This document shows positions 1 through 64,000 of a DNA stretch of 64,000 bases, in pieces. The stretch comes from Lentisphaera araneosa HTCC2155 (GTDB lineage Bacteria; Verrucomicrobiota; Lentisphaeria; Lentisphaerales; Lentisphaeraceae): positions 248,001 through 312,000 of the forward strand of contig NZ_ABCK01000001.1 in NCBI RefSeq assembly GCF_000170755.1. Direction: 5' to 3'. The translations under genes and the position numbers were made by a program. Positions within the stretch are counted from its first letter, which is position 1. The number at the start of each line of letters is the position of its first letter. The notes under the pieces are model-generated. The model saw only the letters and a program-made list of their open reading frames with translations. It did not search any database and was not told where the DNA came from.

Positions 1-1
1 T

Positions 2-703
2 GATGGAAGCTCACTCAAAGATTTAATTTATACGCAGCAGAATAACTTAGCTGAGCGAACTTTAATCGTGGAAAACCAACGTCTTGTGACACCCGAAAAA
101 TGGCGCCGCTGCTCAGTCATGTACAAGGACTGGAGACTCGTGGATGGCAAAGAACTTTATAAGTTAAGCAGTGACCCTGAACAGAAGAACGACATTGCTA
201 AATCACACCCGGAAATTGTTGCTCGTTTAAGAGAGACTTATGAACAATTTTGGATGAGTACTTCTGCCGACCATCACCTCAACTCATCAATCATTGTTGG
301 TTCTGAAAAAGAAAACCCCCTCACACTCACCAGCCATGATCTTTTAAGTTCAAAAACCCCCTGGAATCATCGCCAGGTTGAACAAGGGATGAAAACTCGA
401 GGTAAATGGATGCTCAAAGTTGCTGAAGCTGGAAAATACAAAATAACTTTCAGTCGTTGGCCCAAAGAACTGGATAAACCCATCAATTCCGATGGCGGAG
501 TCAAAGGCAAAATCATCCATGCGCAATCGGCCCACCTTGAAATACAAGGACAAAAGAGAAGTACCAAGCTATCTACTCAGGATAAGTCAATAAGTTTCAC
601 CATAGAACTCAAACAGGAACTCTCTGAACTCGTCACCGAATTTCAATTGACCGACGGCAGCTTCATGTCAGCTTATTACTGTTATGTAGAACTTATCGAA
701 TAA
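2..703 (+). CDS. Sulfatase, C-terminal part (cut by window edge)
   Basis: The frame is open from base 2, so the start lies outside the window; the GTG at 68 is internal. The visible part has the usual end of an arylsulfatase-type protein (YKDWRLVDGKELYKLSSDPEQ, then a stretch ending in an aromatic-rich helix). About 120 residues of a beta-rich tail follow (KYKITFSRWP, LEIQGQ, SAYYCYVEL), as seen on some secreted sulfatases of PVC bacteria. The metal and formylglycine motifs are in the missing N-terminal part, so activity cannot be judged. Likely role: periplasmic or secreted desulfation of algal polysaccharide. The gene ends 70 bp before the intron-bearing repeat. Confidence 0.8.
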   Translation, partial: DGSSLKDLIYTQQNNLAERTLIVENQRLVTPEKWRRCSVMYKDWRLVDGKELYKLSSDPEQKNDIAKSHPEIVARLRETYEQFWMSTSADHHLNSSIIVGSEKENPLTLTSHDLLSSKTPWNHRQVEQGMKTRGKWMLKVAEAGKYKITFSRWPKELDKPINSDGGVKGKIIHAQSAHLEIQGQKRSTKLSTQDKSISFTIELKQELSELVTEFQLTDGSFMSAYYCYVELIE

Positions 704-773
704 ACAATATGATTATCTCTTAAGGAATAGATCACTCTCCTACAGTCTAAGCTCGGAACGAGCGCCCCCCTGG

Positions 774-2662
774 ATAAGGGTAGGGAAAGCTCCTTGCGGA
801 GCCTCCCCTCCTTCCGAACCGTACGTGCGGATCTCCCGCATACGGCTCTCCGGTCAATGCTTACTCCGAAGAGACTGAGATTCCAATAGCCAAGCCTCTT
901 CCAGTGAAAAGAACCCTAGCTCTGCAAAGTATTTCTTGGTATATTTCCTGTTATCTATAAAGCGATGTGAACCTTTCTTACGATTGTACTTAGCGATAAT
1001 ACTTCGTAACCTTCGACGAAAGAAAGCATCAACTTCGAGCATAGCCCAACGATTTGAGTGTTTGAAGTACTCATACCAACCTTTGAGACTAGGCCTGAGA
1101 CCTTTAATGATTTCTTCTACCGATTGCCAGTTACAACGCCTCGTATGCTTTCGCACAGTGTCTTTCATTTTAGCCATACTCTGTTTTCTTGGCCACCTAT
1201 TTATCCTGCCCGTTCTTTTCGAGCGCTCAAAGTGATAACCTAGAAATTCAAAGTACTCATCCTGCTGATTCATGTCGGCAATTCGGGTTTTATCGGGATG
1301 GAGGTTCAGACCATGAGCCTTCATCCAACGCTTGATTTTGCGCAAGCCCCGCTTAGCCGATTTCGCATTATCACACATCACCAGAAAGTCATCCGCATAC
1401 CTTACGATTTCAAAGCCAGCCGCTGTCATCCTGTGGTCGAATTCATTGAGGTAAATATTGGCAAGTAGTGGGCTAATTACGCCTCCTTGCGGAGTCCCTT
1501 TCTCGGGCTCCCACTCCTTGATCCCATCAAATATTCCTGCTTTGAGGAAAGCTTCTATAAGATCTAGGGTCTTGCCATCGCTTATTTTCTCTTTGACTCG
1601 TTCCATGAGTTTGTCGTGCGGTATCATATCAAAGTAACTTTGAATATCCGCATCAATGACGTAGAGCTGTCCCTGCGTAAGTAGATGATGAACACGCCGA
1701 AGCGCATCTTTACATCCACGTTGCGGACGAAAACCAAAACTTTGTGTAGAAAAATCCACATCATATATCGGTTCAATAACATTCTTGAGCGCAGTCTGAA
1801 CAACTCTATCGCGCACGGTCGGTATTCCCAAAGCACGCGTTTTACCATCTGCTTTTGGGATCTCTACCCTGCGAACGCATTGTGGCAGGTAAGTCCCTGC
1901 CTGCAGTTGCTTCATCAATTGCTTTGTATTGTGCTCTAGCTCTGATTCGTAACGATCCAAGCTCACCATATCCACCCCGTGACTCCCGCCGTTTGCACGA
2001 ACAGATTCCCAAGCTTCTATAAGGTTTACTTCTCGCGCTACTTTATCTATTAAGCTATACCATTTCTTACCTTCAACTCTTGTTTCAAGAGTTCCCAGCA
2101 TCTGATCTGTCCAGACTGAAGTCGAGGCCCACGCACGAATTTCTTCGGTGCGCCCTAAGTGCTCCCATGTATGTTTAGTCATCTCTGACAATTGTTTCAC
2201 TCCTTCATTCTTTTCTTCTCAGTTTCATCTTCCTACTCTCCTTCGCTCTAACAGCTTTCACCGCCTTCTTCGCTACTATGAGAGCTCTGACTTCTGCATG
2301 CCTTATTGCACTGCACATGCAGATCTCCCTAATTAACGTCACACAACCTTCACCGCATTCCGTCTCCAACCACTCTATAGACTTCCTCTACTGCTTTGCT
2401 ACTCGCTGATATTCAGCATAGAGGATCTTCAGAATTACTCCTTATTATTATTATTTTCATTCCGTTCCAAGCTTCGCCACGCGATCGCAGGCTCGCCAGT
2501 ACTATAAAGCCGAATCGAGTTCGTCATCCTACGGACTGCTGCTTCGCCTTGCCTTGCTCTCCACCCCGCCTCACGACAACGCAGTTAGGTTCGACTACAA
2601 CATAATCAGCCTTTGTTGATGAGGACTTTCACCTCACTGATTGTGTGCGCTCTCAGGCGCAC
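774..2662 (-). mobile_element. Group II intron, IIC-like, complete, in a hairpin repeat
   Basis: On the minus strand the element starts with GTGCGCC (2662-2656) and carries a GUGAAAGUCC-type 5' domain nearby. It ends with a domain V-like hairpin (about 815-850, GAGCCGTATGCGG paired with CGCACGTACGGTTC) and a domain VI ending CCCTTAT at 774. Ends are fixed by comparison with empty sites: the flanks join to TTGGCGGTC/CCAGGGGGG, and the same unbroken junction occurs at about 2764-2781 and, with one change, about 3156-3173. The 5' exon ends in the stem-loop GCCAAGCT-GG-AGCTTGGC. This fits class C introns, which are known to insert after terminator-like hairpins. Length 1889 bp, typical of that class. 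Confidence 0.9.
854..2200 (-). CDS. ltrA: Group II intron reverse transcriptase/maturase
   Basis: A 448-residue protein encoded within the intron, with the reverse transcriptase core in order: IPKADGKTRALGIPTVRDR near residue 115, YVIDADIQSYFD near 180, GTPQGGVISPLLANIYLNEFD near 235, and the catalytic YADD near 268. A maturase/thumb region follows (LRPSLKGWYEYFKHSNR). No H-N-H endonuclease domain follows, as in class C intron proteins. It should splice the intron RNA and copy it into new sites. Reading frame and catalytic residues look intact, so the intron may be active. Confidence 0.95.
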   Translation of the reverse strand: MKQLSEMTKHTWEHLGRTEEIRAWASTSVWTDQMLGTLETRVEGKKWYSLIDKVAREVNLIEAWESVRANGGSHGVDMVSLDRYESELEHNTKQLMKQLQAGTYLPQCVRRVEIPKADGKTRALGIPTVRDRVVQTALKNVIEPIYDVDFSTQSFGFRPQRGCKDALRRVHHLLTQGQLYVIDADIQSYFDMIPHDKLMERVKEKISDGKTLDLIEAFLKAGIFDGIKEWEPEKGTPQGGVISPLLANIYLNEFDHRMTAAGFEIVRYADDFLVMCDNAKSAKRGLRKIKRWMKAHGLNLHPDKTRIADMNQQDEYFEFLGYHFERSKRTGRINRWPRKQSMAKMKDTVRKHTRRCNWQSVEEIIKGLRPSLKGWYEYFKHSNRWAMLEVDAFFRRRLRSIIAKYNRKKGSHRFIDNRKYTKKYFAELGFFSLEEAWLLESQSLRSKH

Positions 2663-3399
2663 GACCGCCAAGCTCCAGCTTGGCAATTGCGGACAACACT
2701 TCATCCACAGATTTCACTGATTAACTCAGATAATTAAAAATTGAGAATTAAAAATTGGAGCTCCCCCCTGGGACCGCCAAGCTCCTGCTTGGCAATTGCG
2801 GATAGAAAGACCGCTTTGCTGAGTGAACGCTCCGCTGAGTTACTAGTTGATAGTTATTAGTGGTAAGAATCTAAGCACTGAAAAACACGAAAGTACACAG
2901 AAAAATTAGAGTCAATTAGTGTGGATTAGTGGTTCCCTCAATTAAAAATTAAGAATTAAGAATTAAAAATTTAAGCGCAGCGACCCAGCTTTATTATTTT
3001 TGCATAAACTACTGTGAATTAGTTATATAAAAATATTTTTTAAGCGTCTCAGACGAGCTCACCACTCAGATAATTAAAAATTATTTTTTAAGCGTCTCAG
3101 ACGAGCTCATCACTCAGATAATTAAAAATTAAAAATTGAGAATTAAAAATTGGAGCTCCACCCTGGGACCGCCAAGCTCCTGCTTGGCAATTGCGGATAG
3201 AAAGACCGCTTTGCTGAGTGAACGCTCCGCTGAGTTACTAGTTGATAGTTATTAGTGGTAAGAATCTAAGCACTGAAAAACACGAAAGTACACAGAAAAA
3301 TTAGAGTCAATTAGTGTGGATTAGTGGTTCCCTCAATTAAACATTCAACATTTAAAATTAGATCGCAGCGTCATCGGTCCGAGCGTGCAAGAAATCACT
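2663..3399. repeat. Repeat-filled intergenic region with a 214-bp direct duplication
   Basis: No gene seen. A block of about 214 bp is present twice, at about 2733-2946 and 3126-3340, with one clear mismatch (CTCCCCCCT against CTCCACCCT). Each copy contains the hairpin GCCAAGCTCCTGCTTGGC, which is the empty form of the group II intron site. Two copies of the palindrome GCGTCTCAGACG lie between them (3044-3055 and 3092-3103). AT-rich strings of the type ATTAAAAATTGAGAATT recur. The segment GGTCCGAGCGTGCAAG at about 3376 recurs at about 11368. Confidence 0.85.
3044..3103 (+). repeat. REP-like palindromes, downstream of RAYT
   Basis: Two copies of GCGTCTCAGACG (arms CGTCT and AGACG around a single C), at 3044-3055 and 3092-3103. 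Each is preceded by a T-rich run and AA and followed by AGCTCA. The flanks give the element a direction, and all copies in the window point the same way. Confidence 0.85.
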
Positions 3400-4242
3400 C
3401 TAAGCAATAAATACTTCTTTATGAATTCTATCTTTCTCGATAATGAAACTATCTTTTAAAAGGCATATTGATCGTCCGGTAGACCAGCAAGAACTCTGAG
3501 AGTATATCAAGTTTAGCTCTGGGTCTCGATTGTATTCTTCGCTCTTAAATAAAGTTAAATCACATAAGATATCAGAATAGATTTTGTATACTTCTGCATC
3601 ACTTAAATCACCAAAGCCAAATTCATTTAATGCTGCAATAAGCTTATTCTTCATAATTAAGCCCAGCTTAGTTTTTCTATTACTTTCACTAAAAGAACAA
3701 AACTCATAATCCGCTGAATTGTTCACCATATGAGCTCGAACTGGATTGAGTTCGATGTATTGCAAACACCTTAGTAAGGCTTTACTATTCTTGAGCTGAA
3801 TTGCTTTGTAACAATGATTAAAAAGCTGCCCTCTTCTACGCTTTTCAAATTGTTGATTATACCAGGCTGTGAATCGCTTCTGTAGGTTGCCCATAAAATC
3901 CCCAAGGTCATTTAAACGCTTAGCAAATTTGCGTACTTCGCAAGTTCTAGCATCGGGAACTTCTTTGAGTGACTTATACTTTTTAAAGCGGTAGGCTACA
4001 TCCTTGAAACTCAGTTTAGATTCACGTTCCTTGCGTATTACGAAATGAGCATGCGTACTCATTATGCAGTAGTTAATCACTTCTAATTCATAAATGCTTT
4101 CCAACCAGAAAAGTAAATCACGTAAATAAGACTTATGCTTATGATCAAAGGCATAAGCCGTATTGCCTAAGGTATTATCCGGCACCTTGATAATAACGTG
4201 ATAGAAAACCACATCACTTTCCAAATCATATCGGCGTTTCAT
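3400..4242 (-). CDS. REP-associated tyrosine transposase (RAYT, Y1 family)
   Basis: A 280-residue protein of the Y1_Tnp/RAYT group. It has the HUH motif in MSTHAHFVI near residue 64, a KRFTAWYNQQ segment near 143 supplying the likely catalytic tyrosine, and LQYIELNPVRAHMV near 180, typical of this family. Known members nick single-stranded DNA at short palindromes (REPs). The start is supported by AGGAG 7 bases upstream. The gene is flanked on both sides by the palindrome GCGTCTCAGACG (two copies downstream, three upstream). Its own 5' flank is copied without the gene at 11413-11655, so it is the likely source of these repeats. Confidence 0.88.
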   Translation of the reverse strand: MKRRYDLESDVVFYHVIIKVPDNTLGNTAYAFDHKHKSYLRDLLFWLESIYELEVINYCIMSTHAHFVIRKERESKLSFKDVAYRFKKYKSLKEVPDARTCEVRKFAKRLNDLGDFMGNLQKRFTAWYNQQFEKRRRGQLFNHCYKAIQLKNSKALLRCLQYIELNPVRAHMVNNSADYEFCSFSESNRKTKLGLIMKNKLIAALNEFGFGDLSDAEVYKIYSDILCDLTLFKSEEYNRDPELNLIYSQSSCWSTGRSICLLKDSFIIEKDRIHKEVFIA

Positions 4243-4370
4243 TTTTATCTCCTTTCATTTCGGAGATAATTAATACGCTAATTTTTATTAGTGCAAATTT
4301 ATACGCCAAATTTAGCGTTATTCTTTTTGCATAAACTACTGTAAATTAGTTATATAAAAATATTTTTTAA

Positions 4371-4468
4371 GCGTCTCAGACGAGCTCATCAGTTATATAA
4401 AAATATTTTTTAAGCGTCTCAGACGAGCTCATCAGTTATATAAAAATATTTTTTAAGCGTCTCAGACG
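4371..4468 (+). repeat. REP-like palindromes, three tandem copies upstream of RAYT
   Basis: Copies at 4371-4382, 4414-4425 and 4457-4468 are spaced exactly 43 bp apart. Each unit is the string GTTATATAAAAATATTTTTT followed by AAGCGTCTCAGACGAGCTCA. They lie about 130 bp upstream of the RAYT start. Confidence 0.88.
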
Positions 4469-4483
4469 AGCTCATCCATTAGT

Positions 4484-4823
4484 AAGTCAATCCTAATCGA
4501 TGTTTCATTTTGATTAATAAAATAACCATTTATTATAATTGATGATCTTTTTGAATAGCTATATGTTTATCAATATTGAGATAACTAAACATAAGGATTA
4601 TTCATGTGGAAAAATGTATTCACGCTCGTCGAATTTGATGCCTCAAATAAAAGGCCTGCTTTCACTAAAAAAAATAGTATTCGGCTCTGTCAACCCTTAG
4701 TTTCCTCTAATTAGGAGAGTTCTATGTTAGCTTTAAAACAAAAAGATATATTTCGCTATAGCCTAGCTGATTTTGGGGGGGGGTAACCTTAACTTTCAAC
4801 TCATTGGCTTTTATCTCGCCTAT
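4484..4823 (+). pseudogene. Duplicated 5' end of the GPH transporter locus (broken)
   Basis: This 340-bp block is nearly identical to 7050-7389 (constant offset of 2566 bp). It contains the upstream region, the small ORF (4604-4714) and the first codons of the transporter from ATG 4724. In this copy a run of Gs near 4777 shifts the frame, producing a stop at 4784-4786. Similarity ends at about 4823, where unrelated sequence begins. From about 4835 a frame reads AFREIVESHYLALEKKAMTV and ends at a TAG near 4939; it may be another gene remnant but I do not recognise it. Nothing else is seen up to 4991. Confidence 0.85.
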
Positions 4824-4991
4824 TATCACCTGCGGCCTTTAGAGAGATTGTAGAATCACACTACCTGGCTTTAGAAAAAAAAGCAATGACAGTTCTAGAT
4901 ACAGCTTTGATAGTCTCGGCTATTTCTAGACTTAACACTTAGTCTTATAATAAAATATATGACCTTGAACTAAACAATAAAAGGACGTCAA

Positions 4992-6236
4992 ATGGGAACT
5001 TTAAATAAAAAATTTTCAATTATAGTTGCACTAGTAATATTTATGTCTATTAATCTTCATTCAACTGATGAACAACTTTTTTCAAAAACAAAGAGCTTTG
5101 ATAAATATGGTGGTTACCTAAATATTAAAAAGAAGGCTAAGGGATACTTTTATTTGGATCAATACAAGGGGAAGTCTTTTTTAATCACTCCTGATGGTTA
5201 TGCTTTCTTAAATATTGGATTGACTCACACAATGAATGTAAGCAGTAAACAGGACTCAAAAGTTGATTATCTGGAACATCATTGTAGTGGAAGTATGGAT
5301 TGTGCAAATAATGAAATATTTAAAAATTTTAATGATTGGGGTTTTAATAGCTTGAACTATGATCACGATTCAAGTACGAGAGTCAGGATTCCCTTTATGG
5401 CCAGTTCCTATCCAACGGGTAAGATAAGTTACTGGAGAGGAAAGGGAGTTGAGTTTCCAGACGTTTTTAGTTCAGAATGGAAGAAACAATCAACGGCTAT
5501 CCTTGAAAGGATGAAAAGAAATTATGGGGAAAATTCATTTATGATTGGGATTTACTGGTCGGATATGCCTAGTTGGGATTTGAAGGATACGAAAAAGGTG
5601 GCGGGCCGTACTTGGGTAGATGCCATACGGAGTCTACCAGAGGGGAGTGCGGGCAAAAAAGAATATGAAAAGTACTTGAAAAATAGGGGGGATGCCGCCA
5701 ATGATCAGGAGTTTTTAGTGATGATCGCAAGAGAAGTCTATTCTCATATTGGACCTATTACCAGAAAACTTTATCCCAATTCACTCATTTTTGGTGAACG
5801 TTATGCAGGAAGGTCGCTGGTCTATGATGTGATTAAAGAGGCTTTGCCGTATATTGATGTAATATCAGTACAACCAAGTGAAGAACATTTTAATCATGCC
5901 AAATTTGAGCAACTGTACAAAGAAATGAAAAAACCGATTATCATTTGTGATCACGCTGTTAGTTTTAAGACAAAAGATTTTAAAAAAATCATGTGGAAAA
6001 CAGTAGAAAATGAAGAGATTGCCTCTCAAAGTTATCTCAGTTATCTCGAGGCGATGAAACTACCTTTTATGATTGGTTATAACCGATGTCAATACATCGA
6101 TCGGTTTAAGAAAAATAAGGGAGGGGGGACTTTAAAACAAGGTCTTATCCGAGATGATGGCACGCCTTATGAAGAAATGGTGAACAAATTAAAAGGCTTA
6201 AACTGGCAGAATCATCAATACTTTTTAAAGCAATGA
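4992..6236 (+). CDS. Secreted clan GH-A-type glycoside hydrolase, agarase-like (GH50-type)
   Basis: A 414-residue protein with a signal peptide (residues 1-25) and AGGA before the ATG. Layout resembles agarase-type TIM barrels: GKSFLITPDGYAFLNIGL near 65, FNDWGFNSLNYD near 110, MIGIYWSDMPSWDL near 178, KPIIICDHAVSF near 318, and a conserved end MIGYNRCQYIDRF followed by GLIRDDGTPYEEMV. The positions where I would expect the two catalytic Glu residues read SD and CD here, so the catalytic pair may differ or be lost. Substrate is inferred (agar or a related galactan), consistent with the GH117 gene and sulfatases in the window. It lies between two copies of a 340-bp duplication. Confidence 0.55.
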   Translation: MGTLNKKFSIIVALVIFMSINLHSTDEQLFSKTKSFDKYGGYLNIKKKAKGYFYLDQYKGKSFLITPDGYAFLNIGLTHTMNVSSKQDSKVDYLEHHCSGSMDCANNEIFKNFNDWGFNSLNYDHDSSTRVRIPFMASSYPTGKISYWRGKGVEFPDVFSSEWKKQSTAILERMKRNYGENSFMIGIYWSDMPSWDLKDTKKVAGRTWVDAIRSLPEGSAGKKEYEKYLKNRGDAANDQEFLVMIAREVYSHIGPITRKLYPNSLIFGERYAGRSLVYDVIKEALPYIDVISVQPSEEHFNHAKFEQLYKEMKKPIIICDHAVSFKTKDFKKIMWKTVENEEIASQSYLSYLEAMKLPFMIGYNRCQYIDRFKKNKGGGTLKQGLIRDDGTPYEEMVNKLKGLNWQNHQYFLKQ

Positions 6237-6277
6237 TTTGGTTGATTTCATCGATCGTCTCCATACACATTGATAGG

Positions 6278-6470
6278 TTATTTAAATTTTGAAGGTGATG
6301 CTTTAATGAATTTCTTAAAAACTCTAGAGAAGTGATATCTGTCTTGAAAGTCCGTCATGCTTGCAATTTCTTCTATATTTAACTCTGAGTGATGTAGGTA
6401 TCCACAGGCCTTATCAATGCGAATATCGTTGATGTATTGGTGAGGTGTAGTTTTTAGAATTTTTTTTTAA
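6278..6470 (-). pseudogene. AraC-family regulator, C-terminal remnant
   Basis: The minus strand reads ILKTTPHQYINDIRIDKACG, then HHSELNIEEIASMTDF, then YHFSRVFKKFIKASPSKFK and a stop at 6278-6280. This is the end of an AraC/XylS DNA-binding domain (linker helix plus second helix-turn-helix). The frame can be followed back only to about 6470; no N-terminal domain or start codon is present. The intact gene probably regulated a neighbouring sugar locus. It is convergent with the agarase-like gene. The remaining stretch 6471-6795 holds no gene that I recognise. Confidence 0.75.
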
Positions 6471-6795
6471 TTAACGGATCCCCCTTTGAATGCTTGACTC
6501 TCAGAAGTGTTCGGCATCTAAAATGCTCTAATCTGAGGAGTCACAGAGAAAAAACATGAATGTTTTTCAGCGCTGCGATAAGAGAGTCAAAATTCGCGAT
6601 TTTCTTATTAGAAAACCTATCGAGCCTCCTATTGCGCCGTAGTTATCCATATTGCCTAAACAAGGGTGTCGGCTGGCTTCAAACCCAAAACATAGGCCTA
6701 TGTAACACTGTGGAAACCTAGATTACCACGGATGTAACACCTTGATTAACAGCGATAAATAACAACTATAATTATCATTATACCGCCTTATCTTC

Positions 6796-7062
6796 TTGAC
6801 TATGAGTAAGATAAATAAAATAGAAGAACGTGACCTGAAGCCTTGGTGTTTACTTGGCGAGTTCCGAAAGTCTGTGACTAAGGAACTTAAGCATCACCCT
6901 CGACATTCCTCGGAAGATGATCCACGTCGTAAATTACACTACCTCGAGTACGCGTCAGCAATTCTATTTACGCTTTTAAACCCTGTTGTGAAATCAATGC
7001 GTGGACTCTGTACGGCAAGCAGCCTGCTAAACGATGAAGATAATTTAGCAAGTCAATCCTAA
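6796..7062 (+). pseudogene. Transposase N-terminal fragment (IS4-like)
   Basis: An 88-codon frame reading LKPWCLLGEFRKSVTKEL and then EYASAILFTLLNPVVKSMRG. This resembles the N-terminal region of IS4-type transposases in which a conserved LLNPVV-S-RGL segment occurs. The frame runs straight into the start of the 340-bp duplicated block at about 7050, so the rest of the transposase is missing. No terminal inverted repeats were found. The family assignment rests on a short segment and is tentative. Confidence 0.5.
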
Positions 7063-7169
7063 TCGATGTTTCATTTTGATTAATAAACTAACCATTTATT
7101 ATAATTGATGATCTTTTTGAATAGCTATATGTTTATCAATATTGAGATAACTAAACATAAGGATTATTC

Positions 7170-7280
7170 ATGTGGAAAAATGTATTCACGCTCGTCGAAT
7201 TTGATGCCTCAAATAAAAGGCCTGCTTTCACTAAAAAAAATAGTATTCGGCTCTGTCAACCCTTAGTTTCCTCTAATTAG
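7170..7280 (+). CDS. Possible small ORF upstream of the transporter
   Basis: A 36-residue frame (MWKNVFTLVEFDASNKR at its start) with AAGGA a proper distance before the ATG, ending 9 bases before the transporter start. An identical copy exists at 4604-4714. It could be a leader peptide, a relic, or chance; conservation between the copies proves nothing because the whole block is duplicated. Not recognised. Confidence 0.3.
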   Translation: MWKNVFTLVEFDASNKRPAFTKKNSIRLCQPLVSSN

Positions 7281-7289
7281 GAGAGTTCT

Positions 7290-8624
7290 ATGTTAGCTTT
7301 AAAACAAAAAGATATATTTAGCTATAGCCTAGGTGACTTGGGGATTAACCTCAACTTTCAACTCATTGGCTTTTATCTCGCCTATTTTTATACTGATGTC
7401 TTTGGGATTTCAGCCGCTCATGTGGCAGGACTCTTTTTAGTAGCTCGAATCTGGGATGCGATCAATGACCCCATCATGGGCTTCATTGCCGATCATACCA
7501 AATCTCGTTGGGGTCGTTTTAGACCCTACATATTATTTGGTGCTATCCCACTCAATCTCATTTTACTCGCCTGTTTTTACACTCCCGAGCTCTCCGATAC
7601 TGGCAAGGTGATTTACGCCTATGTAACCTACATAACCCACGGTATCTGTTTTACCCTCGTAGCATTGCCCTATTCATCCATAAGTGCGGTTATGACCCAA
7701 GATCAACAAGAACGCGCCGTTATCTCTACCTATCGAATGTTTTTTGCCGTAGTCATTGCCCTCGGGATCATTGGCGTTGGTGTCAAACCCTTCGTCAATC
7801 TATTTGCCACTGAACAGCAAGGTTTCTTTGTAGCGGCCTGTGTCCTGGGTGCGAGTTCAGTCATCCTCTTATGGATTTCGTTTTTCTTCTCTAAAGAACG
7901 TGTCGAAGTACCCGCGGAGAAGTACCATCTCAAAGATATCATTCCCATCATCTTTAAAAATGATGCCTTACTCGTTTTAGCTGGCGCTATGTTACTCAAT
8001 ACCGCAGTTTGGGTGACCGGCAACGCTGTTGCACTCTATTACTTTAAATACGTCCTGGGTAACGCCGACCTACAATCTACTTTCTTTATGGTGATGCTCC
8101 CAGCCAATATGTTAGGCGCCTTGGTCACCCCCTTTATTACTAAGCGTTTTGGTAAGCTCAAAACCTTTATGTGGGCGAGTCTTGGAGTCGCTATTTTCTC
8201 TTTATCACGTCATTTCATTCCCGATGATCAACTCACACTTATTTTTGCAGTCTCGGGTATAAGTTCATTTGCCATGATGTTTTGCTCTATCGCTCAGTGG
8301 GGCATGTTACCCGACACGGTAGAGTATGGCCACTGGAAAACGGGTCAGCGTTCAGAAGGTATTCCTTTTGCCTTTTTCTCTTTTATGCAAAAATCTGCCA
8401 TGGCATTAGCAGGTAGCGTGGCGGCTTACGCCATGTTCTTAAGTGGTTATGAAGCTAATACGGTACTCACCGAAAGTGCGGATAGAACCATACGCTGGCT
8501 CTTCAATATTGTACCTGCGGTTTACTCCACCCTCTGTTTTATCGTACTCATGTTTTATAAAATTGATGGCCCTCTCTACAAAAAGATTATTACTGAACTT
8601 TCATCTAAAGAGGATAAATCATGA
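7290..8624 (+). CDS. GPH-family sugar:cation symporter (MFS)
   Basis: A 444-residue membrane protein with about 12 hydrophobic segments. It has the GPH (glycoside-pentoside-hexuronide) signatures DAINDPIMGFIADHTKSRWGRFRPYI (in part, near residues 67-92) and GMLPDTVEYGHWKTGQRSEG near 335. Such proteins import oligosaccharides or glycosides with Na+ or H+. The start has GGAG 6 bases upstream. Its stop overlaps the next gene's ATG (ATGA), and a GH10 xylanase follows, so the substrate is probably a xylo-oligosaccharide; this is inferred from context only. The 5' end is duplicated at 4724. Confidence 0.88.
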   Translation: MLALKQKDIFSYSLGDLGINLNFQLIGFYLAYFYTDVFGISAAHVAGLFLVARIWDAINDPIMGFIADHTKSRWGRFRPYILFGAIPLNLILLACFYTPELSDTGKVIYAYVTYITHGICFTLVALPYSSISAVMTQDQQERAVISTYRMFFAVVIALGIIGVGVKPFVNLFATEQQGFFVAACVLGASSVILLWISFFFSKERVEVPAEKYHLKDIIPIIFKNDALLVLAGAMLLNTAVWVTGNAVALYYFKYVLGNADLQSTFFMVMLPANMLGALVTPFITKRFGKLKTFMWASLGVAIFSLSRHFIPDDQLTLIFAVSGISSFAMMFCSIAQWGMLPDTVEYGHWKTGQRSEGIPFAFFSFMQKSAMALAGSVAAYAMFLSGYEANTVLTESADRTIRWLFNIVPAVYSTLCFIVLMFYKIDGPLYKKIITELSSKEDKS

Positions 8625-9355
8625 AGTCTACTTACAATACTCAAAAGCGATTCACCCTCATAGAACTTTTAGTTGTTATAGCAATCATCGGGATCTTAGC
8701 ATCGCTTTTACTTCCCAGCCTGGGCAGCGCTCGCCAAAAAGCCAAGACCGCAGTCTGTAAATCCAACCTAAAACAACAGTCCATTGCCTTTTCCATGTAT
8801 AATGATGACTGGGGAACTTACCCCGCACCTTGGGATAAGAAAAGTTCTTTCGGTGGGAACTACAATGGTGCGGCTCGTTGGTGGACACCTCTAGGTCCTT
8901 ATATAGGCCAAGCAGATTGGGGATATAATAAACCTACTGAAGTTAATAATAACCCAATGGCTGAAACCAATATCTTACACTGTAACAATGCGGATATTGA
9001 TCAGATGTTGTACGGCGCTGATAAAAATAATGTTTATGGTTACGGTATGAACCTCTTTCTTGCTGACGATGGCACCTTAGATTGGAAAGGACTCTATATC
9101 ACCTACCCTGATCCAAACTCCATTGACAAGCCTTCTCTTACGACCTTAAGCGCTGATGCACGCACAACTGTTTTGGGCTTTAGTAATGATTTATCAAGTT
9201 CTAATTTAAATGAATTTTATATATTTGATCGTATTCGACATACCAATGGTGTGAATAGTTTATTTATCGATGGTCATGTTTCATGGCAAAGAGAATCGAG
9301 TGCTTTTGCTAAGTATGAAGCTTATGGTAATGATTATTGGAAAGGAAATTATTAG
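8621..9355 (+). CDS. Prepilin-like protein (type IV pilin N-terminus, H-X9-DG tail)
   Basis: A 244-residue protein with the prepilin cleavage/methylation motif [20 protein letters not shown] (residues 10-29), which a prepilin peptidase would process before FTLIEL. The C-terminal part has HTNGVNSLFIDGH, matching the H-X9-DG signature of this PVC-expanded family. It overlaps the transporter by 4 bp and is followed 1 bp later by the GH10 gene, so the three are an operon. Family members are presumed pseudopilins displayed through a type II secretion or pilus machinery; the actual function is unknown. Confidence 0.9.
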   Translation: MKSTYNTQKRFTLIELLVVIAIIGILASLLLPSLGSARQKAKTAVCKSNLKQQSIAFSMYNDDWGTYPAPWDKKSSFGGNYNGAARWWTPLGPYIGQADWGYNKPTEVNNNPMAETNILHCNNADIDQMLYGADKNNVYGYGMNLFLADDGTLDWKGLYITYPDPNSIDKPSLTTLSADARTTVLGFSNDLSSSNLNEFYIFDRIRHTNGVNSLFIDGHVSWQRESSAFAKYEAYGNDYWKGNY

Positions 9356-9356
9356 A

Positions 9357-9824
9357 ATGCTTATACGTACTCTATTACTTTTAAATTTAAGTTTTTGTTT
9401 AACCGCAAGTTCCCTCAAAGAAGCTTTTAAAGATAAATTTCGTATCGGAAGTGCCATAAATATCCAAGAACAACTCATCCAAAATCCAGAAAAATTTGAA
9501 GCTCTTATCCAAAAAGAATTCAATAGCCTAGTTGCCGAAAATGCCATGAAGTGGGATGCTATCAATCCTCGAAAAGGCGTCTATGATTTTAAGTTCGCCG
9601 ATGCCCTCGTGAATTTTGCTCACAAAAATAACATGCAAGTCGTGGGACATGTCTTGTTTTGGCATAATCAGAATCCCGATTGGTTATTTAAAGATGATCA
9701 GGGTGAAACTGTAAGCAAGGATGAATTGCTCAAACGCATGCGTTTTCATATCACCACATTACACAAGCGTTATGGCAATAAAATTCAATCATGGGACGTG
9801 GTTAATGAGGCCATTATTTTTTAA
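9357..9824 (+). pseudogene. GH10 endo-xylanase, truncated by a palindromic repeat
   Basis: Start ATG 9357 follows the prepilin stop by one base. A signal peptide is followed by a GH10 N-terminal half: NSLVAENAMKWDAINPRKGV near residue 58, VGHVLFWHNQNPDW near 95, then SWDVVNEAI near 147, which contains the acid/base Glu region. The frame then ends within three codons as the sequence turns into the repeat TTTTTTAAGCGTCTCAGACG. GH10 enzymes are normally over 300 residues, and the half carrying the nucleophile Glu is absent downstream. I infer disruption by the repeat or a deletion with an endpoint in it; the product is probably inactive. Confidence 0.88.
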
Positions 9825-10172
9825 GCGTCTCAGACGAGCTCATCTTATTTTTGTGTAACTAATTTGTTATTAATCAGATAAAAATATTTTTAATGCGTCT
9901 CAGACGTATTTTTAATGCGTCTCAGACGAGCTCACCTGCGGTCTCACTCCTACCTAACCGAGGGGCTCATCATTAAACATTACGTCGCGCGCAAAAAACT
10001 TTCATGTAAATATATGCACAATTAATAAAAATTTTTGTATCAAATTTGTTAACAAAGCTCACCAATGAACTGCCTGATATTTTATAAATTACTTACAAAC
10101 AGTAACTTACATATAAGGACGAGATCCTAGCTGTCAATTTGCTTATTTTTTTATAACAAAATCGAGTAAATA
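9812..10172. repeat. REP-like palindromes after the broken xylanase
   Basis: GCGTCTCAGACG copies lie at 9825-9836, 9895-9906 and 9917-9928, the last two in a short variant unit (TTTTTAATGCGTCTC). From about 9940 to 10172 I see only AT-rich sequence leading to the next gene, with no recognised feature. Confidence 0.85.
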
Positions 10173-11132
10173 ATGTCCATTATCAAACTTCTAACAAGTG
10201 ATTTTTTAAAAAAGCAATTTCATCTTAAATCAACTTTAAAATCACCCCCAAGATCTGTAGTAGCATATTTATGCACACTCACTTTATTCTTATTGATCAG
10301 CCCTATGGTACAAGCCCAAGACAATACCTTGAGTTACGAGATCACAGGTTTAGTTGATGAAAATGCATTGGCGGGACAAGGTGGCGCCATTTTCAATACG
10401 TCTACCGACATACCTGGCTCTGGCGGTTCCGACAATACTCTCTACATGGGAAATGGTTCTTACGTAGATTTCGAACTTTCTCTAGAAAACTCTGTTGATC
10501 CATATGCACACTTGAGAGTTACTGTAGATGATATCATAGGTAGTGGGTCAGGTGGTTATGGGAATTTAATGCTTGCTCAAACGTCTAATAGCCAAGGTCT
10601 CACCGACACAGGTACACTGTCCTTCTTAATGACGGGAAATGGCTATAACTCAGCCACACTTACTTTGGATTGGTATACAGCTAATGGACTTTTTGACACA
10701 CGCCTGGAAGAAGAAAGGTTTATCACTTCCTATGATATTGATTACAATCAATACAATAACTTTTTTACTGACGATTTAGCAGGTATAGGTTTATCGGAAA
10801 ATACAGATTTAACTTTAGAATATGATAATGGTTTAGCCAATGTTTTTTCTGATGGTGGCTCTGCAACCATGTCTGACTCTGAACATGCGGTAGCTGTTTT
10901 GACTAATGAAATATCCTCACAAGAAATACAAGTTGGGAAAGACGGTAAGGGCAATGTACTTTTCATGTTTGAATTTAGAAACCCCTCACAAAACCTAGAC
11001 GAAAACTTTTACCCCGATGACATAGAAGTCGTGGCACCTGGGGCCCCTACGCCACCAATCTTTGCTCTAATGTTATTTGCGGCTATTGTAGCTCTTAAAA
11101 ATAAGTTAATGGCGAGAACCGCAAAAGCCTGA
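10173..11132 (+). CDS. Secreted protein with PEP-CTERM-like tail, unknown function
   Basis: A 319-residue protein with a long N-terminus, then a signal-like hydrophobic stretch (residues 28-45) ending MVQAQ. The body is Gly/Ser/Asn-rich and beta-like (GSGSGGYGNLMLAQTSNSQG). It ends with a proline-rich APGAPTPP, a hydrophobic helix FALMLFAAIVAL and a basic tail KNKLMARTAKA. That three-part end resembles the PEP-CTERM exosortase sorting signal, but PTPP replaces the canonical PEP. Such proteins are usually exported and found in exopolysaccharide matrix. No neighbours share its direction closely, so it is probably a single transcription unit. Confidence 0.6.
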   Translation: MSIIKLLTSDFLKKQFHLKSTLKSPPRSVVAYLCTLTLFLLISPMVQAQDNTLSYEITGLVDENALAGQGGAIFNTSTDIPGSGGSDNTLYMGNGSYVDFELSLENSVDPYAHLRVTVDDIIGSGSGGYGNLMLAQTSNSQGLTDTGTLSFLMTGNGYNSATLTLDWYTANGLFDTRLEEERFITSYDIDYNQYNNFFTDDLAGIGLSENTDLTLEYDNGLANVFSDGGSATMSDSEHAVAVLTNEISSQEIQVGKDGKGNVLFMFEFRNPSQNLDENFYPDDIEVVAPGAPTPPIFALMLFAAIVALKNKLMARTAKA

Positions 11133-11653
11133 TATATAAAATTCATTGCCTCTCGAATCAACTCATTGCCGCAATGGGTAACTGTGTTTTATATGACTCA
11201 ACTTCTACTGCTGAATCAGCAATTAAAAATTCAAAATTTAGAATTAAAAATTAGAGCGCAGCGACCCACCCTATTCTTTCTATATAAACAAATGATAATA
11301 AGTAAGATAAAAATATTTTTTAAGCGTATTCAGATTTTACTTTTATGGATTCGCAAGCGCCATTGGTCCGAGCGTGCAAGAAATCAAAGTAAAAGGCCTA
11401 ACCCTACTCCAAATAAACACGCCAAATTTAGCGTTATTCTTTTTGCATAAACTACTGTAAATTAGTTATATAAAAATATTTTTTAAGCGTCTCAGACGAG
11501 CTTACCTAGACGAGCTTACCTCTTTCGGAGATAATTAATACGCTAATTTTTATTAGTGCAAATTTACACGCCAAATTTAGCGTTATTCTTTTTGCATAAA
11601 CTACTGTAAATTAGTTATATAAAAATATTTTTTAAGCGTCTCAGACGAGCTCA
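11133..11653. repeat. RAYT-flank copies and REP palindromes without the RAYT gene
   Basis: The segment GGTCCGAGCGTGCAAG at about 11368 matches the sequence just downstream of the RAYT gene (about 3379). About 30 bp later begins a copy of the sequence upstream of RAYT (CGCCAAATTTAGCGTTATTC at 11413, against about 4302), with a palindrome at 11487-11498. A second, longer copy of the RAYT 5' flank spans 11522-11655 and matches 4258-4393 almost base for base, with a palindrome at 11636-11647. A degenerate palindrome lies near 11324. This looks like a RAYT-less derivative of the element. Confidence 0.85.
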
Positions 11654-12055
11654 TCATTCCAAAGCTCGCGTGCTCCAATTTGAGGCAACTGCTACGTTCA
11701 TATACCATTCACGAGCACTTAATGACTCAATTTTCATTAAGATCCTGTAGTGGGTCCATCCCAATTCGAGACGCACTGCGTCTCGAATTGGAAACGTAAG
11801 ATAAAACTGCCTCATCTTCCTTAAATTAGTAAGATCAAAACCCTTACCAAAACGAGTCGTCAAATCTTTAGCTAAATCCTTCAAAACAGCCTTGCCGTAC
11901 TCAGCTCTGGCTTCACCACCCTGCTCATCTTCAACTATTAGTTGGCCAATCCCCCAATAAGTTAAAACCAGCTTGGAATTAACGTGCCGAAGAACTTCTT
12001 GTCGGGAAGAACTTATTAGATCACTAATGCGTTGAAAGAGATCCTCTGAAGATTT
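11654..12055 (-). pseudogene. DUF1016 (YhcG-type) nuclease, N-terminal remnant
   Basis: The minus strand reads LISSSRQEVLRHVNSKLVLT, YWGIGQLIVEDEQGGEARAE, RFGKGFDLTNLRKMRQFY and LGWTHYRILMKIES, a good match to the N-terminal domain of DUF1016/YhcG proteins, whose C-terminal half is a PD-(D/E)XK nuclease. No start codon precedes the recognisable part; an in-frame stop lies just upstream at 12056-12058. The downstream end runs directly into the REP-bearing RAYT-flank copy at 11655, so the nuclease half is gone. It lies 13 bp after the helicase gene on the same strand and may once have belonged to that defence operon. Confidence 0.85.
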
Positions 12056-12067
12056 TTAGGAGGCTGA

Positions 12068-15000
12068 TTACCCAATTCGCCTAGCCCATGGTAGTATTTT
12101 AGCTGGCATCGGATGAATAAGTTCCCATACAAAAGATATCGGTTTAGATCCTTCATGCTTTTGATATTTTAGGGGACCTAGAAAGACATAAGGAGATGTT
12201 AAACCATTAGGCAATTTATTTTTGTCTCTAACAAATAATAATGGTGTATAACCTTTTTCTTCGTGATTTATATACCTTTGCCCAGTTGCTGTTTCTACAC
12301 CTGTAGCATTCTGTGATTGCCAATGAAATAATCGCTCAGTAATTGCGTAATCATCGTACATAGTCGTCGGGGAATAATCTTCCTCACTTTTATTTACATC
12401 TACAAAAAAGACATCTAATTTACGCTCAGAAACATGGCACACCCCTTCGCGTGATGAGTGTGATTTTTCAAAACTTCCCATTCCCAAAGCTAATAAAATC
12501 TGCTCTCGACTGTATGAAGCATGTAAATTAAGTAGTCCTGTCCAAGGAAATCTTTTTTTCGGGATACAAGGTATTTGTTTCTGCCTCCACTGAAATAGCT
12601 CTTTTAGATCATTTTTTAACCCTAGGTGTTTTGCAACAAAATTTTCCGCTTCTTCCAAAGTTGTAACTACTTTTTTCTGCCCCCACAAAAGCGCATGAAG
12701 CAAGGATCTAACATCTTTACCTGAATCGTGGCCATCCATAATTCTTATAAATTCATTTAATAAAAACTGATCATCAGTTAACAATAAATTCCTTAAACCT
12801 TTTGCTAATTTCTCTTCAATTTTTTTATCTATACTTGAGTGATTATTCTCAATAAGATTTAAATGAGTCGACGGTAATCCTTTTTTATAAATTTCATCCG
12901 GACTATCTAATAAAAATCTATCAATAATTTCGATTAAACTTGGACGTCGTTGCAGTTGAGTATGTAGATCTCTGAGTTCATTGATCATCCTTTTACCTCT
13001 CAACATATTTGTCGCTTCACGTATATTGTTAAGAACATGTTCCTTTGCTTGCTTTTCTAAGTGTATTAAACAACCTGAAGGCAAATAAGGCATGTCTTTA
13101 ATTATTTGAGTATCAATACGTAATTCCGGTCGTGAACTAATTGATTGAAACCTTTTTGCAAAACTAAAGTTTTTATTTTGAGCTGCAATAAAATCAAGAA
13201 TAGTTAATTGAGCCTTGTTGGGATGTAAACGTAAGCCTCTTCCTAATTGTTGTAAAAACACCGTTAAACTTTCAGTAGGTCTTAAAAACAAAACCGTATT
13301 AACTTCTGGTATATCCACACCTTCATTAAACAGGTCGACTGTAAATATAAAATATATATCACCTTTCAATAATTTATGCTGAACAGAATTCCTCAATTCA
13401 ACTGGTGAATTTGCGCTTAGTGCAACACTAGGGATATTATTCTCGGTAAAAAAACTGGCCATAAACTCGGCATGAGCTACGCTCACACAAAAGGCTAATC
13501 CCTTAATAAGGTGCCATTCATTTAGGTAATTTTGGCACTGAGACATAACCCAAGATGCGCGACGGGTATTGTTTACAAACAATTGATTTAAATCTTTAGT
13601 TTGATAGCTCCCCGTTTGCCAAGACAGGCGAGAATAATCAATATCAGAAGAGTCAGGAACCCCATAATAATGAAATGGACACAATAATGACCGTTCTATG
13701 GCTTCAGGCAAGCGAATTTCATGAGTAAAGGCCCCATCAAAGTCATTTCGAATATCAAGCCCATCTTGTCGTTCTGGCGTTGCTGTTAGGCCCAATAAGG
13801 ATTTCGTTTGTATATGATCTATCACATTTTGATACGAATTAGCAGATGCATGATGTGCCTCATCAAGTACCACATATTCAAAATGGTTACTATCGAACTT
13901 ATTGAGTTTTTGACTATTCCATGATTGCACTGTACAAAATAAATATTTATCCTGAGTCGGTCTATGTTTACCAGTAAGTAAATCTCCAAAACTCCCATCC
14001 CGTAACACTTGCCTAAAGGTATTCATTGATTGTTTTAAAATTTCTTCGCGGTGAGCTATAAATAACAAACTGGGTAAAGATCCTGATTTTTTACTGTAGT
14101 TAAAATAATCAAAAGCGGCAATCATTGTTTTCCCTGTTCCTGTGGCAGCGATAACTAAATGCTTAGTTTTTCCTATATCTCTTTCGGCTTGGATATCTTC
14201 TAAAACAATTTTCTGATAATCATATGGATGTAAATCAAAAAAAGTCTCAATCCTCTTAACATCTGTAGACTGCTTTTCCGATTGAATAGCTTGTTCAAAG
14301 CGTTTAATATCACCTTTACTACATTTTGAAAATTCTGTATCATCTTCCCAATGAGATTCAAAACTTGCGAGCGTTTGTTTCCATAAGTATTCCAATTCGT
14401 ACTGGCTAATTTTTGCAGTCCACTCTAAACCTTCATCTAAAGCTGCTTTGGATACGTTAGCTGATCCTATATAAGCTGAACCAAACCCTGTCTTTCTATG
14501 AAAAATGTACGCTTTAGCATGTAGTCGAGTTCTCTTAGTATCGTATGAAATACGAACTTCCGTATTTGGAAGCTCAAGCAATGCTTCTATTGCTTTAACA
14601 TCTGTCGCGCCCATATAAGATGTTGTTGCTACACGAAGACGAGGTGTTCCGTCATCATTAGCCACTGAACAAAAATCTTTAAGCACATCTAATATAGGTC
14701 GTAAACCACTCCATTTAATAAATGAAACTAATAAATCTGCTCTGTCACAAGTCCTAAGTTCTTTTTTTAACTGAGATTGAAGAGATGGAGTACGGGATGA
14801 CCCAGTTAAAAGTGCTGAGTTAGCTAAAGCTGTATCAGGTTTTTCAGGTACAAGTTTTAAATCCTTTTGTGAAGGCGTCAAAATGAAGTCTAGGGAGCTA
14901 GAGTCGATGATTTTTAGTGAAGAATGCGCTTTAACCTCACTCTCAAAGTTATTAACAAACGTTTCTAGTTCCTGAGACCACAACTCTGGCTTTTTTTCAT

Positions 15001-15184
15001 TAAATAATGAAGAGAACCGTTCTGCAAAAAAACTAGCAAATTGTTCTTTAATTTGAATATAAGCTTCATCTTTACTAAGCTGGCGCCATTGTGCCTGATC
15101 TGTCAAACCTGATTTTTCAATTGCCTCTTTTAAAGCTTCTGTATGAATTAAATCATATAATCCAGGTCCCATTATTTCTGCCAT
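12068..15184 (-). CDS. PLD-nuclease / SF2 helicase / DUF3427 fusion, probable defence protein
   Basis: A 1038-residue protein. Domains in order: a helical N-terminus; a phospholipase D/HKD-type nuclease module (residues about 130-260, with HAKAYIF at 222 and GSANVS near 241); an SF2 DEAD/DEAH helicase (Walker A AATGTGKT at 346-353, DEAH at 441-444, GLTATPER near 466, FNEGVDIPEVNTVLF near 625 and QQLGRGLRL near 650); and a C-terminal DUF3427-type region to the end. Related PLD-helicase proteins are found in prokaryotic defence islands. It starts 30 bp after the stop of the methyltransferase-HNH-S24 gene, with GGAG before the ATG, so the two form an operon. It may unwind or translocate invading DNA and cleave it; the target is not known. 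Confidence 0.85.
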   Translation of the reverse strand: MAEIMGPGLYDLIHTEALKEAIEKSGLTDQAQWRQLSKDEAYIQIKEQFASFFAERFSSLFNEKKPELWSQELETFVNNFESEVKAHSSLKIIDSSSLDFILTPSQKDLKLVPEKPDTALANSALLTGSSRTPSLQSQLKKELRTCDRADLLVSFIKWSGLRPILDVLKDFCSVANDDGTPRLRVATTSYMGATDVKAIEALLELPNTEVRISYDTKRTRLHAKAYIFHRKTGFGSAYIGSANVSKAALDEGLEWTAKISQYELEYLWKQTLASFESHWEDDTEFSKCSKGDIKRFEQAIQSEKQSTDVKRIETFFDLHPYDYQKIVLEDIQAERDIGKTKHLVIAATGTGKTMIAAFDYFNYSKKSGSLPSLLFIAHREEILKQSMNTFRQVLRDGSFGDLLTGKHRPTQDKYLFCTVQSWNSQKLNKFDSNHFEYVVLDEAHHASANSYQNVIDHIQTKSLLGLTATPERQDGLDIRNDFDGAFTHEIRLPEAIERSLLCPFHYYGVPDSSDIDYSRLSWQTGSYQTKDLNQLFVNNTRRASWVMSQCQNYLNEWHLIKGLAFCVSVAHAEFMASFFTENNIPSVALSANSPVELRNSVQHKLLKGDIYFIFTVDLFNEGVDIPEVNTVLFLRPTESLTVFLQQLGRGLRLHPNKAQLTILDFIAAQNKNFSFAKRFQSISSRPELRIDTQIIKDMPYLPSGCLIHLEKQAKEHVLNNIREATNMLRGKRMINELRDLHTQLQRRPSLIEIIDRFLLDSPDEIYKKGLPSTHLNLIENNHSSIDKKIEEKLAKGLRNLLLTDDQFLLNEFIRIMDGHDSGKDVRSLLHALLWGQKKVVTTLEEAENFVAKHLGLKNDLKELFQWRQKQIPCIPKKRFPWTGLLNLHASYSREQILLALGMGSFEKSHSSREGVCHVSERKLDVFFVDVNKSEEDYSPTTMYDDYAITERLFHWQSQNATGVETATGQRYINHEEKGYTPLLFVRDKNKLPNGLTSPYVFLGPLKYQKHEGSKPISFVWELIHPMPAKILPWARRIG

Positions 15185-15214
15185 AAGTCATTCTCCATTA
15201 ATTTCTCCTAGTCA

Positions 15215-17395
15215 TCATAAAACCTTCACAAATACACCAATGACCGATATTTGTTCACCCTCAGAGATTTCAATATTCTGATAATCTGGATTGAGGGCTT
15301 GGAGGCTAATAGATCCATGTTGCCAACCCTCTTCGGTTTGAGACTTTTGTGAATGATACTTTTTAACTGTTAGGCGACCACCATCGTTGGGATCGCTATC
15401 ATCATGGAGGTAAAAGAGCATGATGCGATTTTGTCGTGAGCCAGCCAATGCCGATCCTTTGCGGAAAACGCAAAGTGAGTTATCGGGGATTTTGGGCTCC
15501 ATGGATTTTCCCACAACGCGCAAAACAAACATATCTTGATTCATTCTTGGGATTTGGCATTTAATCCACTGTTGAACCAAATCATCTTGCTGAAACAAGT
15601 TCAAGTTCCCTGCAGTGGCCTTCAGATCATAATAAGGCAGGTAATCGACAAATTGTTGCTCTGGTTTAATCTCTTGTGAATCTAAGATGATAATGTTCTT
15701 TGCTATTACTTTTTGTCCTGTGCTTTGTTTTACAGCTGGTTGCCAACGTTCAACACCACGCTGAATCGCAGTAATCTCCACAGATTCATGGAAGAATGAA
15801 AAGAGTTTATTTTGCCAATTGGGAGTAAAGCTCTCGCCACTGACTCGTTTCATTTCATAAGCAAAGCGTTCGGGGTAATTTACTTGAGTTTGTTCCCAGT
15901 AATTGATTATGCAGTCCTTGCGAGCTACTAAGAGCTGATGACTTGGGAGCTTATCACGCTTATGGTTATTGACTTTTTCATCGCTGGGCAAAAGATTCCA
16001 AAGGTCATTATTTTTCCACAGGGCATAAGGAATAGCGTGATCCACAGCAAATTTATCTTTGAGGGTTTTTCCTGACCAAACGCATTCTTTTACATCAGAT
16101 TTTTTATACAAAGAGCGTACTGCCTGGACATCTCGATCTGGATCGCAATTAACTAGAAGTAGATCAATAACTTGGCTGGGGCGTAATTGTTGATTCGAGA
16201 GCTTGGCCGTAAGTTCAGCCCAACGAAGAATTGTGGCATCTTGAATCCAAGGCCCCATGATAGTGAGTTCTCGCCAAACCTCCACAGGCATGTAGACTTG
16301 TTTATCACGGTAAGAGAAAACCGTTTGTCCCGAATTAATGCCACCAGAGTAAGTAACGGGGCCCGCCTTAATTGTGTTATTTAACTTAGAAATAAGTTTG
16401 CTGTAAACAGAGCGGACTTCTTTACTGAGTTGGCCTGATTTTCTAGAGATCAAAAAGGCATTTAATCCACCCGAAGTTCGATAGTGAGCTATAAGCTGAT
16501 TAAGTAAAGCTCGAAAAGCAATAGAACGAGTTGAGTCAATTCTATCTCCGTATTTTTGAGGTATATAAATTTCACTTTCACAGATTGGCCAATAATATTC
16601 GAGCCATTTCTCAGAAATGGACTGAATAGGAAGGGATACACGTTTATCGAAATGCCACAGGACTGATTTATGTTGACTCTGAGCTATATCGGCCAAAGCT
16701 CGAAACAAGGCTAATTTATAAGTAGTATCCTTTTTATCTTTATTGAGTACCGATTCTATTTTATCAAGCCCCCTGCTCCCATCCATATTCTGTAGACGAA
16801 AAGATAAAATATGCCATTTGCGGTGATCGCGATTCAGGGAGTCGGCGTTGGTCCAGTGATTAAGGTTTTGAAAGCCAAGGCGTTCGAGAAGTAGTTTGAG
16901 TTTTTCGGGATTGAGCTGATTAAAGAGGCGCCCTTTGGAGTCGCGTTGATCAATTATGGTGGGATCTTCGTCAGGAATAGAAATTAAGAGCGAGCCATTT
17001 TCTTTGAGGATGCGACGGAGGTTAAAGCAAGCATCGAAAAATTGTTCGCTGGGAAGATGCATAAGCACGGCTGAACAAAGAAGTCCATCAAATTGATCAT
17101 CGTCGAATTCAGCTAAGTTGGGAAGTGATGACAGCCTTAAATTATCTTCCAAATCGGGGATATTTTTTGCACATTGCGCAAGCATTGCAGATGAAGAATC
17201 GCAGCCAAAGGCATGACAGCCCATTTGCGCTAAACGCAAAAGGTCTCGACCTGATCCACAGCCGATATCTAGAACATAATCACCGGACTTGAAAACTTGG
17301 GGGAAGTAATCGCTCACCCCGCCTTCGCAAGTCCAATAGCTTGCGCTCACTGACTCGGCGTTAGCTTGATAAAATTCTTGTGTTGCTTGGTCCAC
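15215..17395 (-). CDS. Methyltransferase-HNH nuclease-S24 peptidase fusion
   Basis: A 726-residue protein starting at GTG with AAGGG upstream. Residues about 1-200: class I SAM methyltransferase (VLDIGCGSGRDLLRL at 41-55, LLCSAVLMHLPSEQFFD near 105-121). Residues about 220-420: a helical region that I do not recognise. Residues about 435-490: HNH-type nuclease (CVW at 438, then VDHAIPYALWKNNDLWNLLP at 451-470 and NNHKRDKLPS). Residues about 585-726: LexA/UmuD-type S24 domain with catalytic Ser631 in GKSMEP, Lys678 in LTVKKY, and a likely Ala595-Gly596 cleavage site in DLKATAGN. No helix-turn-helix was seen, so this is not an ordinary repressor. First gene of the operon with the PLD-helicase. 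Possible role: damage- or phage-triggered restriction-like effector. Confidence 0.85.
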   Translation of the reverse strand: MDQATQEFYQANAESVSASYWTCEGGVSDYFPQVFKSGDYVLDIGCGSGRDLLRLAQMGCHAFGCDSSSAMLAQCAKNIPDLEDNLRLSSLPNLAEFDDDQFDGLLCSAVLMHLPSEQFFDACFNLRRILKENGSLLISIPDEDPTIIDQRDSKGRLFNQLNPEKLKLLLERLGFQNLNHWTNADSLNRDHRKWHILSFRLQNMDGSRGLDKIESVLNKDKKDTTYKLALFRALADIAQSQHKSVLWHFDKRVSLPIQSISEKWLEYYWPICESEIYIPQKYGDRIDSTRSIAFRALLNQLIAHYRTSGGLNAFLISRKSGQLSKEVRSVYSKLISKLNNTIKAGPVTYSGGINSGQTVFSYRDKQVYMPVEVWRELTIMGPWIQDATILRWAELTAKLSNQQLRPSQVIDLLLVNCDPDRDVQAVRSLYKKSDVKECVWSGKTLKDKFAVDHAIPYALWKNNDLWNLLPSDEKVNNHKRDKLPSHQLLVARKDCIINYWEQTQVNYPERFAYEMKRVSGESFTPNWQNKLFSFFHESVEITAIQRGVERWQPAVKQSTGQKVIAKNIIILDSQEIKPEQQFVDYLPYYDLKATAGNLNLFQQDDLVQQWIKCQIPRMNQDMFVLRVVGKSMEPKIPDNSLCVFRKGSALAGSRQNRIMLFYLHDDSDPNDGGRLTVKKYHSQKSQTEEGWQHGSISLQALNPDYQNIEISEGEQISVIGVFVKVL

Positions 17396-17462
17396 TCATT
17401 TCCCTTTCTCTTTGACACTTTGTTTCCCTGCAAGCCCTACTCTCCCATGACTTGGGAACATT

Positions 17463-17511
17463 GCAATATTGCCACAAGCTATATTATACAATTTGTGTTA
17501 ATTTTTCTTAA
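17463..17511 (-). promoter_or_regulatory. Promoter and palindrome upstream of the defence operon
   Basis: Reading the minus strand there is TTAAGA (17511-17506), a 17-bp spacer, and TATAAT (17488-17483). A perfect palindrome GCAATATTGC (17472-17463) lies just after the expected start point, about 70 bp before the GTG. It could be an operator, possibly linked to the S24 module. This is seen by eye only. Confidence 0.5.
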
Positions 17512-17589
17512 TATTTCTGTACAACACAGATCATTTGTCATACAGATCCAATTCTTAAGTAAATAAGTTCAATTTTGACCGTTTTAGGG

Positions 17590-18660
17590 ATGCGGAGCAG
17601 AGCTCCTGAGTTGACGGACTAAGTTCCTGAGTTGACGCGCTAAAGCGCTGAGTTCACGGACTGAGTCCTGAGTTGACGCGCTAAAGCGCTGAGTTCACGG
17701 ACTGAGTCCTGAGTTGACGCGCTAAAGCGCTGAGTTGACGAAGCGGAGCTTCTTAGGTTACAGGCTTAAGGTCATTAACCACAGATTTAACAGATGGGGC
17801 AGATAGAGAGCAATTTTTAATTGACCTGCCAGTCGGGCGGATGAAGAACAAAAGATATCGAACCACGGAAGGCACAGAAAAACACGGAAGGAGAGCAATT
17901 TTTAATGGAAAGTCAAGATCAAGAGAAGTTTAACCACAGATTGAACAGATGGAGCAGATTTATTTCTTGGGACGGTTCCACAGTTAGACAAATCCACGAT
18001 TGGACAATTTAAAACTGATGACTGCAGGGCGAAGCCCGATCTGCAGCGAATGGAATGAGCGATCTGCAGTGAGCTTGCGAACGATCTTGCAGTGGAACAG
18101 TCTTACAGCGCAGCGGTCTTCCCTGTCCGCAATTGCCGAGCTGGAGCTCAGCGGTCCCAGGTTTTAGGTGATAGATGCCGCATTGAATGCGGGGCTCCCA
18201 GCTTTTAACTGATGACTGCCCTCTTCTAATTCTCTTGTCTCTTTCAGTGCAGCGGTCTTTCAGTGAGCCTGCGAACGATCTTGCAGTGAGCAACGCGAAC
18301 GATCTTGCAGTGAGCAACGCGAACGATCTTGCAGTGAGCAACGCGAACGATCTTGCAGTGAGCAACGCGAACGATCTTGCAGTGGAACAGTCTTACAGCG
18401 CAGCGGTCTTCCCTGTCCGCAATTGCCGAGCTGGAGCTCAGCGGTCCCAGGTTTTAGGTGATAGATGCCGCATTGAATGCGGGGCTCCCAGCTTTTAACT
18501 GATGACTGCCCTCTTCTAATTCTCTTGTCTCTTTCAGTGCAGCGGTCTTTCAGTGAGCCTGCGAACGATCTTGCAGTGAGCAACGCGAACGATCTTTCAG
18601 TGAGCCTGCGAACGATCTTGCAGTGGAACGGTCTATCACCTCAACTGCCTAACTTTCCTT
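17590..18660. repeat. Hairpin-cassette repeat array A
   Basis: No gene. In 17590-17755 the linkers GAGTTGACG or GAGTTCACG alternate with small palindromes that differ in sequence: GCGCTAAAGCGC, GGACTGAGTCC, GAAGCGGAGCTTC, GGAGCAGAGCTCC. In 18010-18650 the linker is built from GATCTTGCAGTG or GATCTGCAG. A block of about 230 bp is present twice at a 290-bp offset (about 18075-18306 and 18365-18596). Between these lies a tandem of a 24-bp unit, GATCTTGCAGTGAGCAACG plus CGAAC, at about 18282-18382. Long frames here (for example LTARSFALLTARSFA) are products of the repeat. Confidence 0.85.
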
Positions 18661-18729
18661 ACACTGAAGAACTCATTAAGTTTGTTTTTAGAGAGAATTC
18701 ACACAGTTTTTCATAAAACTTGGAAGTCA

Positions 18730-19809
18730 ATGAAAAGCTTTGCCACATCCTATGAAAATATCCTAGATTTAGTGGATAACTATAAGCCTGATCTATATGG
18801 TAGAACGAGGAATTATCTCAATGGTGCCGTTTCGTATTTGTCTGCTTATATCTCGCGCGGAATCATTAGTACTCGCACTGTTTATGATTCTTTGATCAAA
18901 CGAGGTTATGATTTAGAAAAAATCGAGAAGTTTGTTCAAGAACTAGCTTGGCGAGATTACTGGCAGAGTCAATGGAATTATCATGGCGCTAAAATTAATC
19001 ATGATCTACGGCATTCGCAAATGGCGTATAACAAGCATGGCATGCCTAGTCGATTAGTTGATGAAAAATGTAGTATACAAGTGTTTAACACTGCAATAAA
19101 ACAGCTTAAGACTACTGGCTACCTCCATAACCATATGCGTATGTATTTAGCGATGAGCACCTGCAATATTGGGGGCTACCATTGGCATGACCCTGCTCGA
19201 TGGATGTATTATCATTTGATTGATGGTGATTGGGCTTCAAATGCTTTGAGCTGGCAATGGGTAGCAGGTTGTCTGAATGGCAAGAAGTATATTGCTAATC
19301 AAGAGAATATAAATAAGTATTGTGGGAGCTTAGAAGAGCAAACTTTTTTGGATAAATCCTATGATGAATTATCGCAAATTTATTGCCTGGATGAATTCGA
19401 TAACTCCATCAAACTCGATCTTAAATGGCAGGCACCTAATCAATTGAATCCCGAAAAACTGATATATGATGATTGTCTTATTTTCAATTACTATAACCTT
19501 GATCCCCAATGGCGAAAAGAACAAGTCGCTAATCGAATTTTACTGCTCGAAGCAGAAGTCTTTGAGAAATACCCGGTTTCTCCTCGAGTAATGAATTTCT
19601 TTTTACAACTAAGTAGAAATATTCCTGACTTAATTTTATTCACGGGAAGCTTTGCAGATTTGCGTGCTCTGTGTAAGGGAAAGCTTTATTATCGTCAACA
19701 CCCCTTAAATCAATATGAGGGTATTGAGGATAGGCCCCTACGCTCTGTGATATACAAGGTGACTTTACATCATTTTTTAAGTACTGGAAGCAATGTAAAA
19801 AAGCTCTGA
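18730..19809 (+). CDS. Photolyase/cryptochrome-type FAD-binding protein, unusual domain order
   Basis: A 359-residue protein from the first good ATG (18730, GGA upstream). Residues about 50-210 form the photolyase FAD-binding helical domain: FVQELAWRDYWQSQW, TGYLHNHMRMYLAM, HDPARWMYYHLIDGDWASN and LSWQWVAG. There is no N-terminal antenna domain. Instead, the part after the FAD domain reads LIFNYYNLDPQWRKEQ, NRILLLEAEVFEKYPVSPRV and DLILFTGSFADLRAL, which resembles the alpha/beta domain normally found in front. A second photolyase gene starts 3 bp after its stop, so they are co-transcribed. The role is presumably light-dependent DNA repair or light sensing. Confidence 0.72.
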   Translation: MKSFATSYENILDLVDNYKPDLYGRTRNYLNGAVSYLSAYISRGIISTRTVYDSLIKRGYDLEKIEKFVQELAWRDYWQSQWNYHGAKINHDLRHSQMAYNKHGMPSRLVDEKCSIQVFNTAIKQLKTTGYLHNHMRMYLAMSTCNIGGYHWHDPARWMYYHLIDGDWASNALSWQWVAGCLNGKKYIANQENINKYCGSLEEQTFLDKSYDELSQIYCLDEFDNSIKLDLKWQAPNQLNPEKLIYDDCLIFNYYNLDPQWRKEQVANRILLLEAEVFEKYPVSPRVMNFFLQLSRNIPDLILFTGSFADLRALCKGKLYYRQHPLNQYEGIEDRPLRSVIYKVTLHHFLSTGSNVKKL

Positions 19810-19812
19810 TCA

Positions 19813-21258
19813 ATGAAAGAGATTAATGTCGTTTGGCTGAAACGTGATTTACGTTTAAATGACCATGCTTGTTTGGCTGCTGCCGAAGCATCTGAACTCC
19901 CCTATTTGATTATGTATTGTTTTGAGCCAAGTTTGATGAATGCACCAGATGTCTCAGAGAATCATCTAAATTTTATTTACCTATCACTTATGGAGATGCA
20001 GACGAAACTTGCGCCTTTTAATCGCCCTCTATACATCCTACATGCCGATGCAACTCAAGCCTTGGGATACATCCAGAAAAAATATCAAATAAGCACTCTC
20101 TTTGCTCATCAAGAGCATGGTACGGCTCGTACGTGGAAACGCGATCGCCAGGTCATCGATTTCTGTTGGCAAGAAGAGATTGAATTACTGGAAGCCGAGC
20201 ATAGTGGAATTCAAAGGGGTATACAAAATCGCGACCATTGGGATAAGGCCTGGTTTTCCTGGCATAAGACTGATATCGTACGCAACAGTTATTCTATCAG
20301 CCCTTTTAATTTTGATAAGAGTTTATTTCCCGCTGCATTACAATTTAAAAAGACTTTCAAAACCTACCCAAAACAAATGCAAGCTCCCGGTGAGAATACG
20401 GCTCACCACTACCTAAAAAGTTTTTTGGCTGAGCGTGGTAAAAATTACCATAGGTTCATTTCTAAACCAAGTGAAAGTCGTAAATCCTGTGGTCGCTTAT
20501 CCCCCTACTTGGCTTGGGGAAATGTAAGTTCTCGGCAAGTTTATCAATTGGTCAAAGCATCACCAAAATACAAAGATAATAAACGGGCTTATTCGGGCCT
20601 ACTAACTCGACTTAAATGGCGGAGTCACTTTATCCAAAAATTTGAAGTTGAGTGTTCGTATGAGTATCTCTGCCTTAATAAAGGCTATGAATTAATGTCT
20701 CTTGATTTTAATGCTGAATTTATTGAGGCCTGGAAAGATGGAAAGACGGGCTACCCCTTGGTAGATGCGTGTATGCGTTGTTTGCATGCCACGGGATGGA
20801 TCAACTTTCGTATGCGCGCCATGCTCACAAGCTTTTTTTGTCACCACTTAGCTCAGGATTGGCGAGACGGGGTTTATCATTTAGCAAAATTATTCTTGGA
20901 TTATGAACCAGGAATTCACTTCCCTCAATTTCAAATGCAGGCGGGAACTACCGGAATCAATACAGTACGTATATACAACCCAATTAAACAGTCCATGGAT
21001 AATGATCCCGAGGGAGAGTTTATTCGACAGTGGATACCAGAACTCAAGGATCTTAGCAATGACGAAATTCATGAGCCATGGAAAATCGAAATTATGGAAG
21101 CTAAGATGAAGGGGTACACAAATTTACATTTATATCCTGCTCCCATTATCGACATAAAAGATACTTATAGCTTAGCTAGGGATCGTATTTGGGGCTTGCG
21201 TAGTCATGCACTCGTGAAATATGAAAAGATAAGAATTCTAAGAACTCATACTCGGTAG
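19813..21258 (+). CDS. Cryptochrome/photolyase family protein
   Basis: A 481-residue protein with the full family layout: N-terminal alpha/beta domain ([20 protein letters not shown] at residues 6-25) and C-terminal FAD-binding domain (SSRQVYQLV near 236, [20 protein letters not shown] near 314, MRAMLTSF, and [20 protein letters not shown] near 370). The class (CPD, 6-4 or cryptochrome) cannot be fixed from the sequence alone. The second gene of the pair with the FAD-binding protein, spaced by 3 bp. It ends just before hairpin-cassette array B. Confidence 0.9.
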
Positions 21259-21704
21259 TCCCGAGCTTAAAGGGCGCCTGCGGCTTGGGTGGCGCTGACG
21301 CTTAGGTGGCGCTGACGCTTGGGTGGCGCTGACGCTTGGGTGGCGCTGACGCTTGGGTGGCGCTCGCTACGCTTGTTTAGGTTTTAGGTATTTAACTGAT
21401 AACTGCAGGGCGAAGCCCGATCTGCAGCGAATGAAATGAGCGATCTGCAGGGCGAAGCCCGATCTGCAGCGAATGGAATGAGCGATCTGCAGTGAATGGA
21501 ATGAGCGATCTGCAGGGCGAAGCCCGATCTGCAGCGAATGGAATGAGCGATCTGCAGTGAATGGAATGAGCGATCTGCAGTGAATGGAATGAGCGATCTG
21601 CAGTGAATGGAATGAGCGATCTGCAGGGCGAAGCCCGATCTGCAGCGAATTGAATGAGCGATCTGCAGGGCGAAGCCCGATCTTTCAGCTTAGCGGTCTT
21701 CAAT
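21259..21704. repeat. Hairpin-cassette repeat array B
   Basis: No gene. At 21280-21375 the unit GGTGGCGCTGACGCTTG is repeated about five times. At 21400-21690 the unit GATCTGCAG alternates with two inserts: GGCGAAGCCC (a hairpin) and CGAATGGAATGAGC or TGAATGGAATGAGC. It lies between the convergent photolyase and fic genes. Confidence 0.85.
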
Positions 21705-22685
21705 TTATTTAAACAAATAAGAACTCATTCGTCCCGAGCCACGTTTTTCTAATAGCTCCGCAAGAAGGGCTTTCTTCAGATCGCGACTGGCACTCGCAGT
21801 GGAGAGGCTAGGAAATAGCTTCAAGTAATCAGCTCGTACAAATTCCCTTTGGTGAAAACTTTCTTTGGCAAGATTGATTCTAGAATCAAAATCATGAGCT
21901 TTCATGTCCGCTTTTGCTTCATATTCCTTGAGACTTGCTAGAATTTGTTTCAGCATAAACTCAATAAAGACAGTTGATTCACCTGCCTGATCACAAATTT
22001 TCAGGACGCGGTAATATTGCTCTTGATGACTTTTGATGAGCGATTCTACCGGGAGGTACTCAAACAGGGGAGATAATTCCATTAGCTTGAGCGTTTGCCA
22101 CAAACGTCCCATGCGTCCGTTACCATCACTAAAGGGATGAATAAACTCAAGTTCATAATGAAGAACGCAGCTCTGAATGAGCGCATGATCTTCATGAGAG
22201 CGAACATAGCTAAAGAGATCATTTAATAAACCAGGTACATTTTCGGCTGGAGGGGCAATATGAACAATATCATTTCCTTTTTGGATCCCCACTCCCCCAC
22301 GTCGAAATTTGCCTGCATCTGCAATGAGACTCGTCATGAGGATTTGATGTGCTTCGAGGAAGTCCTTCACTTGGGCACAATCAAAGTTATGAACTTGCTC
22401 ATAAAGTTTGACTGCATTACTGACTTCCAAGATATCTTTTTGTGGCCCTAAAACCGTCTTGTCATCTATAAAGGCTGTGACCTGATCTAAGCTTAGTGTG
22501 TTGCCTTCTATGGCCAAGGTGGAGTAAATTGTTTTTATGCGATTCTGGCGGCGCAATTGTGGTGAAGTTTTTGCACTCAAGGCCATACCCTCTAAACGTC
22601 CTAAGTGATGCATGACTTCTGCAAGTAAACTCAATATCGTTGGCGTGATTTCATAAGGCGGTTTCATAAGATCACTATAAAGCAT
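21705..22685 (-). CDS. Fic-family protein (AMP transferase type)
   Basis: A 326-residue protein with the complete Fic motif HPFSDGNGRMGR (catalytic His183). It also has an N-terminal inhibitory-helix motif TLAIEGN at 56-62, fitting the S/T-x-x-x-E-G/N pattern of self-inhibited (class II) Fic proteins. A C-terminal winged-helix-like segment (FVRADYLKLFPSLSTASASR) is common in this group. These enzymes usually transfer AMP to a protein hydroxyl; the target is unknown. ATG 22685 is used, with an in-frame ATG at 22667 possible. A perfect 24-bp palindrome covers the leader. Confidence 0.9.
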   Translation of the reverse strand: MLYSDLMKPPYEITPTILSLLAEVMHHLGRLEGMALSAKTSPQLRRQNRIKTIYSTLAIEGNTLSLDQVTAFIDDKTVLGPQKDILEVSNAVKLYEQVHNFDCAQVKDFLEAHQILMTSLIADAGKFRRGGVGIQKGNDIVHIAPPAENVPGLLNDLFSYVRSHEDHALIQSCVLHYELEFIHPFSDGNGRMGRLWQTLKLMELSPLFEYLPVESLIKSHQEQYYRVLKICDQAGESTVFIEFMLKQILASLKEYEAKADMKAHDFDSRINLAKESFHQREFVRADYLKLFPSLSTASASRDLKKALLAELLEKRGSGRMSSYLFK

Positions 22686-22690
22686 TCATC

Positions 22691-22714
22691 TGATAGTATC
22701 AAATGATACTATCA
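22691..22714 (-). promoter_or_regulatory. Perfect palindrome at the fic start (operator or RNA hairpin)
   Basis: TGATAGTATCA, AA, then TGATACTATCA: two perfect 11-bp arms, 5 bases before the fic ATG and covering the place where a ribosome site would be. It could be an operator for an autoregulator (the Fic C-terminal winged helix is a candidate) or a hairpin that hides the start. Confidence 0.65.
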
Positions 22715-22734
22715 GGATAATTGGATGAATGAAG

Positions 22735-23390
22735 AACGTTCGCTGCGCACTTCGTGCTTAGGTGACAGGGATCAGGTTTCAGGTGACAGGTGACAGGTGA
22801 CAGGTGGCGCCTGCGGCTTAGGTTGCGGCAACAAGTTGCCTTAGGGGGCGGAGCGGAGCTCCTTAGGTTGCGCCTGCGGCTTAGGTGGCGCTGACTTAGG
22901 TGAAGCCTTCGGCTTGGGTGGCGCTGACGCTTGGGTGGCGCTCGTTCCGAGCTTAGGTTTTAGGAATCAGGTTTCAGGGGGCGCCTGCGGCTTAGGGAGC
23001 GCCTGCGGCTTAGGGAGCGCCTGCGGCTTGGGTTGCGGCAACAAGTTGCCTTGGGTTGCGGATCGGTGCTCCTTAGCTTGCGCTCGTTCCGAGCTTAGGT
23101 TACAGGAATCAGGTGGCAAGGTTAAGGACATTAACCACGGATTTCACGGATTAACACAGATGAAAGAAGCAGGGAGCGCCGACGGCTTAGGTGGCGTTGA
23201 CGCGCTAAAGCGCTGAGTTCACGAAGCGGAGCTTCTGAGTTGATGCGCTAAAGCGCTGAGTTCACGGACTGAGTCCTGAGTTGACGCGCTAAAGCGCTGA
23301 GTTGACGAAGCGGAGCTTCTGAGTTGACGCGCTAAGTTCCTGAGTTGACGCGCTAAAGCGCTGAGTTCACGGATTAACACGGATGAGGAG
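22735..23390. repeat. Hairpin-cassette repeat array C
   Basis: No gene. Linkers such as TTAGGT, TTGGGT and CAGGTGACAGG alternate with GCGCCTGCGGC, GGCAACAAGTTGCC, GGCGGAGCGGAGCTCC, GAAGCCTTCGGCTT and GCTCGTTCCGAGC. From 23200 on, the linker changes to the GAGTTGACG/GAGTTCACG type of array A with GCGCTAAAGCGC, GGACTGAGTCC and GAAGCGGAGCTTC. A frame at 22914-23216 exists only because of the repeats. Confidence 0.85.
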
Positions 23391-23503
23391 TAGCAATTTT
23401 TCTGATCTTTGTTAAAAGTTATAGAAAACACATCAAGATTGTTAATTGTTTGTGTTTTATAGTGTATATATTTATAGTTATGAATTTAATAAGTTGTGTT
23501 TAT

Positions 23504-24949
23504 ATGAAAATATTCTTCCTCTCTTTTTTCTTTTTTGCTTTTCAAGTTTACTCGTCCACTCCAAATGTCATTTATATTTTGGCCGATGACCTCGGTTACG
23601 GTGAACTGGGCTGTTATGGTCAAGAAAAAATTAAAACCCCCCATATTGATGCACTGGCTAAAGAAGGCATGCGTTTCACCCGACACTATTCTGGAGCCCC
23701 CGTTTGTGCCCCTTCGCGTGGAGTTCTATTGAGTGGCCAACAGCTCTCCAAAGCCTACATTCGCAATAACCGTGAGCATAAACCCGAAGGGCAGGAACCT
23801 ATTCCTGAACCCGGCATGACTTTAGCTCAAATTTTTAAAGACAAGGGCTATGCCACAGGCGCTTTTGGTAAATGGGGCTTAGGTTATCCGGGCTCATCAA
23901 GTGATCCTAAGGCCTTGGGTTTTGACACTTTCTATGGCTATAACTGCCAACGCGTGGCTCACTCTTTTTATCCACCTCACATGTGGAGCAATGATAAAAA
24001 TATTACTATCAACGAAAAGCCTGTACCAGGGCATTGGAGAAAAGCCGTCGGTCCCGATTTTGATTTCTCACAATTTTACGCCGAAAACTATGCTCCAGAC
24101 CTCATTCTTGATGAAGCTCTCAAATTCATCAAAGATAATAAAGATAAGCCTTTCTTTGCCTACCTACCCTTTGTTGAACCTCACCTCGCCATGCACCCGC
24201 CCCATTCTTGGGTCGATAGCTACCCAAAAGAGTGGGATTCCCCAAAGGAAAGCTACAAAGCGGCATACCTTCCTCATTTACGTCCACGCGCTGGTTATGC
24301 TGCCATGATTTCTGATTTAGATGAACACGTGGGTTCAGTGATGCAATTGCTTAAAGAACTCGATCTCGTAGAAAATACGCTTGTTATTTTCACAAGTGAT
24401 AATGGGGCTTCCCATTGTATTGAAGTGGATCATGAATTTTTCAATAGCACCAAAGACTTACGTGGTCTCAAAGGTTCCGTGTATGAAGGCGGTCTTCGCG
24501 TGCCAATGATTGCCCATTGGCCAGGCAAAATTAAAAAAGCTCAAGTGAGTGATCACGTTAGTGGCTTTGTAGATGTCATGGCGACTTTCTGTGACCTGCT
24601 TCAAACTGAAGCACCTCAAACGAGTGATGGAGTGAGTTTTCTTCCTACTTTAAAAGGTGAAAAACAAGAACCACAGCCAGTACTCGCTTGGGAATTCCAA
24701 GGCTATAGCGGTCAGCAAGCCATTATTCTCGATGGCCGTTGGAAAGGCGTTCGTCAGAACCTTTCACCTCGTGGAAAGAAAAAAGCTAAAAGCACTCCTA
24801 AATGGGAACTCTATGACCTCAATAAAGATCCCAATGAAAAAACTGACCTCGCAACACAAATGCCAGAAATAGTCGATCGCATTCACAAAGCCATGATGAA
24901 AAACCGTAGCCATAGCGAAACATTTAATATGCCCATGGCGGCGCAATAG
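23504..24949 (+). CDS. Sulfatase, formylglycine type, secreted
   Basis: Start at ATG 23504 gives a clear signal peptide (MKIFFLSFFFFAFQVYSS); ATG 23480 is an alternative. Sulfatase core: NVIYILADDLGYGELGCYG (metal Asp pair at 28-29), CAPSR at 68-72 (Cys68 converted to formylglycine), GKWGLG, and VIFTSDNGASH near 285. Family-standard length of about 480 residues. It would cleave sulfate esters from algal carbohydrate outside the cytoplasm. Convergent with the GH117 gene downstream; the two may act on the same galactan. Confidence 0.93.
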   Translation: MKIFFLSFFFFAFQVYSSTPNVIYILADDLGYGELGCYGQEKIKTPHIDALAKEGMRFTRHYSGAPVCAPSRGVLLSGQQLSKAYIRNNREHKPEGQEPIPEPGMTLAQIFKDKGYATGAFGKWGLGYPGSSSDPKALGFDTFYGYNCQRVAHSFYPPHMWSNDKNITINEKPVPGHWRKAVGPDFDFSQFYAENYAPDLILDEALKFIKDNKDKPFFAYLPFVEPHLAMHPPHSWVDSYPKEWDSPKESYKAAYLPHLRPRAGYAAMISDLDEHVGSVMQLLKELDLVENTLVIFTSDNGASHCIEVDHEFFNSTKDLRGLKGSVYEGGLRVPMIAHWPGKIKKAQVSDHVSGFVDVMATFCDLLQTEAPQTSDGVSFLPTLKGEKQEPQPVLAWEFQGYSGQQAIILDGRWKGVRQNLSPRGKKKAKSTPKWELYDLNKDPNEKTDLATQMPEIVDRIHKAMMKNRSHSETFNMPMAAQ

Positions 24950-24999
24950 ATTATTCGCCCTCGTCGAGGACGGTACGCATATTGATTAAGTATTCATGA

Positions 25000-25072
25000 G
25001 CTCCTTCGGAGCCCAGTCTATTGAGCTTTTGGAGTTTAATGTTTTAAAAGGTGCTCTTGGGCTCTGCCCAAG
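25000..25072. terminator. Two hairpins between convergent genes
   Basis: GCTCC-TTC-GGAGC at 25000-25012 and CTTGGGC-TCT-GCCCAAG at 25056-25072 lie between the sulfatase and the GH117 gene, which point towards each other. Neither is followed by a long T run, so a terminator role is only plausible. Confidence 0.35.
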
Positions 25073-25217
25073 ACCCGCTTAAGGATACAAGCACCCTTAA
25101 GAATCCCGACGCTAGTCGCTTCGCGCCTACGCTTAAGCTTATTCATCATGAATATACTTAAATCATAACTACGATCAAAAGCTGGCAAGGTATGTGACGA
25201 TAATCGAAGATGGTCAA

Positions 25218-26465
25218 TTAGTTCATATCCTGTTCTTTTTTACTCAAACGTTTCATCATTTTGGTCATGTTTGAGTTAAGACCAATATTCTTTTGGAAGT
25301 AAGTCTCTTCATTAAAACGCAGGTTATTATGCTTAAAATAAGGGATATCAATATCCGGTGATAGATCACAATCAAACCTAGCAAGAATCGATGATTTTTG
25401 AGCACCACCGCCATCTATATTGATGTGGCAAAGTCCCCAGGTGAAGCCAGTATTTTTACCATCACCTTTAAAGGCACTTGGGCAAAAAGGACCTGGAGCC
25501 ACGGGAGGTACTTGGATTAAAGATTTTATTTCAAAATCTTCACCATCCTCTGAATACTGAATGGTGTTTTTTTCTGGTCCATCAAGGGCAATCAATGCAC
25601 CTACCCCATCTCCGAAAGGGAACATGCATGTCTCGTGACCTGAGTTAATGACCGGATTTTTAGGTGATGGCGTAAAAGGCCCCAAGGGATCATCTGCAAA
25701 TGAAACACCTTGAACGCGAAGTACGTACTCTTTGCCTCGCTCAATAGGTGCTCCCTTGTAGTAAACGAGAATCCTACCCTTGTGAACTATCGGACAAGGA
25801 TCATTAATTTTTATATTATTCCACGAGCCTTTAGGCCCAGGTAAAATCACTGGCTCGGGGTGATGTGTCCAAGGACCATTGGGGGAATCGGCATAGGCGA
25901 CTCTCACAGGGCAATAAGTTTGCCCACCCACCATTGGACTATAAGCTTGGAAGTAGAGGTAATATTTACCTTTCCACATCAATATCCCAGGGGTGCAAAT
26001 TGAACGAAAGCCCTGCTCTGGTTTTGGTGGACGTTTGACAGCTGGCTCTTTGTCTTCCACCCAAGTCCATCCATCTTTACTAGTTGCGTGCCAAATATCG
26101 GCCAAATCCCAATCAGTACCAGGTTTTGTATCAGTCGCCTTTTTCAAACCCTCTGGTGCTTCTTTTGTTCTACGCCCCGTATACCAAACGTGATAAGTCC
26201 CATTTACTTTGATAACTTTTGTGGGATCGCGACGGGAGATGCCTTCAGCAAGCTCCAAGCCCTTCAAGCGTGTATATTTAAAATTTGAATAGAGCTCATT
26301 ATTACGATCCTCCATTGGGTTCCATTGCTCATAAAGACGTTCAACTGCCCTACTATAGCCCTGAGGTTTTTCAGTCGGGATAAGTGCTGGAAACACTTTT
26401 TCTTCAGCGTTAATCCCTGCAGATAATAATATTAAACATAATGACTTGGATAATTTTTTGAGCAA
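25218..26465 (-). CDS. GH117-type alpha-neoagarobiose hydrolase-like protein
   Basis: A 415-residue secreted protein (signal peptide ending near GINAEE). It matches the five-bladed propeller family GH117: GISRRDPTKVIKVNGTYHVW near 80, YTGRRTKEAP, DWDLADIWHATSKDGWTWVE near 120, KINDPCPIVHKGRILVYYKG near 218, and SGHETCMFPF near 272. GH117 enzymes release 3,6-anhydro-L-galactose from neoagaro-oligosaccharide ends. Together with the agarase-like gene and sulfatases it supports use of agar-type galactans. A related non-agar specificity is possible because the family is broader than its characterised members. Confidence 0.78.
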   Translation of the reverse strand: MLKKLSKSLCLILLSAGINAEEKVFPALIPTEKPQGYSRAVERLYEQWNPMEDRNNELYSNFKYTRLKGLELAEGISRRDPTKVIKVNGTYHVWYTGRRTKEAPEGLKKATDTKPGTDWDLADIWHATSKDGWTWVEDKEPAVKRPPKPEQGFRSICTPGILMWKGKYYLYFQAYSPMVGGQTYCPVRVAYADSPNGPWTHHPEPVILPGPKGSWNNIKINDPCPIVHKGRILVYYKGAPIERGKEYVLRVQGVSFADDPLGPFTPSPKNPVINSGHETCMFPFGDGVGALIALDGPEKNTIQYSEDGEDFEIKSLIQVPPVAPGPFCPSAFKGDGKNTGFTWGLCHINIDGGGAQKSSILARFDCDLSPDIDIPYFKHNNLRFNEETYFQKNIGLNSNMTKMMKRLSKKEQDMN

Positions 26466-26697
26466 TGGCCATCTCCTTATTAAGAGTTACGATAGTTTCT
26501 TCCAATATAGGAAAGCAAAGAAGTTGTTGCGAACTTCTCGTTCACTTAAAGAAGAGATGAAGCCATTAAGCTCATTTAGACAGCAAAGCCTAAATTTACT
26601 CAAAAAACATAAGCATCTATTCTTGTCGACCGATTCGTGTCACTCTAATTTAGAACGATTTTATTACTCTTATATATAAACACTACTCACACGCCAC

Positions 26698-27417
26698 TTA
26701 TTTCGTGTGATCCCATTTGGTTCCTGTTTCATCTCCTGTATCCCAAGGATTGCGCAAACCATTATAAGTTTGAGCAAAGCTCAAAGTCTTCACAGAACTA
26801 TCCACCATAAGGTAATTCAACTTATATCCTTGGTGATTCCAATAATTAGAATCATCAATCACATCTTTTAAATCTTCTGCACGAATAGCCACTCTTGCCC
26901 AAGCCCCTTTGGTGTTTTCTGTATGATGATAATCAAACAGTGCAATCGTATCTGAACTCTGACCAACGTTCTCCAATGGAACCGACCAGCCCGAACCACT
27001 CGTTAAACCCAATTTATTGTTGGGCAACACTTTGATTCCTTGATTAAGACTATAGGAACGGTTTGTACGATTTGCATTGGAGCTTTGATTATCATTTAAA
27101 GGACACTCATAGAGTGCGAACTCACCAATTGCAGCACCATTAACCTCATCTTCAGTCAATTGGCGTCCATCATAATCACTTCCCAATCTATCGTCCCATG
27201 CGTTTGGATCATTAGACGCGATAAAATACATGTCATTATCACTGGAATACATAAATAACAAAGAGCCCAATTGGCGTTGATTACTCTTGCAAACTGAGCT
27301 TTGTGAAGTTTTTCTTGCTTTACTGAGCGCGGGTAAAATAAAACTCGCGAGGATACCGATAATAGCTATCACCACAAGTAACTCAATCAGTGAAAAAGAT
27401 TTCGTTTTTCTATTCAT
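26698..27417 (-). CDS. Prepilin-like H-X9-DG family protein
   Basis: A 239-residue protein with the prepilin motif [20 protein letters not shown] near residue 7. Family features: NAWDDRLGSDYDGRQLT, ALYECPLND, NRSYSLNQG, and an end reading GTKWDHTK that varies the TMWD ending of its paralogues. The start has GAGGATAA upstream. It lies 76 bp after the acetylesterase on the same strand and has nearly the same promoter block. Confidence 0.9.
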   Translation of the reverse strand: MNRKTKSFSLIELLVVIAIIGILASFILPALSKARKTSQSSVCKSNQRQLGSLLFMYSSDNDMYFIASNDPNAWDDRLGSDYDGRQLTEDEVNGAAIGEFALYECPLNDNQSSNANRTNRSYSLNQGIKVLPNNKLGLTSGSGWSVPLENVGQSSDTIALFDYHHTENTKGAWARVAIRAEDLKDVIDDSNYWNHQGYKLNYLMVDSSVKTLSFAQTYNGLRNPWDTGDETGTKWDHTK

Positions 27418-27447
27418 AATTTATCCTCTATTTAATTTATATAATAG

Positions 27448-27480
27448 ATGACTCAAGCACAAGTAAGTTTTTCTCAGCAT
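27448..27480 (-). promoter_or_regulatory. Promoter-like block upstream of the prepilin gene
   Basis: The minus strand reads ATGCTGAGAAAAA, 8 bases, then TGCTTGAGTCAT, 31 bp before the ATG. The same two boxes with a 7-base gap lie upstream of the acetylesterase at 28937-28968. Placement fits a promoter, perhaps for an ECF sigma factor. Confidence 0.45.
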
Positions 27481-27493
27481 AAAAGAAAAAAAA

Positions 27494-28909
27494 TTATTCT
27501 TTCCATCGATCACTGCGAAATAAACTCACTGGCAATGAAGATACCCCAGCTAGGTTGAGTGGAAAATCTGCCGATTTGTTCGTCCAGCCATAGCGAATTG
27601 CCACGGCTTTATCTATTTCATCCGCACGAACAATTAGAACTTTCCCCTTAATTTCACCTTTTGCATGATAAAAAATTTGATTTTCACTCGCTAATTCTAA
27701 GCCCTTTAATTCTTCGCCTTTTTGTATTTTGAGCTCTTGGTCAAACTCGATAATAGCCTTTTTTCCCTGAAAGTTAATCTTCATAACTCGGGGACCCGTA
27801 CAAAGCACTTCTTTCTTGCCGTAAGTTCTATTTAAAGCCAGCAAAGCCAAACGCTTACCCACATCATGTTTGTTTTTGGGATGTAGATTTTTCCAATCAC
27901 CCACATCATTAATCACTGCAACACCTAAGTTTTTCAATTCATCCTGCATCAAGTATTGACTTTCGCGAAGTTGATTAGAAGTAAAAAGCATTTTCCCATA
28001 ATCAAAGGGGGCAATCTGCACGTAATAAAAAGGAAAATCTCCCTGGCCCCACTGATCGCGCCATTCACTTATCAATCTCTTCAAAAGGTCTTTGTATTGA
28101 CTGCCCTGACGACGATTAGCTTCCCCTTGATACCAAAGTACTCCTTTGATTTTAAAGCCGATTAGTGGCTTCAACATCGTGTTATACAGAGCTGCAATCG
28201 AACGATTGGCTGTGAACCTTTCCCCCGCTTTAATATTATTTAAAAAATTCCTCATAAGTTTTTCAGTCTGAGCTTCTTTCAGCAACTCATTCTCACTCAT
28301 CCAGCATTCAATGCGACTCCCTCCTACGGCACAATGTATCAAGCCTATGGGAACATCTATATCCTGCTGTAGACGCAAAGCAAAGTTTAAACCAACCCCA
28401 CTAAAAGCGACACTATTTTTCGGTGTACATGGCGACCATGACATCCCGACTTTGACATCCCTATTTAAATCAGCTTTCGATACCGACATAAGTTCAGCAC
28501 TTTCTTTCACCATGAAGAGTCGTATTTTATTCTCCATGCCTTGTACGTTTTTGGCGTAGGCGCCCGCACGCCAGGCCATATTGGACTGACCGCTACACAA
28601 CCAAACATCCCCAACCATCACATCTTTCAAATGAACTTTTTTGCTGTCCGTTGCTAGCTTTAATTCAAAAGGGCCACCGGCTAAACCTGGTTCAAACAAT
28701 ATTTTCCACAAACCATTTACGGATTTTGTCGTGAAATTTTTCCCTCTAAACTGAAGCTTCACTAATTCGCCTTCTGCGGCTTTACCCCAAATAATCGTTG
28801 ACTCTCCCCTCTGCAGTACCATGTGATCTGAAAAAACTTTGCTAAGACTTAATGTTCCTGCAAAAATTGAGTTCACTGCTACGAGCCCTAATAAAATAAT
28901 TTTTTTCAT
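27494..28909 (-). CDS. Sialate O-acetylesterase-type carbohydrate esterase
   Basis: A 471-residue secreted protein (signal peptide near residues 1-17). SGNH-type esterase motifs: VWLCSGQSNMAW near 103 (nucleophile Ser in GQSNM), KGVLWYQGEANRRQGSQYKD near 258, and NLHPKNKHDVGKRLALLAL near 345 with the catalytic His region. Family members remove acetyl groups from sialic acid or other sugars; here a xylan or algal-sugar substrate is more likely. Divergent from an ECF sigma gene at 29054. Confidence 0.88.
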   Translation of the reverse strand: MKKIILLGLVAVNSIFAGTLSLSKVFSDHMVLQRGESTIIWGKAAEGELVKLQFRGKNFTTKSVNGLWKILFEPGLAGGPFELKLATDSKKVHLKDVMVGDVWLCSGQSNMAWRAGAYAKNVQGMENKIRLFMVKESAELMSVSKADLNRDVKVGMSWSPCTPKNSVAFSGVGLNFALRLQQDIDVPIGLIHCAVGGSRIECWMSENELLKEAQTEKLMRNFLNNIKAGERFTANRSIAALYNTMLKPLIGFKIKGVLWYQGEANRRQGSQYKDLLKRLISEWRDQWGQGDFPFYYVQIAPFDYGKMLFTSNQLRESQYLMQDELKNLGVAVINDVGDWKNLHPKNKHDVGKRLALLALNRTYGKKEVLCTGPRVMKINFQGKKAIIEFDQELKIQKGEELKGLELASENQIFYHAKGEIKGKVLIVRADEIDKAVAIRYGWTNKSADFPLNLAGVSSLPVSLFRSDRWKE

Positions 28910-28936
28910 TTTTTCTCCAAGTTAAGCTTTCCCCAT

Positions 28937-28968
28937 ATGACTCAAGCATCCTCGATTTTTCTCAGCAT
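28937..28968 (-). promoter_or_regulatory. Promoter-like block upstream of the acetylesterase
   Basis: The minus strand reads ATGCTGAGAAAAA, 7 bases, then TGCTTGAGTCAT, 28 bp before the start codon. It is the twin of the block at 27448-27480 and lies about 85 bp from the divergent sigma-factor gene. Confidence 0.45.
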
Positions 28969-29053
28969 GATAAAATTTAATCTCAGTTAGATTTCATTTA
29001 TTTGCTTTGTTGTTCTTCTTAAGCTTTCTTAAAATAAACATGTGAGATCATAA

Positions 29054-29650
29054 ATGGACCCCTATGCAACAAGACGGACACTGATACTCCGAGTCAAAGA
29101 TCAGTACGACGAAAAGGCCTGGGAGGAATTTGCCGAAATATATAGTCGTTACATCTATGCCATTATTCGCAACATGAATATTTCCGCTAATCATGCTGAC
29201 GATATTCTGCAGCAAGTTATGATGAAACTTTGGAAGCGTCTTCCCCACATGGATACAGATGAAATTCGCCGCTTCCGAAACTATTTAAGTAAGTGTACAA
29301 AAAACTGTGTTTTGACTTTTATTGAAAAACGCAAAGGTATTTTAGAGCGAGAATCAAAAGCATGCACAGATGCCAGCGTAAGCTATCTCAACAATATTAA
29401 ACTCAATGATATTGAAGAAATCTCCCAAAGAGAATGGCAAATCCATATCACTCATCTGGCTTTTGAAGAATTGGAAAAAAACTATCCAAAAGAATCGATT
29501 GATGTTTTACGCTTGGCTTTAGAAGGTTTTAATGTAGATGAAATCACCGAAAGATTAGACCTCGACCTGAAGAAGGTTTATAATCTTCGTTTTAGGATGA
29601 AAGAACGCTTTGCTAATGAAGTAAATAAATTACGCTGTGAACTTGAGTGA
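29054..29650 (+). CDS. ECF-type RNA polymerase sigma factor
   Basis: A 198-residue protein. Region 2: EEFAEIYSRYIYAIIRNM and HADDILQQVMMKLWKRLP. Region 4: YPKESIDVLRLALEGFNVDE with LKKVYNLRFRMKERF. Resembles the planctomycete-type sigma factors that are associated with protein kinases. Its stop is directly followed, without any gap, by the stop of the kinase gene on the other strand. Confidence 0.9.
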   Translation: MDPYATRRTLILRVKDQYDEKAWEEFAEIYSRYIYAIIRNMNISANHADDILQQVMMKLWKRLPHMDTDEIRRFRNYLSKCTKNCVLTFIEKRKGILERESKACTDASVSYLNNIKLNDIEEISQREWQIHITHLAFEELEKNYPKESIDVLRLALEGFNVDEITERLDLDLKKVYNLRFRMKERFANEVNKLRCELE

Positions 29651-32047
29651 TTAAGGCAAGTAGTCAAAGCTATTTAATTTGCCCATAATAGGCTGTCCAA
29701 ATTCATTGTGAGAATCGACTCGCCAGTAATAAGTTCCTGGTGACTCTAAGTTAAAAAAATAAAAGTTATTTTCACTATCAGAAATCAAATCTTCCTGGCG
29801 AAGGGCTTTATCCTGTGAAATATAAATTCTGTAGCGCATCGTCTTATTGCGCGGAACCCAAGATATTCGCAACTTCGATTTATTCACTTTTATGCCATTC
29901 TGAGGATATTTAAAAAGTAGCTCCGAGCCTTTGCGACGAATAAACTTCACCTTTGGACAAAGAGCTCTTATCTCTTCATCACTTAAGGGTAAATCATGGT
30001 ACACAAGTTCACAAAACAAACGAGGGATTATGGCTCTAATCGTATGTGGGCTAGCTCTTTTCATCATATTAATATTGATGATTTTTACCGATAAACCTGT
30101 GTATGCATCTAATTGGTTATCATCTATTTCACCAAAGTCAAAATAATCGAGATCAAGATTATAGAGTAGATTTAAACGGCGGTCATAAACAGGTATGGGT
30201 AAGAGAAAGCTCTTAAATACTTTATTCGTCTGATTCATACCAAATTGCTGTTTTCCATAAACAAAATATTTAAATTCTTCTCTGGGAAAGTCTTTGTAAC
30301 GCATGCCATTTAGGTGCAATAAGGGGTAGTAAGTCATATTCATTAACTCTTCTCGACTGAGTTTGCGATTGCGCTTTATGTAATAATAAAAAGCATAATA
30401 ACCCAAGACTCTTTCATGACCTGGGATTTGACTCAAAAACTTAGTAAATTGCTCTGCAGTTAATTTAACTTTATTGCCCTTCTTTATCTTTAACCAATTA
30501 CGATTAATTGCTTCCGCTTTCAAATAAGGCTGAGTAACTTCTATTTGAGAAAAACATTGCTCGGCTTCATAAAAGTTGAGAAGAACAAAGTGCAGTAAGC
30601 CCTTGTATTCTAAAAACTCACGTCTTAATTCAAGTGATATTTCTCCCTGTAACTCTTTTTCGATGCGCTCAATTCTTTCCGTCGCATCCAAATAGTTTCT
30701 ATTTTTATTCCACGTTAAAACTTGTTCTTGCAAATTAATCGAGAGCATTTCGCGTTCGCGCATTTCGTGTTTATAAAGTGCTAAATTCTGCTCAGCATTT
30801 TTCCTCGCGACTTGAGCTTGCTCCTCAGCTTCCAACGCTTTATTTCTTGCCTCAACAGCCTCTAATCTAGACTCGTCCGCCAAGCTCTTTTGCCGTTCTT
30901 TTTCACGAAATGCCGAGAACAACAAAGCCGCTGAAAATACACTGACCAAACTAATACTTGTTACAACTCTCGTATTTCTCTTAACGAGGAGCGTTAACTC
31001 TTTTATAAAACCCGCATTTTCAGCTTTAGTAGTAAAGCCTGATAGATAACGGCTCACTTCATCACGTAAATTTAAAACTGATTGATAGCGTTTTTCAACA
31101 TCCAAGTCGAGTGCTTTGTGACAAACGGCTTCTAGACTCAATGGAATCTGCACTTGCGGGGCTCGCAAGCTGGCGGCTTGAATTGGTTCTTCACAAACTT
31201 TTTCGCGAAGTTCATTAATATCACTCACTTCAACTGTTCTCTGGTAAGTCAACATTGAATAAAGCAAGGCACCTAATGAGTATATATCTGCCGTCACCTG
31301 CGTTCGTTCGCCCTTGATTTGCTCGGGCGCCATATAAGCTGGTGTCCCTTTTATTTGAGCTTTTTGCGTTATATCATTGAGCAGTTCAGAATCCATCTTG
31401 ACTTCAAAACCAAGTTCTTCTTCTGGCTGATTAGTGCTCATCACTTGAGCTAAGCCCCAATCACAGAGTAAAACCTGACCATAATCCCCTACTTTAATAT
31501 TGGCTGGTTTTACATCCAAGTGAAGTACAGAACGCGAATGAGCATAAGCAAGAGCATCACAAACCTTGATAAAGATCTGTAACAAATGATTGAGTGGGTA
31601 AAGTTCTTTGTATTTCAACTCATTATTGCGCAGTCCGCAAATTATATCTTCTAAACTATCTCCTTCAGCGTATTCCATCGTAAAATAGGGTTGACCACAT
31701 TCATCTAAATCGACGTCATACACGGTCATAATATTGGGGTGCTGCAATTGGGAAGTTATACGTGCTTCTCGCAAAAACGATTCTTTATCCGCTTCGTTTT
31801 GGATTTCTAAGCTCTTGGCCAAGGCGACTTTGCGATCTCCGCAAACATCCTTTACAGCAAAGATTTTTTTCTCTCCACCCGAATCAATAAAGACTTGCTC
31901 TGTATAACGCTGCTTTTTTACGAGTAAACTTTCGTAGATCGGATAAACCTTCTCAACTCCTCTTTCTTCAGCATAAAATTCTCCAAAAGATTTATTTCTC
32001 TTTTGAAAATCGTCTTCAAAGTTATTTCTCTTCGATTTTTTATTCAC
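29651..32047 (-). CDS. Membrane Ser/Thr protein kinase with C-terminal fibronectin-like end
   Basis: A 798-residue protein. Kinase domain at residues about 50-340: Gly-rich part GGEKKIFAV, beta-3 lysine K78 in VALAKSL, catalytic loop HLDVKPAN at 176 (HLD in place of HRD), DWG at 196-198 (in place of DFG), and GTPAYMAPEQIKGE near 234. One membrane helix at 358-380, a charged coiled-coil (380-440), helical repeats, and a beta-sandwich-like end (YYWRVDSHNEFGQP). Likely partner of the convergent sigma factor; it could modify it or an anti-sigma. Of the three kinases in the window, only this one keeps the beta-3 lysine. Confidence 0.88.
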   Translation of the reverse strand: MNKKSKRNNFEDDFQKRNKSFGEFYAEERGVEKVYPIYESLLVKKQRYTEQVFIDSGGEKKIFAVKDVCGDRKVALAKSLEIQNEADKESFLREARITSQLQHPNIMTVYDVDLDECGQPYFTMEYAEGDSLEDIICGLRNNELKYKELYPLNHLLQIFIKVCDALAYAHSRSVLHLDVKPANIKVGDYGQVLLCDWGLAQVMSTNQPEEELGFEVKMDSELLNDITQKAQIKGTPAYMAPEQIKGERTQVTADIYSLGALLYSMLTYQRTVEVSDINELREKVCEEPIQAASLRAPQVQIPLSLEAVCHKALDLDVEKRYQSVLNLRDEVSRYLSGFTTKAENAGFIKELTLLVKRNTRVVTSISLVSVFSAALLFSAFREKERQKSLADESRLEAVEARNKALEAEEQAQVARKNAEQNLALYKHEMREREMLSINLQEQVLTWNKNRNYLDATERIERIEKELQGEISLELRREFLEYKGLLHFVLLNFYEAEQCFSQIEVTQPYLKAEAINRNWLKIKKGNKVKLTAEQFTKFLSQIPGHERVLGYYAFYYYIKRNRKLSREELMNMTYYPLLHLNGMRYKDFPREEFKYFVYGKQQFGMNQTNKVFKSFLLPIPVYDRRLNLLYNLDLDYFDFGEIDDNQLDAYTGLSVKIININMMKRASPHTIRAIIPRLFCELVYHDLPLSDEEIRALCPKVKFIRRKGSELLFKYPQNGIKVNKSKLRISWVPRNKTMRYRIYISQDKALRQEDLISDSENNFYFFNLESPGTYYWRVDSHNEFGQPIMGKLNSFDYLP

Positions 32048-32187
32048 GTTATCACCAAGTTTACCTATGATAACTAATACATAATCGTTTTAGCTCATTC
32101 AACAAAATACTTAAAAGAATGTTTTATTTATTGAGAAATTGTATACTTCACTCGAGTCTTAATCCTTTAAACAAGCAAAGGATAAGC

Positions 32188-32763
32188 ATGATCAAATATT
32201 TTCTAACTCTCATTTTCATTAGCCTCATCACCCTTCAAGGCCAAGAGCTCTTAAAAGACGCCAGTTTCAAAAAGGCGGATAAATACTGGTTTATGAAAAA
32301 GACTAATGAATACAAACAGGTGAAGGAGTCCTTTAAAAAAGGCATTTTTAGTACCGAAACAAAACACAGTTCCGAAGCGCCCTATTATTTTTTATTAAGT
32401 CAAACAAAACTAAGTGTCGGAAAATACTACCGTTTCACCTTTTCTATTAAAGCAAAAGGCGAAGGTGATCTAAGCGTTTGCTACAGGAACATCAATGATG
32501 TATTTAATAAAAAGCCCGGAAAGAAGGGACGTAAGCTAGCCATAATGGGACTTAAACAAACCTTTTCCCCAGATAATACTTGGCAGACTTACGAATGCTA
32601 TTTCCAAGCTCAAGAAAACCCCACGAGTGGATACATTGATTGCCTGTGCTTAATGATGGGGGCCTACACAGGAGACATTCAATTTAAAGACCTCTCCTTA
32701 GAAGAAGCTCAAAATCCGCCCGAAATCAAAAACGTGAAATTTGGCCTCATTCAGAAAAAGTAA
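32188..32763 (+). CDS. Secreted protein with carbohydrate-binding-like fold, unknown
   Basis: Starts at ATG 32188 (AAGGA upstream); an upstream extension to 32119 is less likely. 191 residues with a signal peptide, then a beta-rich body: ELLKDASFKKADKYWFMKK at the mature start, VGKYYRFTFSIKAKGEGDLS near 95 and DNTWQTYECYFQAQEN near 137. This layout resembles CenC-type carbohydrate-binding domains (jelly roll), but sugar binding is not shown. Divergent from the kinase, and convergent with the DUF1592 gene 3 bp downstream. Confidence 0.6.
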   Translation: MIKYFLTLIFISLITLQGQELLKDASFKKADKYWFMKKTNEYKQVKESFKKGIFSTETKHSSEAPYYFLLSQTKLSVGKYYRFTFSIKAKGEGDLSVCYRNINDVFNKKPGKKGRKLAIMGLKQTFSPDNTWQTYECYFQAQENPTSGYIDCLCLMMGAYTGDIQFKDLSLEEAQNPPEIKNVKFGLIQKK

Positions 32764-32765
32764 TT

Positions 32766-35144
32766 TTATTTTAGTGCAAAGGACTTTGAGCGCAATAACT
32801 CAATGAGGATGTCGCGCATCAACCAACCACGATCCTTAGTTTTTGCGATAATCGCATCTACGGCATTGTGATCACTGCGGCTTAATGGACGACCGAGAGC
32901 AAAGGACATGAGCTCACTACAAAAGCTGTGGGCGAGCTCTTCTTCTTTACTCAGCATATAAGCCTTCAGACCTGCCATGCCGGCGATTTCAAAACCATCA
33001 TGAGTTTTTGATTGAGTTTCTATCTTTAAATTTCCTTTGAGCTGATTTCTGACTTTACGATGAAGACCAGATCCATAATCTTTTCTGTATAAACCGATGG
33101 GATCGTAATGTTCGAGGCTTAAACCCAAGGGGTCAATTTTGCGATGACAGGAATGACAATCAGGGTTTTGACTATGTTTGTTGAGTATATCTTTTACGGA
33201 GCTCGCTCCTCGGGTATCATTATCCAAAGCCATGACATCATCAGGGGCTGGTGGCGGTGGATCACCTAAGAATTTATCTAAAAGCCAAATCCCTCGCATG
33301 ATGGGGGAACTCTCGACTCCATTTGAGGTGGTGGTCAATAAACTCCCCTGACCTAATAAGCCGCCACGTTGAGAATCGCTTGGCAAACTGACTTTTTTGA
33401 ACTCATTTCCTAAGTCATCAGTCGGGAGTGAATAAAGCTCCGCCAAAGCTTGATTTAAAAAAGTATAATTTGTATCCACTAAATCAGAGATGGGACGATT
33501 TTCCTTTAAGAGATAGGAAATAAAATGAAAGGTTTGTTGACGATAAAGTTCTCGCATATTTAAACTATAATACTTCTTATAACGCGTCGGATCTGGTGCC
33601 ATTTCATCCATATTATCCAAGTTCATCCACTGAATTGTAAAACGACGAACGAATCGTTCAAACTGAGGCTGTTGCATCATCCAATAAATCCCCTTCGCCA
33701 AAGTTGTCGGCTTTTGCTCGAGGGTACTCGAGAGCTTAATCATTTTTGAGGTGGGATTAGAACTCCACATAAAATAAGCTAAACGTTCGGCGAGTTGCGG
33801 ATTGCGACCGCCATCGGCTGGAGGTTGATTGATAAATAAGAATCTAGGTGAAACTAAAGTAGTGACCATCGTCATTCGTAGGGCTTCTAATCGATCATTT
33901 CCCTGCTGAATCATTTGATCATAATAATCACAGACTTGTTGGTATTGCTCTTTACTCGCACGACCTCTGTAGGCCCTTATCATAAAGCGTTTGATAACTT
34001 CCTTACTTTTCGCATCATCTGCCAAGGAGTAGTCACCTGCAAAGTAATGATTAATGCTGGGGCTTGGCCATTCATCCAATTGGGGGCCTTTCACTTTTAT
34101 TCCATGAATTCGAATTCCTGGCCCGGGATACGACAAATCATTTTTGACAAGTTTTTGCTTAAAAGCTTTTTTAATGCCTCCATAACTAGGACCCGAACCG
34201 AACTCCAGGTGAATTTTATGCCCTTTCTCTAAGTAGACTCTTTTGCGATAAACTTTTCTTGGGGATTTTAAATTGATTTTATCTATGAAAAAGTAGGAAG
34301 GATTGAGCCCTGGCAAGATTTCGCTTCTATGTCCCGTTAAATGTAATTCATGAAAATTATTTTTTCTAAAGCGCTCAGTTAATTGATCCAAGAACTTCAT
34401 ACCAGATGGCTGAATTCCCTTAGCCTCTGCATCGACTTCAAATTCATAATAACCATCCGCGTCCACGATCCATTTTAGATGCGCCTTGGAAGTATGCCAA
34501 GTAAAACGTAATTCCATCCATTTATCCTTATGAATGCCTTGGTGCCCGCCCATCTTCATATCTTTCATTAAGAAATTATGCTTTTTGACTTCTGGTTTGA
34601 TTCCCGGACGAATTTTATAATAAACGGCTCCTAATGCCCCATCGATAAATTCATTTATGGCTTCCTCGGAAAATATTTGGTCTTGTGAATGCGTATCATA
34701 TTTAGTCGCTACGGCAAGTTTGGGGATGTAGCGTCCTGGATCTAAAAACTTATTATTTATATCCAATAAATCGCTCACGGTGAGTTTAAACTCTTCACCT
34801 GTCATCAGGCGTGGTTGAGGTTTAAGTATCTTAAATTTTAACTTTGCCAAATTCTGTTCAATTGTATTCAGCAAGTAAGCTTTGTCATCAGCCTTTAATT
34901 GAGTCTCTTCTTCAGGGGGCATTTCATCTAATTGCAGGCTATCGAGAATTTTGTACCATTGTTCGGCTTGTTCTTCCGATTTCGCTGGCCATTGCAAGTT
35001 ATCGAGACGCATATCACCCTTTGTTGTAATCTCGTCATGACACTCGATACAGCGCTGCTCTAATAGACTATGAAGGCGTTTATCCATAGCGAATGCGGGT
35101 ATCGCAAAAAATAACAAAGTGATGAATAAGCTAAATTTGACCAT
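32766..35144 (-). CDS. DUF1592-type cytochrome-like protein (DUF1587/1592/1588/1585)
   Basis: A 792-residue secreted protein. An N-terminal haem c motif (CIECH) follows the signal peptide near residue 32. A central region has the DUF1592-like LAERLAYFMWSSNPTSKMIK, and a second CxxCH (CHSCHRKIDPLGLSLEHYD) lies near 630 in the DUF1588-like part. The end RSKSFALK is typical. Common in Planctomycetes, Verrucomicrobia and Lentisphaerae; biochemical role unknown, thought to be extracytoplasmic redox or carbohydrate-linked. It overlaps the end of the DUF1552 gene by 14 bp and is the second gene of that operon. Confidence 0.88.
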   Translation of the reverse strand: MVKFSLFITLLFFAIPAFAMDKRLHSLLEQRCIECHDEITTKGDMRLDNLQWPAKSEEQAEQWYKILDSLQLDEMPPEEETQLKADDKAYLLNTIEQNLAKLKFKILKPQPRLMTGEEFKLTVSDLLDINNKFLDPGRYIPKLAVATKYDTHSQDQIFSEEAINEFIDGALGAVYYKIRPGIKPEVKKHNFLMKDMKMGGHQGIHKDKWMELRFTWHTSKAHLKWIVDADGYYEFEVDAEAKGIQPSGMKFLDQLTERFRKNNFHELHLTGHRSEILPGLNPSYFFIDKINLKSPRKVYRKRVYLEKGHKIHLEFGSGPSYGGIKKAFKQKLVKNDLSYPGPGIRIHGIKVKGPQLDEWPSPSINHYFAGDYSLADDAKSKEVIKRFMIRAYRGRASKEQYQQVCDYYDQMIQQGNDRLEALRMTMVTTLVSPRFLFINQPPADGGRNPQLAERLAYFMWSSNPTSKMIKLSSTLEQKPTTLAKGIYWMMQQPQFERFVRRFTIQWMNLDNMDEMAPDPTRYKKYYSLNMRELYRQQTFHFISYLLKENRPISDLVDTNYTFLNQALAELYSLPTDDLGNEFKKVSLPSDSQRGGLLGQGSLLTTTSNGVESSPIMRGIWLLDKFLGDPPPPAPDDVMALDNDTRGASSVKDILNKHSQNPDCHSCHRKIDPLGLSLEHYDPIGLYRKDYGSGLHRKVRNQLKGNLKIETQSKTHDGFEIAGMAGLKAYMLSKEEELAHSFCSELMSFALGRPLSRSDHNAVDAIIAKTKDRGWLMRDILIELLRSKSFALK

Positions 35145-36357
35145 TTAAGTCCCCTCGATTATTGCCAAATTTATCTAGATAAACGCCAAGTTTATTCAAA
35201 ATCGTCACATAGGCATCCGAAAGGTTTTTCCCCTTCATATCAAGCACCCCTTGGGGTTTAAGTAAACCTCCAATCAAAATGGCAGGTAAGCGCTTGTTAC
35301 TATGATTATTAGCATCTCCCATTCCACTACCATAGATCATCGCACTTTGATCATACAGACTTTTGCCTGTCGCGGTTTCAGTCGCTTTCATCTGACTCAC
35401 AAAGTCATTAAAACATTTCACATTATGACTATCAATGAGGTAGAGTTGCTTAAGTCGATCGGGCTGATTGCCGTGATGAGTCAAACTATGGTAACCCGTA
35501 CTCACACCATCAATCGGAACTGCCGAAGGATTGGCGGGAATCCCCAGGGTAATAGCGCGGCTTTGATCAGTCATAAAGGCCAAGTGAATCAGTTCATAAT
35601 ACTCTTTTAAATAGCTAGCATTACTCATCAAGTTTGATGGCAACTTGTATGTGACTTGAGGCTTCTTAACATCTAACCAATTTGTTGATTCAGTAATTCT
35701 TTTTTCGACACCACGCACCCCATCCATATAAGAATCGATTATTTCGCCATCACGCTTCGTTCCAAAGCGTTTCATGCGTTTTGCTTGGCTATGAACAAAG
35801 TCCATCACAGAAGTTTTATTGGTGAGAATTTTTCTTCTCAATTCACGCCCTTTTTTACTTGGCTCCACAAAGAGTTTTCCATAGATCTCTTCGAGAGAAT
35901 AAATATTGCGCATGGGCTCCCCCTTGTCATTCCAGGATTGGTGCATTGTACCCGCACCGCCCATGGCAAGTTGTAGTGACTTATAGCGCGTATTAGGATT
36001 TGTTTCTTTAACGAATTTTTGGTCGATAGAAATATTTTTTTCGCGAAGTTGCTGAGCATTTTTCACTAGGTAACCGCTTAAGAAACTATGGACAGCGCCA
36101 TGACCTCCCTTGTGGGGGTGCTGAGTATTTAGTAAAACGGTCATGTCCTTTTTATGTGCTTCCATCGCACTCAAAACTCTACTCGAGCAAGGATTATCAT
36201 CCTTCGGGAAAAAATATCCTGGATGAACACCAAAGTTCAATGCAACGCATAGGAGCTTCTTGCTTCCATTACTGCTTTGCGCGGCTTCACTCTCGAGCGG
36301 AGGTAGCAAAAGACTCACCCCTGCTGCTTTTAAAAAACTTCGTCGATCAAAACTCAT
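35131..36357 (-). CDS. DUF1552 protein with twin-arginine signal
   Basis: A 408-residue protein. The N-terminus DRRSFLKAAGVSLLLPP is a Tat signal. Family motifs: HKGGHGAVHSFLSGY near 105, GVSTGYHSLTHHGNQPDRL near 285, and SAMIYGSGMGDANNHSNKRL near 340. Almost always paired with a DUF1592 gene, as here (14-bp overlap). Folded cofactor-bearing export is implied by the Tat signal, but the reaction is unknown. Confidence 0.88.
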   Translation of the reverse strand: MSFDRRSFLKAAGVSLLLPPLESEAAQSSNGSKKLLCVALNFGVHPGYFFPKDDNPCSSRVLSAMEAHKKDMTVLLNTQHPHKGGHGAVHSFLSGYLVKNAQQLREKNISIDQKFVKETNPNTRYKSLQLAMGGAGTMHQSWNDKGEPMRNIYSLEEIYGKLFVEPSKKGRELRRKILTNKTSVMDFVHSQAKRMKRFGTKRDGEIIDSYMDGVRGVEKRITESTNWLDVKKPQVTYKLPSNLMSNASYLKEYYELIHLAFMTDQSRAITLGIPANPSAVPIDGVSTGYHSLTHHGNQPDRLKQLYLIDSHNVKCFNDFVSQMKATETATGKSLYDQSAMIYGSGMGDANNHSNKRLPAILIGGLLKPQGVLDMKGKNLSDAYVTILNKLGVYLDKFGNNRGDLNGQI

Positions 36358-36439
36358 TTAAGCCTCTTTTTATCTTCTCTAATCAAAACTAGAACAAAGC
36401 TGAATCAGCTTTCTTTGGGCTCAATAATATTATTTTGAA

Positions 36440-37045
36440 AATTAGCTTTTCCTGGGGCCGCCAAGCTCCTGCTTGGCAATTGCGGATAAAAAGACCGCTG
36501 CGCTGCAAGACCGTTCCACTGCAAGATCGTTAGCAGGCTCACTGAAAGACCGCTGCGCTGAAAGACCGGTGCGCTGAAAGACCGTTCCACTGCAAGATCG
36601 TTCGCAGGCTCACTGAAAGACCGCTGCGTTGCAAGATCGTTCGCAGGCTCACTGAAAGACCGCTGCGCTGAAAGATCGGGCTTCGCCCTGCAGATCGTTC
36701 GCGTTGCTCACTGCAAGATCGTTCGCGTTGCTCACTGCAAGATCGTTCGCGTTGCTCACTGCAGATCGCTCATTCCATTCGCTGCAGATCGGCTCGAAGA
36801 GCCTGCAGTTATCAGTTTTAAATTGTCCAATCGTGGATTTGTCTAACTGTGGAACCGTCACTCAGGAACTTCGTTCCGTAATCTCAGGACTCAGTCCGTG
36901 AACTCAGCGCTTTAGCGCGTCAACTCAGAAGCTCCGCTTCGTTATCTAAGCTCGTAACGAGCGGCACCTGAAACCTGATTCCTGAAACCTAAGCGCTTTA
37001 GCGCGCCACCCAAGCCGAAGGCGAAACCCAAGCTGAAGGCGCAAC
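36440..37045. repeat. Hairpin-cassette repeat array D
   Basis: No gene. It starts with GCCAAGCTCCTGCTTGGC (36461-36478), the empty intron-site repeat. Then GATCGTTCGCAGGCTCACTG, GACCGCTGCGCTGAAA and GATCGTTCGCGTTGCTCACT alternate; the last is the reverse complement of the 24-bp tandem unit of array A, repeated three times at about 36703-36760. It continues with GGAACTTCGTTCC, GGACTCAGTCC, GCGCTTTAGCGC, GAAGCTCCGCTTC and GCTCGTAACGAGC, mostly the reverse complements of modules in arrays A and C. The segment 37053-37095 resembles 48873-48915. Confidence 0.85.
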
Positions 37046-37217
37046 ATTTACATATGGGGCTAATTAAAGTTATATCGCTTTGCGATAGTGCGCTCGATTA
37101 TTGCACCGCTAAGGGCTAATTCTTAAATAAAAAACTAAATTTTATGCAAACTACTCAAAGATAAGTTTATATGACTTGTTTTCAGTTATATACTTACATT
37201 AATGAGGATAGTTGAAA

Positions 37218-37964
37218 ATGAATTCCACGAACTGCAGAGCCATTAAACATAAAAGATTCTCTTTAATTGAACTACTCGTCATTGTGGCCATCATCGGGAT
37301 CCTTGCAAGTATACTGCTCCCGGTACTTGGAAAAGCTCGAAAAAAATCAAGATTGGCAATCTGCACTTCAAATAGTAAACAAATCAGCATGGCGATTTAT
37401 ATGTATATTGAGGATCAGGACGATTATTTTCCTTTCAGTTCAGAACACAACAACACTTCCTGGGATGACCGTTTAGGCAGCATGGAATACGATGGTCGCA
37501 GCATCACTGCAGAACAAGTGGATAATAAATCTAAGCTCACTGACGCCTCGATCTATGAATGCCCTGCAAGCGAAGTTGAACTCACAAATCAAAATAATCA
37601 AAAGCGCAGTTATTCATTGAACTATGGTAAAGCTCATAAACCGAGTCAATTCAGAGGCATTGGCACTGGAAGTTGGTCGATGAAATCTAATGAAGTCAAC
37701 GAAGCTTCGCAAAGCATTATGATTACCGAAAATAATAAGCCCGGCAACTACCTAGGCAATAACAACAACGACTTTACCAATAACAATTTTATTAAAGCGT
37801 TTTACGATACTCCAAAGTACTGGACTCATGATTATGGTCGACTCAACCTCGCCATGGTCGATGGCTCTGTACGCATCCTCAGCATGCAACACACCTACCT
37901 CGGCCTGCGCGATGCAACTGCTTCAGGCAACCAAATCAACACAATGTGGGACTGTCAGGATTAG
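37218..37964 (+). CDS. Prepilin-like H-X9-DG family protein
   Basis: A 248-residue protein starting at ATG 37218 (GAGGA upstream; an in-frame TTG lies just before). Prepilin motif [20 protein letters not shown] near 13-32. It then has the family blocks SWDDRLGSMEYDGRSIT, SIYECPASEVEL, KRSYSLNYGKAH and HDYGRLNLAMVDGSVRILSM, and ends YLGLRDATASGNQINTMWD plus CQD. Very close to the paralogue at 44416, pointing to recent duplication. It stands alone between array D and a cytochrome lipoprotein. Confidence 0.9.
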   Translation: MNSTNCRAIKHKRFSLIELLVIVAIIGILASILLPVLGKARKKSRLAICTSNSKQISMAIYMYIEDQDDYFPFSSEHNNTSWDDRLGSMEYDGRSITAEQVDNKSKLTDASIYECPASEVELTNQNNQKRSYSLNYGKAHKPSQFRGIGTGSWSMKSNEVNEASQSIMITENNKPGNYLGNNNNDFTNNNFIKAFYDTPKYWTHDYGRLNLAMVDGSVRILSMQHTYLGLRDATASGNQINTMWDCQD

Positions 37965-38099
37965 AGTTAAACATCTTCTAATAAAAAAGCCCTAAATAAT
38001 CTATCTTCTATATAATTTCACTTAGTTATGTTTAAGCTTTAAAGCTAATATGTAGAGATTGTAAATTTTAGCTTGGGCTTAAAAAGCTCTGTTCCTTAT

Positions 38100-38549
38100 A
38101 TGAAACAACTAACTCTATTCCTACTCGTACTCTGTTTTAGCTCGTGCATCCAAACTGATTCTGAACATCAATGGCTGTCAGGCAATGAACATCACCGTAT
38201 TGATACAGTTGCTCGTCACCTACGTGGCAACGATGTCGTCATGTGGGAAGTTGATTTTCGCTACAAAAAACTTTATGAAGCATTAGAAGCAAAGAATGAT
38301 GCCTATGCCTTATATCAATTAAAGAAGATTAAGTTAGCCATGAGCAATGGCTCTGAAAGAAGACCGAAGCGAAAGAAGTCTTATGAATGGTTTTTTACCA
38401 ATGCGATTCCTCCCATGGAAAAAGCAATAAATGAAAAAGGCGACACAATGACTGAGTTCAAAAATTTCACCAATAAGTGTATGACATGCCATTCTATGGA
38501 AGGCGTCCCCTTCATGCCAATTGAGCAGCCTTGGCTTAGTCACAATTAA
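38100..38549 (+). CDS. Small cytochrome c-like lipoprotein
   Basis: Start at ATG 38100, giving a lipoprotein signal with a lipobox-like FSSC at residues 14-17 and 149 residues in all. A single haem c motif CMTCHSMEG lies near 128. The central region is helical and basic (SNGSERRPKRKKSYEWFF). A membrane-anchored monohaem electron carrier is likely. No partner gene is adjacent on its strand; the DUF1592/DUF1552 proteins with haem motifs are the only other c-type candidates nearby. Confidence 0.72.
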   Translation: MKQLTLFLLVLCFSSCIQTDSEHQWLSGNEHHRIDTVARHLRGNDVVMWEVDFRYKKLYEALEAKNDAYALYQLKKIKLAMSNGSERRPKRKKSYEWFFTNAIPPMEKAINEKGDTMTEFKNFTNKCMTCHSMEGVPFMPIEQPWLSHN

Positions 38550-38584
38550 TTGAAGTCAAGGCATAATCGAGTTGACTCTCATAC

Positions 38585-39592
38585 TCATTTATGGCTTAAT
38601 GTTTCCTTTTTGAGTTTATCTATTTCTAATTGCAGAGCTTTAGCTTCTCGTTCAGCCTCACTTATCGAATCAGTCTTTACCGTTTCCGTGCCACGAGTGT
38701 AACCCACATATTGGAGCCAAGCTGTTGAACGTTGGCCCGTACGTTTATTTATCAAAGCACAGAGGCGGTCCGTTCTCCTAGCTTCTTCGGCCTCAGCAAG
38801 GCTCTTGCTTTCATTAAGTAAATTTAAACTCTTAAGAAAACTTCTCGCCATCAATTGATGTCCCAAAGCATTGGGATGAATTCCATCACCACTTATCGTG
38901 TATTTGGAGTCCTTTGTTCTCATCTCATCCACATGCTTTTGAATCGGGGTGTGAATATCGATTGTGGTCACTCCTGGAATTTTTAGAGTCATGATCCACT
39001 GACCATATTTGGCTAAAACATCATTATAATTTTCATAAGGCGTCTTAAAACTATAATCATCCGCACCACCTGGTTTCAAAGTTTTTCTCGAACTGAGGGA
39101 CTGAGGATCAAAAGGAGGAGGTGTCATGATTATGACTTCTGCTCCACTGGCTTTTATTTTTTCTATCAGACTTAATACCCCCTTTTGATAATCCGTAAAA
39201 CGCTCTTGAGAAAGGGGGTGATAAAGTCCATCATTCATGCCATAACATATCGAGACTATGTCCGGTTTTACGAGTTCGAGTGCACGATCCAAACGTTCAT
39301 GAACATTGGGGCGAGGCCAAGGGTGTTGAGCCTCTGATTTCCCAGTCGTCGTCTCACTCCCCAGCCCAAGTCCTATGATATCAATCTTGTCGTCTGGAAA
39401 TGATTTTTGTAGGTAGTAATCGATGTAACGGAAATAAATCCCCGCACGAGTGATACTATCCCCCAAAAACATGACGCGCTTTTGATCGAAAGGCGAATGT
39501 GGAAGAGCTTTATCATCTTGTTTTATTAAGCTTCCTTGAGCCAAGGCGCCCATGCTGAAAATAAAAATAAGTAAATTATAAAAAGTCTTCAT
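38585..39592 (-). CDS. Secreted SGNH/GDSL hydrolase
   Basis: A 335-residue protein with a signal peptide. SGNH blocks: VMFLGDSITRAGIYFRY near 40 (nucleophile Ser in GDS), GLGLGSETT near 75, ICYGMNDGLYHP near 117 (Asn block), and SGDGIHPNALGHQLMA near 235 (catalytic Asp-x-x-His). Expected to de-esterify polysaccharide or another ester; substrate unknown. About 160 bp upstream (39753-39783) there is a weaker relative of the TGAGAAAA promoter-like block. Confidence 0.88.
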   Translation of the reverse strand: MKTFYNLLIFIFSMGALAQGSLIKQDDKALPHSPFDQKRVMFLGDSITRAGIYFRYIDYYLQKSFPDDKIDIIGLGLGSETTTGKSEAQHPWPRPNVHERLDRALELVKPDIVSICYGMNDGLYHPLSQERFTDYQKGVLSLIEKIKASGAEVIIMTPPPFDPQSLSSRKTLKPGGADDYSFKTPYENYNDVLAKYGQWIMTLKIPGVTTIDIHTPIQKHVDEMRTKDSKYTISGDGIHPNALGHQLMARSFLKSLNLLNESKSLAEAEEARRTDRLCALINKRTGQRSTAWLQYVGYTRGTETVKTDSISEAEREAKALQLEIDKLKKETLSHK

Positions 39593-39878
39593 TAGGATTA
39601 TCCCTTGTTAATTGATTCTGAGTTCAGTAAACAACTGAACTCTTCTTATCTTTGATTACTCATGCTTTACACGATGGTTTATTAAGTAAAACTCCGCCGC
39701 CTCGTCAAGGCTGTTATGTATTTTCCGAAATTTCATTGTGTTTATATAAGAAATATCACTTGGAGCATGGGCTTTTCTCACCACTTATAAAGTTTTTATA
39801 AAAAAAGCAGAACTTCTTATATTTTTGTTAGGAAAGATCCAATGGGATTGTATAATTTATACAAGTAACCGAGGGCTC

Positions 39879-41930
39879 ATGTCAGATTTAGAAAAATCTT
39901 TCCAACATTTGAACAGTAACTTCCAGCAGTTTTATCAAGTTGATAAACTTGAAGAAATTGCTCATCCTGACTGCCCTATTCTAGATACACTCAGAAGCTC
40001 GCAGGAGCATTACACTGACGAAGAATTCATCACTGCGGGCGGAGAAAAGAAAATCTATCGCGTTCGCGACCTTCAGGGTGATCGCTACCTAGCTTTGGCA
40101 CGTCCCGTTAATACCGAATCAGAGCAGGACTTAGAATCTTTTCTGAGAGAAGCTCGTATTAGTTCCCTACTTCAGCACCCCAATATTTTAAGTGTACACG
40201 AAACGGGCCTTGATAAAGATGGCCTCCCCTTTTTCACTATGGATTTCATGAGCGGTCAAACCCTTGCAAGTATTTTGAAAAAGCTTAAAAACAAGGATGC
40301 TCAAACTTTAAATAATTTCCCCTTAAGTCGACTCATAGACATTTTTCAAAAAATCTGTAGTGCTCTATCCTATGCCCACTCAAAAGCTATTTTGCACCTG
40401 GATATTAAACCTGCCAACATACAAGTCGGTGAACATGGTGAAGTACTACTTTGTGACTGGGGTTTAGCCCAAGTCATGAATGAAGATAAAAAGCAAGCTT
40501 CAAGTGATTATCATGCGAGTTCAAGCACACCCGATCCCAATATCCTCAACGACCTGACTCTCATTGGAGAAAGCTCTGGAACCCCAGGCTACATGAGCCC
40601 AGAAAAGCTTCGTAATGATGAACTTAGTCCAGCAAGTGATATCTATTCGTTAGGTTCCCTGCTTTACACTCTTTTAAGTTATCAAGAAGCTTTCCAAGGT
40701 TCGATTAAAGAGATAAGCGAGAAAACTTTAGCTGCTCACGTCTCACCCCCTAGCCTAATTTGCGATCATCGCATCCCCCGTGGTCTGGAAGCTATTTGTC
40801 TTAAAGCCATGAATCTCGCCCCATGTGATCGTTATCAAAAGATAGCTGAACTTGAAGATGACCTCAAGCTCTATTCATCTGGCTTTCCCACTAAAGCGCA
40901 AAACCCAAATGTCATTATTTACCTTAAGTCATGGAGTAAACGCCACCGTAAATCTTTGCTTTTAAGTTCTTTTTTTACAGCGCTTATTTTTATGCTTCTC
41001 TATATCTCTTTTGAGCAAATCAACTCTGAGCGCATCCAAGCCCTCACAGAAAAGAAACGAGCGGAAGAAAACCTTAGGCTCTATGAAAAAGAAAATGAGT
41101 ATAGCACTATTCAAGCAGAAAATTTCATCGAGACCATTAACAACTTATACATCCTCAATAATTACGATGAGGCACCTAAGCGTATTAAAATCATTAAAAA
41201 ATATCTAGAGCGAGACCTAAGTCCTAAGGACCGAAAGCTTTTACTTTCCTATAAGGCAGGTCTACATTTTGTTCTTCAGCAATATGATACATGTATCCAA
41301 GATCTTGAAAAATTAGACTACGCCAAGTCGGGTAAACTCCTGGCACTTCATAACTTATCTTCACGCTACAAAATCAAACTGAACCAACAAGGTAGCTTAG
41401 AAATCCCAGATCTTGAAAATCTAACTATCCAATGCCCCAATCACATTATTCACATGGTCTATTACAGCTATTTTTATCACTCAAAATCCTGGCCGCGGGA
41501 AAGTGAAAAAAATATTAACCTCATCAAAATCTTACTCAATCGAATTAACCTTCTCCCGCCGATTACGGATAAGGAAATAAAACTGAGTCAATACACCGAT
41601 AAAACATTTTCCCTGGACCTAAGTCACCACGATTATATTAGACTTAACATGCCGATTGCTGTTTATAACCGGGGCCGTAATCTACTATTGATAATACCTC
41701 TCGGAAAACTTGATCTTAGCTACACTAAATTTAATAATATGGTTGAATTAAACACTTACTCTATGCATGAACTCCATATAGCTGGCATCCCCAAACTGCA
41801 TAACATGCATCTATTTAACACTGGAAAAATAAAAAAAGTTTACCACACTTTGGATCTAAGCGATGAAAAATTAAAAAAAGATCATCCAAAGGTAACTTTC
41901 ATTCGTGTAAAAAACACAGTAGATCAATAA
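39879..41930 (+). CDS. Membrane Ser/Thr kinase-like protein lacking the beta-3 lysine
   Basis: Starts at ATG 39879 (GAGGG upstream); 683 residues. Kinase-like domain with GGEKKIYRVRDLQGDRYLAL. The expected beta-3 lysine is an arginine (R75 in ALARPV), the catalytic loop is HLDIKPAN (173-180), and DWG is at 193-195. The activation segment GTPGYMSPEKL is intact. One membrane helix near residue 375, a coiled-coil, then repeat-like C-terminal sequence. The lysine change suggests weak or no ATP use, so it may act as a pseudokinase sensor. Convergent with an ECF sigma gene 39 bp away. Confidence 0.85.
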   Translation: MSDLEKSFQHLNSNFQQFYQVDKLEEIAHPDCPILDTLRSSQEHYTDEEFITAGGEKKIYRVRDLQGDRYLALARPVNTESEQDLESFLREARISSLLQHPNILSVHETGLDKDGLPFFTMDFMSGQTLASILKKLKNKDAQTLNNFPLSRLIDIFQKICSALSYAHSKAILHLDIKPANIQVGEHGEVLLCDWGLAQVMNEDKKQASSDYHASSSTPDPNILNDLTLIGESSGTPGYMSPEKLRNDELSPASDIYSLGSLLYTLLSYQEAFQGSIKEISEKTLAAHVSPPSLICDHRIPRGLEAICLKAMNLAPCDRYQKIAELEDDLKLYSSGFPTKAQNPNVIIYLKSWSKRHRKSLLLSSFFTALIFMLLYISFEQINSERIQALTEKKRAEENLRLYEKENEYSTIQAENFIETINNLYILNNYDEAPKRIKIIKKYLERDLSPKDRKLLLSYKAGLHFVLQQYDTCIQDLEKLDYAKSGKLLALHNLSSRYKIKLNQQGSLEIPDLENLTIQCPNHIIHMVYYSYFYHSKSWPRESEKNINLIKILLNRINLLPPITDKEIKLSQYTDKTFSLDLSHHDYIRLNMPIAVYNRGRNLLLIIPLGKLDLSYTKFNNMVELNTYSMHELHIAGIPKLHNMHLFNTGKIKKVYHTLDLSDEKLKKDHPKVTFIRVKNTVDQ

Positions 41931-41969
41931 TCAAATCGAGTTCTGCTTAGTTGAGCATGGTGCTAGCTA

Positions 41970-42566
41970 CTACTCTAAATCTCTGCGCAAGACTGCAATC
42001 TCTTTTCCAAAGCGCTCCTTCATGCGAAAGCGTAAATTATAGACCGCCTTTTCAGTCAAGTTAAAGGCCTTAGCAACTTCACTGACTTCTTTTCCTTCTA
42101 GGCACATTTTAAATGCTTCAATGGCCTCTTCGCTATAGTCCTCAGTCAAATTGTCAAAGGCTCTATTTGTGAGGTAAATCTCCCATTCATTTTTTGCGAT
42201 CTGCTCAATTTCAGGGAGACGTATAGCACTTAGGTAATCATTCCCATCATCATAAGTCTGTTGATCGCGGTTCATCTGACGTTTACGCTGATCGATAAAT
42301 TGCAGTACCTCATTCTTGGTGACAACCCTGAGGTAAGTGCGGAAACTTTTCTGTTCATCATAAGTCATTTCGGGAAGTTTCTTCCATAACTTAAGCATAA
42401 TTCTCTGCACTATATCATCTGCATCATCTGCATTAATATTCATGCGCCGAATGATTGCATAGAGGTAACGATTATAAACCTGTGAAAACTCAGACCAGGC
42501 ATCATCATTATGCTGATCTTTAATACGTAATAATAATGTTTTTCGTGTTTTATAAATATCGTTCAT
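41970..42566 (-). CDS. ECF-type RNA polymerase sigma factor
   Basis: A 198-residue paralogue of the sigma factor at 29054, with the same blocks: EFSQVYNRYLYAIIRRMNIN, ADDIVQRIMLKLWKKLPEM, and region 4 EEAIEAFKMCLEGKEVSEVA with EKAVYNLRFRMKERFG. Convergent with the kinase-like gene at 39879. The repeated tail-to-tail arrangement with such a kinase suggests a shared regulatory mechanism. Confidence 0.9.
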   Translation of the reverse strand: MNDIYKTRKTLLLRIKDQHNDDAWSEFSQVYNRYLYAIIRRMNINADDADDIVQRIMLKLWKKLPEMTYDEQKSFRTYLRVVTKNEVLQFIDQRKRQMNRDQQTYDDGNDYLSAIRLPEIEQIAKNEWEIYLTNRAFDNLTEDYSEEAIEAFKMCLEGKEVSEVAKAFNLTEKAVYNLRFRMKERFGKEIAVLRRDLE

Positions 42567-42779
42567 AGTTCTTGGACTTATTGTGATATGAGTAAATTTA
42601 CTAAGTATTTAGTATACCGCAAATTAACTCTTGCACATCCCTAGATCTAATAAGTTTTTGATAAATCACTTCATTACAAGTGAGTCAAAACTTCTATAAG
42701 TAAGCTTACAAGATCCTTTTATCATATAAACTCTATGAATTTGAACCCACCCCGTACTATGAACACATCGCACCAAGAA

Positions 42780-44330
42780 TCATTTCTTGCTATAACGAAA
42801 GGGTGAGGCTGGGAGCCCCGCTTCATTAATCAAGTTGGCTCCTTCCGGGTTAGCTTTCCATGCGTAATAGACTTTCTCTATTTTTCTTGCTCTAGGCACA
42901 GAAACAACAAGCGTGTCATGTCCTTTGATTTCTGCATTTGCATGAAGAACTTCACCACCTTTTAATTGCACCGCAAAGCCCTGGAGCTTGCCTTCTCCAC
43001 GAATGGCGAGTGGAGAATTCCCCGTATCAAATATAATGATGGCTTTTTCACCTTCAAAGCGACAAGTTTTGATGAGTGGTCCCGTCCAAACTTGATCCTT
43101 TTTATTATAGCTCTTGCCTAGTGCGACCATTGCCAAACGCTTGCCCACATCACGCTTATTTCTCGGATGTAAATTCTTTGCCTCACCTATATCTATCGTG
43201 ATTGCCATCCCCGTATTCTCAAGGCTTTGAGCAGTTTTTAGGAATTGTTCACGAATAGTGACCCACGGGTGCTCCTGAATTGGCTCTGTTGTCCTTTCAC
43301 CAAAATTTGGTAGTTGAACAAAATAAAAGGGGAAATCGCCTTGGCCCCAGTCTTTTCTCCAAGTGCTGATTAAACGTTTTAAATCATTGTGGTAATCCGA
43401 TGCCTGGCCAGGTCGAGAATTGGCTTCTCCCTGATACCATATAGCTCCCTTGATAGAAAAGGGAAGCAATGGCTTAATCATGCCATTATAAAGATTTCCC
43501 GGGTAATTTGTACTGTATAAAGGGTTGGTTTTAAGTCTTGGAGGACGAGGTCTCTTCCCGTTTTTGCCACCTTTTTCCCAACTCGCTAATTTTTCTTGAT
43601 AATCACTCTGAAGCTTTTGATTTTCTTTTTTGGCTACCGCGGAATCAAAGCCTTCAATAGCCTTATCACCAAGCTTAATTCTGTGCACACTCATAGGATC
43701 ACTCAATTGCTGCTCTTTCTCCGTCCAAGCTTCAATACATGTCCCCCCTACTGCACTCTGTATCAGCCCAATAGGCACATTTAATTCTTCATGTAAAGTT
43801 TTACCAAAAAAATAAGCTGTACCCGAAAAGTCCCTGGCTGATTTCTGTGTGCAAGCGGTCCATGATGCGTCGGTCTCTGTCTGCACTTCAGGCGAGGGAT
43901 TCGTCTTTACGCGAAAGAGCCGTATTTGTGGATAGTTAGCTTTTTCACTACTTCCATTTGTACCCCGTAAAGCCCACTCCATGTTAGATTGACCTGAGCA
44001 TAGCCATACATCACCTGACATCACATTATTGAGTGAAATAGTATTCTTAGCTTTAAATTCTATGCTGTGCGGCCCTCCTGCCCCAGGAGTTTGTAGTTTC
44101 AAAAACCACTTCCCATTAGCTCCAGCTTTAGTCTTGCTACTTTCTCCCCAACTTGCTTTTACATTGACTTCTTCCCCCGGGTCGGCAAGCCCCCAAATAT
44201 TAGCCTGTACATCGCGCTGAATTACCATGTTATCGGTAAATAGTGATGCAGCTTGAACATCGGCGAATATTGATAATGGCAGTAATAGCGCGATGCTAAT
44301 AAATATTTGAAAAAGTGACTTATATTTCAT
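42780..44330 (-). CDS. Sialate O-acetylesterase-type carbohydrate esterase
   Basis: A 516-residue secreted protein, paralogue of the gene at 27494. Motifs: VWLCSGQSNMEWAL near 108, KGAIWYQGEANSRPGQASDY near 290, and NLHPRNKRDVGKRLAMVALG near 385. It carries an extra basic insert (KGGKNGKRPRPPRLKTN near 255) absent from its paralogue. Predicted to remove acetyl groups from plant or algal glycans. Followed upstream on the same strand by a prepilin-like gene, repeating the esterase-prepilin pairing at 26698-28909. Confidence 0.88.
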   Translation of the reverse strand: MKYKSLFQIFISIALLLPLSIFADVQAASLFTDNMVIQRDVQANIWGLADPGEEVNVKASWGESSKTKAGANGKWFLKLQTPGAGGPHSIEFKAKNTISLNNVMSGDVWLCSGQSNMEWALRGTNGSSEKANYPQIRLFRVKTNPSPEVQTETDASWTACTQKSARDFSGTAYFFGKTLHEELNVPIGLIQSAVGGTCIEAWTEKEQQLSDPMSVHRIKLGDKAIEGFDSAVAKKENQKLQSDYQEKLASWEKGGKNGKRPRPPRLKTNPLYSTNYPGNLYNGMIKPLLPFSIKGAIWYQGEANSRPGQASDYHNDLKRLISTWRKDWGQGDFPFYFVQLPNFGERTTEPIQEHPWVTIREQFLKTAQSLENTGMAITIDIGEAKNLHPRNKRDVGKRLAMVALGKSYNKKDQVWTGPLIKTCRFEGEKAIIIFDTGNSPLAIRGEGKLQGFAVQLKGGEVLHANAEIKGHDTLVVSVPRARKIEKVYYAWKANPEGANLINEAGLPASPFRYSKK

Positions 44331-44415
44331 TTATGTTTCCATTTGTTAATTGTGATCACTAGCTATTTTAATGAAATGAATATTGAGAATTTTCGCTTAA
44401 GTAAGCTCTTATTCA

Positions 44416-45162
44416 TTAATCCTGGCAGTCCCACATGGTACCAATTTGATTGCCAGACGCCGTGGCATCGCGTAAGCCTAGATAAGTGTGCTGTAAGGAA
44501 AGGAACTTTACGGAACCATCGATCATGCCGAAATTGAGTTTGGCGTAAGTATGGGACCAATAAGATGGAGTCCCATAATAAGACTTGATGAAGTTGTTAT
44601 TATTAAGGCTATTATTATACATACCTACATAATTAGTCACCTTGTTATGTTCGGTAATCATAATGCTTTGCGAGGAGTCCCTAACTTCCGTATCTTTCAT
44701 TGACCATAAATCATAAGAGCTTAGTCCTCTAAAAACGCTAGGACTATGAGATTTTCCATAATTGAGGGCATAACTGCGTATATGCCGATTAGCCACTATA
44801 GGGTCAACTTCATTTGCAGGGCATTCATAAATAAATGAATCTGTCAGTAGGTTCCTGTTTCCCACTTCTGCTGCCGTAATCGATCGACCATCGTACTGTA
44901 AATACCCTAGACGATCGTCCCAGGAAGTATCATTCGATGTCCCGCCAAGGTTTCCACCGCTGTAAGGGAAGTATCCATCATTATCACTTGTGTACATGTG
45001 AATCGCCATGCCCATTTGTTTAAGATTTGAAGTGCATAGTGCAAGTTTGGACTTCTTTCTGGCCTCCCCCAAAACGGGGAGCAGTAAACTTGCCAGTATG
45101 CCTATAATGGCAACAACCACGAGAAGCTCGATAAGAGTAAAGTGTTTTTTCGTTTGAAGCAT
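44416..45162 (-). CDS. Prepilin-like H-X9-DG family protein
   Basis: Start at ATG 45162 (AGGGA 7 bases upstream); an in-frame TTG just before is less likely. About 248 residues with prepilin motif [20 protein letters not shown]. Family blocks: TSWDDRLGYLQYDGRSIT, FIYECPANEVD, IRSYALNYGKSHSPSVFRG, and HTYAKLNFGMIDGSVKFLSL; ends YLGLRDATASGNQIGTMWD plus CQD. Closest relative in the window is the gene at 37218. A TTTCTCAGCAT element like those near 27480 and 28968 lies about 65 bp upstream. Confidence 0.9.
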   Translation of the reverse strand: MLQTKKHFTLIELLVVVAIIGILASLLLPVLGEARKKSKLALCTSNLKQMGMAIHMYTSDNDGYFPYSGGNLGGTSNDTSWDDRLGYLQYDGRSITAAEVGNRNLLTDSFIYECPANEVDPIVANRHIRSYALNYGKSHSPSVFRGLSSYDLWSMKDTEVRDSSQSIMITEHNKVTNYVGMYNNSLNNNNFIKSYYGTPSYWSHTYAKLNFGMIDGSVKFLSLQHTYLGLRDATASGNQIGTMWDCQD

Positions 45163-45449
45163 GATCAATCCCTATGATTATAATTTCAACAAAAGTTTTC
45201 TAAACTATATCAATCCAAACATGGCCATTTCTCAGCATTCACAAAAAAAAATAAAAAAAAACATCAAATTATCTAGATTTAAATTAATCAAAACTCTTAA
45301 TTTTTGCGCCTAATGAAACAGAAATATGCACAAAGACTTTATTTAAACAATCATCGAAAAATATAAATTTTTTATTTTAAATAATAAGTCCTACAAAGAT
45401 TCATCTACACTCCTTGTTCTCAATAAAAAAATACTAAATTGAGGACAAG

Positions 45450-46187
45450 ATGAAAAAACAAAACAGCAAATTTTCACTCGTAGAAATCCTTGTGGTCGTT
45501 GCCATAATTGGGATCTTGAGTTCACTACTTTTACCCGCTTTAGGACAGGCAAGAAAAAAGTCTAAGTTGGCACTCTGTACATCTAATATTAGGCAAATTA
45601 GTACAGCTTTATTTATGTACACTTCAGACCAAGATCAATACTTACCCTATTCACATAACTTAAATAATGGCAACTCCTCTTGGGATGATAAACTAGGTGT
45701 CTATGACTATGATGGGCGTGGCCTCGATGAATCAGCCTTTCAAAAAGAGTCATCGAATGGATCTAGTATCTACGGCTGTCCTGCCACGGAAGTTGAACTT
45801 CAAAACCAAAGTCGTTCACTACGTTCTTACTCACTAAACTATGGTAAAGAAGGTAATAGTAACGGTAAGTTTCGGGGATTTATGAATAGTAATTCATGGT
45901 CAATGAAAATAACCAATATAAATAATACTGGAAGTACTATCATGATTACAGAGAACCATAGACAGGGCAATTATGTTAGTGTGGGAAATAATGGGCATAC
46001 TAATAATAATTTTATCAAAGACCAATATTCTAATATGACTTTTTGGGGCCACGACTACGCTAAACTCAATTTTGGTACAATCAGTGGTTCAAGTAATTTC
46101 ATGTCCTTGCAACATACTTATTTGGGTCTTAGAGATGCGAGTGCCAATGGGAACCAAAAGGGCACCATGTGGGACTGCCAGGACTAA
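45450..46187 (+). CDS. Prepilin-like H-X9-DG family protein
   Basis: A 245-residue protein with GAGGA before the ATG. Prepilin motif [20 protein letters not shown], then SSWDDKLGVYDYDGRGL, SIYGCPATEVEL, LRSYSLNYGKEGNSNGKFRG, HDYAKLNFGTISGSSNFMSL (here the usual DGS is SGS), and the end YLGLRDASANGNQKGTMWD plus CQD. Divergent from the paralogue at 44416, and followed 82 bp later by the PhoD-like gene. Confidence 0.9.
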   Translation: MKKQNSKFSLVEILVVVAIIGILSSLLLPALGQARKKSKLALCTSNIRQISTALFMYTSDQDQYLPYSHNLNNGNSSWDDKLGVYDYDGRGLDESAFQKESSNGSSIYGCPATEVELQNQSRSLRSYSLNYGKEGNSNGKFRGFMNSNSWSMKITNINNTGSTIMITENHRQGNYVSVGNNGHTNNNFIKDQYSNMTFWGHDYAKLNFGTISGSSNFMSLQHTYLGLRDASANGNQKGTMWDCQD

Positions 46188-46269
46188 AATATACAATTTA
46201 TTAAAGATAAAGTGTGAGAAAAGTTTATTTTGTGTTATCTATAATGATCAAAATAAATATGAGGCTCTA

Positions 46270-47301
46270 ATGAAACCTATTCTACTCTTGCTAAGCTTAA
46301 GCTTTTCTTCAATTTTTGCCCAAGATCTCCCCAATAAAATTGCCTTCGGTTCCTGTGGCAGTCAGGAAAAGCCCATGCCCATTCTCTATAAAGTGACTGA
46401 GCATGAAGCTGATATGTTTATTTATTTAGGTGATAATATCTACGGCGACACAAATGATATGAAAGTCCTAGCGAATAAATATAAAAAATTAGGGGCTCGC
46501 GAAGAATTTCAACACTTAAAATCAAAAGTTCCACTCATCTATGCGACCTGGGATGATCATGATTATGGCAAAAACGATGCAGGTAAAGAGTACAAGAAAA
46601 AGGCTGAATCGAAAGAAGTCTTTCTCGACTTTTGGGATGGACCTCAAAATAGCGAACGTCGCAAAAGCCCAGGTATATACACTTCTTATTATCACAAAGC
46701 CGAAGGCAAAATACTGCAAGTTATTGTCTTAGATACAAGGTCTTTCCGCGATAAACATATTCGTCGCAATAAAAAAGAAAAACACCCTGTCTGGAAACAC
46801 GATTATCGTCCCCATGAAAAAGCAGGCCAGACATTTTTAGGCGAGACTCAATGGCAGTGGCTTGAACAAGAACTTAAAAAACCAGCTGATCTACGCATTA
46901 TGGCCTCTAGTACGCAGTTTGGACATGATTATAATGGTTATGAATCCTGGACTTTATTTCCTTTTGAACGTCAAAAAATGCTCGATTTAATCAAGTCAAC
47001 AAAAGCCGAAGGCGTCGTTTTTATCTCTGGCGATGTTCACTGGGGCGAAATCTCAAAATTAAATGAACCAAACCTTTACCCCATCTACGATATCACCTCC
47101 AGTGGAATCAATAAGTCCTGGAAAAGTTTCGAACCGAATTCAGCACGCATTGGCGAAGTTTACAGAGAAAACCATGTTGCGATGATCGATATTGACTGGA
47201 AACAGCAAGACCCCGCAATTGAGTTTTCTATCATCGACTTAGATGGCAAGAAAGCCGTCACCCATGCAATCAAACTCAGCGAATTAAGCTTCAAAAAATA
47301 A
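46270..47301 (+). CDS. PhoD-like alkaline phosphatase/phosphodiesterase
   Basis: ATG 46270 gives a signal peptide (MKPILLLLSLSFSSIFAQ); 343 residues. Metallophosphatase blocks: IAFGSCGSQEKPMPIL near 23, FIYLGDNIYGDTND near 52, YATWDDHDYGKNDAG near 92, LDTRSFRDKHIRR near 155, and VFISGDVHWGEISK near 254. These are the metal-binding Asp/His/Asn sites of the PhoD group. Expected to release phosphate from phosphomonoesters or diesters outside the cytoplasm. The ISL3 element is inserted 59 bp downstream of the gene. Confidence 0.88.
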   Translation: MKPILLLLSLSFSSIFAQDLPNKIAFGSCGSQEKPMPILYKVTEHEADMFIYLGDNIYGDTNDMKVLANKYKKLGAREEFQHLKSKVPLIYATWDDHDYGKNDAGKEYKKKAESKEVFLDFWDGPQNSERRKSPGIYTSYYHKAEGKILQVIVLDTRSFRDKHIRRNKKEKHPVWKHDYRPHEKAGQTFLGETQWQWLEQELKKPADLRIMASSTQFGHDYNGYESWTLFPFERQKMLDLIKSTKAEGVVFISGDVHWGEISKLNEPNLYPIYDITSSGINKSWKSFEPNSARIGEVYRENHVAMIDIDWKQQDPAIEFSIIDLDGKKAVTHAIKLSELSFKK

Positions 47302-47367
47302 ATCATGATTACCCAGTTAACAATGTATATACATCTACAGCATAGGTAAATTATGGTGAAACCATTA

Positions 47368-48716
47368 GGTTCTTTCTCATTTTTTGTGGATAGATGCTCC
47401 AAGGAGTATTGTTAAGCTTATCAAAATAGGAGCTAATGATGACCGAACAACTTTTTGCAGAAATGTTAAATCTCGGGGATAAATGGGAAGTTAGTAAACT
47501 AGAAGTTTTGGCAGAGCAATCATGTATTGAAGTGACAATTAAAGATACAGCTAAACTTTTAGAAGGTATGGAATGCCCTTGTTGTAAGAGAACCGATTTA
47601 ATTATAAAAGATCATGCAAATGAAAGGCTATGGGATCATCTACAAATGTGGACTTATAAAACTGTATTAAAATGCCGATTGCCTCGTGCCCTTTGTAAAT
47701 CCTGTAAAAAAACGTGGACAATTCGAGCTCCTTGGGAAGGTGTCAATAAACATTCCAGTAAAGACTTTGAGGCATTAGCCTTGACCCTCATGCGTCATAT
47801 GCCCGTGTCAAAAGTAGGTAAATTAATGAAAGTTGATGATCAAAAATTATGGAGGATTCTAAGAGTATATATTGATAAAGAACGGGCCAAACTTGACTGG
47901 AGTGAACTCACGAGAATTGGAGTAGATGAGTTGAGTATCGCAAAAGGTCATCGTTATGTAAGTGTTTTTGTGGATATGGAAAACCATAGTGTTCTATTCG
48001 CTGCAGACGGCAAAGATGCACAAGTTTTTGAACAATTCACCGAGGAACTTTACCTGAAAGACGGTCACCCTCATGCAATTACTGAAGTTAGCATGGATAT
48101 GAGTCCCTCTTATAAAAGTGGCGTTGATTCAAATATGCGCAATGCTCGTAAAGTATTTGACTACTTCCATATTGCACAAAACTTAAACAAAGCAATTGGC
48201 AAAGTTTGTTCCAGAGAGCGCCGTACAAAAGGTGATATTCGAAACCTCCTAAAAAAGCCTCGTTTATTTCAAAAGAACAGAGACAAACTCAAGGAAAAAG
48301 ATCAGCAAACTATAGAAAAATTAAAAGAGCTGAACACTGCAACAGCCATGGCATACCAAATGCGCTTAAGTCTCCAAGATATTTTTAAAACGAAGTCCGA
48401 AATCAAAGCTTTGTTAGGGTTAAAAGCATGGATATCTTGGGTTCATAATGAAGCTGAAAAAGAAATGTGGAAATACTTTTTAAACCCTCTAAAGAAATTT
48501 GCCGAATCTCTTACAAAACATTTTGATGGAATTATTGCTCGATGGAGGCACGGAACAAGTAATGCTGTATTGGAAGGAATTAATTCCGTTTTCTCAGCAG
48601 TTAAAAGACGGGCCAGAGGGTTTAGATCTAAAGAATATCTAAAAATGATGCTCTATTTCACTAAAGGAAATTTAACTGGGATACCAAACCTCATCCCCTC
48701 AAAGTGAGAAAGAACC
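47368..48716 (+). mobile_element. Complete ISL3-family insertion sequence, 1349 bp
   Basis: Left end GGTTCTTTCTCATTTTT (from 47368) is matched by the reverse complement of the right end, GGTTCTTTCTCACTTTG (ending 48716). Both sides carry the same 8 bases, AACCATTA (47360-47367 and 48717-48724). An 8-bp target duplication is standard for ISL3. Both the inverted repeats and the duplication are intact, so the insertion looks recent. Confidence 0.96.
47436..48707 (+). CDS. ISL3-family transposase
   Basis: A 423-residue protein filling the element. N-terminal zinc-binding Cys pairs (CPCC near 49, CKSCKKTW near 88), a helix-turn-helix-like region near 125, and the transposase core starting RIGVDELSIAKGHRYVSVFV near 165 with further acidic positions (SMDMSPSYKSGV). 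C-terminal ARWRHGTSNAVLEGINSVFS is typical for ISL3. Start with GGAG upstream; the frame is intact. Confidence 0.95.
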   Translation: MMTEQLFAEMLNLGDKWEVSKLEVLAEQSCIEVTIKDTAKLLEGMECPCCKRTDLIIKDHANERLWDHLQMWTYKTVLKCRLPRALCKSCKKTWTIRAPWEGVNKHSSKDFEALALTLMRHMPVSKVGKLMKVDDQKLWRILRVYIDKERAKLDWSELTRIGVDELSIAKGHRYVSVFVDMENHSVLFAADGKDAQVFEQFTEELYLKDGHPHAITEVSMDMSPSYKSGVDSNMRNARKVFDYFHIAQNLNKAIGKVCSRERRTKGDIRNLLKKPRLFQKNRDKLKEKDQQTIEKLKELNTATAMAYQMRLSLQDIFKTKSEIKALLGLKAWISWVHNEAEKEMWKYFLNPLKKFAESLTKHFDGIIARWRHGTSNAVLEGINSVFSAVKRRARGFRSKEYLKMMLYFTKGNLTGIPNLIPSK

Positions 48717-48724
48717 AACCATTA

Positions 48725-49034
48725 AACTTTAATTAGCTTAGGGCAAAGCCCTAAGACAAATGAAGGGAGAAACATACACCATGCCTTTAGGTATGGAACT
48801 GAGAAGCCTATTTATGTCGTGTACCTAAAGGCACACAATTTTTTGCCCTTGTACTAAACCCCACATTACATGTGGGGCTATTTAAAGTGACATCGCTCTG
48901 CGATGTAAGTTCTCATCGTTAACTGATAGTACGCTTAGCCAATAGTACTCACGGTCAAACGTGATCTACAAAATTTGGCAAAGAAATGGCAATAACCTAA
49001 ATTGTAATTCCACAAAACAAAAAAGGATATTGCC
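48725..49034. other. Structure-rich non-coding region before the IS110 transposase
   Basis: No gene seen. Three perfect hairpins: GCCTTTAGGTA/TACCTAAAGGC (11-bp arms, 48783-48832), CCCCACAT-TAC-ATGTGGGG (48859-48877), and CATCGC-TCT-GCGATG near 48890-48906. The part around 48873-48915 resembles 37053-37095, so it belongs to a dispersed repeat, not necessarily to the IS. The left end of the IS110 element could not be fixed and probably lies nearer 48950-49020. Confidence 0.55.
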
Positions 49035-50129
49035 ATGAAAATGTATACTACAAAAACAAAATTTCACTGCGGAATTGATCTTCACAAATCGATGTCTTAT
49101 ATCTGCGTGATGGACAAAGAAGGAAAAATATACGTGCACACAGAGATCAAAAATAATGACTTTCAGTACATGAAGAAAATCCTCTCTCCTTATTGGGATG
49201 ACCTTACTATTGCCTGCGAAACTACTTACAACTGGTACAAATTATCTGATTTTTGTGAAACAGAGCCCGTTCAATTTGCCCTAGGCCATGCCCTTTATAT
49301 GGGAGCAATTCATGGAGGTAAAGCAAAGAACGATAAAATAGACAGTAAAAAAATAACAGATTTGTTACGAACTAATCTCCTGCCCAAAGCGTATGCTTGT
49401 CCACGTCGGTTTCGTTCTCACCGAGATCTACTACGCCGTCGAATCAAGCTCGTGAGTATTCGCTCAGGTATATCAATTTATCTTAATCTCTTCGAAGACC
49501 AAAATAATTTAAAACATAGTTCTGCTGAGCTTCGACGAAATGCAAAGTCATCACTTCAGTTCATGGATCTTCAGACATTCCTACCAGAAGATCATGCTAT
49601 GGCTCGAAACTATCAACTCAACGCCGATTTACTAAAGATGTTTACTGATCAGTTAAAACAAATAGATAAGGACCTTGTGAAATTCACCCTTGACTCTCAG
49701 TTCAAAGAAGATTTTGAAATAGTGAAATCAATGAAAGGTATCGGAGATATTTTAGGTATGACTCTGGTTTATGAAACTCATGATATTCAAAGATTTAAAA
49801 CTCCAGGTGATTATGCAAGTTACTGTCGCGTTGTTAAATGCAAAAAAGAAAGTGCGGGAAAAAGTTATGGTTATAGTGGGACAAAAATGGGCAACCCTAA
49901 CTTAAAGTGGGCCTTTGGTGAAATCGCAATGTTAGCAAAATCAGATCCAGTAATGAAATTCTTTGCCGATGAACTCGATCAACGTCACGGTAAACGCAAA
50001 GGACGATCCATCTTTATACATAAAATATGCCGAGCTATTTATTTTATGCTTTTACGAAAGAAACCTTTTGATCCTATCGATTTTTTCGGCAGAGAAAAAT
50101 ATGAGCGACTCACAAAAAAAGTTCATTAA
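49035..50129 (+). CDS. IS110-family transposase (DEDD)
   Basis: A 364-residue protein. N-terminal DEDD domain: CGIDLHKSMSYICVMD near 12 (first Asp), TIACETTYNWY near 57 (Glu), and GKAKNDKIDSKKITDLLR near 92 (Asp pair). C-terminal Tnp20 domain: SMKGIGDILGMTLVYET near 235 and SGTKMGNPNLKWAFGEIAML near 285. Known IS110 members use a non-coding bridge RNA encoded beside the gene. AGGA precedes the ATG, and the frame is intact. Confidence 0.93.
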   Translation: MKMYTTKTKFHCGIDLHKSMSYICVMDKEGKIYVHTEIKNNDFQYMKKILSPYWDDLTIACETTYNWYKLSDFCETEPVQFALGHALYMGAIHGGKAKNDKIDSKKITDLLRTNLLPKAYACPRRFRSHRDLLRRRIKLVSIRSGISIYLNLFEDQNNLKHSSAELRRNAKSSLQFMDLQTFLPEDHAMARNYQLNADLLKMFTDQLKQIDKDLVKFTLDSQFKEDFEIVKSMKGIGDILGMTLVYETHDIQRFKTPGDYASYCRVVKCKKESAGKSYGYSGTKMGNPNLKWAFGEIAMLAKSDPVMKFFADELDQRHGKRKGRSIFIHKICRAIYFMLLRKKPFDPIDFFGREKYERLTKKVH

Positions 50130-50149
50130 ATAAATTTAGTACCTCAGTC

Positions 50150-50500
50150 ATGAACCTATTGATTACCCTTGTTCCGTCGAAACAACTTAACTGATTAGGA
50201 TATGGCTGAGTGTACACTTTACACTCACAGCAATTTACTGATGATGACCCACTCCTCCCCGAGCCCCTAAAACCCTGGACAGTCCAATAGAGAAGGACTG
50301 AGCCCTAACACCCAACTGAATGGGACGGCGAGGATATGACCGTTAGGAGTTTCTAAGGCGTTGAGCGCAGCTAAAAGAAAAAGTTGGACTGATCAACACG
50401 GTTCCTTTAAAACCGTTGACCTTATATGGATGGCTGGAGGGCTTCACTTTTGTGAAGACTCGTACCCACAAAGTTGAAATCAAGATGGGCACAAAGTAAA
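50150..50500 (+). ncRNA. Candidate guide (bridge/seek) RNA region of the IS110 element
   Basis: About 350 bp of gene-free sequence directly after the transposase, rich in stem-loops: GCTGAGTGTA/TACACTCACAGC (50205-50231), GGACAGTCC near 50277, ACGGTT/AACCGT (50398-50416), and CTTCAC-TTTT-GTGAAG (50442-50457). A non-coding RNA downstream of the gene is the arrangement known for the IS1111 branch of IS110. RNA expression and the right end of the element are inferred. The remaining 50501-50608 is AT-rich without a recognised feature. Confidence 0.45.
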
Positions 50501-50608
50501 GAGCTAATTCTAAGCTTCGTTTTAAGCAAAAATAACAAAAAACGGATACAATAGATTATTGTCTACTTGACAAATATGGCTAAATGGATGGGTAATCGTA
50601 AAATAAAT

Positions 50609-52327
50609 TTAAGAGCCCACACGTTTCATCAACATTTTCAAACGATCGCGGGCACCTGGTGCCACTTTATCATTGTGACGGATTTTGTTTAAGTTATGGC
50701 TTTGTAAAGGGTCATATTTCAGGCCAAAATACTTCTTATCATTATAGTATACGTACTCCCAGTCACGGATCATTTTCTCATTCTTTGATTCACTAAAAAT
50801 CCAACTGCGCTTATTGAGAGGGTTTAAATCACCACTTAGGGTTTTTACAAAGGAACGCCCATCGATTTGGTGATTGGAAATGCGAAGTCCGCAAAGCTCT
50901 TTAATTGTTGGGAAGAAATCACTCGAGTCCACTAAATCAGTCGTGTAATAACCATTTTTTGGAATGAGAAAAGGAGCCGAAATAATCAAGGGTACACTCA
51001 CCCCTAAATCATTAAGTTTATGGCGATTAGCCCTAGCTTGCGCAGGTGCTTTCACCCCACTCGGACGTTTACTTACTTTAAAGGCAAATTGCCCCACTTG
51101 CTTGGAGGCTCCATCCGACGTAAAAATCAGCACAGTCTTTTTGTAAACTTTATTTTTAATGAGATTGGCCTGAAGTTCACCCATAAAGCGATCGAGATCT
51201 CTTACTGATGAAGCATAAGCTTTATTTTTATCCAAAGGAAAATTCACGTAAAGAACAAAAGGATTTGACCCCTGGTTTTTCATGAAGTCAAAGCTTTGAG
51301 AGGCCTTTTTCCCATGGGTACTGAAGCCAAAAGACTGCTGAGTCCAATTTTCAGCGAAAGGCCATTTGCCATAAAAAGCACAAGCCCAACCCTGCTCTGC
51401 TAATCTTGAAGTCCAAGCTTTCTCTGCTGAGAATCTAACTCCTGATAATGACTGATAAACACCATGTTGTGAAGGGTATTGCCCGCTCAAAATACTCGCA
51501 TGTGATGACGCCTCATATGCTTGCATCCATACCGTTTTAAATAAGAGTCCGTTTTCAGCCAAGCGTTCAATATTAGGCGTCAATTCTTTCCCCTTATAGG
51601 CACTTAACCAATCTGTACTGATGCCTTCTGCACAAACAAACACTATATTGGGTTTAGCCACTTTGGGAATATAAATCGATTTTTCTAAACGTGGAATCAG
51701 AGCTTGGGACGAAGTGCTAGTAGGCGAATTTGTGGTACTAGTATGCTGAGAAACTAATCCACTATTTTCGCTTATCCCCTTATCCACTTCAGTCAGCTCA
51801 CCTTTTTTACTCAGTGCATTCCCAGTATCTTTGTCTTTTAAAAAGAACCAAGCTCCAAAACCCACAGCTAAAAAGAGTACTAGAACTATTTTAGCTAAAG
51901 GTGAAGAAGATTTTTGCGCTTGCCTTCTCGGGCGCTTCGAACGGGAAGCTGCACGTTTTGATTTTATCCTCTTTTTACCTGGACTTTTCTTTATTTCTAC
52001 TTGGGCTGTTTCATTGATGACTTCTTCACTTGAGTCATCGTCAGATATAAGCTCTTCTAAGCTAGGCTCAGAAACTGAGGGATTATTTGAATCATCGTCA
52101 GATAAAAGTTCTTCTAAGCTAGGCTCAGAAAGTGGCGCAGCAGTACTTGCTTGAGCTAAAATATGATTCAACTGTTCTTGGTCGGGAACTTCATTTATGG
52201 CAGAGCAGTAAGGACAATTAAGTTCTCCACCAAGTGGATTATATTCTATGCGCAATTCACGTTCGCAGCTTGGGCATTCGAGGACAATACGATTGGTCGA
52301 TTCATTATATGAAATTAAGTGATTCAT
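50609..52327 (-). CDS. Membrane-anchored pseudo-sulfatase with zinc ribbon
   Basis: A 572-residue protein. N-terminal zinc ribbon (CPSC at 18-21, CPYC at 38-41), two copies of SEPSLEEL[LI]SDDDS (67-100), a basic stretch, one membrane helix (145-164), and a sulfatase fold from about 226. The active site is lost: the usual C-x-P-S-R reads EASSH (272-276), and the first metal pair ADD reads AEG in FVCAEGIST. TSDGAS remains near 405. Likely a binding or regulatory protein, not an enzyme. It overlaps the DUF1592 stop by 4 bp and is the last gene of the DUF1552-DUF1592 operon. Confidence 0.85.
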   Translation of the reverse strand: MNHLISYNESTNRIVLECPSCERELRIEYNPLGGELNCPYCSAINEVPDQEQLNHILAQASTAAPLSEPSLEELLSDDDSNNPSVSEPSLEELISDDDSSEEVINETAQVEIKKSPGKKRIKSKRAASRSKRPRRQAQKSSSPLAKIVLVLFLAVGFGAWFFLKDKDTGNALSKKGELTEVDKGISENSGLVSQHTSTTNSPTSTSSQALIPRLEKSIYIPKVAKPNIVFVCAEGISTDWLSAYKGKELTPNIERLAENGLLFKTVWMQAYEASSHASILSGQYPSQHGVYQSLSGVRFSAEKAWTSRLAEQGWACAFYGKWPFAENWTQQSFGFSTHGKKASQSFDFMKNQGSNPFVLYVNFPLDKNKAYASSVRDLDRFMGELQANLIKNKVYKKTVLIFTSDGASKQVGQFAFKVSKRPSGVKAPAQARANRHKLNDLGVSVPLIISAPFLIPKNGYYTTDLVDSSDFFPTIKELCGLRISNHQIDGRSFVKTLSGDLNPLNKRSWIFSESKNEKMIRDWEYVYYNDKKYFGLKYDPLQSHNLNKIRHNDKVAPGARDRLKMLMKRVGS

Positions 52328-54714
52328 TTTGTAATAAACACCTCACTAAGGACAATTAATTTCATTAAGTCCCGCAGACCAAAGCCTTCTTTTTTTGCTC
52401 TTTGCACAATGGCATCAATACTTCTACGATCAGTAAAAACCATTTTTCTGCCCACTGCAAAAGTCAATAACTTTTCAGTGAGGCAGCGCGTAAACATATC
52501 TGGTTTAGATTTTATATACTGCTTAACTCCTGGCAATCCTTCAAAGTTGACTCCATCATGACTTTGCACTGCCAAGTTGATTTTGTTTTTACTTTTTGAC
52601 TTATGACCATAGTGCTCGCGATAGCGCCCTAAATAATCGTAGCCTTCCATTGCGAGTCCAAAGGGATCCATCTTTTTGTGACACTCATTACAGCTGAAGT
52701 CTTCGCGGTGCTTTGCCAATAAATCCCGTACAGTTTGAGTGCCTGAAGTATCCGGAGCAATTTCCGGTACGTCTGGCGGTGGTGGCGGTGGTGGCGTGCC
52801 CATAATATTTTCTAAAATCCATACACCGCGAGTAACGGGAAGCGATTCTACTCCATTGCCTGTGACAGTTAAAACACTTGCCTGCCCCATGAGTCCCCCT
52901 CTTTCAGGCCTTCCTTGGAGTTGTACCTTTCTAAATTCTTCCCCAGTCACTCCAGAAATCCCATAGAGTGCGGCCAAACCTTCATTGACGAATGTGTAGT
53001 CGGCATCCAATAAATTTTCCAGAGGTCCATTTCTTTTCAATAAATCTTCCGTAAATAAATAAGTTTCCTGAGCCATCGCCTTTTCTAAATTATACTTGTA
53101 ATAAAGTTTATCCTTCTTACTCGGAGGCATATCACCTAATGTCTCCAGCCACAACCATTGCCCTAAAAAGTCCTCGACAAAGCCTTTGGCTCGAGGGTCT
53201 ATTAACATGCGCTCCAATTGCCTTAATCGCACTTTGGGATCTAAGAGTTTTTTATTGCTTGCTAATTCAAGAAGTTCTTCATCTGGTGAGGATTTCCATA
53301 AAAAGTAAGCCATCCGCACAGCTAGTTCACGAGCACTCAGTCGAGATTTTGAGCTTTTCGCTGGAGCTTCTGCCATATAGAGAAATTGCGGCGAGCTCAA
53401 CATTGTCTTGATTCCAGCTTTCGCTGCTGTCCACACATCTCCATCTTGATCCATGGCTTTTTGGGCCATTTTCAAATAAGCGGGATCTTGATTGCCTTGC
53501 TCACCTCGATAGACTTGATAGGAGAGTTTCTTTAAACTGAGTTTTAAATCTGCAAATGATGAATTCGAATTCAGTGAGCCAAAATATTTTGCGAAGACGG
53601 GCAAAGGCCATTCATCATAAAAAGGCCCCTCTAAATGGAACTCCTTAATCTGCATTTCTGGCCCCGCACCAAAATACATTTGCGTTGGATTTTTATGCCC
53701 CTGCAGCGCCTCCGGGTGATATTTGTGCAGGACTTTTCGAGTGATTCTTTTAACTGAGCCGTTTGGACCATTGACCCATTCAATTTTGATCCTGCTGCCA
53801 CGACGTAATTCAGTCGTAATATTGATTTCGCCCACTTGTTCATCTGCGACATCAAATTCACCAAGCACCTGAGTAAAGGGCGCACTCCCGCCCATTTTAT
53901 ATGCCGTAACTTTTAATTTTGCTGGTTCAGATGAATCATAACGTAAGTTACTCGAAGGTATCTGACTGGTTAAGCGGTTTAACATAGTCGCTTTGATTTT
54001 TAAATTATAGCGCCCATCGTTCGACGCTTCCCATTGGCGTTTGCCCGACTTGATTATCAGGCTGCCATTTTGAATAAACCTGGTATAATAATACTTACCT
54101 AACTCTCGAGAAGCTTCACCTCTTAGTTCAGGCGTAAGGCTTAAGTTATTGACTTCGGGCCGTGGGCCTGGTTGCACTACGCGTTCTGCTATGACTTCTC
54201 CAGCTAATAATGTCTCACGCATTAAGTATTCACTCATGATTAAGGCGCCCCCAATATTGTCGAAGCCCTCTTCTTCATTCTCTTCAGGAAAGCCCATGGA
54301 CGGGTCATAGAGCTCGGTATTAATATCAAATATATCGCGAACACTATTGCGATATTCGGTCTTGTTTAAACGTCGAATAACCACTCGCCCATTGGCACTC
54401 TTATTAACTTTTTCCTTGGCTTTCTGCAAATTATTAGTTAGCCAATCAATCACCTGTTTTAATTCTTTTTCAGAGGGTTGTTTATCCGCCTTTTTGGGAG
54501 GCATTTCAGATAAATTTAAAATATCTAAAATTTCCTGAAGCGACTCTGCACTATGAGGATTGGTGAAATCAATTCGCAAGCGATCAAAACGACGATCACC
54601 TTTTTGTTTCGAGGCATTATGGCATTCCAAACAATATGTCCTCATAAAAGAACGAAAGTCTGCCTGCACGACTGATGTTAAACAAGTAAAAATGAATAAT
54701 AATTTCAATTTCAT
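52324..54714 (-). CDS. DUF1592-type cytochrome-like protein (DUF1587/1592/1588/1585)
   Basis: A 796-residue secreted paralogue of the gene at 32766. Haem c motif CLECHN near residue 28, the DUF1587-like RRLNKTEYRNSVRDIFDINT near 113, LAVRMAYFLWKSSPDEELLE in the central part, and a second CxxCH (CNECHKKMDPFGLAMEGYDY) near 675. Proline run GTPPPPPPPDVPE near 640. It starts 2 bp after the DUF1552 stop and overlaps the pseudo-sulfatase start by 4 bp: a tight three-gene operon. Biochemical role unknown. Confidence 0.88.
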   Translation of the reverse strand: MKLKLLFIFTCLTSVVQADFRSFMRTYCLECHNASKQKGDRRFDRLRIDFTNPHSAESLQEILDILNLSEMPPKKADKQPSEKELKQVIDWLTNNLQKAKEKVNKSANGRVVIRRLNKTEYRNSVRDIFDINTELYDPSMGFPEENEEEGFDNIGGALIMSEYLMRETLLAGEVIAERVVQPGPRPEVNNLSLTPELRGEASRELGKYYYTRFIQNGSLIIKSGKRQWEASNDGRYNLKIKATMLNRLTSQIPSSNLRYDSSEPAKLKVTAYKMGGSAPFTQVLGEFDVADEQVGEINITTELRRGSRIKIEWVNGPNGSVKRITRKVLHKYHPEALQGHKNPTQMYFGAGPEMQIKEFHLEGPFYDEWPLPVFAKYFGSLNSNSSFADLKLSLKKLSYQVYRGEQGNQDPAYLKMAQKAMDQDGDVWTAAKAGIKTMLSSPQFLYMAEAPAKSSKSRLSARELAVRMAYFLWKSSPDEELLELASNKKLLDPKVRLRQLERMLIDPRAKGFVEDFLGQWLWLETLGDMPPSKKDKLYYKYNLEKAMAQETYLFTEDLLKRNGPLENLLDADYTFVNEGLAALYGISGVTGEEFRKVQLQGRPERGGLMGQASVLTVTGNGVESLPVTRGVWILENIMGTPPPPPPPDVPEIAPDTSGTQTVRDLLAKHREDFSCNECHKKMDPFGLAMEGYDYLGRYREHYGHKSKSKNKINLAVQSHDGVNFEGLPGVKQYIKSKPDMFTRCLTEKLLTFAVGRKMVFTDRRSIDAIVQRAKKEGFGLRDLMKLIVLSEVFITK

Positions 54715-54716
54715 CT

Positions 54717-55997
54717 TTAACTCAAAAGGTGATTTAAATTGCCACGACTTGTCGCAAATGATTTTTCACGAAGGCCAAAATAATTTAGACAAGTCACATA
54801 AAGATTACTAATAACACCATCTTTTGTCCCCTTTAAAGCATGGTGTTTGCCATGCTTGAGTCCACCTCCAGCAAATAACACGGTATTGTTCTTACTTGAG
54901 TGATTGCTCGCATCAGACATGCCACTGGCAAACATCAGCAAAGTCGTATCAAGCAAGGGCCGCCCATTTCCATCTTTCATTTTCTTTAATTTATCTAAGA
55001 AATTGGCTAATTGTTTGTAGCGCCATTGATCGATCAAACTCAATTGCCCAACTCGATCGGGGCGATGTCCGTGATGCGTCAGTGTATGATAAGCCGTATT
55101 GACCCCTTCTACCGGTAAAAAGCCATTGCCCCCAGGCATTTGAAAAGTCACAAATCGCGTTGAGTCCGTCTGTAGGGCTAAAGCTATAATATCCAAAAAT
55201 AAATCGTTACGGTGAGGTGGCTCATCCATCTCTGCCGCCTTCTCAAAAGGGTTGAATTCCGGTTTGGGTTTTTCTTTGTAAAGCCATTGTTTTTCTTGAT
55301 GGAGACGCTGTTCTGTTGCTCGTAAACTCGTTAAATATTCTTCAAATTTTTCACGATCCGTTTTGTCGAGGTTTTTCCCGAGAAATTTTGCATCGGAAAC
55401 TAAATTATCGAGAATACTTAAATCTTGATTTAATGACTGTTCGCGTTTCTTGATCTCTTTAGGATTATCTTGCTGAAAGACCTTGGCAAAGAGTTTTTCC
55501 GGTGATTCTATTTTCGGAACGGCTACGCCCTTATTATTAAAAGTCACCGCCGAACCATTGCCTACAGTTAAAAGTGGAAAGCGAGTGTCTCGCCCAAATT
55601 TATCTGCAAGGTACATGTCTAATGAAAGCATTTTTTTGAGGTCGCCGCCACAAAGACTTTTTTTCATGCCATTTAACAAGGTGGAAGTAGCGGCATGCCC
55701 GCCTCCCACCATGGGATGATCGATACCCGAAAAAATTGAAAAATCCCTGCGGTGGGCATTTAAACTTTGGGCATACTTGGGCAATTGACTCAAAGGGCCT
55801 GGCTTAGTTGGAATCAAACTGGCACGGTGAATTCCGTATTCTGGAGCGATACAAATAAAACGTTTATTTACTGCAGTTGATGAGGCTTTTTTTCTTGCCG
55901 CTCTCGTCTCCAGTGATGCCATAAATGGGATCGGAAGTAAAATACCTGAGCCAGCTAAAAAGCGCCTGCGGTTAATGACAACAGTACGTTTATCCAT
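54717..55997 (-). CDS. DUF1552 protein with twin-arginine signal
   Basis: A 426-residue paralogue of the gene at 35131. Tat-like start NRRRFLAGSGILLPIPFM, then MVGGGHAATSTLLNGM near 112, VEGVNTAYHTLTHHGHRPDR near 300, and LLMFASGMSDASNHSSKNNT near 358. First gene of the operon with the DUF1592 protein and the pseudo-sulfatase. Between this gene and the kinase-like gene (55998-56115) there is no feature I recognise. Confidence 0.88.
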   Translation of the reverse strand: MDKRTVVINRRRFLAGSGILLPIPFMASLETRAARKKASSTAVNKRFICIAPEYGIHRASLIPTKPGPLSQLPKYAQSLNAHRRDFSIFSGIDHPMVGGGHAATSTLLNGMKKSLCGGDLKKMLSLDMYLADKFGRDTRFPLLTVGNGSAVTFNNKGVAVPKIESPEKLFAKVFQQDNPKEIKKREQSLNQDLSILDNLVSDAKFLGKNLDKTDREKFEEYLTSLRATEQRLHQEKQWLYKEKPKPEFNPFEKAAEMDEPPHRNDLFLDIIALALQTDSTRFVTFQMPGGNGFLPVEGVNTAYHTLTHHGHRPDRVGQLSLIDQWRYKQLANFLDKLKKMKDGNGRPLLDTTLLMFASGMSDASNHSSKNNTVLFAGGGLKHGKHHALKGTKDGVISNLYVTCLNYFGLREKSFATSRGNLNHLLS

Positions 55998-56115
55998 AAT
56001 AATTTCCTTATTTAAAACCTTGGGGTCCTAGAATCACCTACAGATCCAAAATCACACTTTGGACCTCTAGGCAATTTAATTTCAAATAAACCGGAACTTT
56101 TATCTTTTTTGATTT

Positions 56116-58236
56116 TTATGGCTGAGCAATTTCTTTCTTGGTCAATCTCACCCACTGAGGCAAAGCCTTTAATTGCTCTTTTTTAAACTGCCCTTCCTCC
56201 ACAATTATCCTCTCCAAACTTTTAAATTTTGTCAGGGGAGTTAAATCCTTTATTTGCGTACCTCGCACATCCAGTTTCACCAGTGGCAGATCAAAAAGCT
56301 GACTCAATTGCTTGAATTCTGTTCCTTTAAAAATGATAACTTTAGGATTGAGCAACCATAAAATTGAACGTCGTTTCCCACTCGGGTTACGCTCAAAGCG
56401 CAAGTAATTAATGGGTCCCGATAAAGTTAACTCCCGAAGTTCTGAGTTAAATTCAAGAGAAACTTTTTTATTCGGGTGCCAAATTTCAACTAGGAGCTTT
56501 GTGATGGCTATCTCATCTTCTTCCGAACGCTTATGTGCATGGAGGTCATAACTAATCATTTGATCCATCAAGGTCCGGTAGCGAGGTCTGGGCTGTAGAT
56601 CACCGAGTCGTCTGAGAACTTTAATAAAACTTTTGAGTGATTGCCGCTCTTCCCTTTTTATAAAATCCTGGCATATTTTTTTCAGCTCATCAAAACCCTC
56701 TAGGTGCTCAAAGCAAGTTTTAGCATCACGGTAGCGTTGCATAATGAAGAGCAAATGAGCTTTCTGCTTCCACGCCATGGATGCATTACTATTAAGACTT
56801 ATAGCACGATCAAGATAGAGTAAGGTCTCGCGATGTAAACGATCATTATGTAATTCCCAAAAATTCATATTGTCACTTATAAAGACACTCTGATTGACCA
56901 AGTCATTGACATATTCTCTATTAAGTTTCTCGAGTTGTAGCTTTTCCTGAGCTAATAATTCAGCACTTTTTTCCGATTCTTTTTTTGCGGTCTCCGCAAT
57001 AAGAAAGTTCCTTTCGACCTCCTTTCTCGCTAAGCCCTCTTTTTCTTTGGCTAAACGCGCCCTATCGCGCTCCTCAAAAGCTATAGCACGTTCATCTGCA
57101 ATACGATTAATAAAGATATAAAGTCCAGTGGAGGTCACAAGAAAAAAACTCAGCAATAAGTATGAGAGCGTTTTGTTCCTCTTATAAAGCAATTGCAATA
57201 AACGCAAAGCCCCCGCATTTTCTGCTTCTGTCGCAAAACCCTCACGGTATTTACGTAAATCATTGATAAGCTGATCAACCGATAAATAACGATCTTCAGG
57301 TTTAGGTCGGATCGCTTTATCAACGATAGCGGCCAAACCCATTGCAATAGATTTATTTAATTCCAATACGGCTGTATAACGGCCTTCAACTGTCTTTGTA
57401 AAAAGAAACTCAAGTTCGCCTTTAAAGGGTTCCTTCCCAGTACAAATCTTATAGAGTATACAGCCCAAGGAAAAAACGTCTGTCTGTTGAGTTTTCTCAT
57501 CACCAGAGATTTGCTCAGGTGCCATATAACCTGGGGTACCTTTGATCACTCCATGAAGAGTCATATTATTCAAAATATCAGGGTTCAACAAGTTATCCTG
57601 CTGTACGTCATCGTTTGAACCAATAATCTTACTCAGTCCCCAATCACAAACTAAAACTTCACCATAGTCACCAACTTGTATATTGTCGGGCTTTAAATCG
57701 AGGTGAACCACCGCTTTTGAATGGGCGTAATCCACTGCATTACAAACCTTTTGAAATATATCCAGAAGTTCATTCAAACCATACTTTTCTTTGTAGTTTG
57801 AGTTACCATTGGCTATTTTCTTTAAAATAAGTTCTAGATTATCACCCTGCTTTAAATCCATTGTGAAATAAGGGTGCGAATCATGATCTAGCCCTATTTC
57901 ATGAATATTCATAATATTCGGGTGATCAAGCAGTGCAGTTAAACGTGCCTCTCGCAAAAAGGGTTCATAGAGCTCGGATTCTTCTTTTTTGATTAATTCT
58001 GCCATCGCAACAAAGCGATTAGTACGCTTATCAAAAACCCGACTTATTAACTTCATTCCGCCTTGGGCAAGCTCAGACTTCTGAGAATAATCTTCTGCTA
58101 AATGTCGCAGCTCGGAAAAGATCACTCCCTCATTTTGAGTATTGTCTTCCTCATCTTCAAACAAATTCATCAAGCGATCATCGCGCCCTTCTAAGGCTCT
58201 CTGACTCAACTCACTTATCTGCTTACGTTTATCCAA
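56116..58236 (-). CDS. Membrane Ser/Thr kinase-like protein with Glu at the beta-3 lysine
   Basis: The frame extends to 58383, but that part overlaps the sigma gene. I place the start at TTG 58236, just after the sigma stop; ATG 58170 is an alternative. Kinase-like domain GGMKLISRVFDKRTNRFVAM, then AELI where a lysine is expected (Glu), HLDLKPDNIQVGDYGEVLV, CDWGLSKI (DWG), and KGTPGYMAPEQISGDEK. Membrane helix (LSYLLLSFFLVTSTGLYIFI), a long coiled-coil, then TPR-like and leucine-rich-like sequence (LVKLDVRGTQIKDLTPLT). The missing lysine suggests a pseudokinase. Translationally coupled to the sigma gene. Confidence 0.82.
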   Translation of the reverse strand: MDKRKQISELSQRALEGRDDRLMNLFEDEEDNTQNEGVIFSELRHLAEDYSQKSELAQGGMKLISRVFDKRTNRFVAMAELIKKEESELYEPFLREARLTALLDHPNIMNIHEIGLDHDSHPYFTMDLKQGDNLELILKKIANGNSNYKEKYGLNELLDIFQKVCNAVDYAHSKAVVHLDLKPDNIQVGDYGEVLVCDWGLSKIIGSNDDVQQDNLLNPDILNNMTLHGVIKGTPGYMAPEQISGDEKTQQTDVFSLGCILYKICTGKEPFKGELEFLFTKTVEGRYTAVLELNKSIAMGLAAIVDKAIRPKPEDRYLSVDQLINDLRKYREGFATEAENAGALRLLQLLYKRNKTLSYLLLSFFLVTSTGLYIFINRIADERAIAFEERDRARLAKEKEGLARKEVERNFLIAETAKKESEKSAELLAQEKLQLEKLNREYVNDLVNQSVFISDNMNFWELHNDRLHRETLLYLDRAISLNSNASMAWKQKAHLLFIMQRYRDAKTCFEHLEGFDELKKICQDFIKREERQSLKSFIKVLRRLGDLQPRPRYRTLMDQMISYDLHAHKRSEEDEIAITKLLVEIWHPNKKVSLEFNSELRELTLSGPINYLRFERNPSGKRRSILWLLNPKVIIFKGTEFKQLSQLFDLPLVKLDVRGTQIKDLTPLTKFKSLERIIVEEGQFKKEQLKALPQWVRLTKKEIAQP

Positions 58237-58237
58237 A

Positions 58238-58837
58238 TTAAAATTCGAGTTCTTGACGGATTTGTTTGATTTCTTCTTTGAGGCGATTTTTGACGCGGTC
58301 ACCCATTTTATAGACACTACTGCTGCCCAATTCGAGTTCCTCGGCAATTTGGGCAACGGGCTTATTATCGAGCATGCGATCAAAAACCTCTAAAGCTTTG
58401 CCGGAAAAGTGTCCCTTGATGCGCTCCATAGCTAAAGTTCGGGCGTATATCTCCCATTCTCTATGGATAAAGACGTCGAGTTCAGTCCCGTTCTCTGCAT
58501 AAAGCATTTCACGCATGGAGGGATCAGAAATCATATCCTCACGCTTTTGACGGCGAGATTTTTTATCTAAATAATTAATAAAAGTATTGCGAATCACGGT
58601 ACTCAACCAAGTTCGAAACTTGCTTTTATCACGATCATAACTCTTTAACTTTTCCCATAATTTGAGGAGGATCTCTTGAACTAAATCCTGATGATCTTCA
58701 TGGTTGTAACACATACGGCGCAAAACCATGTAGATGAAGTTCTCATAATAGGCGACAAAATCTTCCCAAGCACGTTCATCATCGGGATTCTGCACTCGCT
58801 GAAGCAGCGTTTGTCTTGTATGAAATGGGTCGTTCAT
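58238..58837 (-). CDS. ECF-type RNA polymerase sigma factor
   Basis: A 199-residue protein with GGAG before the ATG. Region 2: DFVAYYENFIYMVLRRMCYN and HQDLVQEILLKLWEKL; then KFRTWLSTVIRNTFINYLDK; region 4: KALEVFDRMLDNKPVAQIA and GSSSVYKMGDRVKNRLKEE. First gene of an operon with the kinase-like gene, unlike the two convergent pairs at 29054 and 39879, though the partner families are the same. Confidence 0.9.
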   Translation of the reverse strand: MNDPFHTRQTLLQRVQNPDDERAWEDFVAYYENFIYMVLRRMCYNHEDHQDLVQEILLKLWEKLKSYDRDKSKFRTWLSTVIRNTFINYLDKKSRRQKREDMISDPSMREMLYAENGTELDVFIHREWEIYARTLAMERIKGHFSGKALEVFDRMLDNKPVAQIAEELELGSSSVYKMGDRVKNRLKEEIKQIRQELEF

Positions 58838-59005
58838 CGAGTCTCCTAGGGCTGTTTCAATACACTACAACTCCACTATGGCTTTTTTAACTGCTATTAA
58901 ATAAAGATATTAAAAAGATCTAATTTTAATAAAAAAAGAGACCCTGTATCCAAATTAACACTCCCCACACTGTACAAATAATAAACTTTAACATACGAGG
59001 ATTTC

Positions 59006-59728
59006 ATGAACACTTTAAAAATCACCGCACTCTGCCTATTTCTACTTAGCTCAATGAATCTATTAGCTCAAGAAGCTGGTAAGCATCTCTTTCTACTATC
59101 TGGTCAGTCAAACATGGCTCGCTTTAAGCACACTCAGCTTTTTAACCCTGCTATTTCTAAAGCCTTGGGAGAAGACAAAGTAATAGTCGTCAGAGTGGCT
59201 CAAGGTGGACAGCCCATATCGAAATGGTACAAAGAATGGAAGTCCAGCAAAGGGGAAGTGGATCCAAAAAAAGGTGCCATTTACGATAAACTCATGACCG
59301 AGACTAAAAAAGCTATCTCGGGCCAAAAAATATCTACCGTCACCTTCATCTGGATGCAAGGTGAAGCGGACTCAAAAGCCGGCAATGGTGATGTCTACCT
59401 TAAGAGTCTTAAGGGACTGCAAAAGCAACTCGAAGATGATTTAGGCCGAACTGATATCAACTTTGTCATTGGCCGCCTCAGCGATTCGGGGTTTTTCAAA
59501 AAAGGAACGATTCCACGTGAGAACTCTAAATGGGCCGAAGTGCAAAAAGCCCAAATGGATTTTGCCGAACAAAACCCCAGAGCTTACTGGATTGATACGG
59601 ATGATTTTAATGGTGAAAAAAATGAACTTCACTACATCAAGCCTGAAGGTTACGAGCAACTCGGTAAGGCTTATGTAGAAACAGCTCTAAAAGCTCTCAA
59701 GGAACATTCGCCTACAACAATTAAGTAA
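59006..59728 (+). CDS. Secreted SGNH-type carbohydrate acetylesterase (CE6/SASA-like)
   Basis: A 240-residue protein with a signal peptide ending LLAQ. Motifs: HLFLLSGQSNMARFKHTQLF near 28 (Ser in GQSNM), VTFIWMQGEADSKAGNGDVY near 111, and NELHYIKPEGYEQLGKAYVE near 211 (catalytic His). Shorter than the 470-516-residue esterases at 27494 and 42780, and of the CE6/DUF303 type. Likely deacetylates xylan or a related glycan. Followed by a strong hairpin terminator. Confidence 0.88.
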   Translation: MNTLKITALCLFLLSSMNLLAQEAGKHLFLLSGQSNMARFKHTQLFNPAISKALGEDKVIVVRVAQGGQPISKWYKEWKSSKGEVDPKKGAIYDKLMTETKKAISGQKISTVTFIWMQGEADSKAGNGDVYLKSLKGLQKQLEDDLGRTDINFVIGRLSDSGFFKKGTIPRENSKWAEVQKAQMDFAEQNPRAYWIDTDDFNGEKNELHYIKPEGYEQLGKAYVETALKALKEHSPTTIK

Positions 59729-59760
59729 TATTTATTCACCTTATTTCCATTCACCCCTTA

Positions 59761-59790
59761 AAACGAGTAACTCTTAGAGTTACTCGTTTA
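59761..59790. terminator. Terminator-like perfect hairpin after the esterase
   Basis: AAACGAGTAACTC, loop TTA, then GAGTTACTCGTTT: 13-bp perfect arms, then ATTTTATCTCT. A strong intrinsic terminator candidate, 33 bp after the esterase stop. Confidence 0.8.
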
Positions 59791-59822
59791 TTTTATCTCT
59801 AATAAATTCCCCCTAGTCTACG

Positions 59823-59911
59823 GTTTTCATCACCTCCACCTATTTAGATACAGGCAAAGATCCATGGGCTAATAATAACACCATCGATACTATGTGGGAT
59901 GCTCAGCGTTA
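59823..59911 (+). pseudogene. Vestigial C-terminus of a prepilin-like gene
   Basis: The frame reads STYLDTGKDPWANNNTID and TMWDAQR then stop, matching the last residues of the intact gene at 60115 (STYLDTGKDPWGNNNTIG, TMWDAQR) with two changes. Nothing of the upstream gene remains. It implies that a third copy of the prepilin gene once stood here in tandem. The rest of 59912-60114 holds only AT-rich leader sequence. Confidence 0.85.
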
Positions 59912-60114
59912 AATTTAAAAATTAGCGAAAATTCTTTTCATGAGCAAGCTCATTTTAAGAAATAGTCCACAGATAGTACTGTCGTAAAAAACTCTATTTA
60001 AATTTATTATAGATATTTTCATTCACACATCCAAAGTCTCTTTTTTACTCTGTAAATATGTTTTAAAGATCATCAAAAACTTGGTTTTAAATCATTTATG
60101 TTAGAGGTTAACTT

Positions 60115-60861
60115 ATGAACAGTAAAAAACAGCAAAAATTTTCACTCATCGAACTCCTCGTCGTTGTGGCTATTATAGGAATTCTCTCTAGCCTCGTTCT
60201 GCCAGCTTTAGGGAAGGCTCGCAAGAAAGCAAAAATAGCCAACTGCTTGAGTAATCAAAAGCAAATTGGCATCTCAATTTTTCTCTATAGCGGAGATAAT
60301 GAAAACCACGTCCCTGGACACCTTAGCATAAATGGGAACTCCATTACTTATGATGATTATTTAGGCATTGGGTATGACGGACGCAACTTAACAAGTTCTC
60401 AAATGTGGGCTGCATATCCAGGTTCTCCCGCAAAAATGTACCAATGCCCCACTGACGAAAGTAATAAAAGCAACCCAGATATACTCCGCTCTTACAGTAT
60501 GATCCAGGGAGTTCTCAATGGCAACCAAGCCTCTAAACGCGGTATGGTTGTCGAAGGTAGTGGAGCCACTATGAAATTAAGCAGTGTTAAATTTCCGACG
60601 ACGACTATTATGACGGGGGAATTCCATTATTGGAGAAACCGCCTCGGTCGCAATAGTTTTGGTGTCATGCGTGCACAAGACGTACAAAATTCCACAAGTA
60701 ACGGCGACCTCACTTGGAGTCATGAGAAATTTAAATTTAATTACCTATTCACCGATGGCTCAGCTAAGGGAACTCACTATATGTCTACATATTTGGATAC
60801 AGGTAAAGATCCTTGGGGCAACAATAATACCATCGGCACCATGTGGGATGCTCAACGCTAA
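60115..60861 (+). CDS. Prepilin-like H-X9-DG family protein
   Basis: A 248-residue protein with AGAGG before the ATG. Prepilin motif [20 protein letters not shown], then [58 protein letters not shown] (H followed by DGS) and the end NTIGTMWDAQR. It belongs to the WDAQR subgroup with the gene at 61055, distinct from the CQD-ending group at 37218, 44416 and 45450. Confidence 0.9.
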   Translation: MNSKKQQKFSLIELLVVVAIIGILSSLVLPALGKARKKAKIANCLSNQKQIGISIFLYSGDNENHVPGHLSINGNSITYDDYLGIGYDGRNLTSSQMWAAYPGSPAKMYQCPTDESNKSNPDILRSYSMIQGVLNGNQASKRGMVVEGSGATMKLSSVKFPTTTIMTGEFHYWRNRLGRNSFGVMRAQDVQNSTSNGDLTWSHEKFKFNYLFTDGSAKGTHYMSTYLDTGKDPWGNNNTIGTMWDAQR

Positions 60862-61054
60862 AAGTAAGCAATTCATTCAAACGATTGACAGATTTGAATA
60901 TAATCTATTCGTTTCATAGTCTGTCTTTGGTAACTTAGCCCAGCGTATTCTTCGACCCCATTACTCAGCCTTTATTTCATAAGCACATCTAAATCCAAGA
61001 TCCAAGCCTGTAAGTGATAACAAATAACTTATAAACGAAATGATTTCGGCTATT

Positions 61055-61759
61055 ATGAACACGAAATACAAATCACCATTCACCCTCATTGAGCTACTCG
61101 TTGTAGTGGCCATTATTGGCATACTCGCAAGCCTGCTTTTACCTAGTTTGGCCAAAGCTCGTAAACGTGCCAAAATTTCTGTATGTAAGAGCAACCTAAA
61201 ACAAATCACTAGTGCCATCCACATGTATGCCGATGATAACGAAGGTCACCTACCGGGGCATTATTCTAATCAAATTACTTATGATCAGTATCTCGGTATT
61301 GGATATGATGGCCGCACAAGTGATACTGACGGAAAACTCTATTCATGTCCCACTGACGAAACTGACCTAGGTATAAATAACAATCGTTCATACAGTGCCG
61401 TTCAAGGAAAGCTCGACGGAACTTCCGATAACAAACGAGGGGCAATTGCCGAGGGCTCTGGTGAAAGTCTTTCTCTAAATGATTTCAGTATCCCGTCGTA
61501 CACGATTATTATAAGTGAAAGACATTTCATTACCAACACAATTGGTAAAACAAACTCGGCAATGATGAAGATGCAAACCATTCAAAATGGTACAATAAAT
61601 GGAGATTATAGCTGGAGCCATGAAGAGTTTAAATTTAATCACATTTTTGCGGATTCTTCGGTACGAGCCATCCCCCATGTCGCCACTTACGCAGGTAGTG
61701 GATCGGACCCTTGGAATGATGAGTCGATGCTCAATACTATGTGGGATAGTCTACGCTAA
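61055..61759 (+). CDS. Prepilin-like H-X9-DG family protein
   Basis: Start placed at ATG 61055 by analogy with paralogues; an in-frame ATG at 61040 would add five residues, and neither has a strong ribosome site. Motif [20 protein letters not shown], then [58 protein letters not shown] and the end [11 protein letters not shown]. Third member of the local cluster with 60115 and the vestige at 59823, and followed by a sulfatase. Confidence 0.88.
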
Positions 61760-61843
61760 TTATTTAAAACAAAAACTATAAGCACACTTTGCGAGGCACT
61801 AGCTTGGCACAAACAAATTTCTAAAAATTGATAAGGTCTAACT

Positions 61844-63364
61844 ATGAAAATAAAATCATTTATCCTAACGGCATTAGCAGGTTTCTCTAGTGCGCTAAGC
61901 CCCCTTGCGGAAGCCGCAAATAAAAAGCCCAACATCGTCCTCATTCTCGCCGATGATGTGGGCTCAGACATGTTCTCTTCTTACGGGCAAGCGCATTCGG
62001 CTCAAACGCCAAACATCGACAAAATTGGTACTGAAGGTGTCCAGTTTAAAACCTGTTTCGCACCCGCCATCTGCGGACCTTCACGTGCCCTCATTATGAC
62101 GGGTGTTTATGCCAACCGCACGGGGGCCTTTCGCAATGATATGTGGGCTTTCGATTCACGTGGAACACTTTTCACCAAGCAGCATAGTTGGGCTAAACTT
62201 CTTTCAGAAGGTGGCTACAAAACAGCTGTCGCGGGCAAATGGCATTGCAGTGCTCTCGAACCCTACACTCCAGAAGTTGGTTTCGATGAATTCTGTATTT
62301 ACGAGAGTGCCGACAAAATCGAAAAACACTTCGGTTTTAATCCCGTCAAACAAGGCCGCCGTAAAGATGTAAAACTTCCCGATGTTCGCTACTGGTATCC
62401 ATCGACAGTACAAAATGGTAAATACCTTGACGCAACAGAAAACGATTTCGGACCCGATCAGCGCTGTGAATTTATTATGGATTTCATGGAACGCAATGCC
62501 AAAAAAGATCAGCCCTTCATGGCTTACTGGCCCATCGTTATCCCCCATGGCCCATATACTACGACTCCCGACAATGGTTTAGCCATGGATATTGAACTTA
62601 AAAAGCCTGATGTACGCGGCAAGAGCAAAGAAGAAAAAGAACGCATCATGGGCGAGTATAGTCAGAAGCAAAACACCCGTTTTGTCAACCTTATCCAATA
62701 CATGGATAAACTTGTTGGCAAAGTCATGAATAAAGCCAAAGATCTTGGCATTTATGAAAATACTTACTTCATTTTCTGCTCAGATAACGGAACGGCTTCT
62801 ACTGCAAAAGACCGTGCCGTTGAACGCGGAGTTCACGTCCCCTTCCTCGTTTGTGGACCTGGTGTCAAAAAACGCGGCATGACTGAAGAACTCACTGACT
62901 TCTCTGATGTGGCTCCCACACTCTTAGAAATGGCGGGTGTTCCCTTCCCAAAAGATGTTCCTTTTGATGGCAAGAGTCAGCTCCCCTTCCTTAGTGGAAA
63001 AACAGATACACACCGCGAATGGATTTACGCTTATACTGGACCGGTACAAATTTTCCGTACCAAGACCCACCTGCTTGAGGCTCGTTCAGTTCTCTATGAA
63101 AAACCAGAAGGCCGTCTTTATTTCACTGCGGACAAACGTTTTGGCGAGGGTTACAAACGCGTTGATAATAATCCAGAACATAGCCAAGCTAAAAAGCAGT
63201 TCAAAGAACTCATTGCCGAGCTACCAAATCACCTCGAACTCGACCACCCCTTTTACAAGAGTAAGTATGGCCAAAAATGGATGAATAATAACGACATCAA
63301 AGAGCTTTCCCGTAAACACCTCTATAGTCACCCAGACTGGAAACTCTACGACCAAGAAGATTAA
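61844..63364 (+). CDS. Sulfatase, formylglycine type, secreted
   Basis: A 506-residue protein with a signal peptide (cleavage near LAEAANKKP). Core motifs: PNIVLILADDVGSDMFSSYG near 29 (metal Asp pair), CGPSR at 77-81 (Cys77 to formylglycine), VAGKWHCSALEP near 131, and YFIFCSDNGTASTAKDRAVE near 307. Full length for the family, all key residues present. Likely removes sulfate from algal polysaccharide. It is the third sulfatase-fold gene with intact or unseen active site in the window, after 2 and 23504. Followed by a 37-bp palindromic repeat array. Confidence 0.93.
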   Translation: MKIKSFILTALAGFSSALSPLAEAANKKPNIVLILADDVGSDMFSSYGQAHSAQTPNIDKIGTEGVQFKTCFAPAICGPSRALIMTGVYANRTGAFRNDMWAFDSRGTLFTKQHSWAKLLSEGGYKTAVAGKWHCSALEPYTPEVGFDEFCIYESADKIEKHFGFNPVKQGRRKDVKLPDVRYWYPSTVQNGKYLDATENDFGPDQRCEFIMDFMERNAKKDQPFMAYWPIVIPHGPYTTTPDNGLAMDIELKKPDVRGKSKEEKERIMGEYSQKQNTRFVNLIQYMDKLVGKVMNKAKDLGIYENTYFIFCSDNGTASTAKDRAVERGVHVPFLVCGPGVKKRGMTEELTDFSDVAPTLLEMAGVPFPKDVPFDGKSQLPFLSGKTDTHREWIYAYTGPVQIFRTKTHLLEARSVLYEKPEGRLYFTADKRFGEGYKRVDNNPEHSQAKKQFKELIAELPNHLELDHPFYKSKYGQKWMNNNDIKELSRKHLYSHPDWKLYDQED

Positions 63365-64000
63365 TGGGTATGCCAAGCACCTGCTTGGCAACTGCTTTTG
63401 TATGGTACGCCAAGCACCTGCTTGGCAATAACCATAGACCTTCTCCATCCGCCAGTTGAGGGTGGCAATCCTCAAAGCGTTCGGGGCTGCCCCCGAGAAC
63501 CCATCAGGTTCTATCTACCAGCTTGGCATCTGCTTTTGTATGGTACGCCAAGCACTAGCTTGGCAACTGCGGATATAACGAACTTATTTCAATTTAAAAC
63601 TTGGTATAAGAAATCCATAGCTTAACAAAACCATTTTCATGGTACGCCAAGCACCAGCTTGGCAACTGCTTTTGTATGGTACGCCAAGCACCAGCTTGGC
63701 AACTGCTTTTGTATGGTACGCCAAGCACCAGCTTGGCATCTGCTTTTGTATGGTACCGCCAAGCACCAGCTTGGCATCTACCGACCCACTCTTCTCAACA
63801 ACTTAAATTAAACTTCCCTCAAATCATATTGCACACTACCTTTCAAAGGAAAAGCAACATCTTTTCGGTATTTCGGCCAAGCTGGTGCTTGGCGTACCCA
63901 ACAAAAACTAAATTTTGTCTCTACTGCTCCAGCTCCTCAAACCTCACTTCCTCTCATCATAAGCACTGCTCATTTTCCAATCTTTCACCTTATCACACAA
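63365..64000. repeat. 37-bp palindromic tandem array downstream of the sulfatase
   Basis: The hairpin GCCAAGCACCAGCTTGGC (or GCCAAGCACCTGCTTGGC) occurs at 63372, 63409, 63547, 63646, 63683, 63720 and 63758, in a 37-38-bp unit with the constant string ACTGCTTTTGTATGGTAC. One copy is inverted (63876-63893), and a partial one lies near 63518. The hairpin is the relative of GCCAAGCTCCTGCTTGGC at 2770, 3162 and 36461. After 63894 there is no recognised feature up to the window end. Confidence 0.9.

What the first reader, a model, noticed from the sequence alone, without database searches (positions are those of the whole stretch)
12068..17395. Two-gene locus: methyltransferase-HNH-S24 fusion plus PLD-helicase-DUF3427
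One protein joins a SAM methyltransferase, an HNH nuclease and a LexA/UmuD-type S24 domain; its partner joins an HKD nuclease, an SF2 helicase and DUF3427. All key motifs are visible. The pair resembles a restriction-like defence system, but the self-cleaving module would give it a trigger that classical restriction lacks. A DUF1016 nuclease remnant lies directly behind it on the same strand.
Basis: partly seen in the sequence, partly recalled or inferred. Interest (0 to 1): 0.88.

Follow-up and report, generated by a model that had tools for sequence, protein, structure and literature searches.

The report
Restriction-type nuclease with self-cleaving LexA tail
Two neighbouring genes encode DNA-cutting restriction-type enzymes, one of which ends in the same self-cutting module that the bacterial DNA-damage switch LexA uses, and the same tail turns up on restriction enzymes of every main type in several phyla, which suggests (not yet tested) that bacteria wire their anti-virus scissors to a DNA-damage switch.

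Summary
Gene A (15215-17395, minus) encodes methyltransferase + HNH nuclease + S24 peptidase. Gene B (12068-15184, minus, 30 bp behind) encodes a full-length SauUSI-like (Type IV) PLD nuclease-helicase-DUF3427. A DUF1016_N remnant follows. The pairing is real but optional: relatives use the same parts in other wirings, including one chain MTase-PLD-helicase-S24-DUF3427, but most SauUSI-like genes in the window's phylum stand alone. The unexpected result concerns the S24 tail. Its subfamily is a mobile C-terminal add-on found almost only on restriction/defence enzymes: Type I HsdR and HsdS-like, Type II AlwI-like, Type III Res, Type IV SauUSI-like, DruE, Schlafen-group-3 helicases and HNH proteins, in Verrucomicrobiota, Pseudomonadota and Bacteroidota. 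Of 63 tails, 63 keep the catalytic Ser and 59 the Lys; 61 of 62 complete tails keep an Ala/Cys-Gly bond at LexA-like spacing. The tail tree requires repeated swaps between enzyme types. Best reading: a LexA-type switch that self-cleaves on DNA damage and turns restriction off (built-in restriction alleviation); damage-triggered activation is the main rival. Self-cleavage, RecA dependence, direction and phage defence are all untested. No paper describing such tails was found in the library available.

The parts
15215..17395 (-). Gene A, 726 aa: MTase-HNH-S24 protein
16781..17395 (-). Class I SAM methyltransferase domain of A (residues 1-205), small-molecule-like fold
   Evidence: Methyltransf_25 E 1.5e-15; PDB sequence and fold matches to small-molecule methyltransferases
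16106..16780 (-). Middle region of A (residues 206-430), conserved in all MTase-HNH relatives, function unknown
15944..16084 (-). HNH nuclease motif of A (residues 438-484; D452, H453, N467, N476, K479 invariant)
   Evidence: HNH_4 8e-6; invariance in 40 sequences
15218..15622 (-). S24 (LexA/UmuD-type) peptidase domain of A (residues 592-726)
   Evidence: Peptidase_S24 E 7e-12
15608..15613 (-). Predicted scissile Ala595-Gly596 of A
   Evidence: alignment with 62 other tails and with the genome's own LexA and UmuD
15503..15505 (-). Catalytic Ser631 codon
15362..15364 (-). Catalytic Lys678 codon
15185..15214 (-). 30-nt gap between A and B with GGAG motifs; operon-like arrangement
12068..15184 (-). 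Gene B, 1038 aa: SauUSI-like PLD nuclease-helicase-DUF3427
14348..14593 (-). PLD nuclease domain of B (HxK = H222, K224; GSxN from 240)
13226..14233 (-). SF2 helicase of B (Walker A ATGTGKT 347-353)
12095..12541 (-). DUF3427 (SRA-like target-recognition region in SauUSI) of B
   Evidence: DUF3427 E 5e-22; SauUSI structure paper PMC7913695
11702..12055 (-). Remnant of a DUF1016 (PDDEXK) gene, not part of the mechanism
   Evidence: DUF1016_N E 2.9e-36, interrupted outside this stretch

Best explanation
The locus is a restriction-type, DNA-targeting defence cassette. B is a Type IV-like enzyme: its DUF3427 recognises modified DNA, its helicase translocates and its PLD nuclease cuts. A is a second nuclease (HNH) with a fused SAM methyltransferase whose substrate is unknown. 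The S24 tail of A is a built-in LexA-type off-switch. In undamaged cells the tail stays attached. When host DNA is damaged, activated RecA stimulates cleavage at Ala595-Gly596, which removes the tail. By analogy with LexA this inactivates the nuclease, possibly also by exposing a C-terminal degron for ClpXP, and so spares the chromosome during repair (restriction alleviation). Shown here: the domains, intact catalytic and scissile residues, mobility of the tail and its near-confinement to restriction/defence enzymes, and RecA, LexA and a UmuD-like protein in the same genome. Inferred: actual self-cleavage, RecA as the trigger, the OFF direction, and anti-phage activity.
For: Ser 63/63, Lys 59/63 and Ala/Cys-Gly bond 61/62 in complete tails, Gly-to-Ser spacing mostly 35 (E. 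coli LexA 34). The tail sits on Type I, II, III and IV enzymes, DruE and Schlafen-type helicases and has been swapped between them. It is found on an AlwI-type Type II enzyme beside a D12-like MTase ORF (L047), which must work before any damage, favouring OFF. In 42 of 61 tails cleavage would leave -AAA/-LAA/-IAA/-VAA, like the latent ClpX signal of LexA. RecA, LexA and UmuD-like proteins are in the genome. Restriction alleviation by ClpXP proteolysis of HsdR is known biology. Fusion L196 and gene pairs L044, L046, L197-L199 tie MTase, nuclease-helicase and S24 together.
Against: No cleavage or phage data. Four tails (L196-L199) have Arg for Lys and one (L179) lacks the Ala/Cys-Gly bond. The terminal -xAA may simply reflect the protease's own preference. 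In E. coli, restriction alleviation does not need SOS (PMC11109961). A's promoter lacks the element shared by lexA and recA. Most SauUSI-like genes have no A-type partner.
Confidence: 0.45

Rival explanations
1. ON switch (UmuD-like): the tail holds A in a latent state; phage-induced DNA damage activates RecA, the tail is cleaved and the freed nuclease attacks phage and host DNA (abortive infection).
For: UmuD, in the same peptidase family, is activated by cleavage. The bodies of tailed HsdR, Res and AlwI enzymes are complete without the tail, so removal could release a working enzyme.
Against: A classical Type II enzyme (L047) and HsdR/HsdS need to be active before damage. An exposed -xAA end resembles a degradation signal.
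Confidence: 0.25
2. The tail does not sense damage: it dimerises or matures the enzyme (constitutive cleavage or none), or responds to another signal.
For: S24 C-terminal domains of LexA, CI and UmuD form dimers (general knowledge). One LexA-like protein, IrvR, is reported to work outside the RecA paradigm (abstract of PMC7101444). Four tails carry Arg for Lys.
Against: The three cleavage features are conserved together in nearly all tails across three phyla, more than dimerisation alone would require.
Confidence: 0.2
3. A and B are neighbours by chance in a defence-prone region and act separately.
For: Both families usually occur without the other.
Against: Recurrent adjacency in unrelated phyla and the single-chain fusion L196. 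Same strand, 30-nt gap.
Confidence: 0.25
4. A classical restriction-modification pair in which the A methyltransferase protects host DNA.
For: An MTase is present beside nucleases.
Against: The MTase is small-molecule-like and DNA-MTase families do not reach their cut-off (N6_N4_Mtase 17.4 versus 26.7 bits). The same slot beside the effectors holds NUDIX, MazG-like or MTase-HIT proteins in relatives.
Confidence: 0.08

Closest known systems
[quoted passage not shown] aureus; PDB 7clg)
   Same: B: same order PLD nuclease, SF2 helicase, coupler, DUF3427/SRA-like TRD; E 1.3e-93 by sequence
   Different: SauUSI acts alone as a single polypeptide; B has partner A. SauUSI's E126 of HxK(x)4E is His in B. 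Specificity of B unknown
LexA / UmuD / lambda CI (S24 self-cleaving proteins)
   Same: Tail of A: Ser-Lys dyad, Ala-Gly bond, spacing
   Different: No DNA-binding repressor domain; the tail is C-terminal on a nuclease
MTase-HNH family annotated 'class I SAM-dependent methyltransferase' (no named system)
   Same: Residues 1-560 of A; such genes occur on plasmids and next to BREX in Acinetobacter
   Different: S24 tail in about a quarter of the best 80 loci only, nearly all in Verrucomicrobiota in the GTDB sense
Restriction alleviation of EcoKI by ClpXP
   Same: Proposed outcome: restriction subunit removed when host DNA is at risk
   Different: EcoKI alleviation is not an SOS function and needs no self-cleaving tail (PMC11109961, PMC4231737)

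Membership tests
SauUSI-type Type IV restriction enzyme (protein B) | PLD nuclease with HxK motif | tested here: met
   H222, K224 and GSxN invariant with relatives; RE_NgoFVII 6e-7
SauUSI-type Type IV restriction enzyme (protein B) | SF2 helicase plus C-terminal DUF3427, full-length co-linear match | tested here: met
   mREase_IV 16-937/945, E 7e-202; DUF3427 5e-22
SauUSI-type Type IV restriction enzyme (protein B) | SRA fold of the target-recognition domain | tested here: inconclusive
   AlphaFold model of B unusable, pLDDT 47; direct match of that region to 7clg weak, i-E 0.45
SauUSI-type Type IV restriction enzyme (protein B) | Cleaves DNA only when it carries 5mC/5hmC | not testable with these tools
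   needs biochemistry
LexA/UmuD-type self-cleaving S24 module (tail of A) | Ser-Lys dyad | tested here: met
   Ser631, Lys678; 63/63 and 59/63 across tails
LexA/UmuD-type self-cleaving S24 module (tail of A) | Ala-Gly or Cys-Gly scissile bond at LexA-like spacing | tested here: met
   A595-G596, 35 residues from Gly to Ser
LexA/UmuD-type self-cleaving S24 module (tail of A) | RecA-stimulated autocleavage | not testable with these tools
   needs protein assay; RecA is in the genome
LexA repressor | N-terminal DNA-binding winged helix | tested here: not met
   no such domain in A; the genome's LexA is another gene, 207 aa
Classical restriction-modification system | DNA methyltransferase of a DNA-MTase family | tested here: not met
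   best families are small-molecule methyltransferases; N6_N4_Mtase below cut-off
Anti-phage defence system | Patchy distribution and linkage to defence genes | tested here: met
   absent from two congeners; relatives of A by BREX, SspD-like, DUF2075-S24 and HNH genes
Anti-phage defence system | Protection against phage in a plating assay | not testable with these tools
   experiment needed

The most novel reading that the evidence does not exclude
A mobile LexA-like self-cleaving tail is a general regulatory module of bacterial restriction: it has been grafted repeatedly onto Type I, II, III and IV enzymes, DruE, Schlafen-type helicases and MTase-HNH nucleases, so that RecA activated by DNA damage switches restriction directly at the protein level.
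Probability: 0.45. Interest if true: 0.92.

Novelty: new variant of a known kind. Interest (0 to 1): 0.8.

Why it matters
How bacteria keep restriction enzymes from destroying their own chromosome after DNA damage is an old question; damage-inducible restriction alleviation was once called an SOS function, but for E. coli EcoKI it proved not to depend on SOS (PMC11109961). A self-cleaving LexA-type tail on the restriction enzyme itself would be a direct, transferable link between RecA and restriction, testable with one point mutation (S631A) or by grafting the tail onto a laboratory restriction enzyme. It would also show one regulatory module shared by very different defence enzymes.

Tried and rejected
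AlphaFold of B failed (pLDDT 47 with only 4 sequences). PDB fold search with A returned only methyltransferases, because that domain dominates. Phage records and viral contigs gave no relative of A. The S24 tail alone gave one hit in the plasmid collection, next to a Schlafen-type helicase ORF in Halomonas. A search for a LexA box shared by the lexA, umuD, recA and A promoters found only a lexA/recA element, absent upstream of A; too few promoters to conclude. The idea that A and B form a fixed two-gene system was rejected as too strong. The methyltransferase as a DNA-protecting enzyme was judged unlikely. Literature searches for S24 tails on restriction enzymes found nothing, but most subscription papers are not in that library.
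Full report
OBSERVATION. A carries a class I methyltransferase, an HNH nuclease and an S24 peptidase domain. B has a full-length SauUSI-like Type IV architecture: PADLOC mREase_IV E 7e-202 over nearly the whole profile and SauUSI structure 7clg E 1.3e-93. The gap between them is 30 nt on the same strand. A DUF1016_N remnant (E 2.9e-36) lies downstream. A single copy of each is present in the genome. From the record titles of relatives (L066 Lentisphaerae, the same contig as a 'same class' genome; L075 Kiritimatiellota, 'same phylum'), the window lies in class Lentisphaeria of GTDB phylum Verrucomicrobiota (inference).

PROTEIN A FAMILY. A collection scan found 188 confirmed relatives, of which the best 80 became loci. 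Of 75 readable targets, 29 were MTase-HNH, 26 HNH alone, 17 MTase-HNH-S24 and 3 HNH-S24; a further S24-bearing one (L065) was masked by an overlapping ORF. The HNH core (D452, H453, N467, N476, K479) is invariant and the SAM motif nearly so. A is predicted with mean pLDDT 88.6; its methyltransferase resembles small-molecule enzymes. Relatives without S24 occur on plasmids, one pair next to BREX in Acinetobacter.

LINK BETWEEN THE PARTS. The same parts recur in other wirings: MTase, HNH and PLD-helicase-DUF3427 as three genes (L046); an MTase gene overlapping a PLD-helicase-S24 gene of the SauUSI type (L044); PLD-helicase-DUF3427, NUDIX, MTase-HNH (L068); PLD-helicase-DUF3427 then HNH (L123); convergent PLD-helicase and MTase-HNH (L107); MTase gene next to or overlapping PLD-helicase-S24 with or without DUF3427 (L197, L199); MTase then HNH-S24 (L198); and one 1286-aa chain MTase-PLD-helicase-S24-DUF3427 (L196). 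This is fusion evidence that the parts work together. But only 25 of 388 genomes of the phylum have a SauUSI-like gene, and of those only three (window, L044, L046) adjoin an MTase partner; most stand alone. The association is real but optional.

A SMALL-ENZYME SLOT. The small enzyme beside these effectors varies: MTase (above), NUDIX (L068, L107, L215-217, L219, L258, L266), MazG-like (Schlafen-type loci L041, L193, L212), an MTase-HIT fusion (L116 and other Bacteroidota), and a segment similar to that fusion on a PLD-helicase protein (L267). NUDIX, MazG and HIT are nucleotide enzymes, so the A methyltransferase may also act on a nucleotide or other small substrate. This is inference.

THE S24 TAIL. 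A profile of 13 tails was run on four phyla. Verrucomicrobiota: 27 strong hits (E below 1e-28) in 24 of 388 genomes; 25 are on restriction- or defence-type proteins or remnants of them (the TnsA-like L178 counted among these), one on a SLOG-domain protein (L176) and one is an unclassified contig-end fragment (L052). They include HsdR (L048), HsdS-like (L049), AlwI-type Type II (L047), two Type III Res (L177, L180), SauUSI-like (L044, L051, remnant L054), DruE-like (L174), HNH (L050), ten Schlafen-group-3-type helicases and four MTase-HNH. Of the ten Schlafen-type proteins only L172 was run against Pfam, and L053 and L172 against PADLOC; the others are assigned by their shared N-terminal sequence. 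Weaker hits are mostly short ORFs of regulator size. Pseudomonadota: 8 of 299 genomes; Bacteroidota: 10 of 248; Bacillota: 0 of 250 (phyla inferred from the centre genomes). All 18 hits in the first two are on restriction-type proteins (ten run on Pfam; the rest by profile or shared N-terminus). No profile seed came from those two phyla, so this part is not circular.

CATALYTIC STATE. Over 63 tails Ser is kept in 63 and Lys in 59 (the four Arg are L196-L199), and an Ala-Gly or Cys-Gly bond is present in 61 of 62 complete tails (L179 lacks it), with 34-47 and mostly 35 residues from Gly to Ser. In E. coli LexA the distance is 34 (G85 to S119). Ala-Gly or Cys-Gly plus the Ser-Lys dyad is what LexA, UmuD and CI share (PMC10020695). 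The tail tree needs at least four label changes for MTase-HNH, five for SauUSI-like and three for Schlafen-type tails even when only well-supported branches are trusted: the tail has moved between enzyme types. Many homologues of these enzymes lack a tail, so it is an add-on and not part of catalysis.

MECHANISM. Intact self-cleavage residues, RecA, LexA and a UmuD-like protein in the genome, and near-confinement to DNA-cutting defence enzymes point to control by DNA damage. OFF is favoured over ON because a tail also sits on a classical Type II enzyme next to a probable cognate MTase ORF (L047; the MTase assignment is from its N-terminal sequence, not a family search), which must act before any damage, and because LexA-type cleavage separates functional parts and in 42 of 61 cases would leave an -AAA/-LAA/-IAA/-VAA end, resembling the latent ClpX signal of LexA (Neher 2003, cited in PMC4231737; details from general knowledge). 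Restriction alleviation by proteolysis of HsdR is known in E. coli but does not need SOS there (PMC11109961). Direction, RecA dependence and degradation are untested; ON remains a serious rival.

NOVELTY AND LIMITS. I found no paper describing S24 tails on restriction enzymes; a 2026 BREX survey contains neither 'LexA' nor 'S24' in its text. The library lacks most subscription papers, so novelty is provisional. Genomes were sampled, many are draft assemblies, and no experiment was done.

Noticed in passing
L039:692-1507 (= L066), overlapping the MTase-HNH-S24 gene: A PAPS-reductase gene matching SspD (DNA phosphorothioation-type, E 2e-109) overlaps the start of an MTase-HNH-S24 gene; a similar pair is cut by a contig end in L043:9726-10942.
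   Followed up: partly
L196-L199: In four Pseudomonadota tails the catalytic Lys is Arg while Ser and Cys-Gly remain: a possibly slowed or dead switch.
   Followed up: partly
L176:5563-6546: The same S24 tail on a circularly permuted YpsA (SLOG) protein, the one clear tail-bearer that is not an obvious nuclease or helicase.
   Followed up: no
window 21705-22685 (-): A Fic protein (Fic E 3e-19; PADLOC SoFic 2.9e-44), itself listed in a defence library, lies about 4 kb upstream.
   Followed up: no
window 18682-21258 (+): Two adjacent photolyase/cryptochrome-family genes, the first with only a partial FAD-binding match.
   Followed up: no
window 17583-18650: A dense patch of short tandem and direct repeats (24- and 41-nt units, a 239-nt duplicate) between gene A and the photolyase genes.
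   Followed up: partly
L220 and L221 (own genome recA and lexA promoters): A shared element ACTAACTAATA / TTAGTTAGT just upstream of lexA and recA could be this organism's LexA box; it is absent upstream of gene A.
   Followed up: no

What the first reader, a model, noticed from the sequence alone, without database searches (positions are those of the whole stretch)
17590..18660. Hairpin-cassette repeats: constant linkers, exchanged stems
Linkers such as GAGTTGACG alternate with hairpins whose stems differ but keep pairing: GCGCT-AA-AGCGC, GGACT-G-AGTCC, GAAGC-GGA-GCTTC, GGAGC-AGA-GCTCC. Changes on one arm are matched on the other across modules. That is compensatory variation inside one array, suggesting that the fold, not the sequence, is kept. 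I know of no named repeat class of this kind.
Basis: partly seen in the sequence, partly recalled or inferred. Interest (0 to 1): 0.75.

Follow-up and report, generated by a model that had tools for sequence, protein, structure and literature searches.

The report
Hairpin repeat arrays linked to S23
In this marine bacterium short DNA hairpins alternate with a constant 9-letter linker in arrays scattered between genes, and the same kind of array brackets copies of a small gene of unknown function (S23), which in many bacterial phyla sits between mirror-image short repeats: an unrecognised repeat-and-gene partnership.

Summary
The rest of the given interval is other repeats. Linkers TGAGTT[G/C]AC alternate with hairpins whose stems differ but pair. 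In 1.57 Mb of this genome (genus Lentisphaera), 158 linker-hairpin-linker modules have a perfect stem, against 1 in the reversed control. Re-dealing arms among 42 distinct 11-nt modules never reached the observed pairing (z 7.9). Sixteen of 26 distinct triloops are C(GNA)G, the unusually stable DNA mini-hairpin (background 4%). The family is confined to the genus, and at the orthologous site L. marina has none.

These are not RAYT-type REPs: none of 16 Y1-transposase genes is flanked by them. But all four S23 (PF05635, four-helix-bundle) genes abut hairpin or short tandem arrays. Two 86%-identical copies carry this very linker family; more divergent copies carry other repeats. In many phyla S23 genes lie between short repeats in inverted orientation: 45 of 70 loci, 1 of 22 control genes.

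Best reading: dispersed copies of repeats that belong to S23 elements, as REPs belong to RAYTs. That S23 protein recognises the hairpins is inferred, not shown. Neutral slippage with palindrome templating is the main rival. The compensatory pattern is real but does not prove selection on the fold.

The parts
17594..17761 (+). Hairpin-linker array: 8 hairpins (13, 12, 12, 11, 12, 11, 12, 13 nt) separated by 9-nt linkers TGAGTTGAC / TGAGTTCAC, last linker TTAGGTTAC
   Evidence: direct reading; pairing statistics
17616..17627 (+). Chimeric, mispaired hairpin GGACT-AA-GTTCC (left half of GGACTGAGTCC, right half as in GGAACAAGTTCC): exchange at half-hairpin level
   Evidence: direct reading
23196..23371 (+). 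Second array of the same family: GCGCTAAAGCGC x4, GAAGCGGAGCTTC x2, GGACTGAGTCC, chimeric GCGCTAAGTTCC at 23329
36865..36940 (-). Third array, opposite orientation: GGAACTTCGTTCC, GGACTCAGTCC, GCGCTTTAGCGC, GAAGCTCCGCTTC with reverse-strand linkers ending in CTCA
18060..18639 (.). NOT part of the hairpin-linker family although inside the given interval: two copies of a 290-bp unit with 24-bp tandem repeats (TCTTGCAGTGAGCAACGCGAACGA) and palindromes GCCGAGCTGGAGCTCAGCGG (18135, 18425) like those beside the RAYT gene at C2:195927

Best explanation
The arrays are dispersed, non-coding copies of the repeats that belong to S23 elements. An S23 element is a small gene (PF05635, 23S_rRNA_IVP / four-helix-bundle protein) between short repeats, often tandem and usually in inverted orientation on its two sides. 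In most lineages the unit is a bare 7-8-mer; in Lentisphaera it has become linker (9 nt) plus mini-hairpin (7-13 nt, loop often C(GNA)G). Each S23 lineage has its own repeat type, and copies of the repeat lie without the gene at other intergenic sites, as REP/BIME repeats relate to RAYT transposases. Shown: arrays, covariation, loop bias, adjacency to S23, tracking of repeat type with S23 paralogues, inverted flanks in several phyla, presence/absence and turnover at orthologous sites. Inferred: that S23 protein binds its repeats as hairpins in single-stranded nucleic acid and thereby spreads or amplifies them, so that the fold rather than the sequence is what must persist. The arrays in the window have no S23 gene nearby; the link is the shared linker and module design.
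For: All 4 S23 genes in the genome abut arrays, within tens of bp; the C3 gene lies between two TGAGTTTAC-linker hairpin arrays and C20 has the same linker family on both sides. C3 and C20 proteins are 86% identical; C14 (61-64%) and C5 (38-42%) carry other repeats; in G001 two S23 89% identical both carry CTTTCAG-type repeats. Array score beside S23: C3 57, C20 26/37, background 450-bp stretches median 16, 95% 21; C5 and C14 17-22, as expected for other repeat types. Tandem repeats near S23 at 21/37 loci of the phylum against 1/22 ParE controls, p 5e-5. Inverted 8-mer words shared by the two flanks: 19/37 and 9/12, ParE 1/22; 17/21 in a set from Bacteroidota, Doudnabacteria, Acidobacteriota, Pseudomonadota, Deltaproteobacteria, Ruminococcus and Phycisphaerales. 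Repeats away from the gene: G003 octamer AGGGAGTG lies beside S23 and on about 20 other contigs. Orthologous site beside the photolyase genes: no array in L. marina (G002), different arrays plus a gene in G001, the array block in the window. Loops: 16/26 distinct triloops C(GNA)G, background 4.3%, or 24.5% of C-G-closed hairpins. C(GNA)G DNA mini-hairpins are exceptionally stable (PMC4686876). S23 is related to a solved pentameric four-helix-bundle protein, 2GSC (PMC4990558), and resembles Avd of DGRs (PMC10053308). The Coxiella IVS has variable tandem heptamers just before its S23 ORF (PMC4990558).
Against: No binding, mobility or expression was measured. Most arrays, those in the window included, have no S23 gene nearby. 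Amplified broken-stem modules argue against strict recognition of the fold. At C3 the two arrays next to the gene have the same, not opposite, orientation; inverted copies lie further downstream. About a third of S23 loci show no significant inverted flank by the test used. S23 could instead insert preferentially into existing arrays, although inverted flanks make this less likely. GxxExxY genes (PF13366) also have inverted flanking words (18/27), so inverted flanks are not unique to S23. The loop test treats related hairpins as independent. Paralogue tracking rests on two closely related pairs.
Confidence: 0.55

Rival explanations
1. Neutral satellite: arrays grow and shrink by replication slippage and recombination, and stems stay paired because one arm is copied from the other during hairpin-mediated template switching (quasi-palindrome correction). 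No protein partner and no selection on the fold; S23 genes merely tolerate or land in such places.
For: Homogeneous runs of 20-36 units; broken-stem modules amplified as well (GCACTACGCGC x8; GCCCTTCGTGC run in G001); no strand bias of G.T versus A.C mismatches; whole-hairpin and half-hairpin shuffling in the window.
Against: Does not explain why all four S23 genes abut arrays, why repeat type tracks S23 lineage, or why flanks of S23 are inverted in many phyla. C(GNA)G loop bias is not predicted by templating alone.
Confidence: 0.25
2. REP/BIME of an unusual kind, mobilised in trans by one of the 16 Y1 transposases (RAYT / IS200 type) in this genome.
For: 16 PF01797 matches in the genome; many are flanked by their own palindromic repeats, one just beyond the window end beside the array at 63639-63776; hairpins with a constant foot resemble REPs in outline.
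Against: None of the 16 genes carries this family: best local scores are at background level at nearly all of them, with one flank of C2:195927 at 24 against a 95% level of 21. No GTAG or CGTC tag; stems 4-5 bp, shorter than the 7-20 bp used to define REPs in PMC6006769.
Confidence: 0.12
3. RNA elements: arrays are transcribed and their hairpins act as processing, stability or termination signals.
For: Folds as RNA with z -3.2; S23 elements sit between genes that look like operons (cas6/cas4, cas10/cmr3) where RNA processing would help; the Coxiella IVS is excised by RNase III (PMC4990558).
Against: 25 clusters: 12 between divergent genes, 9 co-directional, 4 convergent (background 118/235/71), so no bias to 3' ends; no G.U-over-A.C preference; no Rfam family at the arrays; unit number and place vary strongly between species.
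Confidence: 0.08

Closest known systems
REP / BIME repeats with RAYT (TnpA-REP) transposases
   Same: Short intergenic hairpins in many copies, clustered, mosaic with linkers; gene flanked by its own repeats plus copies without the gene elsewhere
   Different: No GTAG/CGTC tag, shorter stems, head-to-tail 20-22-bp tandem arrays, partner gene S23 instead of a Y1 transposase; RAYTs of this genome have other repeats
IVS elements of 23S rRNA (S23p ORF)
   Same: Same gene family; ORF between repeats; tandem heptamers upstream of the ORF in Coxiella (PMC4990558)
   Different: Here not shown to lie in rRNA, repeats are dispersed through the genome without the gene, and in Lentisphaera carry mini-hairpins
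STRR and other 7-8-bp tandem repeats of cyanobacteria, Xanthomonas and Beggiatoaceae (PMC4692102, PMC4679880)
   Same: Short head-to-tail repeats, mainly intergenic, lineage-specific unit; S23 flanks on cyanobacterial plasmids are 7-8-mers such as GGGAACA, GGTGACA, AGGGTGT
   Different: Those were described without S23 as a partner gene; unit here is linker plus hairpin, 20-22 bp
Hairpin elements of mitochondrial DNA (sponge RHE, PMC2800124; Allomyces double-hairpin elements, from memory)
   Same: Repetitive hairpin-forming elements in intergenic DNA
   Different: From memory: not tandem with a constant linker; organelle DNA; no S23

Membership tests
REP/BIME (RAYT-associated) | GTAG/GTGG (or CGTC) tetranucleotide at the foot of the hairpin | tested here: not met
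   Linker consensus T[GTA]AGNNNAC; commonest TGAGTTTAC, TGAGTTGAC, TGAGAATAC; CGTC occurs on the reverse strand only in the TTGAC linkers
REP/BIME (RAYT-associated) | Basal stem of 7-20 bp (definition in PMC6006769) | tested here: not met
   Stems 4-5 bp
REP/BIME (RAYT-associated) | Cognate RAYT gene flanked by the same repeat | tested here: not met
   0 of 16 Y1_Tnp genes carry this family
REP/BIME (RAYT-associated) | High-copy, intergenic | tested here: met
   238 linker-X-linker modules in the sampled sequence, 25 perfect-stem clusters between genes
S23 / IVS element | S23 (PF05635) ORF inside the element | tested here: met
   Met for arrays at C3 and C20; not for the arrays in the window, where no S23-like ORF motif was found
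S23 / IVS element | Inverted repeats around the ORF | tested here: met
   C20 inverted; 45 of 70 S23 loci against 1 of 22 controls; at C3 the adjacent arrays are in the same orientation
S23 / IVS element | Location in 23S rRNA and excision by RNase III | not tested
   The S23 genes looked at closely lie between protein-coding genes; excision needs an experiment
Short tandem (7-9 bp) repeats / STRR | Unit of 7-9 bp in tandem | tested here: not met
   Unit 20-22 bp; 7-8-bp units occur at S23 genes of related genera and other phyla
Rfam structured RNA | Match to a curated family | tested here: not met
   Only a group II intron piece at 774-850 in the whole window

The most novel reading that the evidence does not exclude
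S23 genes across bacteria are the genes of an unrecognised class of element whose ends are inverted arrays of short tandem repeats, and S23 protein propagates these repeats, so that the orphan heptamer repeats of cyanobacteria and other phyla, the 23S rRNA IVS and the hairpin arrays of Lentisphaera are one system, in Lentisphaera under selection for a DNA mini-hairpin fold.
Probability: 0.35. Interest if true: 0.88.

Novelty: new variant of a known kind. Interest (0 to 1): 0.7.

Why it matters
S23 is a widespread protein family with a solved structure and no known function, and short heptamer repeats are common, unexplained features of many bacterial genomes. If the two belong together, both questions become testable at once: S23 would be the partner of the repeats as RAYT is of REPs. 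The Lentisphaera arrays show the repeat caught with a visible fold that varies by matched changes, which gives a natural mutational series for binding tests.

Tried and rejected
RAYT-type REP: rejected as member (tag, stem, flank tests). An apparent likeness of the repeats beside the IS200-like gene C1:416938 (CTGAGTTATG after a hairpin) was not above background (score 17, background median 16). Rfam: none. Phage collection: no match to the array DNA. The exact linker-linker pattern in 84,980 species gave scattered single hits outside Lentisphaera, only somewhat more than the one or two I estimated from base odds, plus small clusters in Mesorhizobium wenxiniae and one Bacteroidota MAG that were not followed up. 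3'-end/terminator role: no positional bias. GxxExxY genes as alternative partner: inverted flanks yes (18/27), tandem repeats no (1/27), so not the array partner. The reversed-pattern control is uninformative because the reversed octamer pattern is a rotation of the same repeat.

Full report
WHAT IS THERE. The modules are at 17594-17761: eight hairpins separated by a 9-nt linker TGAGTTGAC or TGAGTTCAC. The rest of the stated interval to 18660 is a different mixture: a 290-bp duplication, 24-bp tandem repeats and palindromes of the type that flanks a RAYT gene elsewhere in the genome. The same family recurs at 23196-23371 and on the minus strand near 36865-36940. Two hairpins are chimeras with broken stems (GGACTAAGTTCC at 17616, GCGCTAAGTTCC at 23329).

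WHERE IT COMES FROM. The window is G000:C1:248001-312000 of a 6.02-Mb, 81-contig genome. The same-genus genome G002 has a contig of 2,399,701 bases, the length of a Lentisphaera marina contig found by pattern search, so the genus is Lentisphaera; the size fits L. araneosa HTCC2155 (from memory, not tested). Among 40 genomes searched (this one and 39 relatives) only the three of this genus have linker-spacer-linker matches: 100, 23 and 1.

STATISTICS. In 1.57 Mb, linkers T[GTA]AGNNNAC followed by a spacer and a second T[GTA]AG gave 158 spacers with a perfect stem of at least 4 bp, against 1 in the reversed sequence. Among 42 distinct 11-nt spacers 125 of 168 arm positions pair; re-dealing the 3' arms gave 83.1 +/- 5.3 and never reached 125 in 5000 trials; 13-nt spacers z 4.5; 10- and 12-nt spacers z about 2 only. 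So covariation is real. Hairpins are shared between linker types (TGAGTTTAC, TGAGAATAC, TTAGGCAGC, TTGGGAATG): linkers and hairpins combine as modules.

LOOPS. Of 26 distinct triloop hairpins 16 have C(GNA)G on one strand; 4.3% of background hairpins do, 24.5% of those closed by C-G. d(GCGAAGC) melts near 78 C (PMC4686876). This favours a DNA-level fold, but both strands supply the GNA side, and the hairpins are not independent samples.

NOT STRICTLY MAINTAINED. 143 of 185 11-nt modules have perfect stems; broken versions are amplified (GCACTACGCGC 8 copies), and single mismatches are G.T in 7 types/13 copies and A.C in 4 types/14 copies. Selection for an RNA fold on one strand would favour G.T on that strand.

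SURROUNDINGS. 25 clusters lie between genes: 12 divergent, 9 co-directional, 4 convergent, against 118/235/71 for all intergenic gaps of at least 150 bp. Units in a cluster keep one orientation, except two clusters made of a plus block followed by a minus block.

ORTHOLOGOUS SITE. The photolyase gene beside the window array is 70% identical, and its neighbour 64-65% identical, in G001 and G002. Upstream of the pair, G002 has a short gap without arrays, G001 has 2 kb with arrays on both sides of an extra gene, and the window has the array block. Downstream, all three species have hairpin or short-repeat mosaics of different make-up. Arrays thus come, go and turn over at fixed places.

NOT RAYT. 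16 Y1_Tnp matches occur in the genome. Many are flanked by their own palindromes; none carries this family.

THE S23 LINK. All four PF05635 genes abut arrays. C3: arrays with TGAGTTTAC linkers immediately before and after the gene, and an opposite-orientation array further down. C20: the same linker family before and, inverted, after. C5: about 29 copies of TTGAGCGAAGCGATACT. C14: CTAAGTGAGCACAGCGAACGCTAC. C3 and C20 proteins are 86% identical; C14 is 61-64% and C5 38-42% identical to them. In G001 two S23 89% identical to each other both have CTTTCAG repeats. The intergenic spot of the C3 gene holds, in G002, another four-helix-bundle gene (no significant BLAST match to the C3 protein; its only match in the set is 28% to C5) with AATTTTG-type repeats.

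GENERALITY. Tandem repeats lie within 250-300 bp of S23 at 21 of 37 loci in the phylum, ParE 1 of 22, GxxExxY 1 of 27. Inverted 8-mer words in the two flanks above shuffles: 19/37 S23 in the phylum, 9/12 on cyanobacterial and Riemerella plasmids, 1/22 ParE, 18/27 GxxExxY. Examples: GGGAACA / TGTTCCC in Nostoc, GGTGACA / TGTCACC in Anabaena, AGGGTGT / ACACCCT in Calothrix. In genomes of other phyla, reached through unrelated pattern hits, 17/21 inverted and 15/21 tandem; one in a Deltaproteobacteria MAG has hairpin-bearing TGAG units. S23 genes sit between cas6 and cas4 in two cyanobacteria and between cas10 and cmr3 in a third. The octamer beside an S23 gene of G003 is dispersed on about 20 other contigs. 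For loci on minus strands the gene-end extension used was slightly asymmetric, and the significance rule (at most 1% of shuffles) differs a little from that (above all shuffles); the 45 of 70 adds the two.

LITERATURE. The Coxiella IVS paper reports variable tandem heptamers just upstream of the S23p ORF and calls the IVS a selfish element (PMC4990558); PF05635 resembles the DGR accessory protein Avd (PMC10053308). The papers on heptamer repeats that I looked into did not mention S23 or four-helix-bundle genes in a term search (PMC4692102, PMC4679880). I found no report joining S23 to dispersed tandem repeats; the library holds open-licence papers only and I used ten searches.

VERDICT. Real, lineage-specific hairpin-linker arrays; best read as dispersed repeats of S23 elements, with the mechanism (recognition of mini-hairpins by S23 and propagation) inferred. 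The strongest general result, outside the given coordinates, is the inverted short-repeat bracket of S23 genes in many phyla.

Noticed in passing
window 63639-63776 and G000:C1:312016-312312: A 37-bp tandem repeat with GCCAAGCACCAGCTTGGC lies beside a RAYT-like gene (about 200 aa, PF01797) just beyond the window end, flanked by the same palindrome: a proper RAYT-REP unit.
   Followed up: partly
L231-L256, L260 (GxxExxY loci): GxxExxY genes (PF13366) across the phylum also have inverted words in their two flanks (18 of 27) but no tandem arrays, suggesting a second small gene of element-like habit.
   Followed up: partly
L267, L270, L272: S23 genes inside CRISPR-Cas operons of cyanobacterial plasmids (cas6|S23|cas4 twice, cas10|S23|cmr3), each with short repeats on both sides.
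   Followed up: partly
window 774-850 (-): Rfam group II intron match (57.7 bits) beside a 448-aa ORF at 854-2200.
   Followed up: no
window 3028-3131, 4348-4476, 9826-9928, 11488-11647: Another repeat family with hairpin CGTCTCAGACG (10 copies in the window), partly in tandem units of 22-48 bp.
   Followed up: no
window 15215-17395 (-): 726-aa ORF joining a methyltransferase, an HNH nuclease motif and an S24 peptidase domain, next to a 1038-aa PLD-helicase-DUF3427 protein: possibly a defence locus.
   Followed up: no
window 22760-22806: Bare heptamer array AGGTGAC x6.7, the simple form of short repeat seen beside S23 genes elsewhere, without an S23 gene here.
   Followed up: no
L299 (G169, Deltaproteobacteria MAG): S23 gene flanked by TGAG units with hairpins (AGCGCTTCGCT, GGCCTTGCGGCC), close in design to the Lentisphaera arrays.
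   Followed up: partly
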